NCBI RefSeq assembly: GCF_029338395.1
Contig: NZ_CP119809.1
Coordinates: forward strand, 3,100,001 to 3,164,000
Origin: Halorussus caseinilyticus
GTDB lineage: Archaea; Halobacteriota; Halobacteria; Halobacteriales; Haladaptataceae
Direction: 5' to 3'
Length of the DNA stretch: 64,000 nt
In this document: positions 1 through 64,000 of the stretch, in pieces
How the letters are laid out: each line of letters starts with the position of its first letter
Position numbering within the stretch: position 1 is the stretch's first letter
The notes under the pieces: model-generated
Databases searched by the model: none
The model's input: the letters and a program-made list of their open reading frames with translations, nothing else
What the model was told of the DNA's origin: nothing
Program-made: the position numbers and the translations under genes

Positions 1-1
1 A

Positions 2-1078
2 ACCGGTCCGAGCGGTCGCGTGACCGAACAGGACGTGCGACAGGCCGCCGAGTCGCCCGACGTGCAGGACACCTCCGGAAGCACGGAAGGCCCATCGCCG
101 ATGGACTCCTCGGGTTCGACCGGCGGCCCGAGTCCGGAATCGACCGGCGGTGCCACGAGCGGACCCGCACCGGAGTCGGCCGACCGCGACCGGACGCTGG
201 CCGCGCCCGCGACCCGACGTATCGCCGAGGAACAGGGCGTGAACCTGAACGCGGTCCCGGCGACCGAACAGCGAGACGGCGAGGCGTTCGTCACCAGCGA
301 GGCCGTGATGCAGTACGCCGAGGCCCAACAGCAGGCCCAGCAGGAACAGGCCGAGACTGCCGCCGCGACCCCGGCGGGCGAACAGGTCGAGCGCATCCAG
401 TACAAGGGCGTCCGCAAGACCATCGGCGACGCGATGTCTCGGTCGAAGTACACCTCGCCCCACGTCACCCACCACGACACCGCAGTCGTGGAGAATCTCG
501 TGGACACCCGCGAGCGACTCAAGCCCAAGGCCGAAGAGCAGGGCATCCGCCTGACCTACATGCCGTTCGTCATGAAGGCCGTGGTCGCCGCGCTCAAACA
601 GCATCCGAAACTCAACGCCGAACTCGACGAGGAGGCTGGCGAAATCCTGCGCAAGAAGTTCTACAACGTCGGTGTGGCGACGGCGACCGACGCCGGACTC
701 ATGGTGCCCGTGGTCGACGACGTAGACCAGAAGGGCCTGCTTCAGATTTCCAGCGAGGTCAACGAAGTCGTCCAGAAGGCCCGCGACCGCTCCATCTCGC
801 GCGACGAACTGCAGGGTTCGACCTTCAGCGTCACCAACTTCGGCGCTATCGGCGGCGAGTACGCCACGCCCATCCTCAACTACCCCGAAGCGGCCATCCT
901 CGGCATCGGCGAACTGAAACAGCGCCCCGTCGTGGAGGACGGCGAAGTCGTTGCCAAACACACCCTCCCCATCTCGCTGTCCATCGACCACCGCATCGTG
1001 GACGGTGCCGACGCCGCGGCGTTCGCCAACACGTTCATCGAGTACGTCGAGAACCCCGAACTCCTGCTTCTGGAGTAA
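2..1078 (+). CDS. 2-oxoacid dehydrogenase E2 (dihydrolipoamide acyltransferase), 5' end outside window
   Basis: C-terminal part of the E2 core that transfers acyl groups from lipoyl-lysine to CoA in a pyruvate or branched-chain 2-oxoacid dehydrogenase complex. The frame is open from base 2 and reads the end of a peripheral subunit-binding domain (TGPSGRVTEQDV), so the true start lies upstream and the GTG at 20 is internal. A Ser/Gly/Pro-rich linker (about residues 15-60) leads to a second E3/E1-binding-like segment (LAAPATRRIAEEQGV), an Ala/Gln linker, and the acyltransferase domain ending in the catalytic motif DHRIVDG. The E3 gene follows after about 210 bp, as usual in haloarchaeal pdh/bkd-type operons. 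The substrate cannot be told from E2 alone. Confidence 0.95.
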   Translation, partial: TGPSGRVTEQDVRQAAESPDVQDTSGSTEGPSPMDSSGSTGGPSPESTGGATSGPAPESADRDRTLAAPATRRIAEEQGVNLNAVPATEQRDGEAFVTSEAVMQYAEAQQQAQQEQAETAAATPAGEQVERIQYKGVRKTIGDAMSRSKYTSPHVTHHDTAVVENLVDTRERLKPKAEEQGIRLTYMPFVMKAVVAALKQHPKLNAELDEEAGEILRKKFYNVGVATATDAGLMVPVVDDVDQKGLLQISSEVNEVVQKARDRSISRDELQGSTFSVTNFGAIGGEYATPILNYPEAAILGIGELKQRPVVEDGEVVAKHTLPISLSIDHRIVDGADAAAFANTFIEYVENPELLLLE

Positions 1079-1094
1079 GGTAGCGTCTTTCGCT

Positions 1095-1106
1095 CGTTTT
1101 TTGCGC
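1095..1106 (+). terminator. T-run downstream of the E2 gene
   Basis: A run of six T (gctcgttttttg) lies about 20 bp after the E2 stop codon and before the E3 gene. Archaeal RNA polymerase commonly terminates on such T-runs. This is a weak call because E2 and E3 are usually co-transcribed. Confidence 0.3.
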
Positions 1107-1287
1107 TGTGTCGGTTCCGGTCTTTGGTCTCACGACTGCGACCCGCAAGTGGTCGCGCTGGCACGCGCCGAAGATTCACAGAAGAACCGACGTACTCCTC
1201 CCGCCGAACATCCGTGAATTGCTAACACGACGGCCTCGCCGCAAAATCCACCTGATTTTTTACCCAGAAGGACGAGTTTCCAAACAT

Positions 1288-2712
1288 ATGGTCGTCGGAG
1301 ACATCTCGACGGGAACGGACGTGTTAGTAATCGGCGCGGGACCGGGCGGATACGTCGCCGCCATTCGCGCGGGCCAGTTGGACTTGGACGTGACGCTGGT
1401 GGAGAAAGACGCCTACGGTGGGACCTGCCTCAACTACGGATGCATCCCCTCGAAGGCGATGATTACGGCCTCGGACCTCGCTCACGAGGCGGGCCACGCC
1501 GAGGAGATGGGCATCTACGCCGACCCCGAGGTGGAGATGGGCGAGATGGTCGGTTGGAAAGACGGCGTGGTTGACCAGTTGACCGGCGGCGTCGAAAAGC
1601 TCTGCAAGGCCAACGGCGTCGAACTGATGGAAGGTCGCGCGGAGTTCGCCAGCGAGGACAAGGCCCGCATCGTCCACGGCGGCGAGGGACAGGGTTCCGA
1701 GACCGTCGAGTTCGAACACGCCATCGTTTCGACTGGAAGTCGGCCCATCGAGGTGCCGGGCTTCGACTTCGGCGACGACCCGGTACTCGACTCCCGGCAG
1801 GCGCTTGCGCTGGAGGAGGTGCCCGAGAGCCTCGTCATCGTCGGCGCGGGCTACATCGGGATGGAACTCGCGGGGGTCTTCGCCAAGTTGGGGACCGACG
1901 TGACCGTCGTGGAGATGCTGGACTCCGTGCTTCCGGGCTACGAGGACGACCTCGCGCGCCCCGTCAAGAAGCGCGCCGAGGAGTTGGACATCGACTTCCA
2001 CTTCGGCGAGGCCGCCAGCGGGTGGGAGGAGTCGGGCGACGGCATCACCGTCCGGACCGAAGACGAGGAGGGCACCGTCTCGGAGTTCGGCGCGGAGAAG
2101 GTGCTGGTCGCCGTCGGGCGCGAACCCGTCACCGACACGCTCGAACTGGAGAACGCGGGCGTCGAGACCGACGAGAACGGCTTCGTCCAGACCGACGACC
2201 GCGCCCGGACGAACGTGGACCACATCTACGCCATCGGCGACGTGGCGGGCGAACCGATGCTCGCGCACAAGGCCAGCAAGGAGGGGCAGGTCGCCGCGGA
2301 GGTCATCGCGGGCGAACCCTCGGCGCTGGACTATCAGGCCGTCCCCGCCGCCGTCTTCACCGACCCCGAAATCGGCACGGTCGGCATGACCGAACAGGAG
2401 GCCCAAGAGCAGGGCTTCGAACCTGTCGTGGGTAAGTTCCCGTTCAACGCCTCGGGCCGGGCGCTCACGACGGGCCACGCCGACGGGTTCGTCCGCGTCG
2501 TCGCGGACGAACCGAGCGGGTTCCTGCTTGGCGCGCAAATCGTCGGCCCGGAGGCCTCCGAACTCATCGCCGAACTCGGCTTCGCCATCGAGATGGGCGC
2601 GACGCTGGAGGACGTGGCCGCGACGATTCACACCCACCCGACCCTCAGCGAGGCCGTGATGGAGGCCGCCGAGAACGCCCTCGGACACGCGATTCACACG
2701 CTGAATCGGTAA
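1288..2712 (+). CDS. lpdA: Dihydrolipoyl dehydrogenase (E3)
   Basis: FAD-dependent E3 that reoxidises dihydrolipoamide with NAD+. At 474 aa it has the family's usual length. Visible are the FAD-binding GAGPGGYVAA near the N-terminus, the redox-active disulfide motif GGTCLNYGCIPSK, the NAD-binding Rossmann motif GAGYIGMELAG, the second FAD motif HIYAIGDVAG, and the C-terminal dimer-interface catalytic pair in HTHPTLSE. The ATG at 1288 is chosen because it sits just before the FAD domain; the open frame extends upstream to 1108 without homology. It follows E2 on the same strand. Confidence 0.96.
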   Translation: MVVGDISTGTDVLVIGAGPGGYVAAIRAGQLDLDVTLVEKDAYGGTCLNYGCIPSKAMITASDLAHEAGHAEEMGIYADPEVEMGEMVGWKDGVVDQLTGGVEKLCKANGVELMEGRAEFASEDKARIVHGGEGQGSETVEFEHAIVSTGSRPIEVPGFDFGDDPVLDSRQALALEEVPESLVIVGAGYIGMELAGVFAKLGTDVTVVEMLDSVLPGYEDDLARPVKKRAEELDIDFHFGEAASGWEESGDGITVRTEDEEGTVSEFGAEKVLVAVGREPVTDTLELENAGVETDENGFVQTDDRARTNVDHIYAIGDVAGEPMLAHKASKEGQVAAEVIAGEPSALDYQAVPAAVFTDPEIGTVGMTEQEAQEQGFEPVVGKFPFNASGRALTTGHADGFVRVVADEPSGFLLGAQIVGPEASELIAELGFAIEMGATLEDVAATIHTHPTLSEAVMEAAENALGHAIHTLNR

Positions 2713-2852
2713 CGGAGTTCGCGTCTCGGCTTTCTCGTTTTTACCGGCGGACGCCCAGTCGGGCAACGTACCGATACACTCGGTGGAACTAACGACTCAC
2801 TGGCACCGTACCCTAGCCAACTATTATGTTACTTGGTAACGAATACCGTGGC

Positions 2853-3062
2853 ATGTCTCGTTCCAGAACCGGCGGCCACTCCCCCTTCGAGCGACTCCGG
2901 ACGCGCTTCGACCGCGACGACCTCGAATGTCCCAAGTGCGGGTACGACGACGCCGACGGCCGATGGCTCGTCGAGACCACGGGCGGCCGGATTCAGTACC
3001 GCCACCTCTGTCCGAGTTGCGGCCACGTCCGGCGACGGACGTTCCGCCTCGGCGGGGAGTGA
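2853..3062 (+). CDS. Small zinc-ribbon protein (HVO_0649-like)
   Basis: A 69-aa protein with two CxxC pairs: CPKCGYDD and, 26 residues on, CPSCGHVRR. Together they form a zinc ribbon, with the rest basic and acidic residues. I recognise it as resembling the haloarchaeal HVO_0649 family of small zinc-finger proteins, with moderate certainty. The start at 2853 (MSRSRTGG) is preferred over the ATG at 2826, which would add nine residues overlapping the promoter-like AT-rich stretch. The function is unknown; such micro-proteins often bind nucleic acids or partner proteins. Confidence 0.75.
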   Translation: MSRSRTGGHSPFERLRTRFDRDDLECPKCGYDDADGRWLVETTGGRIQYRHLCPSCGHVRRRTFRLGGE

Positions 3063-3159
3063 CGCCCGCCGCGGCGTCGTTCGCGGCCCGACGACCGGAC
3101 GGTCCGCGCTCCGTCCGCGTCTGGACCGATTTATACGGCGGTAGCGGTCTCTCCGAGAC

Positions 3160-3291
3160 ATGCAACCGTCGGACTCCGGGGAGTCGTCGGAGAACGAACA
3201 CGGCTGGGAAGTCGTCGAGAACATCGACGTGGACGGGCCAACTCACACCGCGATTCCACTGAGCGAGACGGAGTTAGAGAACGAGACGTGA
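3160..3291 (+). CDS. Small acidic hypothetical protein (43 aa)
   Basis: ATG at 3160, TGA at 3289. The peptide starts MQPSDSGESSENEHGWEVVENID and ends LSETELENET. It is very acidic with no Cys and no membrane segment. A TATA-like element (gatttatac, about 3128-3136) lies about 25 bp upstream, fitting a leaderless transcript. Composition and codon use are typical of haloarchaeal micro-proteins. The function is unknown. It is too short for most gene finders, so real coding rests on the promoter and codon bias. Confidence 0.6.
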   Translation: MQPSDSGESSENEHGWEVVENIDVDGPTHTAIPLSETELENET

Positions 3292-3442
3292 GGCGAAGCA
3301 CTGCTTGCCTCTTAGAACGAATTATCGATGCTAGACAACGGAAATTCTATGGATAAGATAATGATAACTTGCTTTTGTTCTTCGGCCGAAAATCTGTCAC
3401 ACCCGACGGCCTTTTAGCGTCCACCGCGAAACAACCGGGCAC

Positions 3443-4255
3443 ATGCAAGCAGTCACGCTCGGACCCGAGGGAACCTACTCCCACCGGGCCGCCAGCGCAG
3501 TCGCCGACGACGTGGCGTTCCGCGAGTCCGTGACCGCCATCGTGGAGGCCGTCGCGGACGGCGAGTACGACCGCGGGGTCGTCCCGATAGAGAACAGCAT
3601 CGAGGGGAGCGTCACCGAGACGCTGGACGCCCTGAGCGACCGCGAGGTCGCCGCCGTGCAGGAAATCGTCACCCCAATCCGTCACGCCCTGCTCGCCCGG
3701 CGCGAGGAGTTCTCGGTCGTCGCCAGCCACTCCCAAGCGCTTGCGCAGTGCCGGTCGTATCTCGAAACCGAGTACCCCGACGCCGACCTCGAAGCGGTCG
3801 CCAGCACCGCCCGCGGCGTCGAACACGCTCGCGAGAACCCCGACGTGGCGGGCATCGGCCACCCGGCCAACGCCGAGGGCGACGACGACCTGCGGGTCGT
3901 CGCCGAGGGGATTCAGGACCGGACTTCCAACGCCACGCGTTTCTTCGTTATCGCGCCCACCGACGAGCGGTCGCAGGCGGGCGGCAAGTCCTCGCTGGTG
4001 GTCTACCCCAACGCCAACTACCCCGGTCTCCTGCTCGAACTGCTCGAACCGTTCGCCGACCGGGACATCAACCTCACCCGCGTCGAGTCCCGACCGAGCG
4101 GAGAACGCCTCGGCGACTACGTGTTCCACCTCGACTTCTCGGTGGGACTCTACGAGGGCCGCGCGCAGGAGGCCATCGCGGAGTTGGAGGACATCGCCGA
4201 GAACGGGTGGGTCCGGCGTCTCGGGTCCTACGACACGAAACACGTCCTGTACTGA
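3443..4255 (+). CDS. pheA: Prephenate dehydratase
   Basis: Converts prephenate to phenylpyruvate in phenylalanine synthesis. A 270-aa monofunctional form: the PDT catalytic region (start LGPEGTYSH, then VPIENSIEGSV, and the TRF catalytic motif in NATRFFVI) is followed by a C-terminal ACT regulatory domain with the phenylalanine-sensing ESRP motif (TRVESRPSG). No chorismate mutase domain is fused. A TATA-like cttttagc (about 3408-3415) lies just under 30 bp before the ATG. It stands alone. Confidence 0.95.
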   Translation: MQAVTLGPEGTYSHRAASAVADDVAFRESVTAIVEAVADGEYDRGVVPIENSIEGSVTETLDALSDREVAAVQEIVTPIRHALLARREEFSVVASHSQALAQCRSYLETEYPDADLEAVASTARGVEHARENPDVAGIGHPANAEGDDDLRVVAEGIQDRTSNATRFFVIAPTDERSQAGGKSSLVVYPNANYPGLLLELLEPFADRDINLTRVESRPSGERLGDYVFHLDFSVGLYEGRAQEAIAELEDIAENGWVRRLGSYDTKHVLY

Positions 4256-4320
4256 CTCGCTTCGGCCGGTTTTGGCTACTCGGTGACTCGGTACTTTCTG
4301 GAGGCAGGGAAGGTCTCTGC

Positions 4321-4423
4321 CCGCCCGCTCGCGGTCGTTCAGCGACATCTCTCCAGCTCGCTTCGCTCACCTCCGAGAGGGGTCGCTGAGACGACCACGG
4401 GCCTTCGGCCCGCGAGCGGGCGG
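4321..4423. repeat. Large inverted repeat, structured intergenic element
   Basis: CCGCCCGCTCGCGG (4321-4334) is the exact reverse complement of 4410-4423. Inside, GTCGTTCAGCGAC (4334-4346) pairs imperfectly with 4382-4395, and a small hairpin GGGCC-TTC-GGCCC sits at about 4399-4411. The whole could fold into one long branched stem downstream of pheA. It may be a terminator, an RNA element or a short mobile remnant. Confidence 0.6.
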
Positions 4424-4462
4424 CACCTTTATCCCACCCACAGCGGTTAGTTGCCCGGGCGC

Positions 4463-4552
4463 GTTCCGGCGGTTGGTCAGTCGGGGGCGTTCCGGCGGTT
4501 GGTCAGTCGGGGGCGTTCCGGCGGTTGGTCAGTCGGGGGCGTTCCGGCGGTT
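4463..4552. repeat. 26-bp tandem repeat, 3.5 copies
   Basis: The 26-bp unit beginning gttccggcggttggtcag and ending tcgggggc is repeated exactly at 4463, 4489 and 4515, with a partial fourth copy from 4541. It lies between pheA and the Hsp20 gene in DNA with no plausible gene. With the inverted repeat at 4321-4423 it fills the 387-bp gap 4256-4643. Confidence 0.9.
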
Positions 4553-4643
4553 TTCTCACCGAGCGTCCGCGTCGGCCGGAGGCCGACGCTCGCGGCGACT
4601 GAATTTTTAAGACCGATGGCGTTGGACTCCAGTCGGGGGAACT

Positions 4644-5087
4644 ATGGCAGGACGCAAGAATCCGTTCGAGGACTTGGAACAGATGATAGAACGCATGAGC
4701 CGCCAGTTCGAGAAGTCGATGGGCGGGATGGAGATGGGGGACCTCGGCGACGGCGGCGCGTCGGTGGACGTGGCCGACCACGGCGACGAGTTCGTCGTCA
4801 CCGCGGACTTGCCGGGCTACCAGAAGTCCGACATCGACGTGACGCTCCGTGGCGACCACCTCCAGATTCGTGCCGAGAGCGAACAGGAGTCCGAGGAGAC
4901 CGACGAAGACGACGGCCAGTACATCCGGAAGGAGCGCCGCCACCGCGCGGTGAATCGCTCGGTGACGTTCCCCGAGGACGTAGACGAGGAAGGCATCTCG
5001 GCCCAGTACCGAAACGGTGTGCTGACCGTGACGCTCCCGAAGATGAGCGCCGAGGAAGGCGACTCCCACCACATCGACATCAGCTAA
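4644..5087 (+). CDS. Hsp20/alpha-crystallin family small heat-shock protein
   Basis: ATP-independent holdase chaperone, 147 aa. A helical N-terminal arm (residues 1-40, Met-rich) precedes the alpha-crystallin beta-sandwich from about DVADHGDEFVVTADLPGY to the conserved GVLTVTLPK near the C-terminus. The usual I-x-I/V tail motif is only weakly present (HHIDIS). The start at 4644 follows AT-rich aatttttaaga about 35 bp upstream. It is 38 bp ahead of the peroxiredoxin gene and may be co-transcribed as a stress pair. Confidence 0.93.
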   Translation: MAGRKNPFEDLEQMIERMSRQFEKSMGGMEMGDLGDGGASVDVADHGDEFVVTADLPGYQKSDIDVTLRGDHLQIRAESEQESEETDEDDGQYIRKERRHRAVNRSVTFPEDVDEEGISAQYRNGVLTVTLPKMSAEEGDSHHIDIS

Positions 5088-5125
5088 GCGCAAACGCCTT
5101 CCGGTCCCGCGCGCAACCCTCGGGC

Positions 5126-5578
5126 ATGACGCTCGACACAGGCGACGACGCGCCGACCGTGGAGGCGGAGAACCAGCGCGGCGAGACCATCGCGCCCGAC
5201 TTCTCGGAACCGACGGTGCTGTACTTCTATCCGCGCGACGACACGCCCGGTTGCACCGTCGAGGCCGAGCAGTTCGACGCCGAACTGGAGAGCTATCACG
5301 ACGCTGGCGTCTCGGTGTTCGGCGTCTCGACCGACGACGCCGAGAGCCACGAGGAGTTCGCCGAGAAGTACGAACTCCGCTTCGACCTGCTGGCCGACCC
5401 CGAGGGCGACATCGCCGACGCCTTCGACGTGGACACCTCGCGGGGCGCGACCCCGCGTACCACCTTCGTCCTCGCAGACGGCGAGGTGAAGGCCGTCTAC
5501 GAGGGCGTGGACCCCGACGGCCACGCCCGAGCGGTCCTGAGCGATATGCTCGACGACGAGTTGGTCGCGCTGGAGTGA
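5126..5578 (+). CDS. Bcp/PrxQ-type peroxiredoxin, single cysteine
   Basis: Thiol peroxidase reducing hydroperoxides. A 150-aa thioredoxin fold with the peroxidatic Cys43 in DTPGCTVEAE and the PRTTFVL segment near the end. The resolving Cys of E. coli Bcp, five residues on, is Glu48 here. No other cysteine is present, so it must work as a 1-Cys enzyme with an external thiol. The ATG at 5126 gives the normal length; the frame is open further upstream without homology. Confidence 0.92.
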   Translation: MTLDTGDDAPTVEAENQRGETIAPDFSEPTVLYFYPRDDTPGCTVEAEQFDAELESYHDAGVSVFGVSTDDAESHEEFAEKYELRFDLLADPEGDIADAFDVDTSRGATPRTTFVLADGEVKAVYEGVDPDGHARAVLSDMLDDELVALE

Positions 5579-5649
5579 CCCGCCGGTAGCCCGGTCGCGG
5601 GTACTCAAATCGCCGATACCGTTTTTCCCGGCCGCGCCGAACCGCGGAC

Positions 5650-6087
5650 GTGTCCTCGCGCCGAGCCAGACTCGTCGGCGGTCTTCAGTGGGCGATTACC
5701 GGCGCGTACGTCTTCCTGTTCGGATTTCTCGCGGTCGCGTGGTACCTTCGGGCCACCCGGACCGCCGTCGCCCTCGACCTCTCGCCCGCGTTCGTCGCCG
5801 TCGTCGTTGCGAGTTTCCTCGCCGGGTACCTGTGGGTCGGGTCGTGCGCGCCCGCCGCGGGCGCGCACGACCGGCGGGTCGAGGTGGTCCTCACGATGCT
5901 CGTTCTCGGCTTCCTGCTCCCGTTCGGCGTGCCACCGCTGTTCGACCGCCTCGGCGTCGGCCGGACGCTCCCGCTGTTCGGGGTCGGCGTGGCCTACGCG
6001 CTGACGCTCGCGCTCTCGTACGGACTGGTCTACGGTCTCGGATTCCGGTTCTTCCTCGGCCCGGAGCGACCGGACGCCCGCGAGTGA
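5650..6087 (+). CDS. Small multi-spanning membrane protein
   Basis: A 145-aa protein starting with GTG at 5650 (MSSRRARLVGG). Four hydrophobic segments are visible: about residues 12-32, 45-65, 78-98 and 106-128, with charged loops between and an acidic tail. No enzyme motif or cysteine pattern is recognised. It points towards the convergent nuclease-like gene, whose stop is one base away. Probably a haloarchaea-specific membrane protein of unknown role. Confidence 0.7.
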   Translation: MSSRRARLVGGLQWAITGAYVFLFGFLAVAWYLRATRTAVALDLSPAFVAVVVASFLAGYLWVGSCAPAAGAHDRRVEVVLTMLVLGFLLPFGVPPLFDRLGVGRTLPLFGVGVAYALTLALSYGLVYGLGFRFFLGPERPDARE

Positions 6088-6088
6088 A

Positions 6089-6556
6089 TCAGAGAAGCGA
6101 CCCGACTTCGGCGGCCGTTTCGTTGGTCCGCACGCGCCATCCCTGCGGCCAGTCACCGCCGCGCTTCGGCGGGTCGATTGGAATCCGCAGGGGGTGAAAC
6201 GAGACGTGTTCGACCGACTCGGCGGCCGTCTCGCCGACGAACTCCGCGACTTCGCGCTTCGAGGACACGCCGCCCGACGCGAGGTCGTAGTAACCCGAAA
6301 ATAGTTGGCAGACGACCACCTCGTCGTACTCGTCCACCTCGCCCTCGTCGGCGTAGTAGAATAGCTTCGCGGTGTTGTTCACGGGGTCTGCCCGTCGCCA
6401 CTCGACTTCGACCGTGACGAACCGGTCTGGGCTCGTGCCCACCACGTCCACGGGAGTCCGCCGGACCCGATACTCGGTCTCCCAGTCAAGCGACGGCCGT
6501 CGCTCCGCGAGGGCGTCTCGGAGTCGGTCTCGAACCGCGTCGGCGAACTCGCCCAC
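6089..6556 (-). CDS. Hypothetical protein with a possible PD-(D/E)XK nuclease-like core
   Basis: 155 aa, recognised only by pattern. An N-terminal helix (EFADAVRDRLRDALAER) is followed by DVVG (Asp37), then VTVEVEWRR (Glu50, Glu52) and Lys64. This spacing resembles the helix-beta-beta core of PD-(D/E)XK phosphodiesterases, with ExE where ExK is usual. The C-terminal half (FHPLRIPIDPPKRGGDW) is not recognised. It stands alone on the minus strand and ends one base from the neighbouring membrane-protein gene. Not assigned a function. Confidence 0.65.
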   Translation of the reverse strand: MGEFADAVRDRLRDALAERRPSLDWETEYRVRRTPVDVVGTSPDRFVTVEVEWRRADPVNNTAKLFYYADEGEVDEYDEVVVCQLFSGYYDLASGGVSSKREVAEFVGETAAESVEHVSFHPLRIPIDPPKRGGDWPQGWRVRTNETAAEVGSLL

Positions 6557-6773
6557 GAGCTGGTCCGACTCGCGGGCGGCACCTCAACGTTTCGACTGGC
6601 CGGACCTACCGGTGTCGGGACTTCTCCTCGACCTGTCGGTTGCCAACCACCCGCCCGAAAGCGTCTACTTGCCGTCGTGTAATCGTTCGCGGTGCAGACG
6701 CGGGACCGTTACGCGCGGACCCTCTAGAACATAATGAAAAATAATTAAGAACTGGCTCGGCGTACTCTCTCGT
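6557..6773. other. Intergenic region with promoter of the OsmC gene
   Basis: 217 bp between divergent genes. The right end (6731-6750, aaaaataattaagaactgg) is AT-rich, with a TATA-like element 25-40 bp before the OsmC start. No gene is seen. Confidence 0.5.
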
Positions 6774-7379
6774 ATGGCCTCAGAGACCATCAAGCACGGA
6801 GTAGACCTAGAACAGTTCGCGGCGTTCCTCGAACACGGCACCGAGAACCCCGACGACGTGATGCTCGGACTCGGCGCGACGGGTATCGACGAGGGGCGGC
6901 CGATGCACACGCTGGCGAAAATCGACGGATACAGCTACGGCGGCGACGAGATACGCCGGGCGACTCGGGAGTACACCTTCCAACTCGGCGCGTTCAAGGA
7001 AGTCGAGAGGGACGCGGGGTTCGTGGACCCCGACGACCGGCCGGAACCGGTCGAAGTCGCGCTGGCGGCGCTCACAGGGTGCATCAACGCCACCCTCGAC
7101 GTGGTCGCCATGGAGAACGAAATCGAGTTCGAGAACCTCGAAACCGAGGTCAGCGTGACCCTCGACCCGCGTGCCTTCTTCGGCATCCGGGACGCAGACG
7201 ACGCTGGCGACGTGTACGACGACTTCGCCATCGACGTGGAAGTCGCCGGGCCGGACCTCACGGACGCGGACGCCGAGACGCTTCGGAACGGCGTGGCTCG
7301 CTCCCCGGTGTTCAACCTCATGTCACGGTCCCACGAGATGACGCCGGAAGTTCGCGTGAAAGACGCGCAAGCGGCCTGA
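6774..7379 (+). CDS. OsmC family protein
   Basis: 201-aa member of the OsmC/Ohr superfamily (thiol-dependent peroxide or thiol metabolism, cytoplasmic). The family motif around the central helix cysteine is clear: EVALAALTGCINATL with Cys103. The second catalytic cysteine of Ohr/OsmC, expected in the C-terminal half, is absent: the region reads RSPVFNLMSRSHE. It therefore resembles the one-cysteine subgroup. An N-terminal extension of about 45 residues (MASETIKHGVDLEQF) precedes the domain. Monocistronic. Confidence 0.88.
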   Translation: MASETIKHGVDLEQFAAFLEHGTENPDDVMLGLGATGIDEGRPMHTLAKIDGYSYGGDEIRRATREYTFQLGAFKEVERDAGFVDPDDRPEPVEVALAALTGCINATLDVVAMENEIEFENLETEVSVTLDPRAFFGIRDADDAGDVYDDFAIDVEVAGPDLTDADAETLRNGVARSPVFNLMSRSHEMTPEVRVKDAQAA

Positions 7380-7458
7380 TTCGCCGACCGCTACGTTTAG
7401 TGAACGCCCGCGTTCCGGCCACAAACGCTTATTTCTCCCGCCGTCGATACGTCTCTTC

Positions 7459-7704
7459 ATGAGTGCCGGAGGTTCCGACGAAGCAGACGACGACGCGATA
7501 CCAGCGCCGGTCAAAAAGGTCGCGCGGACGGTCACGCCGCCCTACCGCGGACGGCCCGACACCGAGATGACGACCATCGGAATCGTGTACTTCCTCGGGC
7601 TAGTCGTCCTGTTGATTCCGATGTTGCCGTTCATCGCCATCGTCTGGGTTATCTCGAAGGTGACGGGCTACTTCGCCCGGAAAGCGCCGACGGAGGACCT
7701 GTAG
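7459..7704 (+). CDS. Small membrane protein (81 aa)
   Basis: A charged N-terminus (MSAGGSDEADDDAIPAPVKK), a conserved-looking TPPYRGRPDTEMT segment, then one long or two short membrane segments (TIGIVYFLGLVVLLIPMLPF and on to about residue 67), ending in a basic patch and EDL. This layout is common to a small haloarchaeal membrane protein family whose function is unknown. A TATA-like acgcttattt (7428-7437) lies about 25 bp upstream. Confidence 0.75.
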   Translation: MSAGGSDEADDDAIPAPVKKVARTVTPPYRGRPDTEMTTIGIVYFLGLVVLLIPMLPFIAIVWVISKVTGYFARKAPTEDL

Positions 7705-7728
7705 AACGGTCGAGTCTTGGCGAACGGA

Positions 7729-8724
7729 CTACTGCGTGCCGGTGCCGATGAGGTCGAAGGGGTAGCCGTTGTCGTTCTCGTCGGCGTGTTCGTAGACGAC
7801 GTGGGCCGCGGCCACGTCTTGGATGGCGAGACCGGTGCTGTCGAAGACGGTGATGCCGTCGTCGTCGGTCCGGCCCTCCAAGTCGCCGACCACGATGTCG
7901 CCGACTTCGCCGTAGATGTCGTCGTCCGAGAGAACGCCCTCGTGGTAGGGAACGTTGATTTCGCCCGAGTGGGTGGTCTGGGCGTGGTCGTCGATGACCA
8001 GTTTGGCGTCCAGCAGAATCTCGTCGGCGAGTTCGTGCTTGCCTTCGGCGTCCGCGCCCATCGCGTTGACGTGGGTGTGTTCGCCGATGTCCTCGCGCGT
8101 CACGATGGGGTCCTCGACGGGCGTCACCGTCGAGAGAACGTCGCACTGGGCGGCCTCCGCGATGGACCCGGCCCGGACCTCGAACTCGCCTTCGAAGTAG
8201 TCGATGAAGTCGGCGACTCGCTGTTCGTCCAAGTCGCTGACGACGACTTCCTCGATTGGTCGAATCTCCGAGATTGCTTCGAGTTGGGTGTACGACTGGA
8301 CGCCCGCGCCGACGATGCCCATCGTCGTCGCGTCCTCGACGGCGAGGTAGTCGGTGGCGACGGCGGCGGCCGCACCGGTCCGCTTCATCGTGAGTTCGGT
8401 GCCGTCCATGATTGCCAGCGGGAAGGCGTTCTCGGGGTTCGAGTAGACCATCGTCCCCATCACCGTCGGCAGGTCGAACTCCTCGGGGTTGTCGGGGTGG
8501 ACGTTGACCCACTTGATTCCGGCGGCGTCCCAGTCGTCTGCTTCGAGGTAGGCGGGCATCGACCGGAAGTCGCCGTTGTACTGGGGCAGGTCGATGTAGG
8601 ATTTGGCGGGCATCTGGGCGTCCCCGCGGGCGTACGCGGCGAAGGCGTCTTCGACTGCCCGAATCACGTCGGGCATCTGGGTATTCTCGTCTACGGCTTC
8701 CTGATTCAGCAACAGCGTGTCCAT
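7729..8724 (-). CDS. Ornithine cyclodeaminase / mu-crystallin family, alanine-dehydrogenase type
   Basis: 331-aa NAD(P)-dependent enzyme. The N-terminal substrate half contains MPAKSYIDLP and the catalytic-region KRTGAAAAVATDYLA. The central Rossmann fold begins GIVGAGVQSYTQ and is followed by HVNAMGADAEGKHEL, more like archaeal alanine dehydrogenase (Archaeoglobus type) than true ornithine cyclodeaminase. Likely reaction: reversible oxidative deamination of L-alanine, though other imino-acid reductions occur in the family. Monocistronic; the minus-strand promoter region is AT-rich at 8745-8765. Confidence 0.88.
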   Translation of the reverse strand: MDTLLLNQEAVDENTQMPDVIRAVEDAFAAYARGDAQMPAKSYIDLPQYNGDFRSMPAYLEADDWDAAGIKWVNVHPDNPEEFDLPTVMGTMVYSNPENAFPLAIMDGTELTMKRTGAAAAVATDYLAVEDATTMGIVGAGVQSYTQLEAISEIRPIEEVVVSDLDEQRVADFIDYFEGEFEVRAGSIAEAAQCDVLSTVTPVEDPIVTREDIGEHTHVNAMGADAEGKHELADEILLDAKLVIDDHAQTTHSGEINVPYHEGVLSDDDIYGEVGDIVVGDLEGRTDDDGITVFDSTGLAIQDVAAAHVVYEHADENDNGYPFDLIGTGTQ

Positions 8725-8942
8725 ACGTTGCTGATGGACTCCGTGGCCACTATAAACTATCTAAACCCGGCGAATCGCGCAACCTTCGCCGACTGAACTG
8801 AACACTCGCCTGACGTTCGACTCGGAAGAAGCAGGAACTCGAAAGAAAACGCGGAGTGTCGGTGACAGCGTTCGATTCGACGCGGCGGTCGGTCGGTGCA
8901 GTAGATGGCTCGGAAACGGCGGAGCTAGACTCGGGGCCTAGC

Positions 8943-10598
8943 TTACATCGCGCCGCCCATGCCGCCCATGCCGCCCATACCGCCAGCACCGCCGGGTCCG
9001 CCAGCCTCGTCGTCGCCCTTGTCGGTCGAGAGGTCGCCAGCGGAGATGATGTCGTCGATTTTGAGGACGAGGTTCGCGGCCTCGGTAGCACTGGAGACGG
9101 CCTGCTCCTTGGCGTGGGCCGGTTCCACGACGCCAGCGTCGAGGGTGTCCTCGATGTCGCCGCTGTGGACGTTCAGGCCCGCGCGCTTCTCGTCGGACTC
9201 GTGGGCCGAGCGCAGGTCGACGAGCGTGTCGATGGAGTCCAGACCCGCGTTCTCGGCGAGGACGCGCGGGACGAGTTCGAGCGAGTCGGCGAACGCTTCG
9301 ACCGCGAGCTGTTCGCGGCCCGAAACGGAGTCGGCGTAGTCGCGGAGACGGCCCGCGACTTCGACTTCGATGGCACCGCCGCCGGAGACGACGCGGCCGT
9401 CCGAGACGGTCTGGGCCACAACGTCGAGGGCGTCGGTGACGCCGCGTTCGAGTTCGTCCACCACGTGGTCGGTCGAACCGCGCAGGAGGAGGGTGACGCC
9501 GTGACTGTCCTCGCCTTCGACGTAGAAGAGTTCGTCGTCGTCGTCGCGGCTCACGTCGCCCTTGCCGAGGTCGTCGGCCGAGGCGCTGTCGAGGTCCGAG
9601 ACGACGTTCGCGCCGAGGACTTCCTTGAGGAAGCCGATGTCGGACTTCTTGACGCGGCGGACCGCGAGGATGCCTTCCTTGGCGAGGTAGTGCTGGGCCA
9701 TGTCGTCGATGCCCTTCTGACAGAAGACCACGTCGGCACCGGTCGCCTTGATTTTCTCGACCTTCTCCTTGAGCTGTTCTTCCTCTTGGTCGAGGAAGCT
9801 CTGGAGTTGGTCGGGGTCCTCGATGTTGACGCTGGTGTCAACGTCGGTCTCCTCGATTTCGACGGCCTCGTTGAGCAGGAGGATGTCGGCGTCGACCGCG
9901 CTCTTGGGCATGTTGTCGTGAACCGGGTCCTTGCTGATGACCGCGCCCTTGAGGAGTTCGGACTCGCCCGCCGAGCGACCGGTCTGGGTCTCGGTCTTGA
10001 CGTATTCGAGGTCCACCGTGCTGTCGACGGTGACCTGCTGGACCGCGTTGACGATGATTTCGGAGAGCGCCTCCTTGTTGAGTTCCGCGCCCTTGCCGGT
10101 CATCGAGGTCTCGGCGACCTTGCGGAGGAGTTCCTCGTCGTCGGTGTCAACGTCCTCGGCAACGTTGTCGATTTCCTCGCGGGCCTTCTCGCTGGCGAGG
10201 TGGAAGCCTTTGATGATGGCCGTCGGGTGGATGTCCTGTTCGAGGAGGTCCTCGGCGTTCTTGAGGAGTTCGCCCGTGACGGCGACGGCCGTGGTGGTGC
10301 CGTCTCCGGCCTCGTCCTCTTGGGTCTCGGCGACCTCGATAATCATCTCGGCCGTCGGGTTGTCGATGTCCATCTCCTTGAGGATGGTCACGCCGTCGTT
10401 GGTGATGGTCACGTCGCCCATCGAGTCGACGAGCATCTTGTCCATCCCTTTGGGTCCGAGAGTCGAACGCACCGCGTCCGCGACCGCGCGGGCGGCGGTG
10501 ATGTTGTGTTCCTGAGCGTCCTTGTCCTTGACGCGCTGGGACTCTTCGGACATTACTATCATCGGCTGGCCTTGCATTCGCTGTCCTCGCTGACTCAT
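8943..10598 (-). CDS. Thermosome subunit (group II chaperonin)
   Basis: ATP-dependent protein-folding chaperonin, 551 aa, the normal length for archaeal CCT/thermosome subunits. It begins MSQRGQRMQGQPMIVMSEES, then LGPKGMDKMLVD, NDGVTIL and the ATPase motif GDGTT, and ends with the typical haloarchaeal repeat GGMGGMGGMGGAM. Only one subunit is in the window; others normally lie elsewhere. A short leader and a strong TATA box upstream fit heat-inducible high expression. Confidence 0.97.
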   Translation of the reverse strand: MSQRGQRMQGQPMIVMSEESQRVKDKDAQEHNITAARAVADAVRSTLGPKGMDKMLVDSMGDVTITNDGVTILKEMDIDNPTAEMIIEVAETQEDEAGDGTTTAVAVTGELLKNAEDLLEQDIHPTAIIKGFHLASEKAREEIDNVAEDVDTDDEELLRKVAETSMTGKGAELNKEALSEIIVNAVQQVTVDSTVDLEYVKTETQTGRSAGESELLKGAVISKDPVHDNMPKSAVDADILLLNEAVEIEETDVDTSVNIEDPDQLQSFLDQEEEQLKEKVEKIKATGADVVFCQKGIDDMAQHYLAKEGILAVRRVKKSDIGFLKEVLGANVVSDLDSASADDLGKGDVSRDDDDELFYVEGEDSHGVTLLLRGSTDHVVDELERGVTDALDVVAQTVSDGRVVSGGGAIEVEVAGRLRDYADSVSGREQLAVEAFADSLELVPRVLAENAGLDSIDTLVDLRSAHESDEKRAGLNVHSGDIEDTLDAGVVEPAHAKEQAVSSATEAANLVLKIDDIISAGDLSTDKGDDEAGGPGGAGGMGGMGGMGGAM

Positions 10599-10626
10599 AG
10601 TACATCCGAAGATATGATTGTGATTC

Positions 10627-10634
10627 TATATAAA
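10627..10634 (-). promoter_or_regulatory. TATA box of the thermosome gene
   Basis: On the minus strand this reads TTTATATA, centred about 33 bp before the ATG, giving a predicted leader of only a few bases. It is the best TATA match in the gap 10599-11034. Confidence 0.7.
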
Positions 10635-10655
10635 CCTTTTCTTCTACGACACTTG

Positions 10656-10675
10656 GTAACGTGCCGAAACGTTAC
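10656..10675. promoter_or_regulatory. Inverted repeat GTAACG-N8-CGTTAC upstream of the thermosome promoter
   Basis: Perfect 6-bp arms with an 8-bp spacer, starting about 22 bp upstream of the TATA box on the minus strand. That position suits an activator or repressor. It loosely recalls the CTAAC-N5-GTTAG site of Archaeoglobus HSR1. Inference only. Confidence 0.4.
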
Positions 10676-11034
10676 ACGGACACACCGGAAATCGACGCGA
10701 AGAAACTCGGTACCGGTCATTTCTCTGGGAAACGTTGACACGGAACCGCCGCCGAACCCTCCGATAATCGCTCGGGGGTTTATATGTCATTATCTGGCCG
10801 AAAGTATTAATTTCGAGTCCGTAATCGGTTGATGCGGAGATAGAACGACGAAAAAGTACGACGACGTTCCCGTGATTTCCGTCTGGCTCGGAACCGCGAT
10901 TACGTGTCGCCTTCTATATAGAATCTCCATGGGTATCCTTTGCATCCTTCTGCTCAGACCAGATATTACCGAATCAGCCCGTTATATGCTGGAATTATAA
11001 GGGTACTTAATCTAGTTCGGGTTCTCATTACCTG
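10676..11034. other. Intergenic region with pstS promoter
   Basis: AT-rich DNA ahead of pstS. A 12-bp palindrome TTCTATATAGAA lies at 10912-10923, a TATA-like ttatatgc near 10982, and gtacttaatc (about 11004-11013) about 25 bp before the pstS ATG is the likely TATA box. No open reading frame of substance is seen. Confidence 0.5.
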
Positions 11035-12207
11035 ATGACGTTCGATAAAGGACGGCAGTCGGACGACGTATCGCGCCGGATGTTCCTACTCGCGTCTGGG
11101 GCAGGTGTGACGACCGCGCTCGCCGGTTGTACCGGTGGCTCGGACGACTCCAGCGAAGACACGACCGCTGGGGACGACTCCGGAAACGAGGAGACTCAGG
11201 AGAACTCCGGCGGCATGGACACGTCGATGCTCAGCGCCGAGGGGTCCTCGACGGTGTACCCCATCTCCAACAAGGGGAGTTCCTACTGGAACTCGAACGC
11301 GCCGCCGAGCGACGGCGAGTACTGGGGGTCGAACAGCGAGAGTACCGTTCCGGGATGGAGCGAAATCGAGACCGACCAGCGTCTCGCCGACTACTTCGCC
11401 GGTCTCTACGGTTTCGAGCCAACCGGTAAGCAGGCCAACCCGCCGTTCCCGACGACGGTCGGCCTGAGCCACTCCGGAACTGGCTGTAAGTCCGTCCGAG
11501 ACGGTCTCGTGGACATCGGTAACTCCTCGGGTCCCATCACGGCCGAACTCGGCATCAGCGAAAAGAAGCGCGACGAGAACTACGTCGACCACGTCGTCGG
11601 CCGCGACGGTCAGCCCGTCGTCGTGAGCAAGGACATCTGGGACGCTGGCGTCCAGAAGCTCACCGGCAAGCAAGTCAAGAAAATCTATCAGGACGAGATT
11701 ACCAACTGGAAGGAAGTCGGCGGTCCCGACAAGGAAATCTACTGCATCGGCCGCGCCGAGGGGTCGGGTACCGACACCGCGTTCCGCCTCAACATGCTCG
11801 GTGACGCCGAGGCCCCGATGCCGGGCGTCGACACCCGGAAGGGTCAGAACCAGCAGGTCAAGACCGTCGTCCAGCAGAACGAGGGTGCCATCGCGTACAT
11901 GGCGCTGGCGTTCACGGGCAAGCAAGTCAAACCCATCGCCATCGAGTTCGACGGCACGACCTACAAGCCCGACAAGAGCGCGAGCAACACCATCTTCGAC
12001 AGCTCGTACCCGCTCAACCGGGACCTCCACATGTACACGAAAAAGACCGACGAACACCCCAACGGTGTCGACAAGCGCGAAGCCGCGTTCATCAACATGT
12101 TCCTGACCACGTTCGGTCAGAAGGTGTTCGTGGAAGCGAACAACTACATCCCGCTCCCGGACAAGGACATCGAGAAGGAGAAGGGCAAGCTACCCGACCA
12201 AGCGTAA
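11035..12207 (+). CDS. pstS: Phosphate ABC transporter substrate-binding lipoprotein PstS
   Basis: 390 aa, exported by the Tat pathway and lipid-anchored. The signal has the twin arginine in VSRRMFLLASG and a lipobox ending TALAGC; a Gly/Ser/Asp/Glu spacer follows. The phosphate-binding fold shows SAEGSSTVYPIS near the start and GRAEGSGTDTAF later, both contacting phosphate in PstS proteins. First gene of pstSCAB plus the AbrB-PhoU gene, expected to be induced by phosphate starvation. Confidence 0.95.
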   Translation: MTFDKGRQSDDVSRRMFLLASGAGVTTALAGCTGGSDDSSEDTTAGDDSGNEETQENSGGMDTSMLSAEGSSTVYPISNKGSSYWNSNAPPSDGEYWGSNSESTVPGWSEIETDQRLADYFAGLYGFEPTGKQANPPFPTTVGLSHSGTGCKSVRDGLVDIGNSSGPITAELGISEKKRDENYVDHVVGRDGQPVVVSKDIWDAGVQKLTGKQVKKIYQDEITNWKEVGGPDKEIYCIGRAEGSGTDTAFRLNMLGDAEAPMPGVDTRKGQNQQVKTVVQQNEGAIAYMALAFTGKQVKPIAIEFDGTTYKPDKSASNTIFDSSYPLNRDLHMYTKKTDEHPNGVDKREAAFINMFLTTFGQKVFVEANNYIPLPDKDIEKEKGKLPDQA

Positions 12208-12270
12208 GGTAGCGCGCCGGTGTGAACTTCGTCGTTCCGTTTTCGAACTACCTCGATACTAGTACACAAA

Positions 12271-13401
12271 ATGGCATCTGTGACTGAAGCTGACTCGACT
12301 GGACTACGTGGGGCGTTCCAGCGAAAGCTGACGGAGGCGCGTGAATTCGTCGAGGACACCGAGGAAAGCGCACTCGCGGCCGGTGGGGTCGCCTCGCTCG
12401 CGCTGTTGGGCACCTTCGTCGGATTTCTCGTGGTGTCCCCTCTGACGGTCGTCGCCTTCTCCGCGTTTCTGGTGGCAGTCGGCTACGGCTGGTTCCGTCA
12501 CCAAGAACTGACTGCACACGCGCTGACGCTGACGATGACCGTCTCGACCATCCTGATTCTGGGACTCATCACGGTGTTCATCTTCCTCGAAGCGTGGCCC
12601 GCCTTCGAGTACGCCACCGCCGAAGTGTTCGGCGTGGGAGTCCCCGGTCTCCGACTGTTCACGGAGACGCTCTGGGACCCCGTGAACCAGAAACGCTTCT
12701 CGCTGGTTCCGATGATTCACGGGACGGTCGTCGTGACGATAATTGCGACGTTAGTCGCCGGACCGCTCGGGGTCGCGGCCGCCCTCTTCATCAGTGAAAT
12801 CGCGCCGCCGACGGTGCGCGAACTCGTCAAACCGGGCGTCGAGATTCTGGCCGGTATCCCCTCCATCGTCTACGGGTTCATCGGATTCACCATCCTGAGT
12901 CCGTGGGCGAGCGACCAGTTCGACCTCGTGGGACAGGGAACCTACGTCTTCGTCGGCATCGTCGTCGGCTTGATGTCGCTCCCGACGGTCGTCTCGGTCG
13001 CCGAGGACGCCCTCAACAGCGTGCCTGAGTCGATGAAGAGCGGGTCGCTCGCGCTCGGGACGACCGACTGGCAAACGATGTCCTCGATAACGCTCCCGGC
13101 GGCGTTCTCGGGCGTCTCGGCCGCGGTCCTGCTGGGCGTCGGGCGCGCCATCGGCGAGACGATGGCCGCGACGGTGATGCTCCGGAACAGTCCGGCGCTC
13201 CCCGACCCGATTTACAACGTCTTCTACGGCTACGAGACGCTCACGTCGCTCATCGCGGCCCGGTACGGTAACGCTCACGGACTCCAGTTCAACGCGCTGT
13301 TCGCGGCCGGGGTCGTGCTGTTCGTCACGGTCCTGTTTCTCAGCGTGGGTTCGCAACTCATCGAGAAACGAATGAACGAGAAACTCGGGGGCAACGAGTA
13401 A
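12271..13401 (+). CDS. pstC: Phosphate ABC transporter permease PstC
   Basis: 376-aa inner-membrane permease. An N-terminal cytoplasmic stretch and two membrane segments precede the BPD_transp_1 domain, which starts near MIHGTVVVTIIATLVAGPLGV. The EAA loop lies around EDALNSVPESMKSGSLALGTTDWQ. The stop overlaps the pstA start by one base (taatg), showing translational coupling. Confidence 0.95.
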   Translation: MASVTEADSTGLRGAFQRKLTEAREFVEDTEESALAAGGVASLALLGTFVGFLVVSPLTVVAFSAFLVAVGYGWFRHQELTAHALTLTMTVSTILILGLITVFIFLEAWPAFEYATAEVFGVGVPGLRLFTETLWDPVNQKRFSLVPMIHGTVVVTIIATLVAGPLGVAAALFISEIAPPTVRELVKPGVEILAGIPSIVYGFIGFTILSPWASDQFDLVGQGTYVFVGIVVGLMSLPTVVSVAEDALNSVPESMKSGSLALGTTDWQTMSSITLPAAFSGVSAAVLLGVGRAIGETMAATVMLRNSPALPDPIYNVFYGYETLTSLIAARYGNAHGLQFNALFAAGVVLFVTVLFLSVGSQLIEKRMNEKLGGNE

Positions 13402-15035
13402 TGAGTAGCATCACTGACGACGAAAGAGGCAACCTCGTTCGAGAGGGGACCTCGACGGTAGAGGCGACTGCGGCCGCGACGGTCGGACTCTCGGCCCTGC
13501 TGTTCGCGCTCGGCTTGGCGGCCCAGTTCGAGATACTCACCATCACCGACTCGCTCGCGGGCGTCCAGATGACGACGATACTCGGGGCGCTTCTCGCGCT
13601 CATCGGACTCGCCGTCGTCGGCTTTGGCGTCGGCTCCCGGTTCGGAGTCGTCTCGACGGAACCACAGGCCGACGCCGGACTGGTCGCGGCGACGGCCTTC
13701 GCCGGAATCTGGTTCGTCGTCGGCGGACTGGTCGGGTCCCAGACGCTCGGTCTCGGGTCGGTCGGCTGGTTCGCCGTCGCGCTTCTCGGCGCGGGAGTCG
13801 CGTTCGCGGCGACTGTCGTCCCGCGCGAGGACATCGGTTCGACGCTTCCGGCGGGCGCGCTGGCGGTGTTCGCGGGTCTCGTCTTCCTCACTGGCACCAT
13901 CGGCCCGGACTGGACGTGGGCACCGAACGGGCTTCGAGCCACGTTCTTCCCGCGGTTCGTCGTCCCGGCCGTGGTCCTGTTCTGCGCGCTGGTGACTGGG
14001 TGGTCGGCCGCGAAAGCCTACGGCGGGTTCGGGGCTCGCGGGCGTCACGTCGGCGCGCACGTCCTCATCTACCTCAACGCCTCGGCCATCATCGCCGTCC
14101 TCGTCGGACTCGTGGCGTTCGTGACGGTGAAGGGCGCTCCGGGCGTCTTCGAGGGCATCACGATTGGCTCGGGTGCCGGACCGGAGACGACGATCGGTCT
14201 CTTCGGTTTCAGTTACACCGTCGTCTGGCCCGTCTCGTGGCCGTTCCTCATGAACGGCGTTTCACTGCTGGCCGAGGTGGACGGGGTTCTGCCCGCCATC
14301 GTCGGCACGGTGTGGTTGGTCGTCGGGTCCGTGCTGTTCGCGGTTCCGCTCGGGGTCGGCGCGGCGATATTCCTGAGCGAGTACGCCGACGAAGGCCGGT
14401 TCACCGAAATCATCGAAATCGCGACTAACGGCCTGTGGAGTACGCCGAGCATCGTCTTCGGCCTGTTCGGGTACGCCTTCCTCATCCCGCGATTCGGCGG
14501 CCAGAAGTCGCTCCTCTCGGGCATGCTGACGCTCGGGTTCATGTTGCTCCCGCTGGTCGTCATCACGTCCAGAGAGGCGATGCTCTCGGTGCCCGACGAG
14601 TACCGGGACGCGAGCGCCGCCCTCGGGGTCACGAAGTGGCAGACCATCCGGAGCGTCGTCCTCCCGGCGGCGCTTCCGGGCGTCGTCACGGGCGTCATCT
14701 TGGGCGTCGGCCGCATCGCGGGCGAGACTGCACCCATCCTGTTGACGATGGCCGGTGGCACCTTCGTCCCCGGAAACCAGACGGTGGACGTAATCGGCGG
14801 CTTCGAGTTCACCGCGTCCCCGCCGTTCGTCTCGAACCCGGAACTCCTGCAAGCGACCAGCGCGCTCCCGTATCAGGTGTACGCTCTCATCACGGCGGGC
14901 GTGCAGGGGCCGTCGCTCGATAGCCCCGACAACTTCGCGTGGGGTCTAGTGCTGGTACTTCTCGCAGTCGTGCTGTCGTTCTACGCGGTCGGTATCGTCA
15001 CGAGGTACTACTTCCGAAGAAAGCTACACCAATGA
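13401..15035 (+). CDS. pstA: Phosphate ABC transporter permease PstA with long N-terminal membrane extension
   Basis: 544 aa, far longer than bacterial PstA (about 300). Residues 1 to about 240 form an extra block of roughly six hydrophobic segments with no recognised domain. The C-terminal part is a standard permease domain with the EAA loop near [23 protein letters not shown]. Overlapping junctions on both sides (1 bp with pstC, 4 bp with pstB) support one transcript. The extension seems common in haloarchaeal PstA; its role is unknown. Confidence 0.93.
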
Positions 15036-15943
15036 CAGAGAGTACGATTCAATCCCGAACCGACAGCAGTACCGACACGTCGCCTTCGACCACGACGGGC
15101 GAGTCCGAAGAGCAGGTGCGCGACGAGTGGACCGACTACGAGTTCGACGGCGCGCCCAAACTCTGCGTCGAGGACCTCGACGTGTACTACGGCGACGACC
15201 ACGCGCTCAAAGGCGTCTCGATGGACATCCCCGAAGAGAGCGTCACGGCGCTCGTCGGACCATCGGGATGCGGGAAATCGACGTTCCTGCGGTGTCTCAA
15301 CCGGATGAACGACCGCATCACTTCGGCCACCGTCGAGGGGTCGGTCGAACTCGACGGCGACGAGGTGTATCAGGACGGCGTAAACCTCGTGGAACTGCGC
15401 AAGCGCGTCGGCATGGTGTTTCAAGCCCCGAACCCGTTCCCCAAATCCATCCGGGACAACATCGCCTACGGCCCGCGTAAGCACGGCGACATCGACGACG
15501 GACTCCTCGATAGGTTGCTCGGCCGAGCAGACACCGAGAAGGAGGACGAACTGGTCGAACGCTCGCTGAAGCAGGCGGCGCTCTGGAAGGAGGTCAGCGA
15601 CCGACTCGACGACAACGCCCTCGGCCTGTCCGGTGGTCAGCAACAGCGCCTGTGCATCGGCCGGTGTCTCGCGGTGGACCCTGAAGTCATCCTGATGGAC
15701 GAACCCGCCTCCGCGCTCGACCCCATCGCCACCGCCAAAATCGAGGACCTCATCCACGACCTCGCCGAGGAGTACACGGTCGTCATCGTGACCCACAACA
15801 TGCAACAGGCCGCCCGTATCTCCGACCAGACCGCCGTCTTCCTCACCGGCGGGGAACTGGTCGAGTACGGCGACACCGACCAAATCTTCGAGAACCCCAA
15901 CAGTCAGCGCGTCGAAGACTACATCACCGGGAAGTTCGGGTGA
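15032..15943 (+). CDS. pstB: Phosphate ABC transporter ATP-binding protein PstB
   Basis: 303-aa ATPase energising phosphate uptake. A polar Ser/Thr/Glu-rich N-terminal arm of about 45 residues is followed by the nucleotide-binding domain: Walker [11 protein letters not shown]-loop in [12 protein letters not shown], signature [13 protein letters not shown], Walker [13 protein letters not shown] and switch His in VTHNMQQ. The ATG at 15032 overlaps the pstA stop by four bases (ATGA) and is preferred to upstream in-frame codons. Confidence 0.95.
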
Positions 15944-15948
15944 TACCG

Positions 15949-16971
15949 ATGAGCAGTTCGACAACCGAGACCGAAATCTCTCGGAAGGTCCAGTCGGTCG
16001 GCGGGTCGTCGTTCACGGTGTCGCTCCCCAAGGAGTGGGCGACCGACCACGGTCTCGAAGCGGGCAACGAGGTGTTCCTCTACCCCCACGAGGACGGGAC
16101 GCTGATACTCCGGACCTGCGAACGGAGTGACGGCACCACCGCTCCCGACCTCTCGGTGGACGACCTGTCCGAAGACCGCCTCCCGTGGGTGGTCTACGCC
16201 CTCTACGTCGCGGGCGAGGACCGGTTTACGCTCCGGACGACCGACCGGTTCACGTCGGCAGAGCGCCGGGCGATTACCACGGCGGGCAACGACCTCGTGG
16301 GCTTGGAAGTCGACGACGAATCGACCGACGCGGTGACGTTCCGGAGCATGCGGCGCTCCGAACGACTCTCGGTCGGCCAGACGGTCCTCAACCTCCGGTA
16401 CGTCGCGCTCTCGATGCACCGGAGCGCCACGAACGCCCTCTTCGACGCCGACTCGGACCGCGCCCGCGAAGTCCTCCAGCAACCCGAGGACGTGGACCGC
16501 CAGTTCGCGCTGGTCAGTCGGTGCGTCGAACGCCGAATCGGTCTCCCGCGCGGCCCGAACCGCCCGAACGTGGACCGCCGGACCGCGCTCGACTACTACG
16601 CCATCGCCCGCGAACTCGAAGGCGTGGCGTCGTGCGCCGAGCGAATCGCGGCCGTCGCGCTGGAACTCGACGACCCGCCGACCGGCACCGCCGAATCGGA
16701 GTTAGCCGACTACGCCCGGCGCTCTCGGACCGTGGTCGAACGCGCGGTGGAGGCGACCATCAACGGACGCGAGCCAGAGACTGCCTACGACGCGCTCGAC
16801 CGGTGTGAGACCCTCGCCGAGGACTTCGACCTGTTGGAACGACCGTCCTACGACGCCGACGAAATCGACTCCTACTACGCCGCGTTGCTCTTCGACGCGC
16901 TCGACCGCACGGCCGACCACGGCGGCAGAATCGCGGAGCGGGCGCTCAAGATGGGCCTGCGCGAGGAGTAA
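15949..16971 (+). CDS. AbrB-PhoU domain phosphate-uptake regulator
   Basis: 340 aa. An N-terminal SpoVT/AbrB-type DNA-binding swapped-hairpin (SRKVQSVGGSSFTVSLPKEW) is joined to two PhoU-like helical bundles (about residues 115-330). In haloarchaea this fused form sits at the end of pst operons, where it is expected to sense PstSCAB activity and control transcription. The ATG at 15949 is chosen; a GTG at 15940 overlapping the pstB stop is a possible alternative start three codons upstream. Confidence 0.9.
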   Translation: MSSSTTETEISRKVQSVGGSSFTVSLPKEWATDHGLEAGNEVFLYPHEDGTLILRTCERSDGTTAPDLSVDDLSEDRLPWVVYALYVAGEDRFTLRTTDRFTSAERRAITTAGNDLVGLEVDDESTDAVTFRSMRRSERLSVGQTVLNLRYVALSMHRSATNALFDADSDRAREVLQQPEDVDRQFALVSRCVERRIGLPRGPNRPNVDRRTALDYYAIARELEGVASCAERIAAVALELDDPPTGTAESELADYARRSRTVVERAVEATINGREPETAYDALDRCETLAEDFDLLERPSYDADEIDSYYAALLFDALDRTADHGGRIAERALKMGLREE

Positions 16972-16972
16972 G

Positions 16973-17665
16973 TCAGGAACGGTCGGCGAAGTATCGGTCC
17001 TGTAGCCGCGGTTTACACTGGTTCATCGCCCAGTTTTGACACCGACCCACGGATTCCAGTGTCGCTTCTTCCACGTCTTCGGAGGGTACGACTCCCCAAT
17101 CGACTCCTTCCGTACTCACTTTCGCGGACGTGAGACCTCCCATCTCCTCGTAACACGACTCCTCGAAGAGTACGAGCGTTCGCTCTCGCTCTCGGTCGAT
17201 TTCGTCCAGCCAGTAGTCCAACTCCGAATCGACGGAGATGTTGATGTCTTGGGGCAGTCGGTCGCGGTCCGATTGCCCGCGCTCGCCGAACGCCAGTTCC
17301 GGTAACTCCGAACGCCGGGGAACGTCGTCTAAGAACAAGAATACGGCTACATCTGCGTGTTCGAGGAAGTCTCTACTCACTTGCCACCAGAACTCGCGCC
17401 GCTCTTGCTCGTCGTATCCGTCCGGACACTCGTCGTTCCGGTCGGTACAGAGCTTGGCAGACTCGAACCCGTGACTCTGAAGTCGTAACTTGAGCTCGGT
17501 CAAGTAAGCGTGACTGTCGCCGACGTAAGGGCCAAAGATGTGAACGTGTAGATACGGGTAGAGTGCTTTGTCCGAAAAGTCGTTTACTCGGTCTACTGCA
17601 CCGTCGAAACCGTCGGGGAATCGCTCGACTATCGTCTCCCCCCAGTCGGACGATACCTTTAACAC
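16973..17665 (-). CDS. Hypothetical protein, possible nucleoside-deoxyribosyltransferase/TIR-like fold
   Basis: 230 aa, GTG start at 17665. Not recognised by name. The order HVHIFGPYVGD (first strand and Gly-rich turn), LKLRLQSHGFESAKLCTD, DFLEHADVAVFLFLDD and a later acidic stretch with CYEEMGG resembles flavodoxin-like nucleoside 2-deoxyribosyltransferase or TIR-type folds, where an aromatic/Glu pocket binds nucleotides. The gene at 63270 has a similar order (YYVLGSYRD...YADYIVGVYEQDAGGEVTE). It is divergent from 17721 across a 55-bp gap holding a palindrome. Codon use is less GC-biased than the pst genes, suggesting acquisition. Function unknown. Confidence 0.75.
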   Translation of the reverse strand: MLKVSSDWGETIVERFPDGFDGAVDRVNDFSDKALYPYLHVHIFGPYVGDSHAYLTELKLRLQSHGFESAKLCTDRNDECPDGYDEQERREFWWQVSRDFLEHADVAVFLFLDDVPRRSELPELAFGERGQSDRDRLPQDINISVDSELDYWLDEIDRERERTLVLFEESCYEEMGGLTSAKVSTEGVDWGVVPSEDVEEATLESVGRCQNWAMNQCKPRLQDRYFADRS

Positions 17666-17670
17666 AGTTG

Positions 17671-17686
17671 GTCAAGTGAACTTGAC
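17671..17686. promoter_or_regulatory. Palindrome GTCAAGT-GA-ACTTGAC in a divergent promoter
   Basis: Perfect 7-bp arms, 2-bp spacer, located between the divergent starts at 17665 (minus) and 17721 (plus). A typical place for an autoregulatory or shared operator. Confidence 0.5.
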
Positions 17687-17720
17687 TCTCTGAGTATCGC
17701 TTCCAACTGTCCGCACCACG

Positions 17721-18293
17721 TTGGAGGGAACGACCTCGAACAACTGGCTCCCAGCCGGGAATCCAAACGAATATCTGCCCCTCGAATCAAGAAATATTCA
17801 GGACCTTCCCGTCCCGGACTACTACGTCGAAGGGGTAGACATCGACATCGAACCGAAAGAAGGGGAAACTATCCCCGGTCAGGTAGCGATGGACTTCGAG
17901 ATGTCCGACCCCGAGTACAACGAGTACGCGGGCGGATTCCGTTGTCAAGCGTCACTCGACATGCAACTGTTCACCGAGGGGAACGCCCCGTGGCAGGTCG
18001 AAGGCGAGGACGAAACGGAGCAGTTCGGCGAGGCGAGTATGGAAACTATCGTGTTCGTCTCCGGACCGTACTCCCGCTTCGAGGAGTACATCGAGACGTG
18101 GGACGCGAACGGCTACGAAGCACTCGACGAGGAGTTTATCTATCATTTAGAGTCGGGCATCCTCCAACACGTCATCACGCCGATTGGGGACCTGCTATCG
18201 AATTCCTACAGCGGCGTCGTCCCTCGGATGATTTTCACACCTCGATTCGATGAGCAGGATGCAAACGAAGAGACGCCGACCGGCAACGAGTAG
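17721..18293 (+). CDS. Hypothetical acidic protein with weak SecB-like pattern
   Basis: 190 aa from a TTG at 17721; the frame is closed by a stop at 17691 and the next in-frame ATG is 17889, which would remove 56 residues. A beta-rich first part (DYYVEGVDIDIEP, GQVAMDFEMSDPEYNEYAGGFRCQ) is followed by helices (YIETWDANGYEAL, LESGILQHVITPIGDLL) and ends near VPRMIFTP. This strand-then-helix order with a final proline-rich segment resembles SecB-type export chaperones or toxin-antitoxin-linked SecB-like proteins, but no motif is decisive. Paired with the divergent gene at 16973. Confidence 0.6.
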   Translation: MEGTTSNNWLPAGNPNEYLPLESRNIQDLPVPDYYVEGVDIDIEPKEGETIPGQVAMDFEMSDPEYNEYAGGFRCQASLDMQLFTEGNAPWQVEGEDETEQFGEASMETIVFVSGPYSRFEEYIETWDANGYEALDEEFIYHLESGILQHVITPIGDLLSNSYSGVVPRMIFTPRFDEQDANEETPTGNE

Positions 18294-18390
18294 TCGTCTC
18301 GGCCGACAGACTTCCACGACTTCGGTCGGTCCCTCGGGGACCGTAGTTACTGAACCGTCGAGAGCGGGCCCTCGGTCCGCTCACGCCGAT

Positions 18391-18455
18391 GCGAGCGCCT
18401 CGTGCGCTCGCCGTGTGGTTCGCAGGAAAATACGCCGGGACTGGGATTTGAACCC
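18391..18455. repeat. Direct repeat copy 1: partial tRNA-Ser 3' end plus flank
   Basis: 65 bp matching 18556-18620, offset 165 bp. It holds an 8-bp perfect hairpin (gcgagcgc, loop ctcgt) and the 3' acceptor strand plus T-arm of tRNA-Ser on the minus strand. One T-stem base is changed (T to C), breaking a pair, and no full tRNA follows. It is a pseudo-tRNA fragment or an attachment-site-like remnant. Confidence 0.75.
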
Positions 18456-18555
18456 GGAGCGAGACGGTCCGGGCGTGCGGCCTGCGGCCGTTCCGGGCGT
18501 GCGACTCGCAGGGGTTAAAATCCCAGTTCGATACCGATTTCCTGCTCACGGAGAG
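18456..18555. other. Spacer between the two tRNA-Ser end repeats
   Basis: GC-rich, without a credible gene. A short stretch (ttccgggcgtgcg, about 18499-18511) resembles the anticodon-stem part of the tRNA, so the left copy may be a decayed full duplicate. Confidence 0.4.
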
Positions 18556-18620
18556 GCGAGCGCACGAGGCGCTCGCCGTGTGGTTCGCAGGAGAATACGC
18601 CGGGACTGGGATTTGAACCC
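18556..18620. repeat. Direct repeat copy 2 overlapping the intact tRNA-Ser
   Basis: Second copy of the 65-bp repeat. The hairpin arms are the same as in copy 1, but the loop reads acgag, the reverse complement of the copy 1 loop (ctcgt), so the hairpin is inverted between the copies. Confidence 0.8.
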
Positions 18621-18679
18621 AGAACCCCGTAAGGGGACACGCTTTCCAGGCGTGCGCTTTGCCATTCGGCCATCCCGGC
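18598..18679 (-). tRNA. tRNA-Ser (anticodon GGA)
   Basis: 82-nt gene. Acceptor GCCGGGA pairs with TCCCGGC, discriminator G. The anticodon stem CACGC/GCGTG encloses CTGGAAA, giving anticodon GGA (decodes UCC/UCU). The long variable arm CCCC-TTAC-GGGG is typical of serine tRNAs; the T-arm is CTGGG-TTCAAAT-CCCAG. CCA is not encoded and no intron is seen. A hairpin lies just downstream at 18556-18576. Confidence 0.96.
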
Positions 18680-18728
18680 CCGGACGATGGTAGTTCCGTC
18701 CTGCGCTTAAACCCTTCCCTTCAGAGCG

Positions 18729-18755
18729 GCGGGCGGGGCCATCGGCCCCGCCCGC
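18729..18755. terminator. Perfect 12-bp hairpin, triloop ATC
   Basis: GCGGGCGGGGCC (18729-18740) pairs exactly with 18744-18755. It lies downstream of the minus-strand gene ending at 18869 and upstream of tRNA-Ser, so it could end that transcript. Confidence 0.45.
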
Positions 18756-18868
18756 GGCCGTCGTGCGGCGCGACCGTCGTCCAAACCAACCGAAAGATTT
18801 CTTTCCCAATGGAAAAGATTGCTCAAAGAACGGAAAAGAAGAACGAGACGTAGGTTCGGACGGCCCTC

Positions 18869-19081
18869 TCACCCGAACAGGCGTCCCTCGGCCAGATACG
18901 ACAGGCCCGTCGCGCCGACGCCGACGGCGAGCGCCGCGCCGAACTTGACCGCGAGCGAGTAGCGATACCCCGTCGCCAGTTCGTACCCCTGCAGGGCGAC
19001 CAGAAAGGCGAGGACGCCGACGAGTCCCCAGAGGACGCTGGCCTTCACGCGGGGGCGAATCGGACCCGACTCCAGCGTCAC
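18869..19081 (-). CDS. Small membrane protein (70 aa)
   Basis: Two predicted membrane segments (about residues 14-33 and 42-62) separated by a short loop with GYELATGYRYS; short charged N-terminus, no cysteine. It starts one base after the ridA stop on the same strand, so the two are probably co-transcribed. No function is recognised. Confidence 0.7.
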   Translation of the reverse strand: MTLESGPIRPRVKASVLWGLVGVLAFLVALQGYELATGYRYSLAVKFGAALAVGVGATGLSYLAEGRLFG

Positions 19082-19082
19082 G

Positions 19083-19463
19083 TCACTCGCTGGTGGCGAT
19101 GGCCTCGATTTCGACGCCGACGCCCTTCGGGAGGTTGCCCGCTTCGACCGCGCTCCGGGCGGGCGGGTTGTCTTGGAAGTACTCCTTGTAGGCCTCGTTC
19201 ATCTCGTCGAAGTCCTCGATGTCGTCCAAGAACACCGTGACCTTCAGCACGTCCTGCATCGTCAGACCCTCCTCTTCGAGGATGGCTTTCACGTTCTCCA
19301 GACTCTGGCGGGTCTGGACCGCGATTTCCTCGTCGTCCAGCAGGTCCCCGTCCGGCGTCATCGGAATCTGGCCCGCGGTGAACACCATGTCGCCGTTGGT
19401 CGTCGCCTGACTGTACGCGCCGACCGCCTCGGGCGCGTCCTGCGTGCTGATGATGCGCTTCAT
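19083..19463 (-). CDS. RidA family enamine/imine deaminase
   Basis: 126 aa. Hydrolyses reactive enamine/imine intermediates such as 2-aminoacrylate made by PLP enzymes. The family pattern is complete: GAYSQA near the start, VFTAGQIPM, and the catalytic-region RSAVEAGNLPKGVGVEIEAIA with the carboxylate-binding Arg. The ATG at 19463 (MKRIISTQ) is preferred over a GTG three codons upstream. It lies next to ilvA, whose product is the classic source of its substrate, a common and meaningful pairing. Confidence 0.95.
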   Translation of the reverse strand: MKRIISTQDAPEAVGAYSQATTNGDMVFTAGQIPMTPDGDLLDDEEIAVQTRQSLENVKAILEEEGLTMQDVLKVTVFLDDIEDFDEMNEAYKEYFQDNPPARSAVEAGNLPKGVGVEIEAIATSE

Positions 19464-19508
19464 ACCGAACACTTCTCGCCCTGCAACTTAAACTTGGGCA
19501 AGAGCGTC

Positions 19509-20720
19509 CTACGCCAGCATCTCCACGTCGAATCCTTCCTCGCGGAGCGCCGAGAGCAGTTCGTCCACGTGGTCCTGCCCGCGGGTTTCGAGGTCTAACT
19601 CGACTTCCGTGGCGTTCATGGCGATGTCCCGCGAGGTCCGGTCGTGCTGGATGCCGTAGATGTTCGCCCGCATGTCCGAGATGATTTCCAGTAGGTCGCC
19701 CAGCGCGCCGGGTCGGTCCTTGAGGACCGTGCGAATCTTGACGTACCGGCCGGTCTCGACCAGTCCGCGCATGATGACCGTCGTGAGCGTGTTCATGTCG
19801 ATGTTACCACCCGAGAGAACCGGGACGATAATTTCGTCGTCGTCGTAGTCGATGGCCCCACCGAGAAGTGCCGCCAGTGGCACCGCGCCAGCGCCCTCCA
19901 CGAGCGTCTTGGCGCGTTCGAGCAGGTGCGTGACCGCCACGGCGATTTCCGAGTCCGAGACCGTCACCACTTCGTCCACGTACTCCTCGATAACGTCGAA
20001 GGGTCGCTGGCCCACGCTTCGCGTGGCGATGCCGTCCGCGATGGTGTCCACCGAGTCGAGCGCGTGAATCTCGCCCTTGTCGAGCGACGTGGCGACGCTC
20101 GACGCGCCGTCGGCCTGCACGCCGACGACCCGCGCTTCGGGTTTCTGCTCCTTGACGGCGGTGGCGACGCCCGAGATGAGACCGCCGCCGCCGATGGGGA
20201 CGACCACCGTGTCGAGGTCCGGCAGGTCCTCGACGATTTCGAGACCGATGGTTCCCTGTCCCGCCATCACCATCTCGTCGTCGAACGCGTGGACGTAGGT
20301 CCGGCCCTCCGCGTCTTCGAGTTCGTGGGCCTTCGCTTGGGCGTCGTTGTAGTCGTCGCCGTGGAGGACCACCGTCGCGCCGTAGTCGCGGGTCGCCTTG
20401 ATTTTCGAGATGGGCGCGTTCTCGGGCATCACGATTTTCGAGTCCACGCCGCTTTTCGTCGCCGCGAGCGCGACCCCCTGCGCGTGGTTGCCCGCGCTCG
20501 CGGTCACGACGCCCGCAGATTTTTCGTCGTCCGTAAGCGTCTTGATGCGGTTGGTCGCGCCCCGAATCTTGAACGACCCCGTGCGCTGGAGCGTCTCCAG
20601 TTTCAGGTGGACCTCCGCGCCGGTCATGTCCGAGAAGGTGTGACTGTAGTCCAGCGGCGTCCGCCGGGCCGTCTCTTCGACTCGCACCCGAGCGTCGAGA
20701 ACGTCCGAGAGAGCTACCAT
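19509..20720 (-). CDS. ilvA: Threonine ammonia-lyase
   Basis: PLP enzyme deaminating threonine to 2-oxobutanoate, the first step towards isoleucine. 403 aa: catalytic fold-type II domain with the PLP lysine in TGSFKIRGA, the phosphate-binding GGGGLISG and SAGNHAQG; the C-terminal 75 residues form an ACT domain (VKIRTVLKDRPGALGDLLEI). It is upstream of ridA by about 45 bp on the same strand, fitting production and clearance of enamine intermediates. Confidence 0.95.
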   Translation of the reverse strand: MVALSDVLDARVRVEETARRTPLDYSHTFSDMTGAEVHLKLETLQRTGSFKIRGATNRIKTLTDDEKSAGVVTASAGNHAQGVALAATKSGVDSKIVMPENAPISKIKATRDYGATVVLHGDDYNDAQAKAHELEDAEGRTYVHAFDDEMVMAGQGTIGLEIVEDLPDLDTVVVPIGGGGLISGVATAVKEQKPEARVVGVQADGASSVATSLDKGEIHALDSVDTIADGIATRSVGQRPFDVIEEYVDEVVTVSDSEIAVAVTHLLERAKTLVEGAGAVPLAALLGGAIDYDDDEIIVPVLSGGNIDMNTLTTVIMRGLVETGRYVKIRTVLKDRPGALGDLLEIISDMRANIYGIQHDRTSRDIAMNATEVELDLETRGQDHVDELLSALREEGFDVEMLA

Positions 20721-21327
20721 GGCACGAAGTAGTCCCGGTATCTGTTTAACCCTTTTTCAACTGCCGTCGGACCGTCCGACTCGACAGTCACGACTCTCGG
20801 TGGGTGGAACAGGGGGGAAAGGGGGAAGTGGGCGCGAAGCGTGTGACGCGCAGTTAGACCCAATGAACGCAGATACTTAAAGCCCCGGTCCACGGGGTGA
20901 AAGTAAAATCGCAAGAAGGCGGCGGGATAAGACGGTTGTCTGACGGACGGCACACGATTTTCGGCACGTAAAGCTAATGGCCGTTTTTCTTCATCTGACG
21001 AACTATTTATAAACTCGACCACATTAATCCGCGCTCTTACCGGGGTAAAATCTCGCGCGCGGTAGTGTAAATAAATTGATGGGTGTTCGGAGGTCGTAGT
21101 CAATCCGATTCCGTCGTAAAATCATATGACGCGGTACTGAATATATTCATTTCCCTTACCGTTTCGGGAACGTTGGACAGTCAGTTGTCACAAAATCTGG
21201 TAGCTACTTAGTCAATTTTAACTACTGTGCTTCCTAAGTCTCATCCAACGTGTCAAATTCCGAGAAGTCGGTTTTGGAAACAGTCGTCGGAATTCTACCA
21301 TGGACACAATATAACCCGTGATAACCC
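20721..21327. other. 607-bp region without a convincing gene
   Basis: GC-rich on the left, AT-rich on the right (20980-21330), with several TATA-like stretches (ctatttataaac about 21003-21014). A 23-codon frame from a GTG at 21250 ends six bases before the gene at 21328 and could be a leader peptide, but nothing else supports it. No RNA gene is recognised. Confidence 0.5.
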
Positions 21328-21904
21328 ATGAACAGTGACAAGGAGGCGGAAATTTATAAGTCCGGATACGAGGAACTTCAGAATACGGTCGAAAACCAGC
21401 TTGCGGACCATCACGAACTCAACCAACGTGCGATAGATTTAGCGAAAATCGATATTCTCGCGGTCAGTATCGTCGTTTCTGGAACGAGTCTCTCCCAACA
21501 GATACGTGGCATTCCATTGATTATCGCTGGCTTGGGGGCCCTACTGCTTTCTCTTTGGCACTGCCTCCAAGTCTACCGTCCCCGTGAGTTCACGAACGGT
21601 ATTGGTCCGGGGTGCCGACGAGCAAATTGGGGATTTAGTGGATAATGGCGGTGATATGGCAGAACACTATCGTAATCTCATGATTTCTTTCAAGAAAATG
21701 GTTAAATATTGCAAAGAATCTTACGATGATGGAGTCCGGTATTTTCGGGACGCACTCTGGTCCTCCTCGGCCGCAATTCTTCTCTTTTCAGCCCTCGTTC
21801 CTCGGGCGCTAATTCAGGACTATCCCGACTACGGTGATTACCTCGTCGTCATAGTCGTCGCAATAGCTCTAATCTGCGGAAGGTACTTGTATGCTGACGA
21901 GTAA
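21328..21904 (+). pseudogene. Membrane protein with two transmembrane hairpins, interrupted by a +1 frameshift
   Basis: Two overlapping frames form one protein of about 191 aa. Frame 1 starts at 21328 (MNSDKEAEIYKSGYEEL) and runs to about 21610; frame 2 carries on (GADEQIGDLVDNGGDMAEHYRNLM) to the stop at 21902-21904. Removing one G from the GGGG at about 21609-21612 restores reading. Hydrophobic segments near residues 43-55, 62-84, 146-165 and 170-188 form two hairpins around a helical middle, reminiscent of SLATT-type proteins. Either an assembly/sequencing error in a G-run or a true inactivation. AT-richer than its neighbours. Confidence 0.6.
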
Positions 21905-21913
21905 ACTAAAAAC

Positions 21914-21997
21914 ATGACTGACGAAGAAGACGATTCGGACGAGGGGTACGAAATCCACTTCGTAGCAAACAGCGAACCCGACGACGACTCCGCGTAA
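21914..21997 (+). CDS. Very short acidic peptide (27 aa) after the membrane protein
   Basis: ATG at 21914, nine bases after the membrane-protein stop. It reads MTDEEDDSDEGYEIHFVANS and ends EPDDDSA. The tight spacing implies translational coupling. It could be a small partner of the membrane protein; no family is recognised. Confidence 0.4.
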   Translation: MTDEEDDSDEGYEIHFVANSEPDDDSA

Positions 21998-22074
21998 ACC
22001 GACTGTCACGCGGAACGAAGCTTTCGAGAGTCGCGTTCAAGCGACCGCTTTCGGAAATAAGTTCGCTCGCGGTC

Positions 22075-23214
22075 TTACCGCTCGTCGATGGGTACCCAGT
22101 CGGCCTGCTTCGCGCCGGTGTACTTGGCGCGGGGCCGAATCAGGCGGTTGTCGTCGTACTGTTCGAGGACGTGGCCAATCCAGCCACCGACCCGCGACAT
22201 GGCGAAGATGGGGGTGTAGAGGTCGATGGGGATGCCCATCTGGTAGTAGGTCGAAGCCGAGTAGAAGTCCACGTTGGGCGCGAGACCCTTCTCTTCCTGC
22301 ATGTACTCCTCGATTTCGACCGACATCTCGTACCACTTGGTGTCGCCCGCCGCCTCGCCGAGTTCCTCGCTCTTCTCGCCGAGAATCTTCGCGCGGGGGT
22401 CCTTGACGTTGTAGACGCGGTGACCGAAGCCCATGATGCGGTCGCCGCGTTCGAGGGCGTCGTCCACCCACGTCTTGGCGTCCTTGCCGCTCTCGTCTAT
22501 CTCCTTGAGCATCTTCATCACGTTGGCGTTCGCGCCGCCGTGGAGCGGTCCGGCGAGCGTGCCGACCGCGCTCGTGACCGCGCTGTGGAGGTCCGAGAGC
22601 GTCGAGGAGGTCACCATCGAGGAGAACGTCGAGGCGTTCAGGCCGTGGTCGGCGTGGAGGACCAGCGCCATGTCGAACGTCTCGGCCAGCACCTCGTCGG
22701 GTTCCTCGTCGTTGAGCATGTAGAGGAAGTTCTCGGCGTGGCCGAGGTCCTCGCGGGGTTCGACCGGGTCGTTGCCGTTCCGGATGCGCTTGAACGCGGC
22801 GACGACCGTCGGAATCTTGGCCGTGATGCGACGGCCCTTCCGGAGGTTGACCTCGCGGTCGGTGGGGTCGGCCTCGGAGTCGTCGGGGTCGTTGGCCGAG
22901 AGCATCGACGTGGCGGTCCGGAGCGCGGCCATCGGTTCCTCGTCCACTTCGGCGAGTTTGCGCACCGTATCGAGAACGTCCTCGTCGAGTTGTCGCTCGG
23001 CGGCCATCGACTCGGTGAAGTCAGTGAGTTCGTCCTGTGTGGGGAGTTCGCCGTGCCAGAGCAGATAGAGAACCTCTTCGTAACTCGCGTTCCGGGCGAG
23101 GTCCTCGATTTCGTACCCGCGATAAATCAGGCGACCCTCGTCGCCATTGATAAAGCTGAGTCCTGATTCTGCGACGACGACGCCCTCCAGCCCTTTCTTG
23201 ACCTCTTCTGACAT
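22075..23214 (-). CDS. Citrate synthase
   Basis: Condenses acetyl-CoA and oxaloacetate in the TCA cycle. 379 aa, type II-short (archaeal/Gram-positive) size. Catalytic regions: LVLHADHGLNASTF (His), AGPLHGGANANVM (His), and MGFGHRVYNVKDPRA followed by the catalytic Asp region LAPNVDFYSA. Single gene on the minus strand. Confidence 0.97.
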   Translation of the reverse strand: MSEEVKKGLEGVVVAESGLSFINGDEGRLIYRGYEIEDLARNASYEEVLYLLWHGELPTQDELTDFTESMAAERQLDEDVLDTVRKLAEVDEEPMAALRTATSMLSANDPDDSEADPTDREVNLRKGRRITAKIPTVVAAFKRIRNGNDPVEPREDLGHAENFLYMLNDEEPDEVLAETFDMALVLHADHGLNASTFSSMVTSSTLSDLHSAVTSAVGTLAGPLHGGANANVMKMLKEIDESGKDAKTWVDDALERGDRIMGFGHRVYNVKDPRAKILGEKSEELGEAAGDTKWYEMSVEIEEYMQEEKGLAPNVDFYSASTYYQMGIPIDLYTPIFAMSRVGGWIGHVLEQYDDNRLIRPRAKYTGAKQADWVPIDER

Positions 23215-23565
23215 ACCCTGATACTTCTCGGCAAGCCCGGAAAAGCATTATCTTTCGTTTCTCTTTTGCGACGTTCCCATCGAACGGGCGTTCGCGTCGC
23301 CGACCGTTTCGCGGCGACTGAAACCCGTAGCCGGACGCCCCGACGGGCATCGTGTATTGATGCTTACGCCGTATTTATGTTTGGAAAGCATAGGAAGCGG
23401 TTGTTATTCTCGCAGTACCGACTGTCGTTCGACGCCCTCCCGTGGACGGGCGCGGCGCTCGTGCGCCGCGCCCGCGCGAGACAGACCTAAACGTTCTCGA
23501 CGCGCGAACCCCATCCCGAAGCGACCCGACGAACGTTTTTACCGGATGGCGCACAACACCGAGGT
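23215..23565. other. Divergent intergenic region
   Basis: 351 bp between citrate synthase and the PhoU/TrkA-C gene. It has AT-rich DNA near 23240-23270 and 23360-23410 and a perfect hairpin at 23448-23473. No gene is seen. Confidence 0.5.
23448..23473. repeat. Perfect 11-bp hairpin, loop TCGT
   Basis: GGGCGCGGCGC (23448-23458) pairs exactly with 23463-23473. Unusually for this window's hairpins it lies between divergent genes, so it is not downstream of either. Confidence 0.5.
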
Positions 23566-24783
23566 ATGGACCCGCCCGGCGGCGACGTGGAGTACGAACC
23601 CGTCAGCGTCAAAGCGGTGCTGGCGGAGATGAAAGACACCGCCGAGTTGCTCATCGACCTCTCGTTTTCGGCGGTCCTCAACGGGAGCGACGACATCGCC
23701 GCCGAGGTGCTGGACCTCGAAGCCCGGATGGACGTACTCCAGATGCAGGCCCGGATGAGCCTCCTGATGGCTGCCAGAAGCCCCGAAGACGCCGAACAAC
23801 TCGCGCCCGTCCTCGGCGTCGTCGGCGCGGCCGAGAAGATAAGCGACGCCGCGGGCGACATCGCCAAAGTCGTCTTGGAGGACATCGGCCTGCCCGACGC
23901 GATGCGGGCCGCCCTCCCCGAAGCAGTCGAGACTCTCGTCCGCGCCGAAGTCGCCGACGACTCCGACCTCACGGGCCGGACGTTGGGCGACCTCAACGTC
24001 GAGACGGAGACCGGTGTGCGCGTCATCGCCATCCACCGCGCCGACGACTGGATACCGAATCCCGACCGCGACACCGCACTCCGCGCGGGCGACTCGTTGC
24101 TCCTGCGCGGCCCCGACGAGGGCATCGCCGACGTGTACCGGCGCACGACCGGCGAGGACTACCGACCGCCCGAATCCCCCGAACCCACCATAGAGGACCT
24201 CGAACGCGCCGTTGACTCCATCGTCCTGATGAAGAACATCAGCGAACTCGCGGTGGACTTGGCTTACGGGAGCGTCCTCTTCGACAGCGCGGAAGTCGCC
24301 GAGGAGGTGGTCGAACTCGAGGCCGAGGTGGACGCCCTCCAGTCGCGCTTCGAGGCGTGGACGCTTCGCGCGGCCGCACGCGTGGACGACCCCGTGTCGC
24401 TCCGGGGACTGGTCCACCTCGCCAACGCCACCGAAGTCGTCAGCGACGCCGCGGTCGAAATCAGCGAGGGCGTCCTCCGCGGACTCGGAACCCACCCGGT
24501 CGTGGAGCAGGCGGTCGAGGAGAGCGACGAGGTAATCGTCCGCCTCACGGTCGCCCCGAACAGCGAGTTCGACCGCGTGACGCTGGGCGACCGAGAGGTC
24601 AAGACCGAGACGGGGATGCGCGTCATCGCAGTCCGGCGCTCGGCCGACGGCGAACGCGACTGGGTGATTCAACCCGGACCGGAGACGGAACTGCGCGCTG
24701 GCGACGTGTTCATCGCCAAGGGGACCCGTTCCGGTGCGGAGCGACTCGCGGAACTCACGGGCGCGGCGTACTCGGCGGAGTGA
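23566..24783 (+). CDS. Tandem PhoU / TrkA-C (RCK_C) regulatory protein
   Basis: 405 aa built from two similar halves (about residues 1-200 and 205-405). Each half has a PhoU-like helical bundle (LAEMKDTAELLIDLSFSAVL; IVLMKNISELAVDLAYGSVL) and a TrkA-C domain (GRTLGDLNVETETGVRVIAI; RVTLGDREVKTETGMRVIAV). TrkA-C domains bind nucleotides or ligands and gate cation transport. No channel segment is present, so it probably regulates a K+ channel or transporter encoded elsewhere. Soluble, acidic. Confidence 0.9.
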   Translation: MDPPGGDVEYEPVSVKAVLAEMKDTAELLIDLSFSAVLNGSDDIAAEVLDLEARMDVLQMQARMSLLMAARSPEDAEQLAPVLGVVGAAEKISDAAGDIAKVVLEDIGLPDAMRAALPEAVETLVRAEVADDSDLTGRTLGDLNVETETGVRVIAIHRADDWIPNPDRDTALRAGDSLLLRGPDEGIADVYRRTTGEDYRPPESPEPTIEDLERAVDSIVLMKNISELAVDLAYGSVLFDSAEVAEEVVELEAEVDALQSRFEAWTLRAAARVDDPVSLRGLVHLANATEVVSDAAVEISEGVLRGLGTHPVVEQAVEESDEVIVRLTVAPNSEFDRVTLGDREVKTETGMRVIAVRRSADGERDWVIQPGPETELRAGDVFIAKGTRSGAERLAELTGAAYSAE

Positions 24784-24846
24784 GACCGACTGGGGACTCG
24801 CTTTCGGGATAGGCCGAAGAGTCGGTGTGGCGGCGGCGGAATGCGC

Positions 24847-25185
24847 TTAGTGGTTGGGCGCGTACGTTTCCGACAGGAGGTTCAACACGAGAACGCCGCC
24901 GACGATGAGCGCCATGCCGACCATCCCGGCCACGTCAACCGACTCGTCGAACAGCACGACGCCGACGACTGCGGCCGCCACGATACCGACCGCGGACCAC
25001 GTTGCGTACACGAGTCCGATCGGAAGGTCTTGCAGGGTGAGGCTCAGGAGGTAGAACGACCCGACGTAGCCGACGACGACGACGAGCGTCGGAAGCAGAT
25101 TCTCGAACCCGTCCGAGAACTTGAGTGCGGTCGTTCCGGTGACTTCGGCGACGATGGCAGCGCCCAAATAGAGGTACTCTCGCAT
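24847..25185 (-). CDS. Small multidrug resistance (SMR) family transporter
   Basis: 112 aa with four membrane segments. The conserved membrane Glu of SMR proteins is in AAIVAEVTGTTALK (residue 14), and the signature GLVYATWSAVGIV matches the EmrE AYAIWSG region. Acts as a dimeric proton-coupled exporter of cationic compounds or guanidinium-type substrates. Monocistronic. Confidence 0.93.
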   Translation of the reverse strand: MREYLYLGAAIVAEVTGTTALKFSDGFENLLPTLVVVVGYVGSFYLLSLTLQDLPIGLVYATWSAVGIVAAAVVGVVLFDESVDVAGMVGMALIVGGVLVLNLLSETYAPNH

Positions 25186-25270
25186 GTGTCGATTCGACTC
25201 CGAGTGCGGTTATCAATATTCCACTTTCGTTCTCGCCGACTCCGTTCCGAAGGAGGCTCTGCCGCGGGGT

Positions 25271-25618
25271 TCAGTCGGGGTCCGTCTCGCGGGCCAACCG
25301 ATACGCCGAAATCAGCGTCAGCACCGTCGTCGCAAGCGCCCCCAGCGACGTGACGAGGACGAACGCGAGCGCCAGATAGTACGGCGTCGGCCGACGAGTC
25401 CCCGGCAGGAAGACGAACACCGCGAGGACCGCCACGGTGAACAGCAGGCTAAACGCGAACCCGCGGACGGCGTTCCGCCGGACGTTCAGCGCCGCGACGA
25501 AGTTCGCCCGCGGGCGCTCGGGGACGTTTCCGGACACGCTCGACGGTTGGGCCGGTCGGATGAAAGGCGCGTCGATTCGGGGGAGCGCGTGCGAAAGACC
25601 ATTCGAGACCCCTCTCAT
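25271..25618 (-). CDS. Two-TM small membrane protein
   Basis: 115 aa from the ATG at 25618 (MRGVSNGLSHALPRID). A proline-rich N-terminal arm (PERPRANFVAALNVRRNAVRG) leads to two membrane segments (about residues 55-75 and 82-105). The frame is open upstream to 25891 but that part is Arg-rich and unlikely coding. Layout matches a small haloarchaeal membrane protein family; function unknown. Confidence 0.65.
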   Translation of the reverse strand: MRGVSNGLSHALPRIDAPFIRPAQPSSVSGNVPERPRANFVAALNVRRNAVRGFAFSLLFTVAVLAVFVFLPGTRRPTPYYLALAFVLVTSLGALATTVLTLISAYRLARETDPD

Positions 25619-25665
25619 TTCGTATGTCGGAATCTTCGAAACGAGAGGGTCCGGGGTGGGTTCCC

Positions 25666-25791
25666 CTATTCGGCTTCGAGAAGGACGAGTCGTCCTCCGT
25701 AGTAGGCCGCCATGAGAGCGTACGCCAATACGCGTATCCACTTGGGAAGCCATTCGGGTACTGCCGTGTCGTCTTCGTCGTTCGAGAACAT
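25666..25791 (-). CDS. Possible 41-aa single-TM membrane peptide
   Basis: ATG (complement of 25789-25791) to TAG at 25666. An acidic start (MFSNDEDDTAVPEWLPKW) is followed by a hydrophobic segment RVLAYALMAAYYGGRLVLL. The charge layout is sensible for a membrane micro-protein. No homologue is known to me. Confidence 0.4.
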   Translation of the reverse strand: MFSNDEDDTAVPEWLPKWIRVLAYALMAAYYGGRLVLLEAE

Positions 25792-26043
25792 ACTTCCTCG
25801 ACCGGGGCTTCGCCACTATCTGGCAGAGGCTACCACCCCGGCGTATATGACTATATATCCTATAATAAAAATATCTCCGGAATTCCTCCATCTAACCGTT
25901 ACTATTATAATGAGCCGAATGTTACACTCACACGTCGCCACATCTGGCAGGGGCAACTCACTGGCTACGCCAGTGGGGAGTCCGAGTCAGGGAACATACT
26001 TCCTTCTCTGGTCCCGACTGACTAGACGTTCGACCGACAGCAC
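25792..26043. other. AT-rich intergenic region
   Basis: About 250 bp with AT-rich DNA at 25855-25925, probably promoter DNA for the small minus-strand genes to its left. No gene is seen. Confidence 0.45.
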
Positions 26044-27363
26044 TCACCGATACGCGGGCAACTCCTTCCCGAACGCGAGGAAGTACCCAGTTCCGACCAG
26101 TCCGACCGCGGTCGCCGACCCGAACGCCAACTCCGGCGAGACGCCGTAGAGCCACCCGCCGACGGCCGCGCTCGGAATCACCACCGCGTTCCGCGCGAGG
26201 TAGTACGACCCCACGACCCGGCCAGCGGCGTTCTCCTCGGCCGGGCCGACGATGAGCGCCTTGTGCGCGGGCAGGCCAGCGAACCGGAGACCCGAGAGAC
26301 CGAACAGGAGCGTGACTAGCGCAGTCTCCGACAGCGATACGCCCGCCACGGTCAGGCCGCCGTCGGGCGCGTTGACCAGCAGGGCCGGGAACACCGCGTA
26401 GACGACGAACCCGAGCGCGACGACCGGTTTGAGACCGAACCGCCGGGCCGCCTTCGAGACGGGAATCATCACGACCAGCGCGACGGCCATCTCGACGGCG
26501 AGCAGGACCCCGAAGAAGGCGTCGGGTCCGAGGAACCCGACGACCGGAAGCCTCGCGCTCACCTCCAACACGTTCGTCACCACGAGGACGACGAAGACGT
26601 ACACCATCCCGTTCGCAAATCGGACCAGCGTGTCGCCGACCAGCAGGGGACGCAGGACCGCGGGCGTTCCCCGGAGGTCGGCGAGAATCTGCTTGACGCC
26701 CTCGAAGGACTTGCCCAAGGAGTCCTCGCTCGCGTCGTAGAGGACGTGCTGAGCGACGGTCGCAAACAGACCGAACCCGGCCGCGACCGCCAGCACGTAC
26801 CGGAAGCCGACTTCGAACTCGTAGACCGCGAGAACGCCCGCCGCGAGCAGGGGACCGAGCAGGAACGCGGTCCGGCGGAACGTCTCGGTGCTGGCGAACC
26901 CCGTCGCCAACTCCTCGGGCGGGACGCTCTGCTTGACGATGGCGAACGTCGCGCCGAGTCCGAACGACTTCCACGCTTGGGCCAGCGGGAGACCGACGAA
27001 GAGCCACGTCCAACCCGGAACCGGGAAGCCGGAGAGCGTCGGCGCGAGAAACCACAGCAGGAACCCGAGCGTCGAGGCGAGACCGAACGCGGTCAGCGCG
27101 GACCGGGAGCCGATTCGGTCCGAGATGGCTCCGCCGGGATAGGGGTACACCGCGCCGACGAGGTTGCCGAGACTCCCGTAGAGACCGATGACGACGCTCC
27201 CGGCACCGAGAACCTCGAAGTACCGACCCATGTACCGGCCGGTCATCTGAAAGCCGAGGCTGAACGCGAACATCGCCAGCGAGAGGACGAGTACGTCGCG
27301 TTCCAGCGCGAGAAACTGCCGAAACGCCGCGAAGGGGTCCGCTCGCTCTCGGTCGGTCGCCAT
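26044..27363 (-). CDS. Major facilitator superfamily transporter
   Basis: 439 aa with about 12 membrane segments. The ATG at 27363 (MATDRERADPFAAF) is preferred; the frame continues 20 codons further without a membrane feature. The MFS loop 2-3 motif appears as GGAISDRIGSRSAL, and its second-half counterpart is near SKAARRFGLKP. The substrate is not predictable. Standalone. Confidence 0.9.
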   Translation of the reverse strand: MATDRERADPFAAFRQFLALERDVLVLSLAMFAFSLGFQMTGRYMGRYFEVLGAGSVVIGLYGSLGNLVGAVYPYPGGAISDRIGSRSALTAFGLASTLGFLLWFLAPTLSGFPVPGWTWLFVGLPLAQAWKSFGLGATFAIVKQSVPPEELATGFASTETFRRTAFLLGPLLAAGVLAVYEFEVGFRYVLAVAAGFGLFATVAQHVLYDASEDSLGKSFEGVKQILADLRGTPAVLRPLLVGDTLVRFANGMVYVFVVLVVTNVLEVSARLPVVGFLGPDAFFGVLLAVEMAVALVVMIPVSKAARRFGLKPVVALGFVVYAVFPALLVNAPDGGLTVAGVSLSETALVTLLFGLSGLRFAGLPAHKALIVGPAEENAAGRVVGSYYLARNAVVIPSAAVGGWLYGVSPELAFGSATAVGLVGTGYFLAFGKELPAYR

Positions 27364-27570
27364 GTGGGAGTGGTCGGAGTCGGTCGTCAAAACTTCCGGG
27401 GTCGGGCATCTATAGACGCCCATAGTCGAATCGGTAGCGATGCGGTGACGACAGTAGCTCTCACCGTCTGACTCGACGGAGCGGTCTCTAGAGAAATATA
27501 AACACGTCCCAAAGACTTCTATAAATTTCTTAGACCGATACGAAGGTTGCTCTAAAACGCTTCGAGGTGG
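27364..27570. other. Intergenic region upstream of the MFS gene
   Basis: AT-rich at 27495-27550 (aaatataaacacg, ataaatttctt), likely promoter DNA. Nothing else is seen. Confidence 0.45.
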
Positions 27571-27702
27571 CTACGGTCCGGTGGTCGAACAGTTGACGCA
27601 TCCCGACGTGACGATAGTCGAGAGGTACAGTCCGAGTACGAACACGCTTTGGGCCACTGTCGGTCGTTGCTTCAACTGTCGGGAGAGCCAATCGGTGACC
27701 AT
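27571..27702 (-). CDS. Possible 43-aa membrane micro-protein
   Basis: ATG (complement of 27700-27702), TAG at 27571. It starts MVTDWLSRQLKQRPTVAQS, then one hydrophobic segment (VFVLGLYLSTIVTSG), ending CVNCSTTGP with a CxxC-like pair. No family is recognised. Confidence 0.4.
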   Translation of the reverse strand: MVTDWLSRQLKQRPTVAQSVFVLGLYLSTIVTSGCVNCSTTGP

Positions 27703-27848
27703 ACGTCTCCGTTCCGAGAGTACGTTGGAATAATTTACTAAAAATTTCCTACTTTTACGGGCGTCGAACTCGTTCGCCGCGGTTCCACCGCTCGTACAGT
27801 CCGTCTAGACCGAACCGCTAAAGGGCGTGTAGGCGTCCGTTATGGGTA

Positions 27849-28805
27849 ATGAAGACGCTCGGAACGGCGAGTGCGGCCCCCGGCGAGATGGACACCGGGC
27901 GGTTGCAGGTCGGCGAAACGCGCGACGGCGGCGAGTTCGGTCTGCCGGTCGCGGTCATCAACGGCGTAGAAGACGGGCCGACGCTGTACGTGCAGGCGGT
28001 CAGCGACGGCGACGAACTGAACGGACTCGGCGTCCTCCAGCGGGTCGTCCCGCAGATTCCGCCCGAGGACCTCTCGGGGACGATTCTCGTGGTCGGTATC
28101 GTCAACTACCACGCGTTTCAGGTGGCCGAACACCGCAACCCAATCGACGACACCAAGATGAATCGCACCTACCCCGGCGACGAGTCGGGGACCTCCAGCG
28201 AGCGAATCGCGGCGGCCACTTTCGGGGCGGCGTCCCGCGCGGACCTCATCTTGGACCTGCATCAGGGGTCCACGAGTCGGATGCTCAACGAGGTCCGGGT
28301 CCGGTGTGGCAAGCGCCACCGACTCCACGACGACTGTCTCGAACTCGCCAAGGTGTTCGGTTGCGGCCACGTCTTGGACCAGAAGGGACCGGACGGCCAA
28401 CTCGCTCGCGCGGGTCCCGACGAGGGCATCCCGACCATCGACCCCGAACTCGGCGGATGCGTCGGATGGGACGAAGAGTCCATTCGCTACGGCGTCAAAG
28501 GCGTGTTCAACGTCTTGGAGTACTACGGCTTCCTCGACGGCGACGTGACCCTCGACTCGCAGATTCGCGCCACCGGGTTCGACCGCTACGGGTCGCCCGC
28601 GGGCGGACTCGTCCGGTTCCGGAAGGACCTCGGCGAAGTGGTCGATGCTGGCGAGGTACTCTTCGAAGTCACCGACCCCTTCGGCCAGTTGAAGGCCGAG
28701 GTGACGGCCGACGACGGCGGCATCTTCTGGCGCTCGCGCCGCCTCCCGCAGGTGGCGACCGGCGAGTACGTCTGTTCGGTCGGCACCGGTATAGACGAGT
28801 TCTGA
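27849..28805 (+). CDS. Succinylglutamate desuccinylase / aspartoacylase (AstE/AspA) family protein
   Basis: 318-aa metallo-carboxypeptidase-fold hydrolase (M14 relatives) that deacylates N-acyl amino acids. Seen: the first metal-site motif as SDGDELNG (the usual HGDE histidine is Asp53; Glu56 present), the substrate-binding MNRTYPG, and the third ligand His138 in LILDLHQGS. The C-terminal beta domain (GEVLFEVTDPFGQL) is normal. The His-to-Asp change could alter or weaken metal binding. The threonine synthase-like gene starts three bases after this stop, so the two form an operon. Confidence 0.85.
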   Translation: MKTLGTASAAPGEMDTGRLQVGETRDGGEFGLPVAVINGVEDGPTLYVQAVSDGDELNGLGVLQRVVPQIPPEDLSGTILVVGIVNYHAFQVAEHRNPIDDTKMNRTYPGDESGTSSERIAAATFGAASRADLILDLHQGSTSRMLNEVRVRCGKRHRLHDDCLELAKVFGCGHVLDQKGPDGQLARAGPDEGIPTIDPELGGCVGWDEESIRYGVKGVFNVLEYYGFLDGDVTLDSQIRATGFDRYGSPAGGLVRFRKDLGEVVDAGEVLFEVTDPFGQLKAEVTADDGGIFWRSRRLPQVATGEYVCSVGTGIDEF

Positions 28806-28808
28806 GCG

Positions 28809-29936
28809 ATGCCGGAATCTTCCTCTTCCCCATCTGACCTCACCTGTCCCGACTGCGGCCGGACCTACGACGCCGGACCGGACGAACCGTGGCGCTGTGC
28901 GTGCGGCCACCCTCTCGACTTCGCCGACTCTCCGACTCCCGACGGTCCAGCGCCCGACTTCGGCGAACTGGACGCCCGCGCTGGCCTGTGGGCCTTCGAG
29001 GACTTTCTGCCGGTCTCGCCTCGCGTGACGCTCGGCGAGGGATTCACGCCGCTTCAGACTCCCGACGCCGACGACTGGGGCCGGAACGTCCAGTTCAAAC
29101 TGGAGTACGTCTTCCCCTCGGGGAGTTTCAAGGACCGAGGCGCGACTGCGACCCTCTCGCGCGCCGCCGAGTTGGGCGTCGAGAAGATAGTCGAAGACTC
29201 GTCGGGCAACGCGGGCGCGGCCATCGCCCAGTACGCCGCCCGCGCCGGAATCGACGCCGACATCTACGTCCCGGCCGACGCCAAGCAGTCGAAGATTGCG
29301 GCAATCGAGCGCGTCGGCGCGACTCCGGTCCGAGTCGAGGGGTCCCGACAGGACGTGACCGACGCCTGCGTGGAAGCAGTCGAATCGGACGAGCGAGCAG
29401 GCTGGTACGCCAGTCACGCGTGGAACCCGGCGTTCTTCGCGGGCACGGCCACCTTCGCCTTCGAAGTCGCGGCACAGCGCGACTGGGCGGTCCCCGACGC
29501 CGTGGTCACGCCGCTCGGTCACGGCACGCTCTTTCTCGGGGCCTACCGGGGCTTCCGCGCGCTGAAGGAGGCGGGGTGGACCGACCGGATTCCCCGACTG
29601 CTCGGCGCGCAGGCCGCGGGCTACGCGCCGATTGCGGCGGAACTCCACGGGAGCGAGGACGGCCGAACCAACGACGTGGCGGACGGCATCCAAATTCTCG
29701 ACCCCGCGAGGAAGGGCCAAATTCTCGACGCCATCGAGAAGACCGGCGGGGACGCCATCGCGCTCGACGCCGAACCGGTCGCTGACGCGCTGGACCGACT
29801 CCGCCGCGGCGGGTTCTACGTCGAACCCACCTCCGCAGTCGCGCCCGCCGCGCTCGCGGAGTTCCGCGAGCGCGGCGTTCTCGACGCCGAAGACGAGGTG
29901 GTGGTGCCGCTGACGGGGAGCGGACTGAAGTCGTGA
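28809..29936 (+). CDS. Threonine synthase-like PLP enzyme
   Basis: 375 aa, fold-type II PLP enzyme converting O-phosphohomoserine to threonine or a related beta-replacement. The N-terminal zinc-ribbon CPDCGRTY...CACG is typical of archaeal threonine synthases. The PLP lysine is in SGSFKDRGA, the phosphate-binding loop in SSGNAGAAI, and the C-terminal GSGLKS matches the family. Overlapping-operon spacing with the AstE/AspA gene suggests a shared amino-acid role. Related enzymes make cysteate or diaminopropionate, so the substrate is not certain. Confidence 0.85.
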   Translation: MPESSSSPSDLTCPDCGRTYDAGPDEPWRCACGHPLDFADSPTPDGPAPDFGELDARAGLWAFEDFLPVSPRVTLGEGFTPLQTPDADDWGRNVQFKLEYVFPSGSFKDRGATATLSRAAELGVEKIVEDSSGNAGAAIAQYAARAGIDADIYVPADAKQSKIAAIERVGATPVRVEGSRQDVTDACVEAVESDERAGWYASHAWNPAFFAGTATFAFEVAAQRDWAVPDAVVTPLGHGTLFLGAYRGFRALKEAGWTDRIPRLLGAQAAGYAPIAAELHGSEDGRTNDVADGIQILDPARKGQILDAIEKTGGDAIALDAEPVADALDRLRRGGFYVEPTSAVAPAALAEFRERGVLDAEDEVVVPLTGSGLKS

Positions 29937-30079
29937 GCTGTAGTCGAAATTCACGAAATCGTTACTCTTTCAAGCTTGCCGATAGTAGATGCACTCGGAC
30001 CGATAACGCCGTGAGCGGTCGATGCCCCTGCATCGGTGTTAAAAGCACCTAGCCTTCGGGCGAGTGGGTGGAAGGCCAA

Positions 30080-30754
30080 TCACGGGCCGGTTTTGTTCTC
30101 GTCTCGTAGCAACTGGTCCATTCGCGTCAGCAGTTCCCTCGTCTGAAAATTCACGTCTACGTTCGTTCCCTCGAACCAATTTCGGCCGTTCCGGTACGAA
30201 TCCGCCACTGCACCTGCGATGCAGTCTGCGGCTTGAATCCCTGTCGTTCCGTGAGACGTGGCGTGCTGAACTTCTATTTCGGGATGTTCGTCGCCGAGTC
30301 GCTGAACAATTTGATTTGACTGCTTCGTTCCGAACAGTCTGTCGAAGGTAAATGAGAGATTCGTGTTCGCGCTTTCGACGATTGGAGAGAGTACCAGTGA
30401 GTAACCAAGTGCTATAACGGCCAAATCCCACGAAATCTCGAACGTCCGGTCTTGATAGAGAAGATACAAGTTCGACAAGGCTCGCAAGTTGCTCGATTCG
30501 AGAACGATACACACGAAGTGTAAATCTCTAGCCTCATCGCTAAAACAGTCGATTACCCTCCGCTTTTCCTGTTCGGACATGTCGTTCCACTTCGCTTCTC
30601 GTAGGTCGCTCGCCCGTCGCACCGCTCGTTTTGGACAGCTACTGCACTTGTATTTCTCCCCTGCGACGACTGCTAAGACGAAGACATCGCTATCCTCGTT
30701 TAGCAAACTACGAAGATGTCCAGACTCGTCTCCATACGCGTGCATTCGACACAC
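30080..30754 (-). CDS. DUF3800 domain protein
   Basis: 224 aa. The start carries the domain signature MHAYGDESG (acidic pair) and the end the conserved GIQAADCIAGAV with a second Asp. This is the RNase-H-like DUF3800 fold, often found in defence and mobile regions. A CxxC pair (CSSCPKR) lies near residue 38. The A/T-richer codon use than its neighbours suggests transfer. It stands alone; function not established. Confidence 0.85.
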   Translation of the reverse strand: MCRMHAYGDESGHLRSLLNEDSDVFVLAVVAGEKYKCSSCPKRAVRRASDLREAKWNDMSEQEKRRVIDCFSDEARDLHFVCIVLESSNLRALSNLYLLYQDRTFEISWDLAVIALGYSLVLSPIVESANTNLSFTFDRLFGTKQSNQIVQRLGDEHPEIEVQHATSHGTTGIQAADCIAGAVADSYRNGRNWFEGTNVDVNFQTRELLTRMDQLLRDENKTGP

Positions 30755-30838
30755 TTGAGTCCGAACACCCGACGTATTAAATCGGCGATTTCGACTATAA
30801 TTCGAACGCTATCGTTTTAGCTGGTCCATCTTTGTCGT

Positions 30839-32146
30839 CTACTTCTCGGGGTGCGTCGGCGCGTCGAACCCGCCGCGAACCAGCGGTTTGGCGACGTGCC
30901 TGCGCGCCTCCGGGGGTACCTCGTACCAGCCGAGTTCTAACGCTCGGTCCACCTCGCGCTCGACCTTCCCGTCGGCGGTCGTCTTGCAGTCCCGGCATCG
31001 GTAGCCCTGCCCGGCCCCGGCGCTCTTCATCGACCGGCCGCAGTCGGGGCAGTCGGGCGTGACGAGTTCGGTCCGGTCCAACTCCCGCACCGCGAACTTT
31101 TCGAGTTTCAAGGTACCTTCCGACACCTCGCCGCAGGCCGTGATTCGGTCGCCGGGCCGGAGGTTCCGCACTCGGTCCCGGAATCGCTTGGTAGGCTCGA
31201 AGGCGGCGCACCGCAAGGTCTCCTCGCCGTCGCGGAGCGAGAAGAAGACGTGGCCGCCGCGTCGGGTTTCGGGGGTCTCGGCGACCGTGCCTTCGACGCG
31301 GTAGGCCCGGCCGTCTTCGGCGTCCGCGAGGTCGGCGTCCCGGAGGTGAGCGTCGGTGCCCTGATTAGTCACGAAGAGCGCGCGCCGGGTGACCGGTTCG
31401 CTCTCGATGGTCTCGGCGACTTCCCGGACCGTTTCGGGGTCGTCGCCGCGGATGCCGTGGAGAATCGGGCCGGGCGTGTGCGGGACGCAGACGAGTTCGC
31501 CCGTCTCGCGGTCCACGGTGTCCCACGCCGCGGGGTAGGCCGCGTTCGCCGCGTCGAAGACCGACTCGGCGTCCACCTCGCGGGGCGTGCCGACTCGCTC
31601 GGGGTCCCGGTAGGAGATGCACTCGTAGGTCCAATCGGCGGCGATTCCGTCGGAATCGCCGCCGACCGCCGACTGCCCACCGAACGCCGACCACGCGCCG
31701 ACCGCCGCCAGCGCGCCGATTCTTCCCCGGCCCATCTTCCACCCGGCGCTCCGGTAGCCCGCGGTCTCGATTGCTCGCTCGGCGTCTTCGACCGCGAGGT
31801 GGTCCCGGACCGCTCGACGGGCGAAGTCCGCGACTGTCTCCGGAACCTCCTCGGGGTCGCCCGGCGCGACGACGAGTCCGGGGTTCGTCCGCGGGTCGTC
31901 GGTCTCGGCGACTCGGGCAATCTCCTCGCGGGCGATTTCGAAGGCCGTCTCGGGGTCTGCGTCGGTGTGAACCGCGAGCGCCGCGTTCCCGCGGGTCTTG
32001 TGTTCGACTGCGGGGTTGAGTCTGACCAGAAGCAGTCGCTCGACGCTCGCTCGCTCTCGGAGTCGGTCGGCGAGTTCGGCCGCGAGGTAAGTCGTACACA
32101 TCCCGCGCTCGCGGGAATCGGTGTCGTCGACGCCGAGTACTGTCAC
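30839..32146 (-). CDS. tiaS: tRNA(Ile2) 2-agmatinylcytidine synthetase
   Basis: 435 aa. Uses ATP and agmatine to modify C34 of the CAU-anticodon tRNA-Ile so that it reads AUA; unique to archaea. Seen: N-terminal GVDDTDSRERGMCT, the catalytic kinase-like part with GYRSAGWKMGRGRIGALAAVG, an OB-fold region (VEGTVAETPETRRGGHVFFSL), and a C-terminal zinc ribbon CPDCGRSM...CRDC. It is divergent from an HTH regulator. Confidence 0.95.
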   Translation of the reverse strand: MTVLGVDDTDSRERGMCTTYLAAELADRLRERASVERLLLVRLNPAVEHKTRGNAALAVHTDADPETAFEIAREEIARVAETDDPRTNPGLVVAPGDPEEVPETVADFARRAVRDHLAVEDAERAIETAGYRSAGWKMGRGRIGALAAVGAWSAFGGQSAVGGDSDGIAADWTYECISYRDPERVGTPREVDAESVFDAANAAYPAAWDTVDRETGELVCVPHTPGPILHGIRGDDPETVREVAETIESEPVTRRALFVTNQGTDAHLRDADLADAEDGRAYRVEGTVAETPETRRGGHVFFSLRDGEETLRCAAFEPTKRFRDRVRNLRPGDRITACGEVSEGTLKLEKFAVRELDRTELVTPDCPDCGRSMKSAGAGQGYRCRDCKTTADGKVEREVDRALELGWYEVPPEARRHVAKPLVRGGFDAPTHPEK

Positions 32147-32264
32147 TGCCGTCGCTTGGGCCGTGTCGGATTAACGACTTTCGGAGCGCCTCCATCTTCC
32201 ATTATCAAGCTATCGCTCGTCACCCGGCCAATCGCAAGCAGTAGTCGGGGTGTAGTCAGCACAA

Positions 32265-32275
32265 TGTATATATAG
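32265..32275 (+). promoter_or_regulatory. TATA box for the HTH regulator
   Basis: tgtatatatag lies about 25-30 bp before the ATG at 32297, in a clear AT-rich island. Confidence 0.6.
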
Positions 32276-32296
32276 GGGAATCACTTACATGCGGAT

Positions 32297-33256
32297 ATGT
32301 CCCGGTCTGCACTGGTCGGGAACGTAACCGCGATGTTAGAGGACGCGGGGTTCGCCGTTAGCGACCGGTGCGCGATTCGACCCAAGAGCTTCGACGTGGC
32401 GGCGAGACGCGGCCGCGACCTGCTCTTACTGAAGATTCTCGCCAACGTGGACGCGTTCGACGACGCGACCGGACTGGAGATGCGGCGACTCGGCGACTAC
32501 CTCAACGCCACGCCGGTCGTCGTCGGCCTTCGGACCCGCGACGAGGACTTGGAACCCGGCGTCGTCTACTTCCGCCACGGCGTTCCGGTCCTGAGTCCCG
32601 ACACCGCGATGGAACTGTTCGTAGAGGGGATGTCGCCGCTGGTCTACGCCGCGCCGGGCGGTCTCTACGTCAACATCGACGGCGACGTACTCCGCGACGA
32701 GCGCGAGGACCGCGACTGGAGTCTCGGCCGCCTCGCCTCCGAGTTGGGCGTCTCGCGGCGCACCGTCTCGAAGTACGAGGACGGCATGAACGCCAGCGTC
32801 GAGGTTGCGCTCGAACTCGAAGAGATGTTCGACGGCGACCTCACGAGTCCCGTGGACGTACTCGACGGGGCCGAGGAGGTCCGCGAGGGCGACCCGACGC
32901 CAGAGGACCCCGAACCCGAGAGCGACGACGAACGCATCGTCACGGTGCTGACCCGCGCCGGGTTCGAGGTCCACCCGACGGTCCGCGCCCCGTTCAAGAC
33001 GGTCAGCGAGGATAACTCCAGCGAGGAGAACGTCCTGACGGGCCACTCGGCGTTCACCAAGGCCGCCGAGAAGCGCGCCCGCATCATGTCGTCCATCGGC
33101 GAAGTCGCCCAGACGCGTTCGGTCTACTTCGTTGACAAGGCCAAGCGCGAGAGCGTGGACGGGACCGGACTGGTCGAACGCGAGGAGTTGGAGGACATCG
33201 ACGACCCCGACGAGTTGCGGGACCTGATTCGGGAGCGCGGCGAGAAACCGGCGTAA
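32297..33256 (+). CDS. Archaeal HTH-type transcriptional regulator (Cro/C1-like)
   Basis: 319 aa. The N-terminal half resembles an endonuclease-like or ligand domain ([35 protein letters not shown]). A central Cro/C1 HTH follows: [21 protein letters not shown]. The C-terminal part is a family-specific domain ([20 protein letters not shown]). It matches a widely conserved archaeal family of putative transcription factors, often next to tRNA/translation genes. Target unknown. Confidence 0.85.
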
Positions 33257-33295
33257 TTCTGTTACAGCCATTTTCCTCGGCCAGAAGCTAGCAGA

Positions 33296-33327
33296 CATTT
33301 TAAATATCAACTGCACGGAGAAGTGCA
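33296..33327 (+). promoter_or_regulatory. TATA box and TGCAC-N6-GTGCA inverted repeat before the SIR2-TPR gene
   Basis: attttaaatatc at about 33296-33307 is a TATA element about 25-30 bp before the ATG at 33330. The repeat TGCAC (33312-33316) / GTGCA (33323-33327) lies between it and the start codon, a repressor-like position. Confidence 0.5.
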
Positions 33328-33329
33328 TA

Positions 33330-35237
33330 ATGGCAGAAGGCGACATCCGGGAAGCGTCTGTTACCCAACTTATTCGGGCCGTAGACGAATGTGAAAACTA
33401 CTCATTTCTCGTTGGTGCTGGTTCGTCAAGACCGGCCCCGGCCGAAATTCCGACAGGCGGCGAACTTATCGAGATGTGGAAAACGGAGTGTTACGACCAC
33501 GAGAACCCTGATGAGGATTTCGAGACGTGGGTTGGGACCAAAGAGAAAAAGATGGATGGCGACAACGAGTACGGGTTCTGGTTCGAACAGCGCCATCCTA
33601 CTCGTGGTGAACGACGTGAGCGCATTCAGGAACTCGTAGAAAACGCAACGCCGACCTTCGGACATGTCCTACTTGCGTCGTTGATGGACGAGGGCTATGT
33701 TCCGCACGTATTAACACCGAATTTCGACGATTTACTGTTCGACGCATTCTACCTATATCTGGAAGACAAACCGCAGGTAATTGACCACCGGGCAGTCGCT
33801 CCCGAATTTAGACTCACACACAGCGAGTCGGCAATCGTGAAACTTCACGGGGACTATCTCTACGACAATCTTCGAAACACCGCTTCCGAAACGGGGTCGA
33901 AAGCATTAGACGAAGGGATGAGGGACGCGCTCCAACAGACCGTAGAAGAGTACGGGCTAATCGTTGTGGGCTATAGCGGTGGAGATGAATCGATTATGGA
34001 CCCGCTCATCGAATCTGATATTTCGGAGTACGGTATCTACTGGTGTACGCGCGACGTAGATTCGTTCTCAGACGAAAAGAAGGCCGAGGAGTTGCTAGAG
34101 AAGCCGAATACGTATTTGGTAGAAATCGAAGGATTCGGGAGTCTGATGCGAAAGTTTGGCAATCGAATCGACGGTCTTGAACCACCGCAACCGGACGAAG
34201 TTGTCGAAAGGGCTGAAGAACGGGCCGACATGCTAAAAGGAGCCTTGAAAGAAAGCAAGGAGGCGGCAACTGGCGACGAGGAGGAAGAGTACGTCGATAA
34301 GACTGAAAAAATGTGGAAGGGTGTGGATTTTGCTGAGGAAGGTAACTTCGAGAAGGCAATTGAACTCTTTACTGAGGCTATCGAAGAAGACCCTGACTAC
34401 GCTCAGGGATACTGCTACCGTGGGTTTGCCAAGGCTGATTTGGACGAGTACGAGGCAGCGATTGTGGATTACGACAAGGCCATCGAACTGGAACCTGACT
34501 ATACGATGGCATACCACTACCGAGGACTTGCGAAACAGGAGTTGGGTGAGTACGAGGCGGCGATTGCGGATTACGATACGGCAATCGAACTTGACCCCGA
34601 CAACGTGAGGGTATACGTCAACCGAGGACTTGCGAAACAGGAGTTGGGTGAGTACGAGACGGCGATTGCGGATTACGATACGGCAATCGAACTTAAATCC
34701 GGTAACGCAGCAGCATACTATAACCGAGGAATTGTAAAACAACAGTCGGGCGAATACGAGGCGGCAATTGAGGATTACGACACGGCAATCGAACTTGACC
34801 CCGATAACGCGAGAGCATACCACGGTCGAGGAGCTGCGAAGCAGGAGGTGGGCGAATACGAGGCGGCAATTGAAGATTACGACACGGCAATCGAACTTGA
34901 CCCCGACAACGCGCGGGTATATCAAAACCGCGCAGAGATAAAAATAGAGAATGGGGAGTTTAAGCAAGCACGTCAAGATGCGTCCCAAGCGAAAAAACTG
35001 AGCGAGTCTACCATGGACTCTGCAACAAGCACACTCCTCCACCTCATTGCCAGAACCGTCCTCGGCGAAGACACCGCCGAGGAAGAAAACGAGTACCGAA
35101 ATATTTGCGAGCAGGAATTTACAATGACTGGGAACCTCGAAGAACTCGATTCGTGGCTGGAAGGGGCTAACCTCGACTCCGAGAAAAAAGATAAAATCGC
35201 GGAGTTAATCGACTTACTCCGAGAACACAAAGAATAG
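33330..35237 (+). CDS. SIR2-like NADase domain fused to tetratricopeptide repeats; candidate anti-phage defence effector
   Basis: 635 aa, not housekeeping-like. Residues 20-280 form a SIR2-type domain: GAGSSRPAPAEIPTG (residues 29-43), catalytic-type Asn131 in TPNFDDLL, His173 in VKLHGD, and VGYSGGDESI near 213-222. A linker with a Glu-rich patch is followed by six to seven TPRs (residues 329-540), several nearly identical; at DNA level these are 102-bp repeats. A C-terminal helical cap ends the protein. SIR2 domains in defence (ThsA, DSR1/2, Avs5-type) deplete NAD+ when infection is sensed; here TPRs could be the sensor. AT-richer codon use and housekeeping flanks suggest acquisition. Confidence 0.85.
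   Translation: MAEGDIREASVTQLIRAVDECENYSFLVGAGSSRPAPAEIPTGGELIEMWKTECYDHENPDEDFETWVGTKEKKMDGDNEYGFWFEQRHPTRGERRERIQELVENATPTFGHVLLASLMDEGYVPHVLTPNFDDLLFDAFYLYLEDKPQVIDHRAVAPEFRLTHSESAIVKLHGDYLYDNLRNTASETGSKALDEGMRDALQQTVEEYGLIVVGYSGGDESIMDPLIESDISEYGIYWCTRDVDSFSDEKKAEELLEKPNTYLVEIEGFGSLMRKFGNRIDGLEPPQPDEVVERAEERADMLKGALKESKEAATGDEEEEYVDKTEKMWKGVDFAEEGNFEKAIELFTEAIEEDPDYAQGYCYRGFAKADLDEYEAAIVDYDKAIELEPDYTMAYHYRGLAKQELGEYEAAIADYDTAIELDPDNVRVYVNRGLAKQELGEYETAIADYDTAIELKSGNAAAYYNRGIVKQQSGEYEAAIEDYDTAIELDPDNARAYHGRGAAKQEVGEYEAAIEDYDTAIELDPDNARVYQNRAEIKIENGEFKQARQDASQAKKLSESTMDSATSTLLHLIARTVLGEDTAEEENEYRNICEQEFTMTGNLEELDSWLEGANLDSEKKDKIAELIDLLREHKE
34518..34925 (+). repeat. Four near-identical 102-bp TPR-coding repeats
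   Basis: Each 34-residue unit (EYEAAIADYDTAIELDPDN type) is repeated with almost the same bases, showing recent internal duplication; the number could vary between strains. Confidence 0.8.
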
Positions 35238-35278
35238 TTCCGTTACAGTGTCTCTTCTAAATCGGCTGAAAGTCCGGT

Positions 35279-35536
35279 CTACGCCGCGCCGCCGCCGTAC
35301 GTCTCTTCGAGGTACGCCACGATGTCGTCGCTCTCGGGCATACCTTCGACGCCGTGGTCCTCGTCCACCAGCACCGGCACGCCGGTCTGACCGCTGACCG
35401 CCTCGACTTCGGTACGCTCGGCGTGCGACGACGGTACTTCGTGGCGCTCGTAGTCGAGTCCGAGTTCGTCGAGTTTGTCTCTGACTTTCGCGCAGAACGG
35501 ACAACCCGGCAGGTCGTACAGTTCGAGGTTCGCCAT
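35279..35536 (-). CDS. Glutaredoxin / GST-N domain protein
   Basis: 85 aa starting MANLELYDLPGCPFC. The redox motif CPFC follows the first strand, then VPVLVDEDHG (cis-Pro) and SDDIVAYLEETYG, giving a complete thioredoxin-like glutaredoxin fold. The ATG at 35536 is preferred; upstream in-frame sequence has no fold. A likely thiol-disulfide reductase. Confidence 0.9.
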   Translation of the reverse strand: MANLELYDLPGCPFCAKVRDKLDELGLDYERHEVPSSHAERTEVEAVSGQTGVPVLVDEDHGVEGMPESDDIVAYLEETYGGGAA

Positions 35537-35927
35537 GCCCGGTCGTAGTGACTTCGCGGGTATGAACGTGGTGGTGTCGGAAGCGCGTGACGGGACCTCC
35601 GACGGCATTCAGAACGTTTCTTTGAGACGTGTTTCTACGGGCTTGAGAAATGTACTTCGTTGTCTAGCGATTCGTCCTGATTGCCTACCTCGACGGCGAC
35701 GCGGGACGGCTAACTTCAGGCTTGAACCAATCAGACCGCGACCGCACCGCATCGCAACCGCGGGCCACACGCCTCCCCAACCGACTCGCTCGTTCCCTGC
35801 GGTCACTCGCTCGTCCCTCGCGCGGTCGGGTGCGACACGCTCGCGCGGTCGCACCCGCGCGCGCCGACCTGTGTGAGTGCGGGCGAGCGCGCGCCAGACT
35901 CGTCGCAAATCCACCGACTTCCCTCTC
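35537..35927. other. 391-bp GC-rich region, no gene recognised
   Basis: Arg-rich open frames here are composition artefacts. An inverted repeat GGGTGCGAC (35828-35836) / 35848-35856 lies downstream of the minus-strand arylsulfotransferase gene and could be its terminator. Confidence 0.5.
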
Positions 35928-37334
35928 TCACTCCACCGGCCGCCGAACCCGGTCTACGACCCCCGAGAGTCCGCGCCGAATCCGCCCGCGCTGGTACACC
36001 GCCTCGCCGAGACCCCACGCGAGCAGGAGACCGCCCGCCAGCACCGCGCCGAGGAACTCCCAACTCGTCATCCAAATCGGGCGAATCCACGGCGTGACGT
36101 GCGCCCACACTCGGGCGAAGTCGCTGGCCTGCGCCGCGACCGGCGTCCCCTCGAACGCCTCGACTAGCCAGAACGAGACCGTCTTGGTGTCCTCGCCCGA
36201 GACCTTGAGTCCGCTCCCGGTGAGGTTGTAGTCGCCCGTCGCGCCCACCTCGCGCATCGTCGGGCCGTCGGGTTCGTCGCCGTAGGTGACGCGCTCCACG
36301 TCGTAGGGTGCCCACGGCGCGTGGAACTCCCAGACGACTTCGCCGGTCGGCGTCGTCTCGAAGACGCGATGGTGCATCGTGTCCACGACCAGCGTGTTGC
36401 CGTTGGGCAGTCGGTCGGCGTCCCGCGGCCAGTTGAGTCCGCGCGTGCCGACGCTCCACGTCCGGTTCCACCCGCCCGAGTCGTTCCGGGCGTACTCCAC
36501 GAGGCGGTCGTTCTCGCTGTCGGCGACCAGCATCGTCGGCGTCCCGCCCTCTCCGTCGAGGTACTGCGGATTGTGCTGTTCGTAGAGGGTGTCGTGGTCG
36601 TCGTCGCTCCCGAGGCGCATCGAGACGTTCCCGGTCGAGCGGTTCACCACGATTACTTGGTCGAAGTTCCGCGGCGAGACCAGATACTCGCCCTCGCCGA
36701 TTTTGTCCACGTCGTTGACGTGGGTCCAGTCGGCCTCGCCGCCGCCGCCCGACGCCTCGTAGCCGTGGTTCTCGAAGCGCCACTCCCACACCGTCTCGTC
36801 GGTCCCCATGTCGTAGACGAAGATGCGGTCGTTGCGGTCGGGTGCGCGCATGTTGGCGACCAGCAGTTGGTCGCCGTTGACGAGGTCCACGTCGTGGGTG
36901 TCGTGGATGGGCAGTCGCTCGGTCCAGACGCGCTCCTGCGTTTCGGGGTCCAACTCGTAGACCAGCGTGGCGTTGGGCGTCGTGGCGGTCACGAGCAGGT
37001 TCCGGTTGTCAAGGGGGTCCACGTCGTAGAACCACCGCGCGTCGAACCCGGACCCGTTGTGGACCCACTGGACCTCGCCGCGGGGACCCACCGCGACGAG
37101 GCGCGCGGGCTTGTTGGCGTTGGCCATCCCCTGAAAGTGAAAGCCCTGAATCGAGATAATCGTCGTACCGTTCGCGGGTTCGTCCACCGACGCCCGGAGG
37201 TTCGTGGGGTCCTCGGTCGTGGCGAAGTACGTCGCGCCCGAGATGCCCGCGGGCGCGACCAGCGCGAGGACCAGCAACGCTGTCGCTCCCCGGACCGTCC
37301 ACCGGCGGGGAATCGGGCGGGAGGGAAGTCTCAT
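35928..37334 (-). CDS. Arylsulfotransferase (ASST) family membrane-anchored protein
   Basis: 468 aa from MRLPSRPIPRRW at 37334 (an upstream in-frame start adds four residues). An N-terminal membrane segment (residues about 15-35) leads to an extracellular beta-propeller with blades such as GFDARWFYDVDPLDNRNLLV and DADRLPNGNTLVVDT, and a second membrane segment near the end (FLGAVLAGGLLLAWGLG), followed by a basic tail. His-rich spots (HDTHDVD, WTHVNDVD) match the ASST family, which transfers sulfate between phenols; in haloarchaea the substrate is unknown and the fold may serve another role. Confidence 0.82.
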   Translation of the reverse strand: MRLPSRPIPRRWTVRGATALLVLALVAPAGISGATYFATTEDPTNLRASVDEPANGTTIISIQGFHFQGMANANKPARLVAVGPRGEVQWVHNGSGFDARWFYDVDPLDNRNLLVTATTPNATLVYELDPETQERVWTERLPIHDTHDVDLVNGDQLLVANMRAPDRNDRIFVYDMGTDETVWEWRFENHGYEASGGGGEADWTHVNDVDKIGEGEYLVSPRNFDQVIVVNRSTGNVSMRLGSDDDHDTLYEQHNPQYLDGEGGTPTMLVADSENDRLVEYARNDSGGWNRTWSVGTRGLNWPRDADRLPNGNTLVVDTMHHRVFETTPTGEVVWEFHAPWAPYDVERVTYGDEPDGPTMREVGATGDYNLTGSGLKVSGEDTKTVSFWLVEAFEGTPVAAQASDFARVWAHVTPWIRPIWMTSWEFLGAVLAGGLLLAWGLGEAVYQRGRIRRGLSGVVDRVRRPVE

Positions 37335-37394
37335 GTCACCGGCCACGAATCCGAGCGGATTAAAACTGGCTGGTCGGACCGGGGAATCGGCTGG

Positions 37395-37688
37395 TCAGAC
37401 CGGCAGTCGGTCCGCGAACGATTCGACGCCCTCCGCGCCGACGCCGTACCCCGTCACCCGCCGCCCGTTTCGCGTGAACGTGGTGTACTCCGGCGACATG
37501 ACGCCGATGACCTTCGACACCGGAATCGAGACGTAATCGTACTCGTCGGTCGCCACTTGGTCGAACCCGACCACCCAGTCCCAGTCCTCGATGACGAAGG
37601 CCGCATCGACTTTCGTCGCTTCCTCGTCGGCGTAGTAGATGTTCGCTATCGGTTCGTCTTCCGGTCCCGTCGCGTCGGATTCGTTCAT
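37395..37688 (-). CDS. Hypothetical haloarchaeal protein (97 aa)
   Basis: Small soluble, acidic protein: MNESDATGPEDEPIANIYY..., then a beta-rich part with VIEDWDWVVGFDQVATDEYDY and ending RVTGYGVGAEGVESFADRL. No membrane segment or cysteine. Family and role not recognised; it stands alone between the ASST-type gene and the permease. Confidence 0.65.
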   Translation of the reverse strand: MNESDATGPEDEPIANIYYADEEATKVDAAFVIEDWDWVVGFDQVATDEYDYVSIPVSKVIGVMSPEYTTFTRNGRRVTGYGVGAEGVESFADRLPV

Positions 37689-37786
37689 TGTCGAAAGATA
37701 AAATCGTCAGCTAACGATATAAATGTTTCCGAGGCGAGAGAACGACTCGCAGGGAGAACGACGGAAAGCGGGTGTCCGAGCGAGAC

Positions 37787-39265
37787 TCAGACGTTGCCTT
37801 GGAGCAGGCCGCTCGTCCGGACGAAGAAGTAGAGGACGAACATGGCCGCGAGTACCCAGTGGCCGGGTCGGGTGTCCTCGACTTCGCCCACCGCGAGTTT
37901 CACGATGGGGTAGGAGACGATACCGGCCGCGATGCCGTACGCGATGGAGAACGTGAACGGCATGACGAGGATGGTCATCCCGGCGGGCACCGCGTAGGTC
38001 AGGTCGTCCCACGCGATTTCCACGACGTTCCGGAGCATCACGACGCCGATGACGACCAACACGAGGTGCGAGGCGTAGGTCGGCACGGCGACGGCCAGCG
38101 GAACCACCGCGAGCGAGGCCAGAAACAGGAGTCCGACCACGAGCGCGGTCATTCCGGTCCGACCGCCCTCTTCGACGCCGGTGGCCGATTCGATGTACGT
38201 CGTGACCGTCGAGGTGCCGAGCGCACCGCCGACGGTGGTACCGATGGCGTCGGCCATCAGCGGCTTGTCGATGTCGGGCAGGTTGCCGTCCTCGTCCAAG
38301 AATCCGGCGACCTGCGAGACGCCGGTCAGCGTCCCGGCGGTGTCGAAGAAGTCCACGAAGAAGAACGTGAAGACGACGAGCGCGAACGAGAAACCCTCGA
38401 CGTTCTGGAGACCGGTCACGAACGCCCCGGCCAGCGGTGCGATGTTGTAACTCGCGGCGTCGTAGGTGATGGGCGCAGTTGAGGTGAGCGACATCGGACC
38501 CTTGAGCGTGATGCCCGGCGGGGCCTTGTCCGCGGGGAACGCCGAGTAGCCCATCGCGCTCGCGGCGTAGCCCATCACCGTCGTCAGGACGATGCCCACG
38601 ATGATGGACCCGGTGACGCCGCGGGCGTAGAGCGCGAGCGTCAGGAAGAGACCGACGACCGAGATGACGGCGACGGGGTCGGACGCGAACACCGGATTGA
38701 ACGTGAGGAACGTCGCAGTGTCTCCCGCGACGACTCGCATCTCCTCCAATCCGATGATGGCGAGGAAGAGACCGATACCGGCACCGACGGCGAGTTTGAC
38801 CGGTTCGGGAAACAGACGGATGATGTACTCGCGCGCACCGACTGCGGTGAGCGCGATGAAGACGATACCCTCGACGAACACCGCGGCGAGCGCGGTCTGC
38901 CAACTGACCCCGAGCGCGCCGACGACGGTGAACGCGAAGAAAGCGTTGAGTCCGAGACCGGGTGCCTGCGCGAACGGCCGCTTGGCGTACAGCGCCATGA
39001 CTAGCGTGGCGACTGCCGCCGAGATGAGCGTCACGACGGCGAGCATCTGGAACGTCCGGCCCGGCCCGACGCCCGCCGGTTGGACGGCGTTCGAGAGGAT
39101 AGCCGGGTTGACCACGACGATGTAACTCATCGTCAGGAACGTCGTGATGCCCGCGACTATCTCGGTCCGGAGGTCGGTTCCGTGTTCTTCGAAGCCGAAG
39201 TACTCCGCGAGCGCGCCGGTCTCGCCCGAGTCGGAGCGGGAGTCGCTTGTTTCTTCAATCCCCAT
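37787..39265 (-). CDS. NCS2/AzgA-type purine permease
   Basis: 492 aa, about 13-14 membrane segments. The start region GTDLRTEIVAGITTFLTMSYIVVVNPAIL is typical of AzgA-like guanine/hypoxanthine/adenine:H+ symporters, as are AQAPGLGLNAFFAFTVV and GSALGTSTVTTYIESATG-like loops (GGALGTSTVTTYIES). It is downstream of an HTH-PRTase regulator and pyrE on the same strand, consistent with nucleobase uptake and salvage. Confidence 0.92.
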   Translation of the reverse strand: MGIEETSDSRSDSGETGALAEYFGFEEHGTDLRTEIVAGITTFLTMSYIVVVNPAILSNAVQPAGVGPGRTFQMLAVVTLISAAVATLVMALYAKRPFAQAPGLGLNAFFAFTVVGALGVSWQTALAAVFVEGIVFIALTAVGAREYIIRLFPEPVKLAVGAGIGLFLAIIGLEEMRVVAGDTATFLTFNPVFASDPVAVISVVGLFLTLALYARGVTGSIIVGIVLTTVMGYAASAMGYSAFPADKAPPGITLKGPMSLTSTAPITYDAASYNIAPLAGAFVTGLQNVEGFSFALVVFTFFFVDFFDTAGTLTGVSQVAGFLDEDGNLPDIDKPLMADAIGTTVGGALGTSTVTTYIESATGVEEGGRTGMTALVVGLLFLASLAVVPLAVAVPTYASHLVLVVIGVVMLRNVVEIAWDDLTYAVPAGMTILVMPFTFSIAYGIAAGIVSYPIVKLAVGEVEDTRPGHWVLAAMFVLYFFVRTSGLLQGNV

Positions 39266-39327
39266 GTTGCACGACTGGGCATAGTCTCGAAAACGTACTT
39301 AAGTATTCTCATCGAAACCCACCACTG

Positions 39328-39343
39328 ATGCACAAGTATGCAT
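39328..39343 (-). promoter_or_regulatory. Inverted repeat ATGCA-N6-TGCAT ahead of the permease
   Basis: Perfect 5-bp arms in the 148-bp gap between the HTH-PRTase gene and the permease. More TGCA/TGCGCA steps follow to its right (about 39382-39395). Candidate operator for the nucleobase regulator. Confidence 0.4.
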
Positions 39344-39413
39344 TAATTCCTCGGTGAAATGGGTAGAAAGCCGAAAACTTTGCATAGACGTGCGCAACTC
39401 TCCGCGACCGGCA

Positions 39414-40130
39414 TCACTCCTCGAACGTCGTCAGCGCGCCGACCGGGGCGTCGGTCCGGCCCTTCGCTCGGTCCAGACCCTCGTCTCCGGCGGCGATGAG
39501 CGCGAACACGCCGCCGACGACGCCCTCCGCGCGGTCCACGATGTCGAGCAGTAGCTCTTGAGTCTCGCCCGACCGGATGAGGTCGTCCACGACCAGTACG
39601 GTCTCTCCGGCGTCGATGGCCGAGGCGGGTAGGTAGTAGGTGAGTTCGATGCCCGACTGGAGGCGCTGGCGCGACTCGATGAACTCCTCGACTGCGGTCT
39701 CCTTGGACTTCTTGGCGTAGGCGACCCGAGCGTCGAAGTACCCCGCCATCGCCGCACCGAGGGTGATGCCGTCGGTGGCCGCAGTCAGCACCACGTCGGG
39801 TCGGTCGAAGTCGAAGGCTTCGGCCGCGACGGGTGCCACGAGGTCGAGGAACGACTGGTCGAAGACGACGCCGGAGTTGTCCACGTACCCCTCGTCGTCC
39901 ACCCGAATCCGGGCCTCCAGTTCGTCGGCGAGTTCGTCGCGGCCGACGCCGCCCACGATGTCTCTCGCTCGTTCGACGCTCGGCAGGACGTGCCCGTTGA
40001 CGTAGCGGTTCAGGTCGCCCGCCGGGAGTCCAGTCACCTCGGCGAGTTCGTCGTACGTCCGGGTCTCCTTCAGCATCCGAAGGACGGCGACCGACTGGAG
40101 TTGCAGGGTCGCCTTCTCTGCACGGTTCAT
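39414..40130 (-). CDS. HTH-phosphoribosyltransferase-type regulator
   Basis: 238 aa from the ATG at 40130 (MNRAEKATLQLQSVAVL). The N-terminal part is a helix-turn-helix (YDELAEVTGLPAGDLNRYVNG) and the C-terminal a type I PRTase fold with the PRPP motif VLVVDDLIRSGET. Such fusions act as PRPP- or nucleobase-sensing regulators of purine/pyrimidine genes (PurR/GfcR-like logic). The adjacent permease and pyrE are likely targets. Confidence 0.85.
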   Translation of the reverse strand: MNRAEKATLQLQSVAVLRMLKETRTYDELAEVTGLPAGDLNRYVNGHVLPSVERARDIVGGVGRDELADELEARIRVDDEGYVDNSGVVFDQSFLDLVAPVAAEAFDFDRPDVVLTAATDGITLGAAMAGYFDARVAYAKKSKETAVEEFIESRQRLQSGIELTYYLPASAIDAGETVLVVDDLIRSGETQELLLDIVDRAEGVVGGVFALIAAGDEGLDRAKGRTDAPVGALTTFEE

Positions 40131-40197
40131 ATCCCTTCCCGAGGTATTCCACGAACTTGAATACCTCGATAGCCGGACGGACGGATTTCGGCAGAAG

Positions 40198-40234
40198 TGC
40201 GCAATCGTGGTTGTGCTTCGTTGTGCAATCGTGG
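40198..40234 (-). promoter_or_regulatory. Direct repeat TGyGCAATCGTGG, two copies 24 bp apart
   Basis: Copies at 40198-40210 and 40222-40234, with ttgtgcttcg between them, in the gap upstream of the HTH-PRTase gene. Probably binding sites for that regulator or another factor. Confidence 0.45.
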
Positions 40235-40314
40235 ACACTCGCGGTCGGACGCGGTGCGACCCGACCGAGAGTGGACTGCCCGCGACATCGTGGTCCGACC
40301 GCGGGCGGTCCCGA

Positions 40315-40836
40315 CTACTCGGCGTCGAGGAGTTCGGTCGCGGTCAGAAGCGATTCGAGTTCCACGTCGTACTCCGCGAGGTTCTCGGCCGCACCCTCCT
40401 CGCGGTCCACCACGACGAGGACGCGGTTTACGGTCGCGCCAGCGTCACGCAGAGCCTCTACAGCGTCGGCGGCGCTCTGGCCGGTCGTGGCGATGTCTTC
40501 GAGGACGACGACTTCCTCGCCGTCGTCCAGTCGGCCCTCCACGAGGTTGGCCGTACCGTAGTCTTTCTTCTGCTTGCGCGCGATGACGTAGGGGTTGCCG
40601 GTTTCGACGCTGGTGACGGCCACGAGGGGGACGCCGCCGAGTGCCACGCCCGCGAGTTTCGTGTCACCGACTCGTTGTGCGAACGCTTCCGCGATTAGTT
40701 CGAGACAGTGGGGGTCGGTCTCGAAGAGGTACTTGTCCACGTAGTAGTCGCTGGTACCGCCGTGAGAGAGTTCGAATTCGCCGTACTGGACCGCCTCCGC
40801 GTCCCGAAGCGCCGCGATGAGTTCGTCGTTCGTCAT
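40315..40836 (-). CDS. pyrE: Orotate phosphoribosyltransferase
   Basis: 173 aa. Adds orotate to PRPP to give OMP in pyrimidine synthesis. Seen: [16 protein letters not shown] near the N-terminus, the [14 protein letters not shown] loop, [12 protein letters not shown], and the PRPP-binding [13 protein letters not shown]. Length normal. It precedes the HTH-PRTase regulator on the same strand by 185 bp. Confidence 0.95.
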
Positions 40837-40929
40837 TGTGGAGAATCGGGTGGCGGGTATGAAAAGCAGTTTCGTTTGACGCGGACCGGGGTCGTCAGTC
40901 GCCGCCGGTGTCGCGGCCGAACGCGCCGG

Positions 40930-41286
40930 TCAGTCGTCGGCCGCCATGTCCAACCACGAGTCGGCCCACGATTCGAGTTCCTCGAAGACGGGGCAGAGTT
41001 CCCTGCTCTTGTCGGTCAGACTGTAGTAGGTGGCGATGGGTTTGTCCTCGACGCGCCGGTTGACGAGTTCGGCCTCCTCCAAGTCGTCGAGGACGCGCGA
41101 GAGCGTCCGGGAACTCGCGCCCGTCGAACGTTCGAGTTCGTTGAATCGCTTCTCGTCGTCGCCGTGTAGGTCGTGGAGGACGACGAGTCGCCACTGGGAC
41201 CCGATTTGCTCGATGGCCTCGACTACCGGACAGACGCCGGAGTTCCGTTCCTCGATAGTGTCAGGTTCAGAATGGATGGACGACAT
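40930..41286 (-). CDS. HxlR-family transcriptional regulator
   Basis: 118-aa winged helix. The family pattern is clear: CPVVEAIEQIGSQWRLVVLHDL (Cys19 as possible redox sensor), RFNELERSTGASSRTLSRVL for the recognition helix and KPIATYYSLT for the wing. It is divergent from the DoxX gene, so it probably controls it in response to thiol or oxidant stress. Confidence 0.92.
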   Translation of the reverse strand: MSSIHSEPDTIEERNSGVCPVVEAIEQIGSQWRLVVLHDLHGDDEKRFNELERSTGASSRTLSRVLDDLEEAELVNRRVEDKPIATYYSLTDKSRELCPVFEELESWADSWLDMAADD

Positions 41287-41425
41287 CGGTGATAGCTACC
41301 GACCCGGTTGTCGCCAAACGTACAAATAGGTTCCGATACGAAGTAGGTTACGTAATGAAATCTACTGTCGAAACTCCAGTACAGTCCCGCGCGACGACTA
41401 CCCTCACCGCGGGGGCGTCGGCCTG

Positions 41426-41836
41426 ATGGCGGTCGAAACGGTCAGTTCGGTCGCGTTCCTCGTCGGTCGGGTGCTGTTCGGCGGCGTCCTCGCGTTCACG
41501 GGCGTCAATCACTTTCTACAGGCCGACCAGATGGCTGGCTACGCCGAGGCGAAGGGCGCGCCAGCGCCCACGCTGTCGGTGTACGGTTCGGGTGTCTTGC
41601 TCGTCCTCGGCGGCGCGTCTATCGTCCTCGGTGCGTTTCCGTTAGTCGGCGCGGCGGCCCTCGTCGGGTTCCTCGTCGTTGCCACGCCGATGTTTCACGA
41701 CTTCTGGTCGGTCGAGGACCCCCAACAGCGCCAGCAGGAGATGACGGACTTCCTGAAGAACGTCGCGCTAATCGGCGGCGCGCTGGTTCTACTGGCGGTC
41801 AGCGGCGGGTCGTGGCCGTTCGCCGTGGGTCTCTGA
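41426..41836 (+). CDS. DoxX family membrane protein
   Basis: 136 aa, four membrane segments, starting VSSVAFLVGRVLFGGVLAFTGVNHF, the DoxX signature with following GAPAPTL. DoxX-type proteins act with thiol or quinone redox systems in the membrane. It is transcribed away from HxlR with a 139-bp gap between them. Confidence 0.88.
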   Translation: MAVETVSSVAFLVGRVLFGGVLAFTGVNHFLQADQMAGYAEAKGAPAPTLSVYGSGVLLVLGGASIVLGAFPLVGAAALVGFLVVATPMFHDFWSVEDPQQRQQEMTDFLKNVALIGGALVLLAVSGGSWPFAVGL

Positions 41837-42111
41837 GCGGTGCGCATCTCACGCTTTGGACAGACATAGATTGCTTTGAAGAGTAGAAATATTCACTAAA
41901 GACGCATCGAGATTGCTCAAGCAATTCGGTGGTGGTGTCGTACAGTAGCGGTAGCGGAAGCGGTGCTGTCGCGGAGACGGTGCGGTCGCCGTCGCACACT
42001 CCGATTTTACCGTCGGCATCGTCGGCGCGCCGACGACGCCGACGGCTTTTTGGTCGAGCTTTTATCGAGCGCAGTCGCCGCTGGCGACTGCGCTCGCAAT
42101 AAAAAGGTCGT
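41837..42111. other. Convergent intergenic region
   Basis: 275 bp between doxX and carS, both ending here. It holds AT-rich DNA at 41872-41900 and the hairpin at 42066-42096; no gene. Confidence 0.5.
42066..42096. terminator. Perfect 14-bp hairpin, triloop GCT
   Basis: CGAGCGCAGTCGCC (42066-42079) pairs exactly with 42083-42096. T/A-rich tracts flank both sides (gcttttatc left, caataaaaagg right). Placed between convergent genes, it fits a bidirectional terminator. Confidence 0.6.
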
Positions 42112-42657
42112 CTACCACGGCTCGTCTTTCAGTCCCAACGCGTACGCGATGGCGTTCGTCACGAGGTGCAACAACGGCGTCACCACGACGACGACCACCA
42201 GCACCTGCACGGTGAACACGTCGCCGAACCACGCGGGGTCGGCCAGAAACGCGAGTAGGAGCGCGAACACCACGAAGTCGAGTTGGTCCACGCCGGGGAA
42301 CGCCGCCCCGCGCTGGCGGCCGGTCCGTCGCTTCAGGAACGACGCCGCGATGTCGCCGAGCATCGCGCCCGCCGGGAGCGCGAGGGCGACCCCGGCCGGG
42401 AACGTCGGCAGGCCGACCCCGAGCAGGTCCGAAGCCGTCGGTTCGACCGCATTCAGGACCAGCGCCAGCGCCGCGCCCGCGAGGGTTCCGACCGCGGTGC
42501 CCCGCCACGTCTTGCCGTCGCCGAGCAGTCGCCGACCGTTCCACGTCCGCCCGGCGTCGATGGGTCGGCCTCCCCCGGCCAACACCGCGGCGTTGTTCGG
42601 GACGTACGCGGGCAACATCGCCCACAGCGCGACTGCGACTGTCTCGAAGACACCCAT
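42112..42657 (-). CDS. carS: CDP-2,3-bis-(O-geranylgeranyl)-sn-glycerol synthase
   Basis: 181 aa. Transfers CTP to the archaeal lipid intermediate DGGGP, making CDP-archaeol. About five membrane segments with the family motifs YVPNNAAVLAGGGRPIDAG, LLGDGKTWRGTAVG and LGDIAASFLKRRTG...PGVDQLDF. The TATA-like gttaagacc about 25-30 bp upstream of the ATG fits a leaderless transcript. Confidence 0.95.
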   Translation of the reverse strand: MGVFETVAVALWAMLPAYVPNNAAVLAGGGRPIDAGRTWNGRRLLGDGKTWRGTAVGTLAGAALALVLNAVEPTASDLLGVGLPTFPAGVALALPAGAMLGDIAASFLKRRTGRQRGAAFPGVDQLDFVVFALLLAFLADPAWFGDVFTVQVLVVVVVVTPLLHLVTNAIAYALGLKDEPW

Positions 42658-42947
42658 ATTTCAACACGCGGACGCCGGGGTCTTAACGCGGGTGGTTCTC
42701 CGGAGCGGCGTCTTTTCCGTCGTCGTCTCGGTCGTCGCGGTTGTTGTTGCGACCGTCGTCGTCGTGGTTGTCGCCCCTGGTGTAGTCGTCGGAGTCGGAG
42801 AGACCGAAATTTCGAAATCCCCGCCGGTCACCTGTCTCACGAGCGCGTCCGCGGTGGGTGGAAATTCCGGTCAGCTGTCACGCTACGCCCTCTCGCTGGC
42901 GTCCGAAGGGGCTAAGTTAAAGACGCATCGCTCAAAAGCCACGGCTA

Positions 42948-43784
42948 ATGATACCACCCATCGCCAGCAAATTCGTCGCCGGGGAGTCATCTGCCGAGGC
43001 AATCGACCACACCCGGCAGTTGAACGACCGGAACGTGAAGGCCATCCTGAACCTGCTCGGCGAACACTACCACGAACGCGCACCCGCCGACGAGGACGCC
43101 GAGGCGTACCTCCGCATGGTCGAGGACATCGAGAGCGCGGACGCCGACGCCTGCATCTCGGTCAAGCCCTCGCAGGTGGGTCTCGACGTGGGAACCGAGG
43201 TGTTCCACGAGAACGTCGAACGCATCGCCGACTACGCCGCCGACCGCGACGTGTTCGTCTGGATAGACATGGAGGACCACGACACCACCGACGCGACCCT
43301 CGACATCTACGAGAAACTCGCCCGGAAACACGAGGGCGGCGTCGGCGTCTGCGTGCAGGCGAACCTCAAGCGCACCGACGACGACCTCGAACGCCTCGCG
43401 GACCTCCCCGGCAAGGTCCGACTCGTGAAGGGCGCGTACGACCCGCCCGCCGAAGTCGCGCTGAAGGAGAAATCGGCGGTCAACGCCGCCTACGAGCGCC
43501 AACTCGAATACATGTTCCAGCACTTCGAGGAGGGTATCGCGGTCGGGAGCCACGACCCCGAGATGATTGCCTACGCGAAGGACCTCCACGAGGAGTACGG
43601 CACCGACTTCGAGATTCAGATGCTGATGGGCGTCCGCGAGGACGCCCAGTACGACCTCGCCGACGAGTACGAGGTGTGGCAGTACGTCCCCTACGGAGAC
43701 AAGTGGCTCTCGTACTTCTACCGGCGCGCGATGGAGCGAAAGGAGAACCTGCTGTTCGCGGCCCGCGCGGTTCTCGGTCGGTGA
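42948..43784 (+). CDS. Proline dehydrogenase
   Basis: 278 aa, flavin-dependent oxidation of proline to pyrroline-5-carboxylate, first step of proline breakdown. TIM-barrel pieces: ACISVKPSQVGLD, WIDMEDHDTTDATL, VRLVKGAYDPP, VGSHDPEMI, QMLMGVRED, and the active-site YVPYGDKWLSYFYRRAMER, all as in monofunctional bacterial/archaeal PRODH. Standalone; no P5C dehydrogenase in the window. Confidence 0.95.
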   Translation: MIPPIASKFVAGESSAEAIDHTRQLNDRNVKAILNLLGEHYHERAPADEDAEAYLRMVEDIESADADACISVKPSQVGLDVGTEVFHENVERIADYAADRDVFVWIDMEDHDTTDATLDIYEKLARKHEGGVGVCVQANLKRTDDDLERLADLPGKVRLVKGAYDPPAEVALKEKSAVNAAYERQLEYMFQHFEEGIAVGSHDPEMIAYAKDLHEEYGTDFEIQMLMGVREDAQYDLADEYEVWQYVPYGDKWLSYFYRRAMERKENLLFAARAVLGR

Positions 43785-43807
43785 GACCACCGGACGCGAC
43801 GATTTCG

Positions 43808-43841
43808 GACGAGCGCCGCCGCGGATGCGGCGGCGCTCGTC
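43808..43841. terminator. Perfect 15-bp hairpin, loop GGAT
   Basis: GACGAGCGCCGCCGC (43808-43822) pairs exactly with 43827-43841, 24 bp after the proline dehydrogenase stop and before the DUF502 gene. Terminator-like. Confidence 0.55.
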
Positions 43842-43886
43842 GGATAACACCTAGTTTATGGACCTGCGGTCGGATACTCCCGACAA

Positions 43887-44495
43887 ATGTCCTCGTGGAA
43901 ACGGGATGCGGCCAGCGGCCTCATCGTCCTCCTCCCGATACTCGTCACGCTCTACATCGTCCACTGGCTGTTCAAGCAGATAGCTAGGATTCCGATTCCC
44001 GGCGTGGCGGACCCGGTGTACCGAGTCGCCCTGACCATCGTCGTGTTCACCATGCTCGTCCTCAGCGTCGGCTACATGATGCGGACCGCGGTCGGGTCGC
44101 TCGTGGAGGGCGCAATCGACGGCATGATGAACCGCCTCCCCGGTCTCCGGGTCGTCTACAACGCCTCGAAGATGGCGGCCGAAACCGCCCTCTCGGACTC
44201 GACCGACCTCCAAGCCCCCGTCAAAGTTCAGGTGTGGTCCGGGATGCGGATGACCGCGTTCAAGACGGGCAAGACCACCGACGACGGCCGCGAACTCCTC
44301 TTCCTGCCGACCGCGCCGAACATCACCACCGGGTTCGTCGTCGAGGTCGAACCCACCGACTTCGAGGAGACCGACGAGAGCGTCGAGGACGCCCTGACGC
44401 GCATCCTCAGCGCCGGATTCGGCGAGACCAGCGAGGCCGGGATTCCAATCGACGTGCAGGACGAGAAGGAGAAACAGTCGCCGCCGCCGCAGTAG
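43887..44495 (+). CDS. DUF502 family membrane protein
   Basis: 202 aa. It starts with KRDAASGLIVLLPILVTLYIVHWLF, the DUF502 signature with the first membrane segment; a second membrane segment is near RVALTIVVFTMLVLSVGYMM. The soluble C-terminal half contains PGLRVVYNASKMAAE, FKTGKTTDDGRELLFLPTAPNITTGFVVEV. Function of the family is unknown. The acidic tail ends SPPPQ. Confidence 0.88.
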   Translation: MSSWKRDAASGLIVLLPILVTLYIVHWLFKQIARIPIPGVADPVYRVALTIVVFTMLVLSVGYMMRTAVGSLVEGAIDGMMNRLPGLRVVYNASKMAAETALSDSTDLQAPVKVQVWSGMRMTAFKTGKTTDDGRELLFLPTAPNITTGFVVEVEPTDFEETDESVEDALTRILSAGFGETSEAGIPIDVQDEKEKQSPPPQ

Positions 44496-44560
44496 CCGGA
44501 ACCGAAATCGGGTCCCGCTGACCGGCGGCCGACTCCTCGACGCGCTACTCGACTGCTCTT

Positions 44561-44644
44561 CGACGCATTCGGACTACTCTCCGACGCATTCGGACTACTC
44601 TCCGACGCATTCGGACTACTCTCCGACGCATTCGGACTACTCTC
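44561..44644. repeat. 21-bp tandem repeat, four copies, at the 3' end of ilvE
   Basis: The unit cgacgcattcggactactct plus c starts at 44561, 44582, 44603 and 44624. A fifth, changed copy from 44645 is the coding end of ilvE (minus strand: ...EYVGE stop). Each unit repeats the last ilvE codons and its TAG, so the array grew from the gene's tail. Confidence 0.85.
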
Positions 44645-45572
44645 CGACGTATTCGAACCACTCTTCGTACTCGTCGGTCCGGCGGTTCACCACGTCGAAG
44701 AACCGCGACTGAATCTCCTCGGTGACGGGACCGCGACCGCCGTTTCCGATTTCCACGTTGTCCACCTTCCGGATGGGCGTGACCTCGGCGGCCGACCCGG
44801 TGAAGAACAACTCGTCGGCGGTGTTGAGTTCGCCCCGCGAGATGCTCACGTTGTCGTGGACCTCGTAGCCCATCTCCTCGGCGAGGGTGATGACCGAGTT
44901 GCGGGTGATTCCGTCGAGGATGCTCTCGGAGAGACCGGGCGTGAAGATTTCGCCGTCCTTGACCATGAAGAGGTTCTCGCCGGGACCTTCCGCGACGTTG
45001 CCCTCCTTGTTCAGGACGATGGCCTCGGCGTAGCCGTTCCGACGCGCCTCCTCGCCCGCGAGCATGCTGTTGACGTACAGGCCGGTGGTCTTGGCGTTGG
45101 TCGGAATCTGGCTGGAGGCGTGCTTGCGCCACGACGACACCATCACTTCGACGCCGTTTTCGAGCGCCTCGTCGCCGAGGTACGCGCCCCACGGCCACGC
45201 CGCGATAGCCGTCTTCGTCGGGCAGTCGCCGGGACTCACGCCGAGACTCTCGTAGCCGTAGAACGCGATGGGTCGGACGTAACACGACGCCAAGTCCTGT
45301 TCGCGGATGAGTCGCTTGGTCGCCTCGGTGAGTTCCTCGGGTTCGTGGTCGATTTCGAGGTCGTAGGGCTTGCACGAGTCGTACAGTCGGTCCAGATGCT
45401 CTTCCCAGCGGAAGATGGCCGGTCCGTTCTCGGTGTCGTAACAGCGCACGCCCTCGAAGACGCCGCTTCCGTAGTGCAGGCCGTGTGTGAGAACGTGGAT
45501 TTGGGCTTCGTCCCAATCGACGAACTCGCCGTCCATCCAAATCGTGTCCACGTCCATCTCGTCGAAGCTCAT
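44637..45572 (-). CDS. ilvE: Branched-chain amino-acid aminotransferase
   Basis: 311 aa, fold-type IV PLP enzyme for the last step of valine/leucine/isoleucine synthesis. Seen: HGLHYGSGVFEGVRCYDT near the start, the PLP lysine in AKTTGLYVNSML, VLNKEGNVAEGPGENLF, and the second phosphate contact region FFTGSAAEVTPI. The ATG at 45572 (MSFDEMDVD) is chosen over one four codons upstream. The stop falls at the edge of the 21-bp repeat array. Confidence 0.95.
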   Translation of the reverse strand: MSFDEMDVDTIWMDGEFVDWDEAQIHVLTHGLHYGSGVFEGVRCYDTENGPAIFRWEEHLDRLYDSCKPYDLEIDHEPEELTEATKRLIREQDLASCYVRPIAFYGYESLGVSPGDCPTKTAIAAWPWGAYLGDEALENGVEVMVSSWRKHASSQIPTNAKTTGLYVNSMLAGEEARRNGYAEAIVLNKEGNVAEGPGENLFMVKDGEIFTPGLSESILDGITRNSVITLAEEMGYEVHDNVSISRGELNTADELFFTGSAAEVTPIRKVDNVEIGNGGRGPVTEEIQSRFFDVVNRRTDEYEEWFEYVGE

Positions 45573-45662
45573 ACGTCCGAACAATTGGAGGCCTCCTTTA
45601 AGAGTCTTCGCGGTTCGTCACGGACGATTACCCGGGTCGAGAACGGGCAAACGCTCTGTCGG

Positions 45663-46733
45663 TTAACTGAACACGACCGGCGCGTCTTCCTCGATGCCGA
45701 ACCGGGCGTGTTCGCCGCGCTCGACCGGCGCGTCCCGGCCCTGCACGACGACTGTCACTTCTTCGACGCCCTCGCCGTCGGGTTCGACCACGTAGTTCGT
45801 CTGGTCGCCTTGGAAGTAGCGTTCGACCACCTCGCCCTCGAAGTGGCCGTCCGCGCCGTCGGCGAGGTAGAACTCCTCGGGTCGGACCGAAACCGTGACC
45901 GTGCCGTCGTCCACCTCGTCGTCGGTGGTGAACGAGATGCTTCCGGTCTCGCCGACTTCCACGACTGCGTGGCCGTTCTCCCGGTGCGCCCGGCCGTCGA
46001 ACAGGTTGGTGTCGCCGATGAAATCGGCGACGAAGGGAGTCGCGGGATTTCGATAAATCTCCTCGGGCGTTCCGACCTGCTCGATTTGCCCCTCGTTCAT
46101 CACCGCCATCCGGTCGCTGAGGGTCATGGCGACCTCTTGGTCGTGAGTGACGTAGAAGAACGCGCCTTGGGTCTTCTCGTGGATTTTCCGCAACTCGACC
46201 TGCATCTGCTTTCGCAACTTCCGGTCGAGACTCGATAGCGGTTCGTCCAGTAGCACCACGCTGGGTTCGTTCACGAGTGCGCGAGCGAGCGCGACCCGCT
46301 GTTGCTGGCCGCCCGACAGTTCGGTCGGGTTCCGGTCCTCGTACCCGCCGAGGTCCACGAGTTCGAGGTACTCCGACGCCTTCTGCTTCCGCTCGGCCTT
46401 GCCGACTCCTGACTTCTTGAGACCGTAGCCGACGTTCTCGCCGACCGACATGTGCGGGAACAGCGAGAGGTGCTGGAAGACGAGGTTGGTGTCCCGTTCC
46501 TCCGGCGGGACGCCCGCCACGTCGTACCCGGCTAGCCTGACCGTCCCCGAAGTCGGAGTCTCGAACCCGCTTATCATCCGGAGCGTGGTGGTCTTGCCAC
46601 ACCCCGACGGCCCGACCAGCGAGAAGAACTCCCCGCTCCGTACCGTCAGGTCGATGCCGTCCACGGCCGTCACGTCGCCGAACTCCTTGCGAACGTCTCG
46701 GAGTTCGATTAGCTCCTTGGTACCTTCCATCAT
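45663..46733 (-). CDS. ABC transporter ATP-binding protein (polyamine PotA type)
   Basis: 356 aa. Nucleotide-binding domain with Walker [16 protein letters not shown]-loop region LVFQHLSLFPHM, signature [15 protein letters not shown], Walker B VVLLDEPLSSLD and the switch His in YVTHDQEVA, then a C-terminal TOBE domain (about residues 250-345), the usual PotA/CysA layout. It is divergent from the binding protein and permease genes, with which it should form one uptake system. Two adjacent ATGs at the start are equivalent. Confidence 0.93.
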   Translation of the reverse strand: MMEGTKELIELRDVRKEFGDVTAVDGIDLTVRSGEFFSLVGPSGCGKTTTLRMISGFETPTSGTVRLAGYDVAGVPPEERDTNLVFQHLSLFPHMSVGENVGYGLKKSGVGKAERKQKASEYLELVDLGGYEDRNPTELSGGQQQRVALARALVNEPSVVLLDEPLSSLDRKLRKQMQVELRKIHEKTQGAFFYVTHDQEVAMTLSDRMAVMNEGQIEQVGTPEEIYRNPATPFVADFIGDTNLFDGRAHRENGHAVVEVGETGSISFTTDDEVDDGTVTVSVRPEEFYLADGADGHFEGEVVERYFQGDQTNYVVEPDGEGVEEVTVVVQGRDAPVERGEHARFGIEEDAPVVFS

Positions 46734-46744
46734 GGGTTATTTTC

Positions 46745-46860
46745 CCAAGTTCACATTATAAAGGTACTGGTGTAATTTGTGATTTGCCCGAAACTTTTCT
46801 GATTTTACACGATAAATTACTAATAGTCAACTCTCTTTTTGGAGAAGATTTAATACGCGC
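46745..46860. promoter_or_regulatory. Divergent promoters of the polyamine-type transporter genes
   Basis: On the minus strand, tttataatgt (about 46752-46761) is about 25 bp from the 46733 start. On the plus strand, gatttaatac (about 46847-46856) is about 30 bp before 46885. AT-rich DNA in between (46790-46830). Confidence 0.55.
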
Positions 46861-46884
46861 CGGTTGGGGGTAAGTAACGTGGCT

Positions 46885-48009
46885 ATGTCAGGCAATGGCA
46901 AATCCGGGTCGAACGAAGAGAGCGGGCGACCGAACAGACGGACGTTTCTGAAAGCGACCGGTGCCGCTGGACTCGCGGCCTCTGCGGGTTGTCTCGGTGG
47001 CGGCGGTGGCGGCGGAACGCCGACCATCAACGTCTACACGTGGGAGGAGTACGCCGACTTCAAGGACGAAATCGAGAGCCGACTCGACGTGGAACTCAAG
47101 ATTACGAAGGGCACGTCGTCGGCCAAGATGTTCTCGGCGTTCAACTCCGGGCAGGACGAGCAGTACGACATCGTGGTTCCCAACAACAACTACATCCCGA
47201 AACTGGTTCAGGCCGACCTCGTTGCGCCGATGCCCGAGGACGTGGTGTCGAACTTCGGCGACATATACGGGAAGTTCGACGAGTTCGCCAACTCCCAGTT
47301 CTCCAAAGACGGCGACATCTACGGCGTGCCGATTCGGTTCGGGTGGTACGGCGTCTCCTACGACACCCGCGAGATTTCGGACCCCGAGACCAGTTACTCC
47401 GAACTCTGGAACGAGAAGAACAAGGGCGGCGTCGTGATGTACGACAACCACTTCAAGTCGATGAGCGCGGCGGCCCTCCTGCTCGGGTACACCGACGCTT
47501 TCGAGGGGAGCAAGGTGTCGCTCTCGGAGGACCAAATCGAGAAGGTCAAGCAGAAACTCATTGAACAGAAGTCTCTGCTTCAGGGGTACATCGCCGCGGA
47601 CCCGACCTACATCAAGTCGCTCCGACAGGGCAACCACACCATCGGCCTGTCGGGTCGCAACGAAATCGTGGAGATGTGGGACAACGGCGACGACTGGGTG
47701 GACTACTACGTCCCCGACGAGGGGTCGCTGGCGTGGTTCGAGGGCGCGGCGGTCTCGAAGAAGTCCGACAACAAGGAACTGGCGTGGAAGGTCATCAACG
47801 AGTACATCTCGCCGGAAATCGGCGCGGACCTCGCCAAGGTGGGCTACTCGCCGAGTTGCAACCCCAACACGCAGGAACACCTCAGCGACGCCGAGAACGA
47901 ACTCTACGGCTCTGTCGACCCCGAGCGACTCGACGGGTTCATCCCGTTCAAGGCAGTCGAGAACGAGGACGCGTGGGTCTCGGCGTGGGAAGAGGTCAAG
48001 ACGGCGTAA
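46885..48009 (+). CDS. Extracellular solute-binding lipoprotein (spermidine/putrescine PotD type)
   Basis: 374 aa. Tat signal NRRTFLKATGAAGLAASAGC with lipobox, Gly-rich spacer, then the type II periplasmic-binding fold typical of PotD: INVYTWEEYADF near the start, YDIVVPNNNYIPKL, YGVPIRFGWYGVSYDT and SNPNTQ-like end (SPSCNPNTQEHL). Binds polyamines or related amines outside the cell. The ATG at 46885 is preferred over upstream GTG/TTG. First gene of the run to the aminotransferase. Confidence 0.92.
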   Translation: MSGNGKSGSNEESGRPNRRTFLKATGAAGLAASAGCLGGGGGGGTPTINVYTWEEYADFKDEIESRLDVELKITKGTSSAKMFSAFNSGQDEQYDIVVPNNNYIPKLVQADLVAPMPEDVVSNFGDIYGKFDEFANSQFSKDGDIYGVPIRFGWYGVSYDTREISDPETSYSELWNEKNKGGVVMYDNHFKSMSAAALLLGYTDAFEGSKVSLSEDQIEKVKQKLIEQKSLLQGYIAADPTYIKSLRQGNHTIGLSGRNEIVEMWDNGDDWVDYYVPDEGSLAWFEGAAVSKKSDNKELAWKVINEYISPEIGADLAKVGYSPSCNPNTQEHLSDAENELYGSVDPERLDGFIPFKAVENEDAWVSAWEEVKTA

Positions 48010-48030
48010 CTACTCGTTTCCCTCTCACCA

Positions 48031-48954
48031 ATGTCAAGCGAAACCGGTCTCACGATTCGCCAACGACTGTTGCGCACGTTTAGCGTACAGTCCCGAAAGC
48101 TCGGTCTCACTCTCTCCCCGAGCATCGTCTGGCTTCTCCTGCTCTTGCTCGCGCCGCTGACGTTCATGGTGACGATGAGTTTCATGAACGTCAACGACGC
48201 CTACCAAATCATCTGGGAACCGACGCTGGACAACTACGGCCAGTTGTTCGCGGGTGACGGCCCGTTCTGGGAAACGTCGTTCTTCCAGTCGCTGTTGCTG
48301 TCCTACGAGATTGCGCTCGTGACGACGATACTCAGCCTCGTGCTGGCGTTCCCGCTCGCGTACCTGCTGGCGCGACGCGGCGGCACGACGTTCAAAGTCG
48401 TCATCTTCCTCGTGTTGTTGCCGTTCTTCACGATGTACCTCGTGCGGGCCTACTCGTGGTTCCTGATGTTCGGGCCGAGCGGAGCCATCAACAGCACGCT
48501 CATAAAACTCGGACTGGTGAGCGAACCCGTCGCGGCGTTCAACTTCGGGAAGACCGCCATCATCGTCGGGTTGACCCACGCCTACTTCCCGTACATGTTG
48601 CTGTCGCTGTACGCCAGCCTCGACGGACTCGACTTCTCGCTGGTCGAGGCGGCCCGCGACCTCGGCGCGAGTCGGGCCGAGACGCTGAAAGACGTTATCC
48701 TGCCGCTGGTGATGCCGGGCATCATCAGCGGGAGTCTGTTCGTGTTCGTGCCGAGTCTTGGCGCGTTCATCACGCCGCGGTTCCTCGGTCAGGGCCGCGT
48801 CCTGATGATTGGACAACTCATCGAGGAGCGAATCAACTCGCTGTACGCCATCGACTACGGGAGCGCGGCGTCGATGTTCATCGTCGTCTCCATCGCGCTG
48901 GCGTTCGCGGTGGCGTTCAGGTACGTCAGCATCGAAGACCTCGGAGGTGTCTGA
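48031..48954 (+). CDS. ABC transporter permease (PotB type)
   Basis: 307 aa, six membrane segments. N-terminal arm, then SPSIVWLLLLLLAPLTFMVTMSF. EAA loop: LVEAARDLGASRAETLKDVILPLVMPG. The length and the loop match spermidine/putrescine permeases. The next permease gene begins two bases after the stop. Confidence 0.93.
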   Translation: MSSETGLTIRQRLLRTFSVQSRKLGLTLSPSIVWLLLLLLAPLTFMVTMSFMNVNDAYQIIWEPTLDNYGQLFAGDGPFWETSFFQSLLLSYEIALVTTILSLVLAFPLAYLLARRGGTTFKVVIFLVLLPFFTMYLVRAYSWFLMFGPSGAINSTLIKLGLVSEPVAAFNFGKTAIIVGLTHAYFPYMLLSLYASLDGLDFSLVEAARDLGASRAETLKDVILPLVMPGIISGSLFVFVPSLGAFITPRFLGQGRVLMIGQLIEERINSLYAIDYGSAASMFIVVSIALAFAVAFRYVSIEDLGGV

Positions 48955-48955
48955 G

Positions 48956-49828
48956 ATGGCGACCGAAACCGACGGAGCGGTCGATACCGGGACGCTCGGC
49001 GCTATCTTCGGCGACGAGCAGAAGGAGAAGATTCTGAAGTACAGTCTGTACGCCATCGCGGGCGCACTGCTGGTGTTCCTCTGGATACCGCTGGTCGTGA
49101 TGGTCGTCCTCTCGTTCGCGGTCAACGCCAGCACGTTCTTCCCGTTCCGCGGGTTCACGCTGGCCCACTACACCGCGACGTTCGCGGACGAGGCGTTGAT
49201 GTCCGCACTCTGGAACAGCGTCCAGATTGCGACGATTTCGGCGACCATCGCCACGATACTCGGCGTCCTCGCTAGCTTCGCGCTGGCGCGCTACGACTTC
49301 CCCTACAAGGAAGTGTACCGCACCTTCGGTATCCTGCCGATGGTGATTCCGGGCGTCGTGTTGGGCATCGCCCTACTCATCTACTTCCGGACGCTCCTCG
49401 GCGTGACGCCCGGATTCGTGACGGTGGTGCTGACCCACAGCGTGTACGGATTCCCGTTCGTGTTGCTCATCGTGACCTCGCGGTTGTACACCTTCGACGA
49501 GTCGCTGGAGGAGGCGGCCCGCGACTTGGGGGCCGACCCACTTACCGTGTTCCGGGACGTAACGCTTCCCGTCGTGTTGCCAGCGGTGGGTGCCGGATTC
49601 CTGTTCGCGTGGATTCGGTCGTTCGAGGACTTCATCCGGGCCTTTTTCGTCCGCGGGACGATGGACGTGCTGACCACCTCGATGTTCTCGATGATTAAGT
49701 ACGGCACCGCCCCGAAGATGAACGCCATCTCGTCGTTCATCGTCTTCGTCATCGCCGTCGTCCTCGCGGTGGCGATGAACGTCGGCAACGTCACCGAGTA
49801 CGTGGCCGGGACGGAGGGAGATTCGTGA
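48956..49828 (+). CDS. ABC transporter permease (PotC type)
   Basis: 290 aa, six membrane segments. Start chosen at ATG 48956 (MATETDGAVDTG), just after the stop of the first permease; the frame is open further back inside that gene. EAA loop: SLEEAARDLGADPLTVFRDVTLPVVLP. The stop overlaps the aminotransferase GTG start by four bases. Confidence 0.93.
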   Translation: MATETDGAVDTGTLGAIFGDEQKEKILKYSLYAIAGALLVFLWIPLVVMVVLSFAVNASTFFPFRGFTLAHYTATFADEALMSALWNSVQIATISATIATILGVLASFALARYDFPYKEVYRTFGILPMVIPGVVLGIALLIYFRTLLGVTPGFVTVVLTHSVYGFPFVLLIVTSRLYTFDESLEEAARDLGADPLTVFRDVTLPVVLPAVGAGFLFAWIRSFEDFIRAFFVRGTMDVLTTSMFSMIKYGTAPKMNAISSFIVFVIAVVLAVAMNVGNVTEYVAGTEGDS

Positions 49829-51156
49829 CAGGAGACCGGACGAACCGACTAGTCTCGCGCGCCCGCGAAGTCGTTCCCGGCGGCGCGCAGACGGGACTCA
49901 GAGAACAGGCGTACTACCCGGAAGACATCGCGTTCGAGGCCGCCGAGGGCGCGACCCTCACGACCGTCGAGGGCGAGGAGTTGACCGACTACCACATGGC
50001 GTTCGGGCCGATAATCCTCGGGCACGGCCGCGAGGAGGTGGACGCCGCGGCCAAGCGCGCAATCGACGCGGGCGTCCTCTACGGGGCCGCGACGACCGAA
50101 CTCGAAGTCGAGGTGGCCGAGCGACTGGTGGACCTCCTGCCGAGCGTCGAGATGGTCAACTTCTGCAACAGCGGTAGCGAGGCCACCTACCACGCGATTC
50201 GACTCGCCAGAGCCTACACCGGCAACGAGAAGGTGCTGAAGTTCGAGGGGTGTTACCACGGCTGGCACGACTACGTAGATATGAGCGTCTACCCGCCGGA
50301 GGAAGAACTCGCGGGCCGGGACGACGGGCCGGAAATCGACCCGTACCCCGAGTCCGACGGGATGCTCTCGGCGGCGTTGGACAACACCGTCGTCGTGCCG
50401 TTCAACGACCCCGAGGCGTTCCGCGAGGCGATGGCGACCCACGGCGACGAACTCGCGGGCGTCATCCTCGAACCCGTGCCTCACTCGGTCGGGTGTCTCG
50501 AACCCACCGAGGCGTTCCTCGACGCGCTCGAATCGGAGACCGACGACCGGGACGTGCCCCTCGTGTTCGACGAGGTGATTACGGCGTTCCGCCACTCGGC
50601 CGACGGCATGCAGGCGGAGTTGGGCGTCTCCCCCGACTTGACCTGCGTGGCGAAGGCGATGGGCAACGGCTATCCGGTCGCGGCGGTCGGCGGCCGGGAA
50701 GACCTGCTCTCGCAGGCGGGCGGCGACAACAAGTCGGGCGTCGTCATCAGCGGTACCTACTCGGGCAGTCCGGTGGGTCTCGCGGCCGCGAAAGAGACGC
50801 TCGACCTCGTGGCGTCCGAAGACGTTCCCGCCTACGTCACCGACCTCGGCGACCGATACCGGGCGGGTCTCGCCGACCTGTTGGACGACCACGGCGTCGA
50901 GGGCCGGGTCGTCGGCTACCGGAGCATCTTCGGTCTCCAGTTCGGCGCGAGCGAGCGACCGCTGACCTACGAGGACGTGGCCGAACTCGACGAAGAGCGG
51001 TTCCGCGAGTTCGCCGCGGGGATGCGCGAGCGCGGTCACTTCTTCACGCCGAACCCCTACAAGCGCCACCACCTCTCGCTGGCCCACACCGACGACCACC
51101 TCGCGGCGTATCTGGACGACGCCGACGCGGTGTTGGCGGACCTCTCGCGGCGCTAG
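49825..51156 (+). CDS. Class III aminotransferase (glutamate-1-semialdehyde aminomutase-like)
   Basis: 443 aa, GTG start at 49825 overlapping the permease stop (gtga). PLP fold-type I enzyme: FCNSGSEATYHAIRLARAYTGNEKV, YHGWHDY, DEVITAFR, the PLP lysine in CVAKAMGNGYPVAAVGG and GTYSGSP. It resembles HemL-like enzymes but its place at the end of a polyamine-type transport operon suggests that it transaminates the imported amine or amino acid. The haem-pathway HemL is usually elsewhere. Confidence 0.9.
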   Translation: MTGDRTNRLVSRAREVVPGGAQTGLREQAYYPEDIAFEAAEGATLTTVEGEELTDYHMAFGPIILGHGREEVDAAAKRAIDAGVLYGAATTELEVEVAERLVDLLPSVEMVNFCNSGSEATYHAIRLARAYTGNEKVLKFEGCYHGWHDYVDMSVYPPEEELAGRDDGPEIDPYPESDGMLSAALDNTVVVPFNDPEAFREAMATHGDELAGVILEPVPHSVGCLEPTEAFLDALESETDDRDVPLVFDEVITAFRHSADGMQAELGVSPDLTCVAKAMGNGYPVAAVGGREDLLSQAGGDNKSGVVISGTYSGSPVGLAAAKETLDLVASEDVPAYVTDLGDRYRAGLADLLDDHGVEGRVVGYRSIFGLQFGASERPLTYEDVAELDEERFREFAAGMRERGHFFTPNPYKRHHLSLAHTDDHLAAYLDDADAVLADLSRR

Positions 51157-51647
51157 CCGAACAACTCCGTCAGGTCCTCGTCGTCGTAGTTGACCAGCAG
51201 TCGCGGTTCGTCCTTGAAACTCCGCAGGACGACGTTCGTCACCGAGTTCTCCACGCCGTCGATGCTGATGATGTTGTCCACGAGTTGCTGGAGGTGGTCG
51301 TGGTCTTTCACCTTCGAGATGACGTAGAACGACATCTCGCCCAGCATGAAGTAGACGTTCTGGACGCCCGAGAGGTCGGTCAACTCGTCGGCTATCTCCT
51401 CGTACTCCGGCCCGTAGGAACTCTCGATTTCGGTGATAGCGGTGAGTTCGAGTCCCAGTTTCCGCGCGTCGAGGTCGGCCACCGTGCCGTTCAGTATCCC
51501 CATCTCTCGGTAGTTTTCGAGTCGGTAGTACACCGTCGAGGGACTCACGTCGAGTTCCTCGCTGGTCGCCTCGACATCGATGTCGCCCTCCCGGTCGAGT
51601 CGGCGGAGCAGTTCGAAGTCGGTCTCGTCGAGGTTCACGTCCACCAT
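51153..51647 (-). CDS. Lrp/AsnC family transcriptional regulator
   Basis: 164 aa from the ATG at 51647 (MVDVNLDETDFELL). N-terminal HTH (VDVEATSEELDVSPSTVYYRLENY) and C-terminal RAM ligand domain (LELTAITEIESSYGPEYEEIADEL..VYFMLGEMSFYVISKV). Its end overlaps the aminotransferase gene end by four bases, tail to tail. It may sense the amino acid or amine handled by the operon next door. Confidence 0.92.
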   Translation of the reverse strand: MVDVNLDETDFELLRRLDREGDIDVEATSEELDVSPSTVYYRLENYREMGILNGTVADLDARKLGLELTAITEIESSYGPEYEEIADELTDLSGVQNVYFMLGEMSFYVISKVKDHDHLQQLVDNIISIDGVENSVTNVVLRSFKDEPRLLVNYDDEDLTELFG

Positions 51648-51927
51648 CTGTCTGCCGTTTATCTGCGGGGACCGTGCGACTGTAAACATTATCACCCGTC
51701 AGGAAAACGACGACGGCGCATCGCACGGAAACGAACCCGCCGACGGTGACGAACTGCGAGGGCCACCGCGAGCGTCGGCGGAAATGGCGCGAGGTTCGGG
51801 CCGCGATTGCGGCGCTTCGAGCGCCGCAATCGCAGACGCCGCGAGGAAACCGATACCGTTCTCTAACGATTGAAGATATGGCTGAAAGAAACGAAATAGG
51901 GTCTCAAAGAACGATGGAGATTGCTTG
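51648..51927. other. Intergenic region between Lrp and ribB
   Basis: 280 bp. The hairpin at 51803-51833 lies on the 3' side of ribB; AT-rich DNA is at 51870-51925. No gene recognised. Confidence 0.5.
51803..51833. terminator. Perfect 14-bp hairpin, triloop TCG
   Basis: GCGATTGCGGCGCT (51803-51816) pairs exactly with 51820-51833. It lies 95 bp downstream of the ribB stop (minus strand). Confidence 0.5.
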
Positions 51928-52584
51928 CTAGCCGAGTCGGTCGATGATTTCCGAGCCTTCGAGGTACGGCAGGCCGTGGCGGTCGGCGTAGGCCTTCGCG
52001 TCGTCGGGCGAGAGCGCCCCGCCGGTCTCGCCGTCGAGCATCTCGCAGACGACGACGGCCGGTTCCCGGTCGGCGGCGGCGGCCAGCGCGATGCCGAGTT
52101 CGGTGTGGCCCTCGCGGTCGGCCAACAGGTCCGGAGCGGCCCGCAGGAGGTGGACGTGGCCCGGCGCGCGGAACTCGTCGGCGAAGTCGGTCCCGCTCGG
52201 ATTCTCCGCGGCGGCCGCGAGTTCGGTGATGGTCGTCGCGCGGTCCTCGTCGGTGATGCCGGTGTAGGTGTCGCGGTGGTTCACCGGGAGCGAGAACGAC
52301 GACCGCTCGTCGTAGCCCAACTCGTGGTCCGCGCTCGCGGGGTGGTCCAGCGCCTCGCCGAGGAACGGCAGGTCGAACGCCTCGGCCACCTCGTCGGCGA
52401 GTGCGATGCAGACTAGCCCTCCGGCGTCGTTGCGCAGGCGCGACACGTCCTCGGGCGTGACCGCGCCCGCGGGGTAAATCAGGTCGGTCTCGCCCTCACG
52501 GTCGGCGGCGTCGTGGACGAGGACGGGCGACCCCTCGCCGAACGCCTCGACTGCGGCCTCGACGCCTGCGGCGGCCTGACTCAT
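51928..52584 (-). CDS. ribB: 3,4-dihydroxy-2-butanone-4-phosphate synthase
   Basis: 218 aa. Makes the four-carbon unit of riboflavin from ribulose-5-phosphate. Seen: the metal/substrate motif [28 protein letters not shown], and [25 protein letters not shown] near the end, the standard RibB pattern (no GTP cyclohydrolase fusion). The ATG at 52584 overlaps the rbkR stop by four bases, so the two genes are translationally coupled. Confidence 0.95.
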
Positions 52585-53288
52585 GCTCGCTCCTCGACGT
52601 GGACGGTAACGTGGTCGCCGTCTTCGAGTCCGAGCGTCTCCCGGAGTTTCTCGGGAGCGATGACCTCCAACTGGTCTTCGTCGTGGTGGGTTCGCTCGGG
52701 CGCGATGGTGTGGGCCTGTTCGTACACCTCGCCGCTCTGGGTCTCGACCACGGCGGGGTAGCACACCGCCGGGCCGTAGGTTCGGTCGTCGTCCTCCCAC
52801 CCGTCGATGGGTACGGGGTCCAGCGCCTCCATCGCCGACCGAGCGCGGATGCTCTCGTCGGTCAACTCGACGTTCAGCGTCCCGAGGAACGGTTCGTAGC
52901 CCAGTCGGTCCTCGAACTGTTCCATGTAACCCGGAAGCGAGATGTAGTGGCGGCCCTCGCCCATGCCGCTGGTGACGGTGCCCGTCAGGTCAACTCCGGC
53001 GGGCGTCTCGAAGATGCGCCGGTAGTCCTCGTACTCGCGCTTGAGCGCCCACTCGCCGTCTTCGGTGATGGTAATCCACTGCCCGTCGCTGACCATCTCG
53101 CGCTCCACGAGACCCGCGTCGTCCAGTCCTTGGAGTCGCCGGGAGGCGGTCTGGTTCGAGGCGTCGAGTCGCTCGGCGAGACCGGAACACGAGACCTTTA
53201 TCTCGCCGTCTAACCCGCCGTCGAGGGCGAGCAGTTTGAGCGCCGCGAGTTCGTCGTACCCGACTGCGCGCGGCCGTGTCGCTGACAT
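52581..53288 (-). CDS. rbkR: Bifunctional regulator / CTP-dependent riboflavin kinase
   Basis: 235 aa. N-terminal winged HTH ([23 protein letters not shown]) and C-terminal DUF120-type kinase: [18 protein letters not shown]...[13 protein letters not shown], then [17 protein letters not shown]. In archaea the fusion makes FMN with CTP and represses riboflavin genes (RbkR). The ATG at 53288 is preferred over one 11 codons upstream. Heads the rbkR-ribB pair; its operator should lie in 53289-53345. Confidence 0.93.
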
Positions 53289-53447
53289 ACTCGAAACTCT
53301 AGCCGGAACTCGTTTAAGCATACCGGATTCGGTACTCGTAACAGAATTGTTTGCCTCTGGTCGGTGCGCGCGGCCTCGGCTATCCGGCGTCGGATTCGAC
53401 GCGCGAAAAATGACGGTTCGATTCGGGACGAGACGGCGGTTCCGTTC
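53289..53447. other. Promoter region of rbkR-ribB
   Basis: On the minus strand, ggtatgcttaaacgag (53308-53323) is a TATA-type element about 25-30 bp before 53288, between CCGG steps that could form part of an RbkR operator. No gene seen. Confidence 0.45.
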
Positions 53448-54311
53448 TCAGACCTTCGCGTACTTGCCAGCCTTCAGGTAGACCTTCCAACTGAAGTCGC
53501 GGCCAGCGTACTCGGGGCGGCGCTCCTCGCAGGTGCCGTTGAACGCTTGGGTGCCCTCGTAGTCGCCAATCCACTGGACGGCGTACATGCCGTCGCTACC
53601 GACCGTGGTGTACTCGGGGTGGGGTCGAACTTTGTCCTGTCCGAGCGTGAAGTCGCCCTCGATGCTGACGCCGACGCCGCGGTAGGCGGCCGAGAGACCG
53701 ACGGTGTAGGTCTTGCCGTTTCGGGTCAGGTCTTGGTCCGGGTCGTAGGCGAGCATGTCGTAGCCGCTACCGAGACTGACGCGGTTCCACATGTTCCAGA
53801 GGTTCCCCGTGAAGTCCCAGTAGTCGCGGGACTGTCCCGAGGTCCAGTGCCAGTAGAAGTAGTGTTCGCGGTCGTACTCGTCCTTTACGTCGGACTTGTA
53901 GAGCGCGACCTGATTGTCGGACTCGGCGATGACCGTGCCGCCGTCGTCGGTGGCTTCGAGGTGTTCGGTCCACGCGTTGACGTAGGTCAGGTTGTCCATG
54001 TGGCCGGGCGTCGAGGCCTCCGTGGACAGGTCGCCGTCGTCCTGACTGCCCCAAACGCCTTGGTCGCCGTACTTCTCTCGCATGCGGGCCACGTAGTCAT
54101 CGTGTTCGGACTTCGAGAGACCCGGCGTGTCGGGACCGACGCTGATGGACGAACTCGCCGAGGCCGTCTCCTCGGGCTTGCCTTTCTTCTTCCCCTGCGC
54201 GCTAGCGACGCCCGAACCCAGCGCGAGGCTGGTGGAGGCGATACCGGCACGTTTCAGGAAAGTACGTCGCTTCTGGTTCGACTGTTGATTTTCTCGTGGC
54301 ATCTTTTCCAC
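53448..54311 (-). CDS. Tat-exported protein, paralogue of the gene at 54434
   Basis: 287 aa. Tat signal QKRRTFLKRAGIASTSLALG with an AXA-type cleavage site (ASA, about residues 36-38), then a Lys-rich GKKKGKPEE. The mature part is not recognised. Shared with the neighbour: YVARMREKYGDQGVWG, a central AWTEHLEA, DNQVALYKSDVKDEYDREHYFYWHW, and end YAVQWIGDYEGTQAFNGTCEER. Secreted or cell-surface; no metal or catalytic motif is obvious. Confidence 0.8.
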   Translation of the reverse strand: MEKMPRENQQSNQKRRTFLKRAGIASTSLALGSGVASAQGKKKGKPEETASASSSISVGPDTPGLSKSEHDDYVARMREKYGDQGVWGSQDDGDLSTEASTPGHMDNLTYVNAWTEHLEATDDGGTVIAESDNQVALYKSDVKDEYDREHYFYWHWTSGQSRDYWDFTGNLWNMWNRVSLGSGYDMLAYDPDQDLTRNGKTYTVGLSAAYRGVGVSIEGDFTLGQDKVRPHPEYTTVGSDGMYAVQWIGDYEGTQAFNGTCEERRPEYAGRDFSWKVYLKAGKYAKV

Positions 54312-54433
54312 ATTAATTCGCTGAATGCTCCATATTATTAATGCTACTTCATGATGAAATTACTCAGCGGATGAACGGTTCTCGGGTTCCGAAAAATTTC
54401 CCACCCTCCGGCTAATCCCCCGCACCGCGAGAC

Positions 54434-55303
54434 CTACGACAGGCGAGACTTGCCGCCCTCGATTTCCGCGTCCCAGACGAAACTGAACGTCTCGTCGGGA
54501 CGCCACCGCGCCTCGCAGACGCCGATGACGGCTTGGGTCTCACTGACCTCTCCCGACCACCGAATCGCGTACTGCCCTTCCTCGCCGACGCGCGTCTCCG
54601 AAGCGACCGGTTCGACGCTCCCGCCGCGGAGCGGATACGACGACTCGAACTCGGGCGTGTTCGGCGAGGGCGAGGAGAACGGAACCGAACTGCTGTCGTG
54701 GCGACTGCTCGGCGAGTACAGGAGCAAGTCCTCGGTGTGAACGTCGAGTTCGACCCCGGTCTGTAGTCGTCGGAACACCGGCGTGCCGTCGAGTACGTTC
54801 CCGCCTCGCTTCCACTCGGGGACCCGGCCAGCGCTCCAGAGCAGTATCAGGAAGTGTTGGTTGCCGTTCTCGTCTACTTTGTCCGGAATCTCGTAGAGGA
54901 CGAGTGCGTTGTCCGCGGCCACGAGGAGGTTGTCCTTCTCGCCGCCGTACGGTTGTCCGTTCTCGGTGACGTGGAGTTGCTTCGTCCACGCCCGTCGGAA
55001 GTCGAGCGTCTGGCCGATTTTTCGCCCTGCCGTCCCGTACGGACCGCTATCGCCGTAGCGTTCCTGCATCCGCCCGACGTACTCGTCGAACTCCTCGGCG
55101 GCGAGTCCGGACGTTCCTTCCTGAATCGGCGTGGTGGCGTGACCCACCGACGACGATTCGAGGGCGTCGAGACACCCTGCGGTTGCGACCAACGAACCAG
55201 TCGCACCGAGTTGGGCGGCCCGCCGCAAGTAGTTTCGTCGCGTCGAGCGATACTCGTGGGAGGATTGGGAGGAACTTCGACTGCGCTCGTCTCGAGGGAC
55301 CAT
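54434..55303 (-). CDS. Tat-exported lipoprotein, paralogue of the gene at 53448
   Basis: 289 aa from the ATG at 55303. Twin arginine in YRSTRRNYLRRAA and lipobox VATAGC. Shared blocks: EFDEYVGRMQERYGDSGPYG, RAWTKQLHV, DNALVLYEIPDKVDENGNQHF, and GQYAIRWSGEVSETQAVIGVCEARW. The paralogue is soluble (no lipobox) while this one is anchored. Family function unknown; the two plus the next gene form a minus-strand cluster. Confidence 0.8.
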   Translation of the reverse strand: MVPRDERSRSSSQSSHEYRSTRRNYLRRAAQLGATGSLVATAGCLDALESSSVGHATTPIQEGTSGLAAEEFDEYVGRMQERYGDSGPYGTAGRKIGQTLDFRRAWTKQLHVTENGQPYGGEKDNLLVAADNALVLYEIPDKVDENGNQHFLILLWSAGRVPEWKRGGNVLDGTPVFRRLQTGVELDVHTEDLLLYSPSSRHDSSSVPFSSPSPNTPEFESSYPLRGGSVEPVASETRVGEEGQYAIRWSGEVSETQAVIGVCEARWRPDETFSFVWDAEIEGGKSRLS

Positions 55304-55424
55304 ACCTTCGAATTCCAACTAAATCACTAAAGCTCTCTGCTGTGAAATTCGCAATACCCGGCCGAATCCCCACCCTCCGGCAAATCGCTCACGTTCCGAA
55401 CCCCCCGTCTCACTTCGAACGCGT

Positions 55425-56240
55425 TCACGTACCGTCGCACTGGGTCTCGTCCCGACGCGCCTCGTCTCGATACGTCTCGTAGTGGTCGGTCGCCCACTCC
55501 ACGGCGTCCGGCGATTCGTTCAGGATGACGCCGCGGATTCCCCCCCGTTCGTGAACGGTGACGCCAGCGTATCGCTCGTCGTCGGTGTCTATCAACCACA
55601 GGGTGAACGGCAGTTCGGCCTCCGAGGTGTGAACCCGGACCTCGCTAGCGGTTTCGAGACCACGATTCGCCGACCAGTACGGGTCGTCGAACGCCCCGAG
55701 AATCTCGTCTTCCACGACGAGTTCGACTTCGAGGCAGTTCTCCTCCACGAACGTTTCGAGGATGTCGAGATACGTGGTCAACACCACCGGCATCAGAACT
55801 CGCACTTTCGAGGCGGACTTCAGGACGTTCACAATCGGCGTGAGGGCGTTCTCCGGCGTGTGAGAGTCCGCGACGTGAACCTCGGCGTCCCGGATGACGG
55901 CGGGCGATATTGGGGAGTCGTCGGGCCACACTTCGAGGAGCGGGATACCGTCCGTGAGCGTCTCGGTGGTCTTGACGTAGTTTTGAAACTCGGAGAACGC
56001 GATTTTCCCGCTCGTCGTGGGGTGGTACGTGCTACCGATTCGCTCGACGGTCTCGACCTCTTCCAGCTCCCGTATCGCACGGTCGATGGTCGAACGCGAG
56101 GCAGTGAGTCGGTCAACTAACTCCGGTTTCGTCATCGGTTCTTCGAGAAGCACCGCGAGAACGTCGTGTCGCTTCGCCACGGCTTCCCGGAGACCCTCGG
56201 GACTAACAGACGTTTTTCGGGTCGTGTCTAGTCCGCCCAT
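55425..56240 (-). CDS. Winged-helix regulator with FilR1-type domain
   Basis: 271 aa. N-terminal winged HTH (VLAVLLEEPMTKPELVDRLTASRSTIDRAIREL) joined to a C-terminal ligand-like domain with VLMPVVLTTYLDILETFV and LPFTLWLIDTDDERYAGVTVHERGGIRGVILN, as in haloarchaeal/methanogen FilR1 (DUF1724) regulators. It lies upstream of the two exported paralogues on the same strand, and may control them. AT-rich DNA upstream (56250-56315) likely holds its promoter. Confidence 0.85.
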   Translation of the reverse strand: MGGLDTTRKTSVSPEGLREAVAKRHDVLAVLLEEPMTKPELVDRLTASRSTIDRAIRELEEVETVERIGSTYHPTTSGKIAFSEFQNYVKTTETLTDGIPLLEVWPDDSPISPAVIRDAEVHVADSHTPENALTPIVNVLKSASKVRVLMPVVLTTYLDILETFVEENCLEVELVVEDEILGAFDDPYWSANRGLETASEVRVHTSEAELPFTLWLIDTDDERYAGVTVHERGGIRGVILNESPDAVEWATDHYETYRDEARRDETQCDGT

Positions 56241-56406
56241 GTTTCCGTCGTAAAAAATGAATACCTATACACAAATCAATTTCGCTATTATTATTTAATA
56301 TATTATATTGCTAGAGGGAAATTTACTCGGCGGCAGACAGTTAGACGGATAGCTCGGTCCTTCGGATTTCGCTCTCTCGCGTCCCACCGATAGCTCCGAG
56401 ACCCAC

Positions 56407-57384
56407 TCAGTCCCCGGTCACGGGGTCGCGCGCCCAAAACTCGCTGTCCTTCTTCAGTTTCGGGACCCACGTGTCGTCGGTCTTCGACAGGAGCGCGACC
56501 CGCGAGACGGGAACCTCCTTCAGGTACTCGTGGTCGGGCATGTGTTCTTGCACGTCCTCGGCGAACGCCATCACCTCGTCGTGGTCCAGCATTGAGGAAC
56601 GCGCAACCCTGTCCCTCGATTCGCCGACGTGCATGTAGGACTTGAGTTCCACGAAGTCGGGGTCCGCCCGCCGGTAGAACCCCGCGTACCAGTCGGGGTG
56701 GTGGACGTTCTCGCCGCCGACCAGCGTGGTCCGAACCACGGTCCGGGTCTCGTCCTTCTGGGCGAGTACGTCCATCGTCTCGACCAGATTCTCCCACGCG
56801 TCGTCTTCCATCGCCTTCACCACCTCGTCGAAGGTGTGGCGCTCGGCGGCGTCCACGCTGACGTAGAGTTGGGTCGGGTCGCACTCGCGGAGTACGTCGG
56901 GTCGGGTTCCGTTGCTCACGAGGAACGTCGTGATGTCCCGGTCGTGGAAGGCGTCGATGAGTTCCGGCAGATAGGGGTAGAGCGTCGGTTCGCCGTCGAG
57001 ACTGATGGCGACGTGGCGCGGTTCCATCGACTCCTCGAACACCTCGCGGGGCACCTCGTCGTTCCCGCCGAACCCCGACAGGAGCTTCTTCTGGAGTTCG
57101 ATGCTCGCGTCCACGACGGCCTCGGGGTCGTCCCACTCCACGTCGCCGAGTTCGTATGCGTGTCCGGCGTGGTCACGCCAGCAGAAGACACAGCGCTCGT
57201 TGCACTTGACGACGGGCGTCATCTGGATGCATCGGTGGGATTCGATGCCGTAAAATATATTTTTGTAACATTTTCCTTCTCCTCGAAGGGCGTTAGCCGT
57301 CCACCCGCAGGTCTGGGTGGCGGTGTGGTTCTCGTGGTGGTAGTCGGGTGAGTCCACCTGTTTCGGGCCGGACGAGTCGCTCAT
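56407..57384 (-). CDS. taw1: 4-demethylwyosine synthase (TYW1/Taw1)
   Basis: 325 aa. Radical-SAM enzyme adding a two-carbon unit to m1G37 of tRNA-Phe in wyosine formation. The radical cluster motif is CNERCVFCWR. The second 4Fe-4S cluster uses N-terminal cysteines (TCGWTANALRGEGKCYKN, ESHRC). The SAM-binding region is HVAISLDGEPTLYPYLPEL. Length and motifs match archaeal Taw1. It stands alone. Confidence 0.94.
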   Translation of the reverse strand: MSDSSGPKQVDSPDYHHENHTATQTCGWTANALRGEGKCYKNIFYGIESHRCIQMTPVVKCNERCVFCWRDHAGHAYELGDVEWDDPEAVVDASIELQKKLLSGFGGNDEVPREVFEESMEPRHVAISLDGEPTLYPYLPELIDAFHDRDITTFLVSNGTRPDVLRECDPTQLYVSVDAAERHTFDEVVKAMEDDAWENLVETMDVLAQKDETRTVVRTTLVGGENVHHPDWYAGFYRRADPDFVELKSYMHVGESRDRVARSSMLDHDEVMAFAEDVQEHMPDHEYLKEVPVSRVALLSKTDDTWVPKLKKDSEFWARDPVTGD

Positions 57385-57638
57385 TGTAGGGTGGATGGGG
57401 TCCGAGGCTAAAACATTCTTTCTTCCGCACCCCGAAGTTCACACTGCTCTACTGGGGGAGTCCCCTCGAACCGGGGTAACTGCGTCGGGGGTCCGGCGCT
57501 TTTGCTCGCGCTTCTCCGAGAAAGACAACTCGAACGAGAATAACTTCCACTATCTCAGCTAATTATAGCTAACTACCCAACTTTAGCTGGGATAATTGAA
57601 CAAGTTTTAACACCCTTGCTAAGGAATGCCATCGCGTA
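57385..57638. other. Intergenic region with NhaC promoter
   Basis: 254 bp. AT-rich at 57540-57610, with three AGCT-centred half-sites (57557-57589), the 10-mer TTATAGCTAA at 57563-57572, and a TATA-type gttttaac (57604-57611) about 28 bp before the antiporter start. Confidence 0.6.
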
Positions 57639-59201
57639 ATGGCATCCGAAACGTACGGTATCATCAGTCTGCTTCCAGCACTGTTCGCAATCGTGCTGAC
57701 GCTACTGAGCAGGCAGGTGTTACTCTCACTGTTCGCGGGCATCTGGATTGGGGCGACCATCCTGATGGACTGGAACCCAGTCGTCGGGGCGGCACACTCC
57801 CTCCAGTTGGTCATCGACAACATCACCGCATCGTTCAACAGCAAACTCCTGTTGTTCACGTTCCTCTCCGGGGCGATGCTCGGGATGATATTCCTCTCGG
57901 GCGGCATGAACGCCCTCGCCAAGCGAATCATCTCTCGGATTCGGACGCGACGGCAGGCCGAACTCGGAACGAGCGTCCTCGGGATGCTCATCTTCGTGGA
58001 CTCGTACGCGAGTACGATGATTACGGGGTCGGTCATGCGACCCATCACCGACCAGTTCGACATCAGTCGGGAGAAACTCGCGTACCTGCTAGACTCCACC
58101 ACATCTCCGGTCGTCAGCGTCGCCGTCGTCTCGACGTGGGTCGGGTTCGAGGTGGGTCTCATCAAAGAGCAGTTCACCGCGCTCGGCATCGACCAGAGCG
58201 CGTTCGTGGTGTTCCTCCAGAGCATCCCGTTCCGGTTCTACAGTCTGCTCGCGGTGGTGCTGGTCTTCGTCACCGTCACTACCGGGTGGAACTTCGGCCC
58301 GATGAAGCGCGCCGAGAAGCGCGCCAAGGAGACGGGCAAGGTCCTCCGCGACGACGCCGACCCCCTGCTGGAGACCCGCGAGGAGGACATCGTGACCCCC
58401 GACCACGTGGACTCGCGCTGGTGGTACTTCGCGGCACCCATCGTCGTCCTCGTGGCCGTCACGGGTCTCGGACTGCTCACCTCCGGCGGGTGGCCGAGCA
58501 AGGCACCGGTCGAGGCGCTGAAGGGTGCGGCGACTGCCGACGCCATCCTCTGGGGCGTCTTCTCGGCCTGCGGTCTGTTGCTCGCCATCCTCGTCGGCCA
58601 CGCCCGCGTCGAGTTGGAAGCCATCAGCGACTCCATCTTCGAGGGGTTCAAGATGGTGATGTTCCCCGTCGCCATCCTCTCGCTTGCGTGGACCATCGGC
58701 TCGGTCAGCGAGGCGTTGGGCGTCGGTCCCTACGTCGTCTCCGTCGCGGAGGGGGTCATCACCGCGGAACTCCTGCCCGCCGTCGTCTTCCTCGCGGCGG
58801 CCATCATCTCGTTCAGCATCGGTACCTCGTGGGGGACGATGGGCATCATGTTCCCCGTCGCGGTGCCCCTCGCGTTCAACCTCGGGGCACCGCTTCCGGG
58901 CGCTATCGGCGCGATTCTCACCGGGTCGCTGTTCGGCGACCACTGTTCGCCCATCAGCGACACGACGGTCCTGTCCTCGATGTTCGCCGGAGCGGACCAC
59001 GTGGACCACGTGAACACCCAGATTCCGTACGCCCTGCTCTGTGGAGTGGTGGCGACGGGCCTGTTCCTCGCCAGCGGATACGGCGTCTCGCCGCCTCCGC
59101 TCCTCGCGGTGGGCGTCGTCGTCCTCGCCGTCGCCGCGTACGTACTCTCGGAACACACCACGGTCACGATGCCGCGGGTCTTCGGGTCGGACGCGGACTG
59201 A
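57639..59201 (+). CDS. Na+/H+ antiporter NhaC family protein
   Basis: 520 aa, about 11-12 membrane segments. It opens SLLPALFAIVLTLLSRQVLLSLFAGIW. NhaC-type motifs include FLSGAMLGMIFLSGGMNAL, FVDSYASTMITGSVMRPITD, and FSIGTSWGTMGIMFPVAVPLAFNLG with FGDHCSPISDTTVLSSMF. Exchanges Na+ (or an amine/organic acid) for H+. It lies directly before the cysteine-rich exported precursor, with which it shares the 10-mer upstream. Confidence 0.92.
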   Translation: MASETYGIISLLPALFAIVLTLLSRQVLLSLFAGIWIGATILMDWNPVVGAAHSLQLVIDNITASFNSKLLLFTFLSGAMLGMIFLSGGMNALAKRIISRIRTRRQAELGTSVLGMLIFVDSYASTMITGSVMRPITDQFDISREKLAYLLDSTTSPVVSVAVVSTWVGFEVGLIKEQFTALGIDQSAFVVFLQSIPFRFYSLLAVVLVFVTVTTGWNFGPMKRAEKRAKETGKVLRDDADPLLETREEDIVTPDHVDSRWWYFAAPIVVLVAVTGLGLLTSGGWPSKAPVEALKGAATADAILWGVFSACGLLLAILVGHARVELEAISDSIFEGFKMVMFPVAILSLAWTIGSVSEALGVGPYVVSVAEGVITAELLPAVVFLAAAIISFSIGTSWGTMGIMFPVAVPLAFNLGAPLPGAIGAILTGSLFGDHCSPISDTTVLSSMFAGADHVDHVNTQIPYALLCGVVATGLFLASGYGVSPPPLLAVGVVVLAVAAYVLSEHTTVTMPRVFGSDAD

Positions 59202-59341
59202 GGGCGGTCCCGTTTTCCGTTTTACGCTACCAGTGTCGAGGAAACAGTGGCGACTCGCCAACCTATAGAGTGATGCGGTCGCGAAGCAGTGCCGAGAGTA
59301 AATATAAAATATAATAAGTTAGTTATAGCTAATTTATACTT
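59202..59341. promoter_or_regulatory. Promoter region of the cysteine-rich precursor gene
   Basis: AT-rich tataaaatataata (59303-59316) lies 26-39 bp before the ATG and is a strong TATA element. The 10-mer TTATAGCTAA recurs at 59323-59332, matching 57563-57572 ahead of the antiporter gene, in an otherwise GC-rich genome. Confidence 0.6.
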
Positions 59342-60133
59342 ATGAGACGTGATTCGACCACGAGCGACGAGCCAAAGCGACGAACTGTCCTCCAGTCCGT
59401 TAGCGATTCGCCGGAAAGCCAGAAGCGCCGCGGCTTCCTCAGAAACGCGCTCGGTGCCTTCGTCGGTAGCGTCGGTGCCGCGTTCGGATTCTCGACTCGG
59501 ACCTCGGCGATGACGCCCCAAGAGAAACGTGCGGCGAAGGCGGCGGCCAAGGAGTACAACTCCACCGAGGCGATTCGTGGTGTCGTCCAGTCGTACGCCA
59601 CCGACCTCCTCCGTCACGTCGCCAGCGAGGGCCACATCGACCGACCCGCGGTTTCGGCACTTCCGATAGAGAAGATACACCATTCCGTCGAGTCGTACAC
59701 TCACGCCGACGAAGGCGTCATCATCGACGCGAGTGCTACCGAGGACGGAGTACGCGTGAAAATCCAAGTGAAACGCCAACTCGCCGACGGGCGCGAGTTC
59801 CTCCTCGTCGTCAACCCGACGGCGGAACGGAGTCAGGCGATTTTCCGGGAACCCGAACCCGAAGTCACGCTGACCGACTCCACGGGAACCGACTCGAAGC
59901 AGACGGATGTCTACTACACGGCCACGGCGGACGGGAACGGCGGAATGACGATTCAGAACTGTAGTGATGCGTGTGGCGAGGTGTACGACCGTACAGTGTG
60001 TAGCACTACCTGTGGTCCGTACAGTTGTGGTTGTGTGAAGTACGGCATTCACACGTCCTGCACGGACCCCAGTTGCGACGGTTGCTACACTATCGACTAC
60101 TCGTGCTGTGGCGACTACAACTGCGACCTGTAG
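59342..60133 (+). CDS. Tat-exported precursor with 12-Cys C-terminal domain; candidate halocin-C8-like bacteriocin
   Basis: 263 aa. Tat signal KRRGFLRNALGAFVGSVGAAF (Arg29-Arg30) with a likely cleavage after TRTSA (residue 56). Residues 57-206 have no cysteine and look like a soluble propeptide with a mixed alpha/beta fold (VVQSYATDLLRHV, GVRVKIQVKRQLADGREF). Residues 207-261 hold twelve cysteines (207, 211, 220, 224, 229, 231, 240, 245, 248, 255, 256, 261) in 55 residues, rich in Gly, Tyr and Thr. This size, the Tat signal and the cysteine-rich tail match halocin C8 precursors (ProC8: N-terminal immunity part plus 76-aa, 10-Cys toxin). The sequence itself is not obviously homologous. A zinc-binding or redox role is the alternative. 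Confidence 0.8.
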   Translation: MRRDSTTSDEPKRRTVLQSVSDSPESQKRRGFLRNALGAFVGSVGAAFGFSTRTSAMTPQEKRAAKAAAKEYNSTEAIRGVVQSYATDLLRHVASEGHIDRPAVSALPIEKIHHSVESYTHADEGVIIDASATEDGVRVKIQVKRQLADGREFLLVVNPTAERSQAIFREPEPEVTLTDSTGTDSKQTDVYYTATADGNGGMTIQNCSDACGEVYDRTVCSTTCGPYSCGCVKYGIHTSCTDPSCDGCYTIDYSCCGDYNCDL

Positions 60134-60229
60134 CAGTTAGCCGCCGACTTCCGAAAACGGAACCGCTCCAACGAACGAAAACCTTTCTTTAACACAACTA
60201 TACCTATCTAAGACGTATCTATTTCTGTC

Positions 60230-60264
60230 TCGTCGCCGTCGAGTCGGCGACTCGACGGCGACGA
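60230..60264. terminator. Perfect 16-bp hairpin, triloop GGC
   Basis: TCGTCGCCGTCGAGTC (60230-60245) pairs exactly with 60249-60264, about 97 bp after the precursor gene. T-rich DNA (gtatctatttctgtc) lies just before. Terminator-like for the precursor transcript. Confidence 0.6.
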
Positions 60265-60365
60265 ACGAGTTCCGACTGTTTCGGCTTTCACGCCGGGTTC
60301 GACGCCGAACCGGTCGGGTCGCGCGCTGGCAAACAGTTAACCCGTTGTAATATATCTATGAAAAT

Positions 60366-63257
60366 ATGAATGAAAAAGAGAACGAATCGGACGACACCGG
60401 AATCGACTCGGGGCGGCGTCGGTTCCTGAAGTACGCGGGCACCGGCGCGATTACCGGCGCGGCGGCGCTCGGCGAGGCGAGCGCCCGCGGCGACGGGAAG
60501 ACGCTCCCGCCGGGGTCCGGCGTGGACGAGGGTCTCTCGGTCGCCAACGTCGGCATCGACAACGGCACCTACCGCATCGAACTCGGCGAGACCGAGACCG
60601 GCACCCGCGACTGGTTCGTCGGCGAGAAGCGCACGCTCTACCACGAGTTCTTCGCGCTTCAGGACGGGACCGGGAGCGTCGTCCCGTCGTACAATCCGAA
60701 GACCGTCGTGGACTCGTTCCCCTCCGGCGGCGACCCCGGCACGACCTACTCGGCGACCATCCGGTACGCCGTCGGGTCCACCACGCTCGAAGTCGTCCGG
60801 AAGGTGACCCTCGCGCCCGACCAGACCAAATTCACCGTCACCTACGAAGTCACCAACGTCGGGTCGGCGTCGGTCGGGGACCTCCGCCTCTACCAGTACT
60901 GCGACTACGACGTGGCGTACTCGATGACCGACCAAGCGCGCTACCACTCCTCGGCCGAGATGCCCTACGTCCGGGACACCGGCGACGGTCTGGACCTCTA
61001 CACCGGATTCACCGGCGAGTCGGCCCCCGACCACCACCACGTCAGCGTCTACTACAACCCGCTCCAGCGCCCGGCATTCGCCTACGACGCGGTGCTGAAC
61101 GGGTCGCTCAACGACGCCACCGCCGCGCCCGACAGCGGTGGCGACGACGCGGTGGTCGCCGCCCAGTGGTCGCTCGGGTCGCTCGCACCCGGCGACACCA
61201 CCAGTTACACCCTCACGTTCGGCGCGGCCGAGACTCGGAGCGCCCTCGCGGACCTCATCGGAAACGGCACCGCGACCCAAGGCGTCGAACTCGGCGACCC
61301 GACCGTGGACCGCTTCCAGATTCGACCCCTCGACCAACTCCCGCTCGAGTTCTCCGTCTCCATCTCCGGTGTCAGCGACGACGTGACCCTCGAATTCCGG
61401 AATTCGAGTTCCTACGCCGACCTACTCCACGACTCGAAGACCGTGAGTCCCGACGCCGAGACGGTCACCAACCGCCTCGACATCGCCGGACCAGACCACG
61501 ACAAGATTCGGGGTGACATCATCGACCCCGAGGGCGCGGGCCGACTCCCTACCGACGGTCCCCTCTCGGTCACGGTGACGGCCTACGACAGTTCGGGGAG
61601 CGAACTCGACACGTTCGACCTCACGCTCAACAACCTCGAAGGGCCGAACTACGTCGAGTACCCCGACTTCAGCCGTCAGACCGGGATTCCGCTCGGCGGT
61701 CGGGACCGCTTCTACCTCGACGGCGACGACTACTACCACAACCACCAGTCGCTCCTCGTCCGGGAGTGGGCGCTCCGCGCCGCCGCGAACGGCGGCGACA
61801 CCAGTCGCGCCAGCGACCTGCCGCTCCCCGAGGACCCCGAAATCGCCGCGAACCGGGCGTGGCGCTTCGTCAAGATGTCGCTGTCGCCCGACGGCGAACC
61901 CGACGAGTTCACTCGCGACATCAACCTCGCGCGCTGGATAGACAAGAAGTTCCTCGGACCCGACCGGTCGTACCTCCCGCTGTCGGTCTACTCCTACCAG
62001 AACGGCCACATCTGCATCGAACACACCTACCTCTTCTCGTCGTTCACCCGGACGCTCGGCCTGCCGACCCGCGAGATGACCGCCGCCCTCGCCGCGCCCG
62101 GCGGGGCCTACGGTTACGACAGTTACACCTCGTGGTATCAGGAGTCGGCCGCGCAGGTGTTCTACGAGGGCCGGTGGAACTTCTACGACCTCTACATTTT
62201 CGGGGAGGGCGCGCGCGACCCCAGTCGCTACCTCGACGGCTACACCGGGTACAAGCTCTGGGAGACCAACTACCGGGTCCAAGAGACCACGATGCCCGAC
62301 GGGACGACTCGCTGGGGTCACGACTTCGGCATCGACTACGAGGGCGACCCCCGGACGCCCTCCCAGTGGGACTTCAACAGTTCGGTGCGCCGGTCCGGAC
62401 TCCTCGTCGCCAACTACTCGCCGGTCGAGATGGACGCCACCGACGCCGACGGCCGAGGCATCGACGCCACCCTCTCGGACGGACCCGGAACCGAGGTGAG
62501 CGAGACCGACCCCGAGACCGACATTCCGGGGTCGGTCCACGTCCCGAAGGGTTCGACCGGGTTCACCGACGCCGCCGACCCCGAGAGCGTCTACGACCTC
62601 CGCGAGAGCCTCTTCGTCCCCGACGGGGCCGAGTCGGGGTCGCTCACCCTCGACTACGAGGGTACCGACGACGGCGAGTACACCACCGTCCTCGCGCAGG
62701 TCTCCGAGAGCGACGACGGCGAGTTGGAAGTCGAGACCGAGACCGAACTTACGCTGGAAGTCACCGAGGGCGAGAGCCAACAACTCGAACTCGAACGCTC
62801 CTCGGGCGGAAGCGGCGACGGCGGCAGTTCCGATGGGTTCACCATCCGGAAGATTCCCGCCTCCATCGACATCGACCCCGACGCCATCAACCCGAGAGCG
62901 AAGGGGAAGTGGGTCACTGCCTACGTCGAACTCGGCGACAACAGTCTCGGCGTCGAAGTCTCCGACATCGCACTCGACACCGTGACGATGAACGGCGTCC
63001 CGGCAGTCACCGACCGGAAGTACGGGTTCGTGAAGAACCCGCCAATCGAGGACCGCGACGGCGACGGCTTCCCCGAACTCGCGGTGAAGTTCCCGCGGAG
63101 TGCGGTCGCCGCGACCCTCGACTCGGGCGGGAAAGCCGAAATCACCGTCTCGGGCGAAGTCGGCGACGTGACCTTCGAGGGGAGCGATTCGGTTCGCGTC
63201 GTGGGTGGCGGGAAGGGTCGCGGGAAGGGCGGTCGCGGCGGAAAGGGAGGGAAATGA
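60366..63257 (+). CDS. Large Tat-exported protein with transglutaminase-like core and Gly/Lys-rich tail
   Basis: 963 aa. Tat signal GRRRFLKYAGTGAITGAAALG near residues 17-37. Residues about 50-330 form beta-rich domains (VTYEVTNVGSASVGDL). Around 535-620 lies a transglutaminase-like pattern: GHICIEHTYLFSSF (Cys550), RTLGLPTRE, then EGRWNFYDLY (Asp608); the expected catalytic His is replaced (Glu593 region, ESAAQVF). A C-terminal domain with IPASIDIDPDAINPRAKGK is shared with other archaeal surface proteins. The last 17 residues are GGGKGRGKGGRGGKGGK, very basic for a haloarchaeon. Perhaps a cell-envelope protein or an inactive enzyme. Confidence 0.78.
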   Translation: MNEKENESDDTGIDSGRRRFLKYAGTGAITGAAALGEASARGDGKTLPPGSGVDEGLSVANVGIDNGTYRIELGETETGTRDWFVGEKRTLYHEFFALQDGTGSVVPSYNPKTVVDSFPSGGDPGTTYSATIRYAVGSTTLEVVRKVTLAPDQTKFTVTYEVTNVGSASVGDLRLYQYCDYDVAYSMTDQARYHSSAEMPYVRDTGDGLDLYTGFTGESAPDHHHVSVYYNPLQRPAFAYDAVLNGSLNDATAAPDSGGDDAVVAAQWSLGSLAPGDTTSYTLTFGAAETRSALADLIGNGTATQGVELGDPTVDRFQIRPLDQLPLEFSVSISGVSDDVTLEFRNSSSYADLLHDSKTVSPDAETVTNRLDIAGPDHDKIRGDIIDPEGAGRLPTDGPLSVTVTAYDSSGSELDTFDLTLNNLEGPNYVEYPDFSRQTGIPLGGRDRFYLDGDDYYHNHQSLLVREWALRAAANGGDTSRASDLPLPEDPEIAANRAWRFVKMSLSPDGEPDEFTRDINLARWIDKKFLGPDRSYLPLSVYSYQNGHICIEHTYLFSSFTRTLGLPTREMTAALAAPGGAYGYDSYTSWYQESAAQVFYEGRWNFYDLYIFGEGARDPSRYLDGYTGYKLWETNYRVQETTMPDGTTRWGHDFGIDYEGDPRTPSQWDFNSSVRRSGLLVANYSPVEMDATDADGRGIDATLSDGPGTEVSETDPETDIPGSVHVPKGSTGFTDAADPESVYDLRESLFVPDGAESGSLTLDYEGTDDGEYTTVLAQVSESDDGELEVETETELTLEVTEGESQQLELERSSGGSGDGGSSDGFTIRKIPASIDIDPDAINPRAKGKWVTAYVELGDNSLGVEVSDIALDTVTMNGVPAVTDRKYGFVKNPPIEDRDGDGFPELAVKFPRSAVAATLDSGGKAEITVSGEVGDVTFEGSDSVRVVGGGKGRGKGGRGGKGGK

Positions 63258-63269
63258 GATAGACTCGAC

Positions 63270-64000
63270 CTACTCTTCCCAATCGGGATGTCGGCCGGGC
63301 GTCGGCACGAAATCCACCGAATCGCGGAGTTCGGACTCTTCGACCCACGGCCGACACCGACCGTGTAACTCGAAGAGTCGGAACTCGTTGAGGTGAACCC
63401 AACTGTACGACGCGGTGTTGTCGTGTTCGCGCTCTGCTACCGCGTCGGTGAGTTCTCCCTTCGAAACGCCGATTCCGCTCTCTTGGGCCTCTGCGACCAG
63501 CGATTCGAGTTCGTCCGCCGTCTGCTCGTCGGTCAGGTCCTCGCTGTGCCAAATCTCCATCGCGGCCGCGACGACATCCGCCTTCCCGTCGAAGTTTTCG
63601 CCGGTCATCCAGCAGTAATCCCGAGGGAGGACGTACGACTTCTCGAAGTACGGCGTCTCACTGATTTTTCCCAATTCGGTCACTTCGCCGCCAGCGTCCT
63701 GTTCGTACACGCCGACGATGTAGTCGGCGTACGCCGCCAAGAGCTGGAACCGGATTCGGAACTCCGGGAGTCTGTCGAGACCGATTTCCCGAAGGTCGCC
63801 CATGACGAAGGCGTAGGCGCTCAGTCGCTTGTTCAGTTCGTTCTCTACTCGACGCAAGCGGCGAACGTAGGGGTCTCGATAGCTTCCGAGGACGTAGTAG
63901 GTGGTCTCGGGCGTCTGGAGGTGTGGTAGTTCTTCGTTTGCGAACCCGAGAATCGAGGCGGTTTCGTGCGGTTCCAATTCGAGACCGTGGAGGGCTTCGT
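63270..64000 (-). CDS. Hypothetical protein related to the gene at 16973, 5' end outside window
   Basis: The frame is open to the window edge (minus strand: ...EALHGLELEPHETASILGF), so the start is not seen. At least 240 aa. The order TYYVLGSYRDPYVRRL, RLSAYAFVMGDLREIG, YADYIVGVYEQDAGGEVTELG, YCWMTGENFDGKADV recalls nucleoside 2-deoxyribosyltransferase-like folds; the GG-E end of the third block would be the pocket Glu. The C-terminal part is helical (ELESLVAEAQESGIG) and ends in a CR-rich region. Similar layout to the protein at 16973 but low identity. Function unknown. Confidence 0.7.
   Translation of the reverse strand, partial: EALHGLELEPHETASILGFANEELPHLQTPETTYYVLGSYRDPYVRRLRRVENELNKRLSAYAFVMGDLREIGLDRLPEFRIRFQLLAAYADYIVGVYEQDAGGEVTELGKISETPYFEKSYVLPRDYCWMTGENFDGKADVVAAAMEIWHSEDLTDEQTADELESLVAEAQESGIGVSKGELTDAVAEREHDNTASYSWVHLNEFRLFELHGRCRPWVEESELRDSVDFVPTPGRHPDWEE

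What the first reader, a model, noticed from the sequence alone, without database searches (positions are those of the whole stretch)
53448..56240. Paired soluble and lipid-anchored exported paralogues with a FilR1-type regulator
Seen: two adjacent Tat proteins share four blocks, one with a lipobox and one without; a winged-helix/FilR1-type gene precedes them. The fold is unrecognised. Inference: an undescribed secreted system, for example adhesion, sensing or toxin-immunity by paired forms.
Basis: partly seen in the sequence, partly recalled or inferred. Interest (0 to 1): 0.5.

Follow-up and report, generated by a model that had tools for sequence, protein, structure and literature searches.

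The report
Secreted and anchored archaeal protein pair
Two neighbouring genes of a salt-loving archaeon make a freely secreted protein with a segment that looks able to enter membranes, and a membrane-anchored cousin in which that segment is altered; the same kind of pair recurs in a few other species and may be a membrane-attacking protein with its guard, which is not yet shown.

Summary
P0001 (53448-54302) and P0002 (54434-55303) are paralogous Tat proteins (28% identity, E 5e-25); only P0002 has a lipobox. A FilR1_middle/HVO_A0261_N regulator precedes them. No Pfam, NCBIfam, PHROGs or PADLOC family fits. Relatives occur across haloarchaea and in methanogens (one 50% identical to P0001).

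New here: the family splits at a well-supported branch into a soluble and a mostly lipid-anchored class. Soluble members carry a longer, proline-poor, alternating segment between two conserved strands: a combined criterion is met by 18 of 18 measured soluble and 3 of 51 anchored-class genes; six lipidated genes have it deleted. A lipobox occurs in 0 of 32 soluble-class and 52 of 57 other-class genes. All six full-length tandem pairs found join one of each. In our genome an 18-bp element stands before both genes and nowhere else exactly; the regulator is not conserved beside other pairs examined.

Best guess: a small beta-pore-forming protein (haemolysin/aerolysin-like) with an anchored paralogue as guard. 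Fold support is only suggestive (best Z 7.2, model pLDDT 65), and 13 of 20 soluble-type genomes show no clear anchored partner, so a non-lytic surface role is at least as likely.

The parts
53448..54302 (-). P0001: Tat-exported soluble member (284 aa from ATG 54302; GTG 54311 possible), RR at residues 12-13, no lipobox
53640..53720 (-). P0001 residues 195-221 (27 aa): proline-free alternating segment, proposed membrane-inserting hairpin
   Evidence: modelled with pLDDT under 50
54434..55303 (-). P0002: Tat lipoprotein paralogue (289 aa), RR at 22-23, lipobox TAGC with C44
54626..54691 (-). P0002 residues 205-226 (22 aa): stretch with five prolines at the place of the P0001 segment
55425..56240 (-). 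P0003: winged-helix regulator with HVO_A0261_N and FilR1_middle domains
   Evidence: not conserved beside other pairs examined
54400..54417 (-). 18-bp element GATTAGCCGGAGGGTGGG, starting 115 bp before the P0001 ATG
55369..55386 (-). 18-bp element GATTTGCCGGAGGGTGGG, starting 83 bp before the P0002 ATG; with the other copy the only exact matches in the 4.39-Mb genome

Best explanation
P0001 is a small secreted protein that binds a neighbouring cell, assembles into a ring and pushes its alternating segment (residues 195-221) into the membrane as a beta-hairpin, working like the haemolysin or aerolysin beta-pore formers. P0002 is its paralogue with that segment replaced by a proline-rich stretch, held on the producer's outer face by a lipid; it would co-assemble with P0001 or capture it and so stop insertion in the producer. 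Shown at sequence level: export signals, paralogy, the class difference in the segment, and tandem pairing of the two classes in some genomes. Inferred: fold class, pore formation, target and the guarding role.
For: (1) The segment between two conserved strands has 24-33 residues (median 28) and 0-2 prolines in 18 of 18 soluble-clade genes measured, against a median of 22 residues in 51 anchored-class genes; the combined criterion (24 or more residues, at most 2 prolines, alternation p<=0.06 against shuffles) is met by 18 of 18 and 3 of 51 (no correction for relatedness). (2) It is deleted to one residue in six lipidated genes; five of them lie inside the soluble clade in the tree, and the sixth (L124) groups with one of these five in the tree. 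(3) Lipobox: 0 of 32 soluble-class genes, 52 of 57 other-class genes. (4) Six of six full-length tandem pairs in 83 regions are heterotypic; in one more genome a decayed soluble remnant lies beside an intact lipoprotein. (5) For G123, G403 and G407 the soluble and the anchored partners branch in the same order, with moderate support at the outer forks (94/75 and 86/52). (6) Foldseek's hits 1, 2, 4, 5 and 6 in the PDB for the P0001 model are haemolysin-family toxins (E 6.5e-3 to 2.1e-2); in VIA-align the first 22 and 47 of 50 rows are (best Z 7.2; five of the 47 rows carry only an inhibitor title and are taken as leukocidins from recall). (7) A survey defines the aerolysin core as two strands, an insertion hairpin of alternating residues, then two strands, and lists archaeal members (PMC3110756; passages and section 6).
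Against: Fold matches are weak: Z under 8, an unrelated enzyme (Alg17c) at Z 6.5, no Foldseek E <= 0.001 in the PDB, TM-scores of the five toxin rows only 0.14-0.30; model pLDDT is 64.7 and the segment itself is under 50. The second model, of a relative, was poor (pLDDT 45.4) and gave mixed hits, leukocidins at Z 4.4 and below among immunoglobulin and cadherin folds. No HMMER match to pore-former Pfam families for 10 members at E <= 10. The classes overlap in the segment: 11 of 51 anchored-class genes have 24 or more residues with at most two prolines, and 13 of 36 measurable ones alternate at p<0.05. 13 of 20 soluble-type genomes searched show no clear anchored member (one of them, G397, has an unclassified weak match), and the methanogens read have none in their regions. 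One methanogen tandem (G410) is homotypic: truncated soluble plus soluble. The soluble gene of the G132 pair has no clear start or Tat signal. Gene order in our genome is the reverse of the other five pairs.
Confidence: 0.3

Rival explanations
1. Non-lytic surface proteins: both forms are cell-envelope beta-rich proteins (matrix, adhesion or ligand binding). The soluble form uses the glycine-rich hairpin to self-assemble or dock on the S-layer; the anchored form is a membrane-bound version that does not need it.
For: Presence in haloarchaea and methanogens, recurring neighbourhoods within lineages beside housekeeping-like genes (output partly cut; gene names such as pyrG, purD, alaS and pheST recalled from protein starts), many single copies of either form, weak fold evidence for pores, overlap of the segment between classes.
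Against: Does not predict loss of the segment together with lipidation inside the soluble clade, nor the near-strict link between class and lipobox.
Confidence: 0.38
2. Two-component assembly: the anchored form is not a guard but a docking or nucleating subunit on the producer's surface that gathers the soluble form into a functional complex.
For: Heterotypic pairs with the same branching order in three genomes; the shared 18-bp element before both genes suggests co-regulation.
Against: 13 of 20 soluble-type genomes have no clear anchored member, and most anchored members in the regions read stand alone.
Confidence: 0.15
3. The pairing is only a tandem-duplication by-product: the paralogues have unrelated roles and sit together by chance or drift.
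For: Most members in the 83 regions are unpaired; the regulator is not shared; one methanogen tandem is homotypic.
Against: Five of six pairs join members of the two deep clades rather than recent duplicates, in more than one gene context; an 18-bp element is kept before both genes although the proteins are 28% identical.
Confidence: 0.14

Closest known systems
Haemolysin/leukocidin-type beta-pore-forming toxins
   Same: Best fold matches of the P0001 model; a stem-like alternating segment between core strands; bi-component toxins of this family use two different subunits (PMC9558359, passages).
   Different: No sequence-profile match, weak Z; one partner here is lipid-anchored with the segment altered; archaeal. 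That the segment is shorter than the toxin stem is recalled.
Aerolysin superfamily, including archaeal members listed in 2011
   Same: Strands, then an insertion hairpin of alternating residues, then strands; the survey counts three Euryarchaeota proteins, names Halogeometricum and Methanococcus entries and mentions Methanosarcinaceae (PMC3110756, passages and section 6).
   Different: No aerolysin Pfam match here; whether the listed archaeal proteins belong to this family could not be checked.
Halocins (H4, C8)
   Same: Exported haloarchaeal proteins acting on other haloarchaea; H4 is speculated to perforate the cell surface (PMC6759562, passages). That halocins use Tat is recalled.
   Different: No halocin H4 sequence could be obtained for comparison; no activity is known here.
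Pore-forming bacteriocins with immunity proteins
   Same: Toxin gene beside a protector located where the toxin acts (PMC9558359, passages).
   Different: Here the proposed protector is a paralogue of the toxin and is often absent.
FilR1/HVO_A0261-type regulators
   Same: P0003 carries both domains above the curated cut-offs.
   Different: Ligand and targets unknown; linkage to the pair was seen only in this genome.

Membership tests
Tat lipoprotein (P0002) | Twin-arginine signal plus lipobox cysteine | tested here: met
   RR22-23 and TAG-C44 in the sequence; a lipobox in 52 of 57 genes of its class. Lipidation itself not tested
Tat soluble export (P0001) | Twin-arginine signal without lipobox | tested here: met
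   RR12-13 in the sequence; the TAT_signal_seq profile scores 15.6 bits, just under its cut-off of 16.7. Export itself not tested
FilR1-type regulator (P0003) | FilR1_middle domain with N-terminal winged helix | tested here: met
   PF08350 88.4 bits and PF25213 61.2 bits, both above cut-off
Haemolysin/leukocidin superfamily | Significant match to a curated sequence profile | tested here: not met
   no leukocidin or haemolysin Pfam match for 10 members at E <= 10 or 41 members at E <= 0.1
Haemolysin/leukocidin superfamily | Same fold | tested here: inconclusive
   Z 7.2, rmsd 4.6, 153 residues aligned at best; model pLDDT 64.7; poor second model
Haemolysin/leukocidin superfamily | Internal alternating segment able to form a membrane hairpin | tested here: inconclusive
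   criterion met by 18 of 18 soluble and 3 of 51 anchored-class genes, but the segment is not modelled with confidence and insertion is untested
Aerolysin superfamily | Significant match to the aerolysin or ETX/MTX2 profile | tested here: not met
   no such match in 41 members at E <= 0.1, 10 members at E <= 10 or 3 methanogen members at E <= 1
Beta-pore-forming toxin in general | Oligomeric pore in a membrane | not testable with these tools
   needs protein experiments
Toxin-immunity pair | Protector gene beside toxin gene | tested here: inconclusive
   six heterotypic pairs, but 13 of 20 soluble-type genomes have no clear anchored member
Toxin-immunity pair | Neutralisation of the toxin by the partner | not testable with these tools
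   needs deletion and challenge experiments

The most novel reading that the evidence does not exclude
Halobacteriota own a home-grown family of small secreted beta-pore-forming proteins, and haloarchaea evolved a guard by copying the toxin, disabling or cutting out its membrane hairpin and tying the copy to the producer's own surface with a lipid, in one lineage a second time.
Probability: 0.23. Interest if true: 0.85.

Novelty: new variant of a known kind. Interest (0 to 1): 0.55.

Why it matters
Weapons used between archaea are few and best known as halocins (recalled). A pore-forming protein family shared by haloarchaea and methanogens, with a lipid-anchored, hairpin-altered paralogue as protector, would be a new self-protection design and would give a testable basis for haloarchaeal antagonism. 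Even if not a toxin, this is a wide, unnamed exported family with a clear two-class architecture.

Tried and rejected
Known-enzyme reading: no hit above a curated cut-off in Pfam or NCBIfam, none in PHROGs or PADLOC for P0001 and P0002, nothing convincing among PDB sequences. The strongest stray match outside the signal was Peptidase_M24 in one methanogen relative (E 0.002, 18.4 bits, cut-off 23). Rejected.

Virus or plasmid cargo: no relative in viral contigs (limited to two patterns each) or plasmids. A first scan of genome contigs found none; the second found three.

Regulator as part of the module: rejected as a general rule.

Counting the 391 of 391 hits as members: rejected, since the weak ones cover mainly the Tat signal. 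A signal-free core profile was used instead. The 48 of 391 also include a few signal-only hits.

A clean split of the segment between the classes: rejected on recount; lengths and proline counts overlap.

A small membrane protein downstream as protector: in two methanogen regions (L176, L177) and as a 60-aa ORF in 1 of 19 haloarchaeal soluble loci (L123); left open.

Shared upstream element in other pairs: no shared repeat in L033, L034 or L064; the 13-bp core occurs exactly in no fetched locus other than copies of our own.

Halocin H4 comparison: the gene could not be found. Viral fold library: low TM-scores only. A family absent from the VIA-align list is not excluded.

Full report
What is there. 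The minus strand carries, in order of reading, a regulator (P0003, 55425-56240), a Tat lipoprotein (P0002, 54434-55303) and a Tat soluble protein (P0001, 53448-54302). P0001 and P0002 are paralogues: 28% identity over 281 columns, E 5e-25. A search of the own genome with P0001 shows no third member. P0003 carries HVO_A0261_N and FilR1_middle domains.

No known family. P0001, P0002 and the relatives tested have no match above a curated cut-off in Pfam or NCBIfam; P0001, P0002 and one methanogen relative have none in PHROGs and PADLOC at E <= 0.1; PDB sequences give nothing convincing. Matches under the cut-offs are mostly to the Tat signal; the strongest other one is Peptidase_M24 in one methanogen relative (E 0.002). 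Literature searches for FilR1 in haloarchaea, halocins, haloarchaeal pore-formers, archaeal aerolysins and leukocidins, and lipobox secretomes did not show a description of this family in what I saw (listings; passages of PMC9558359, PMC6759562 and PMC12352652; passages and section 6 of PMC3110756; abstract and outline of PMC12893001). A search of print by sequence was not possible.

Distribution. A search with P0001 hit 48 of 391 Halobacteria genomes, a few by the Tat signal alone. A profile search hit 391 of 391, but the weak hits, by far the larger part, cover mainly the Tat signal and were not counted. A signal-free core profile found 77 ORF pieces in 69 fetched regions, window included; these regions were chosen because they were hits. 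In a draw of 392 genomes of the phylum, 24 matched, 13 of them outside the haloarchaeal order, four of these 13 only in part. Seven of the 13 were tested and all seven have methyl-coenzyme M reductase, so they are methanogens. Their proteins carry a signal without twin arginine, read by eye as Sec-like. One is 50% identical to P0001 over 241 columns; in the 59-row tree set it is the nearest row to P0001 (52%), while the best haloarchaeal row of the first set has 47%. No relative was found in plasmids or in two pattern-limited viral scans. Two relatives come from named genomes, Actinarchaeum halophilum and Natrialba asiatica, and one from a euryarchaeal MAG.

Two classes. A maximum-likelihood tree of 59 members splits at a branch with 100/99 support into a soluble clade (28 rows, five of them lipidated) and a mainly lipid-anchored clade (31 rows). 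For this tree 24 of 83 rows had been dropped as near-duplicates, long branches or incomplete. P0001 lies in the first clade and P0002 in the second. In the first tree (70 rows) the soluble clade had 99/99, and the clade around P0002 was weak at 60/91.

The segment. Between two conserved strands the soluble members carry 24-33 residues (median 28) with at most two prolines and alternating hydrophobic positions; P0001 has NGKTYTVGLSAAYRGVGVSIEGDFTLG. Against composition shuffles the alternation is at p<=0.06 in 18 of 18 genes measured and below 0.05 in 16. Two of the 18 (L057, L060) carry a stop or frameshift elsewhere, and the broken or partial genes L036, L106 and L108 were left out. In 51 anchored-class genes the median is 22 residues; the 36 with at least 20 residues have 1-7 prolines, none is proline-free, against 9 of 18 in the soluble class. 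It is deleted to one residue in six lipidated genes: L033_1110, L037, L041, L044 and L053, which lie inside the soluble clade, and L124, which groups with L053. The split is not clean: 11 of 51 anchored-class genes have 24 or more residues and at most two prolines, and 13 of 36 alternate at p<0.05. All three criteria together (alternation at p<=0.06) are met by 18 of 18 and 3 of 51. None of these counts is corrected for relatedness. With classes assigned by core profiles, a lipobox occurs in 0 of 32 soluble-class genes (34 stretches, two genes being split) and in 52 of 57 other-class genes (58 stretches, one gene split); five exceptions form one subgroup with a short segment. The profiles were trained on part of these genes, sorted by lipobox, so the count is not fully independent; the regions L145-L151 and L171-L177 were not in the training.

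Pairs. Of 83 regions read, six hold two full-length adjacent members: this window, G186 (Natrialba asiatica), G123, G132, G403 and G407. All six join one soluble and one anchored member on the same strand; the soluble gene of G132 lacks a clear start and Tat signal and may be decaying. In five of the six the partners come from the two deep clades; the sixth (G186) pairs a soluble gene with a lipidated gene of the soluble clade. Gene contexts differ: G123 and G403 lie in a pyrG-like region, the others elsewhere (gene names recalled from protein starts). In G396 a short soluble-type remnant lies beside an intact lipoprotein. A methanogen (G410) has a truncated soluble copy before an intact one, a homotypic case. 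For G123, G403 and G407 the soluble and the anchored partners branch in the same order; the outer forks have 94/75 and 86/52, and an unpaired lipoprotein (L046) also falls in the anchored group. In the other five pairs the soluble gene comes first, here the anchored one. Against obligate pairing, 13 of 20 soluble-type genomes searched show no clear anchored member; one of the 13 (G397) has an unclassified weak match.

Regulation. The 18-bp sequence GATTNGCCGGAGGGTGGG occurs exactly twice in the 4.39-Mb genome, 115 bp before P0001 and 83 bp before P0002; one further site has two mismatches. Its 13-bp core is in no fetched locus other than copies of our own. It may be an operator, a promoter element or a 3' element of the preceding gene; its function is not shown. 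P0003 has relatives at E <= 1e-20 in 26 of 28 genomes of the family, the own genome included; outside it none is above 36% identity, and in G407, G403 and G123 they lie on other contigs than the pairs.

Fold. The P0001 model from six sequences has pLDDT 64.7 and pTM 0.69, with the segment under 50. Foldseek against the PDB gives staphylococcal gamma-haemolysin and leukocidin and C. perfringens delta-toxin in five of the first six rows, E 6.5e-3 to 2.1e-2, none at 0.001, with TM-scores of 0.14-0.30. VIA-align lists haemolysin-family toxins in 47 of 50 rows and in the first 22, Z 7.2 at best; five of these rows are named only by an inhibitor title and are placed from recall. The other three rows are one enzyme (Alg17c, Z up to 6.5), and the tool warns that Z under 8 is common. 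A second model, of the Natrialba relative, was poor (pLDDT 45.4); its list mixes leukocidins (Z 4.4 and below) with immunoglobulin-like and cadherin folds. I read this as suggestive only.

Interpretation. The class difference in the segment, its loss together with lipidation inside the soluble clade, and the heterotypic pairs fit a membrane-inserting secreted protein whose anchored paralogue cannot insert and may block assembly on the producer. I put this at 0.30. A non-lytic surface role is somewhat more likely taken alone (0.38), because many soluble members have no clear anchored partner, the segment overlaps between classes, and the fold evidence is weak.

Noticed in passing
window 59342-60133 (+): Tat-like protein ending in a cysteine-rich tail of about 60 residues that recalls the halocin C8 precursor (from memory); no match in Pfam or NCBIfam at E <= 1 or PHROGs at E <= 0.1.
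   Followed up: partly
window 60366-63257 (+): Large Tat-like protein with weak transglutaminase-like and CARDB matches below cut-off.
   Followed up: no
L036 5988-7903: Soluble-type gene split by a 294-aa opposite-strand ORF that may be a transposase (guess by eye); a broken family gene in genome G005.
   Followed up: no
L176 5312-6549 and L177 4892-6110: In two methanogens a 79- and a 109-aa membrane protein, alike by eye, follow the family gene directly; a possible partner.
   Followed up: partly
L115, L116, L117, L120, L122: Subgroup of the anchored class without a lipobox cysteine and with only a 14- to 15-residue segment.
   Followed up: no
L147 7224-7382: Remnant of a soluble-type C-terminus directly upstream of an intact lipoprotein gene in genome G396.
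   Followed up: partly
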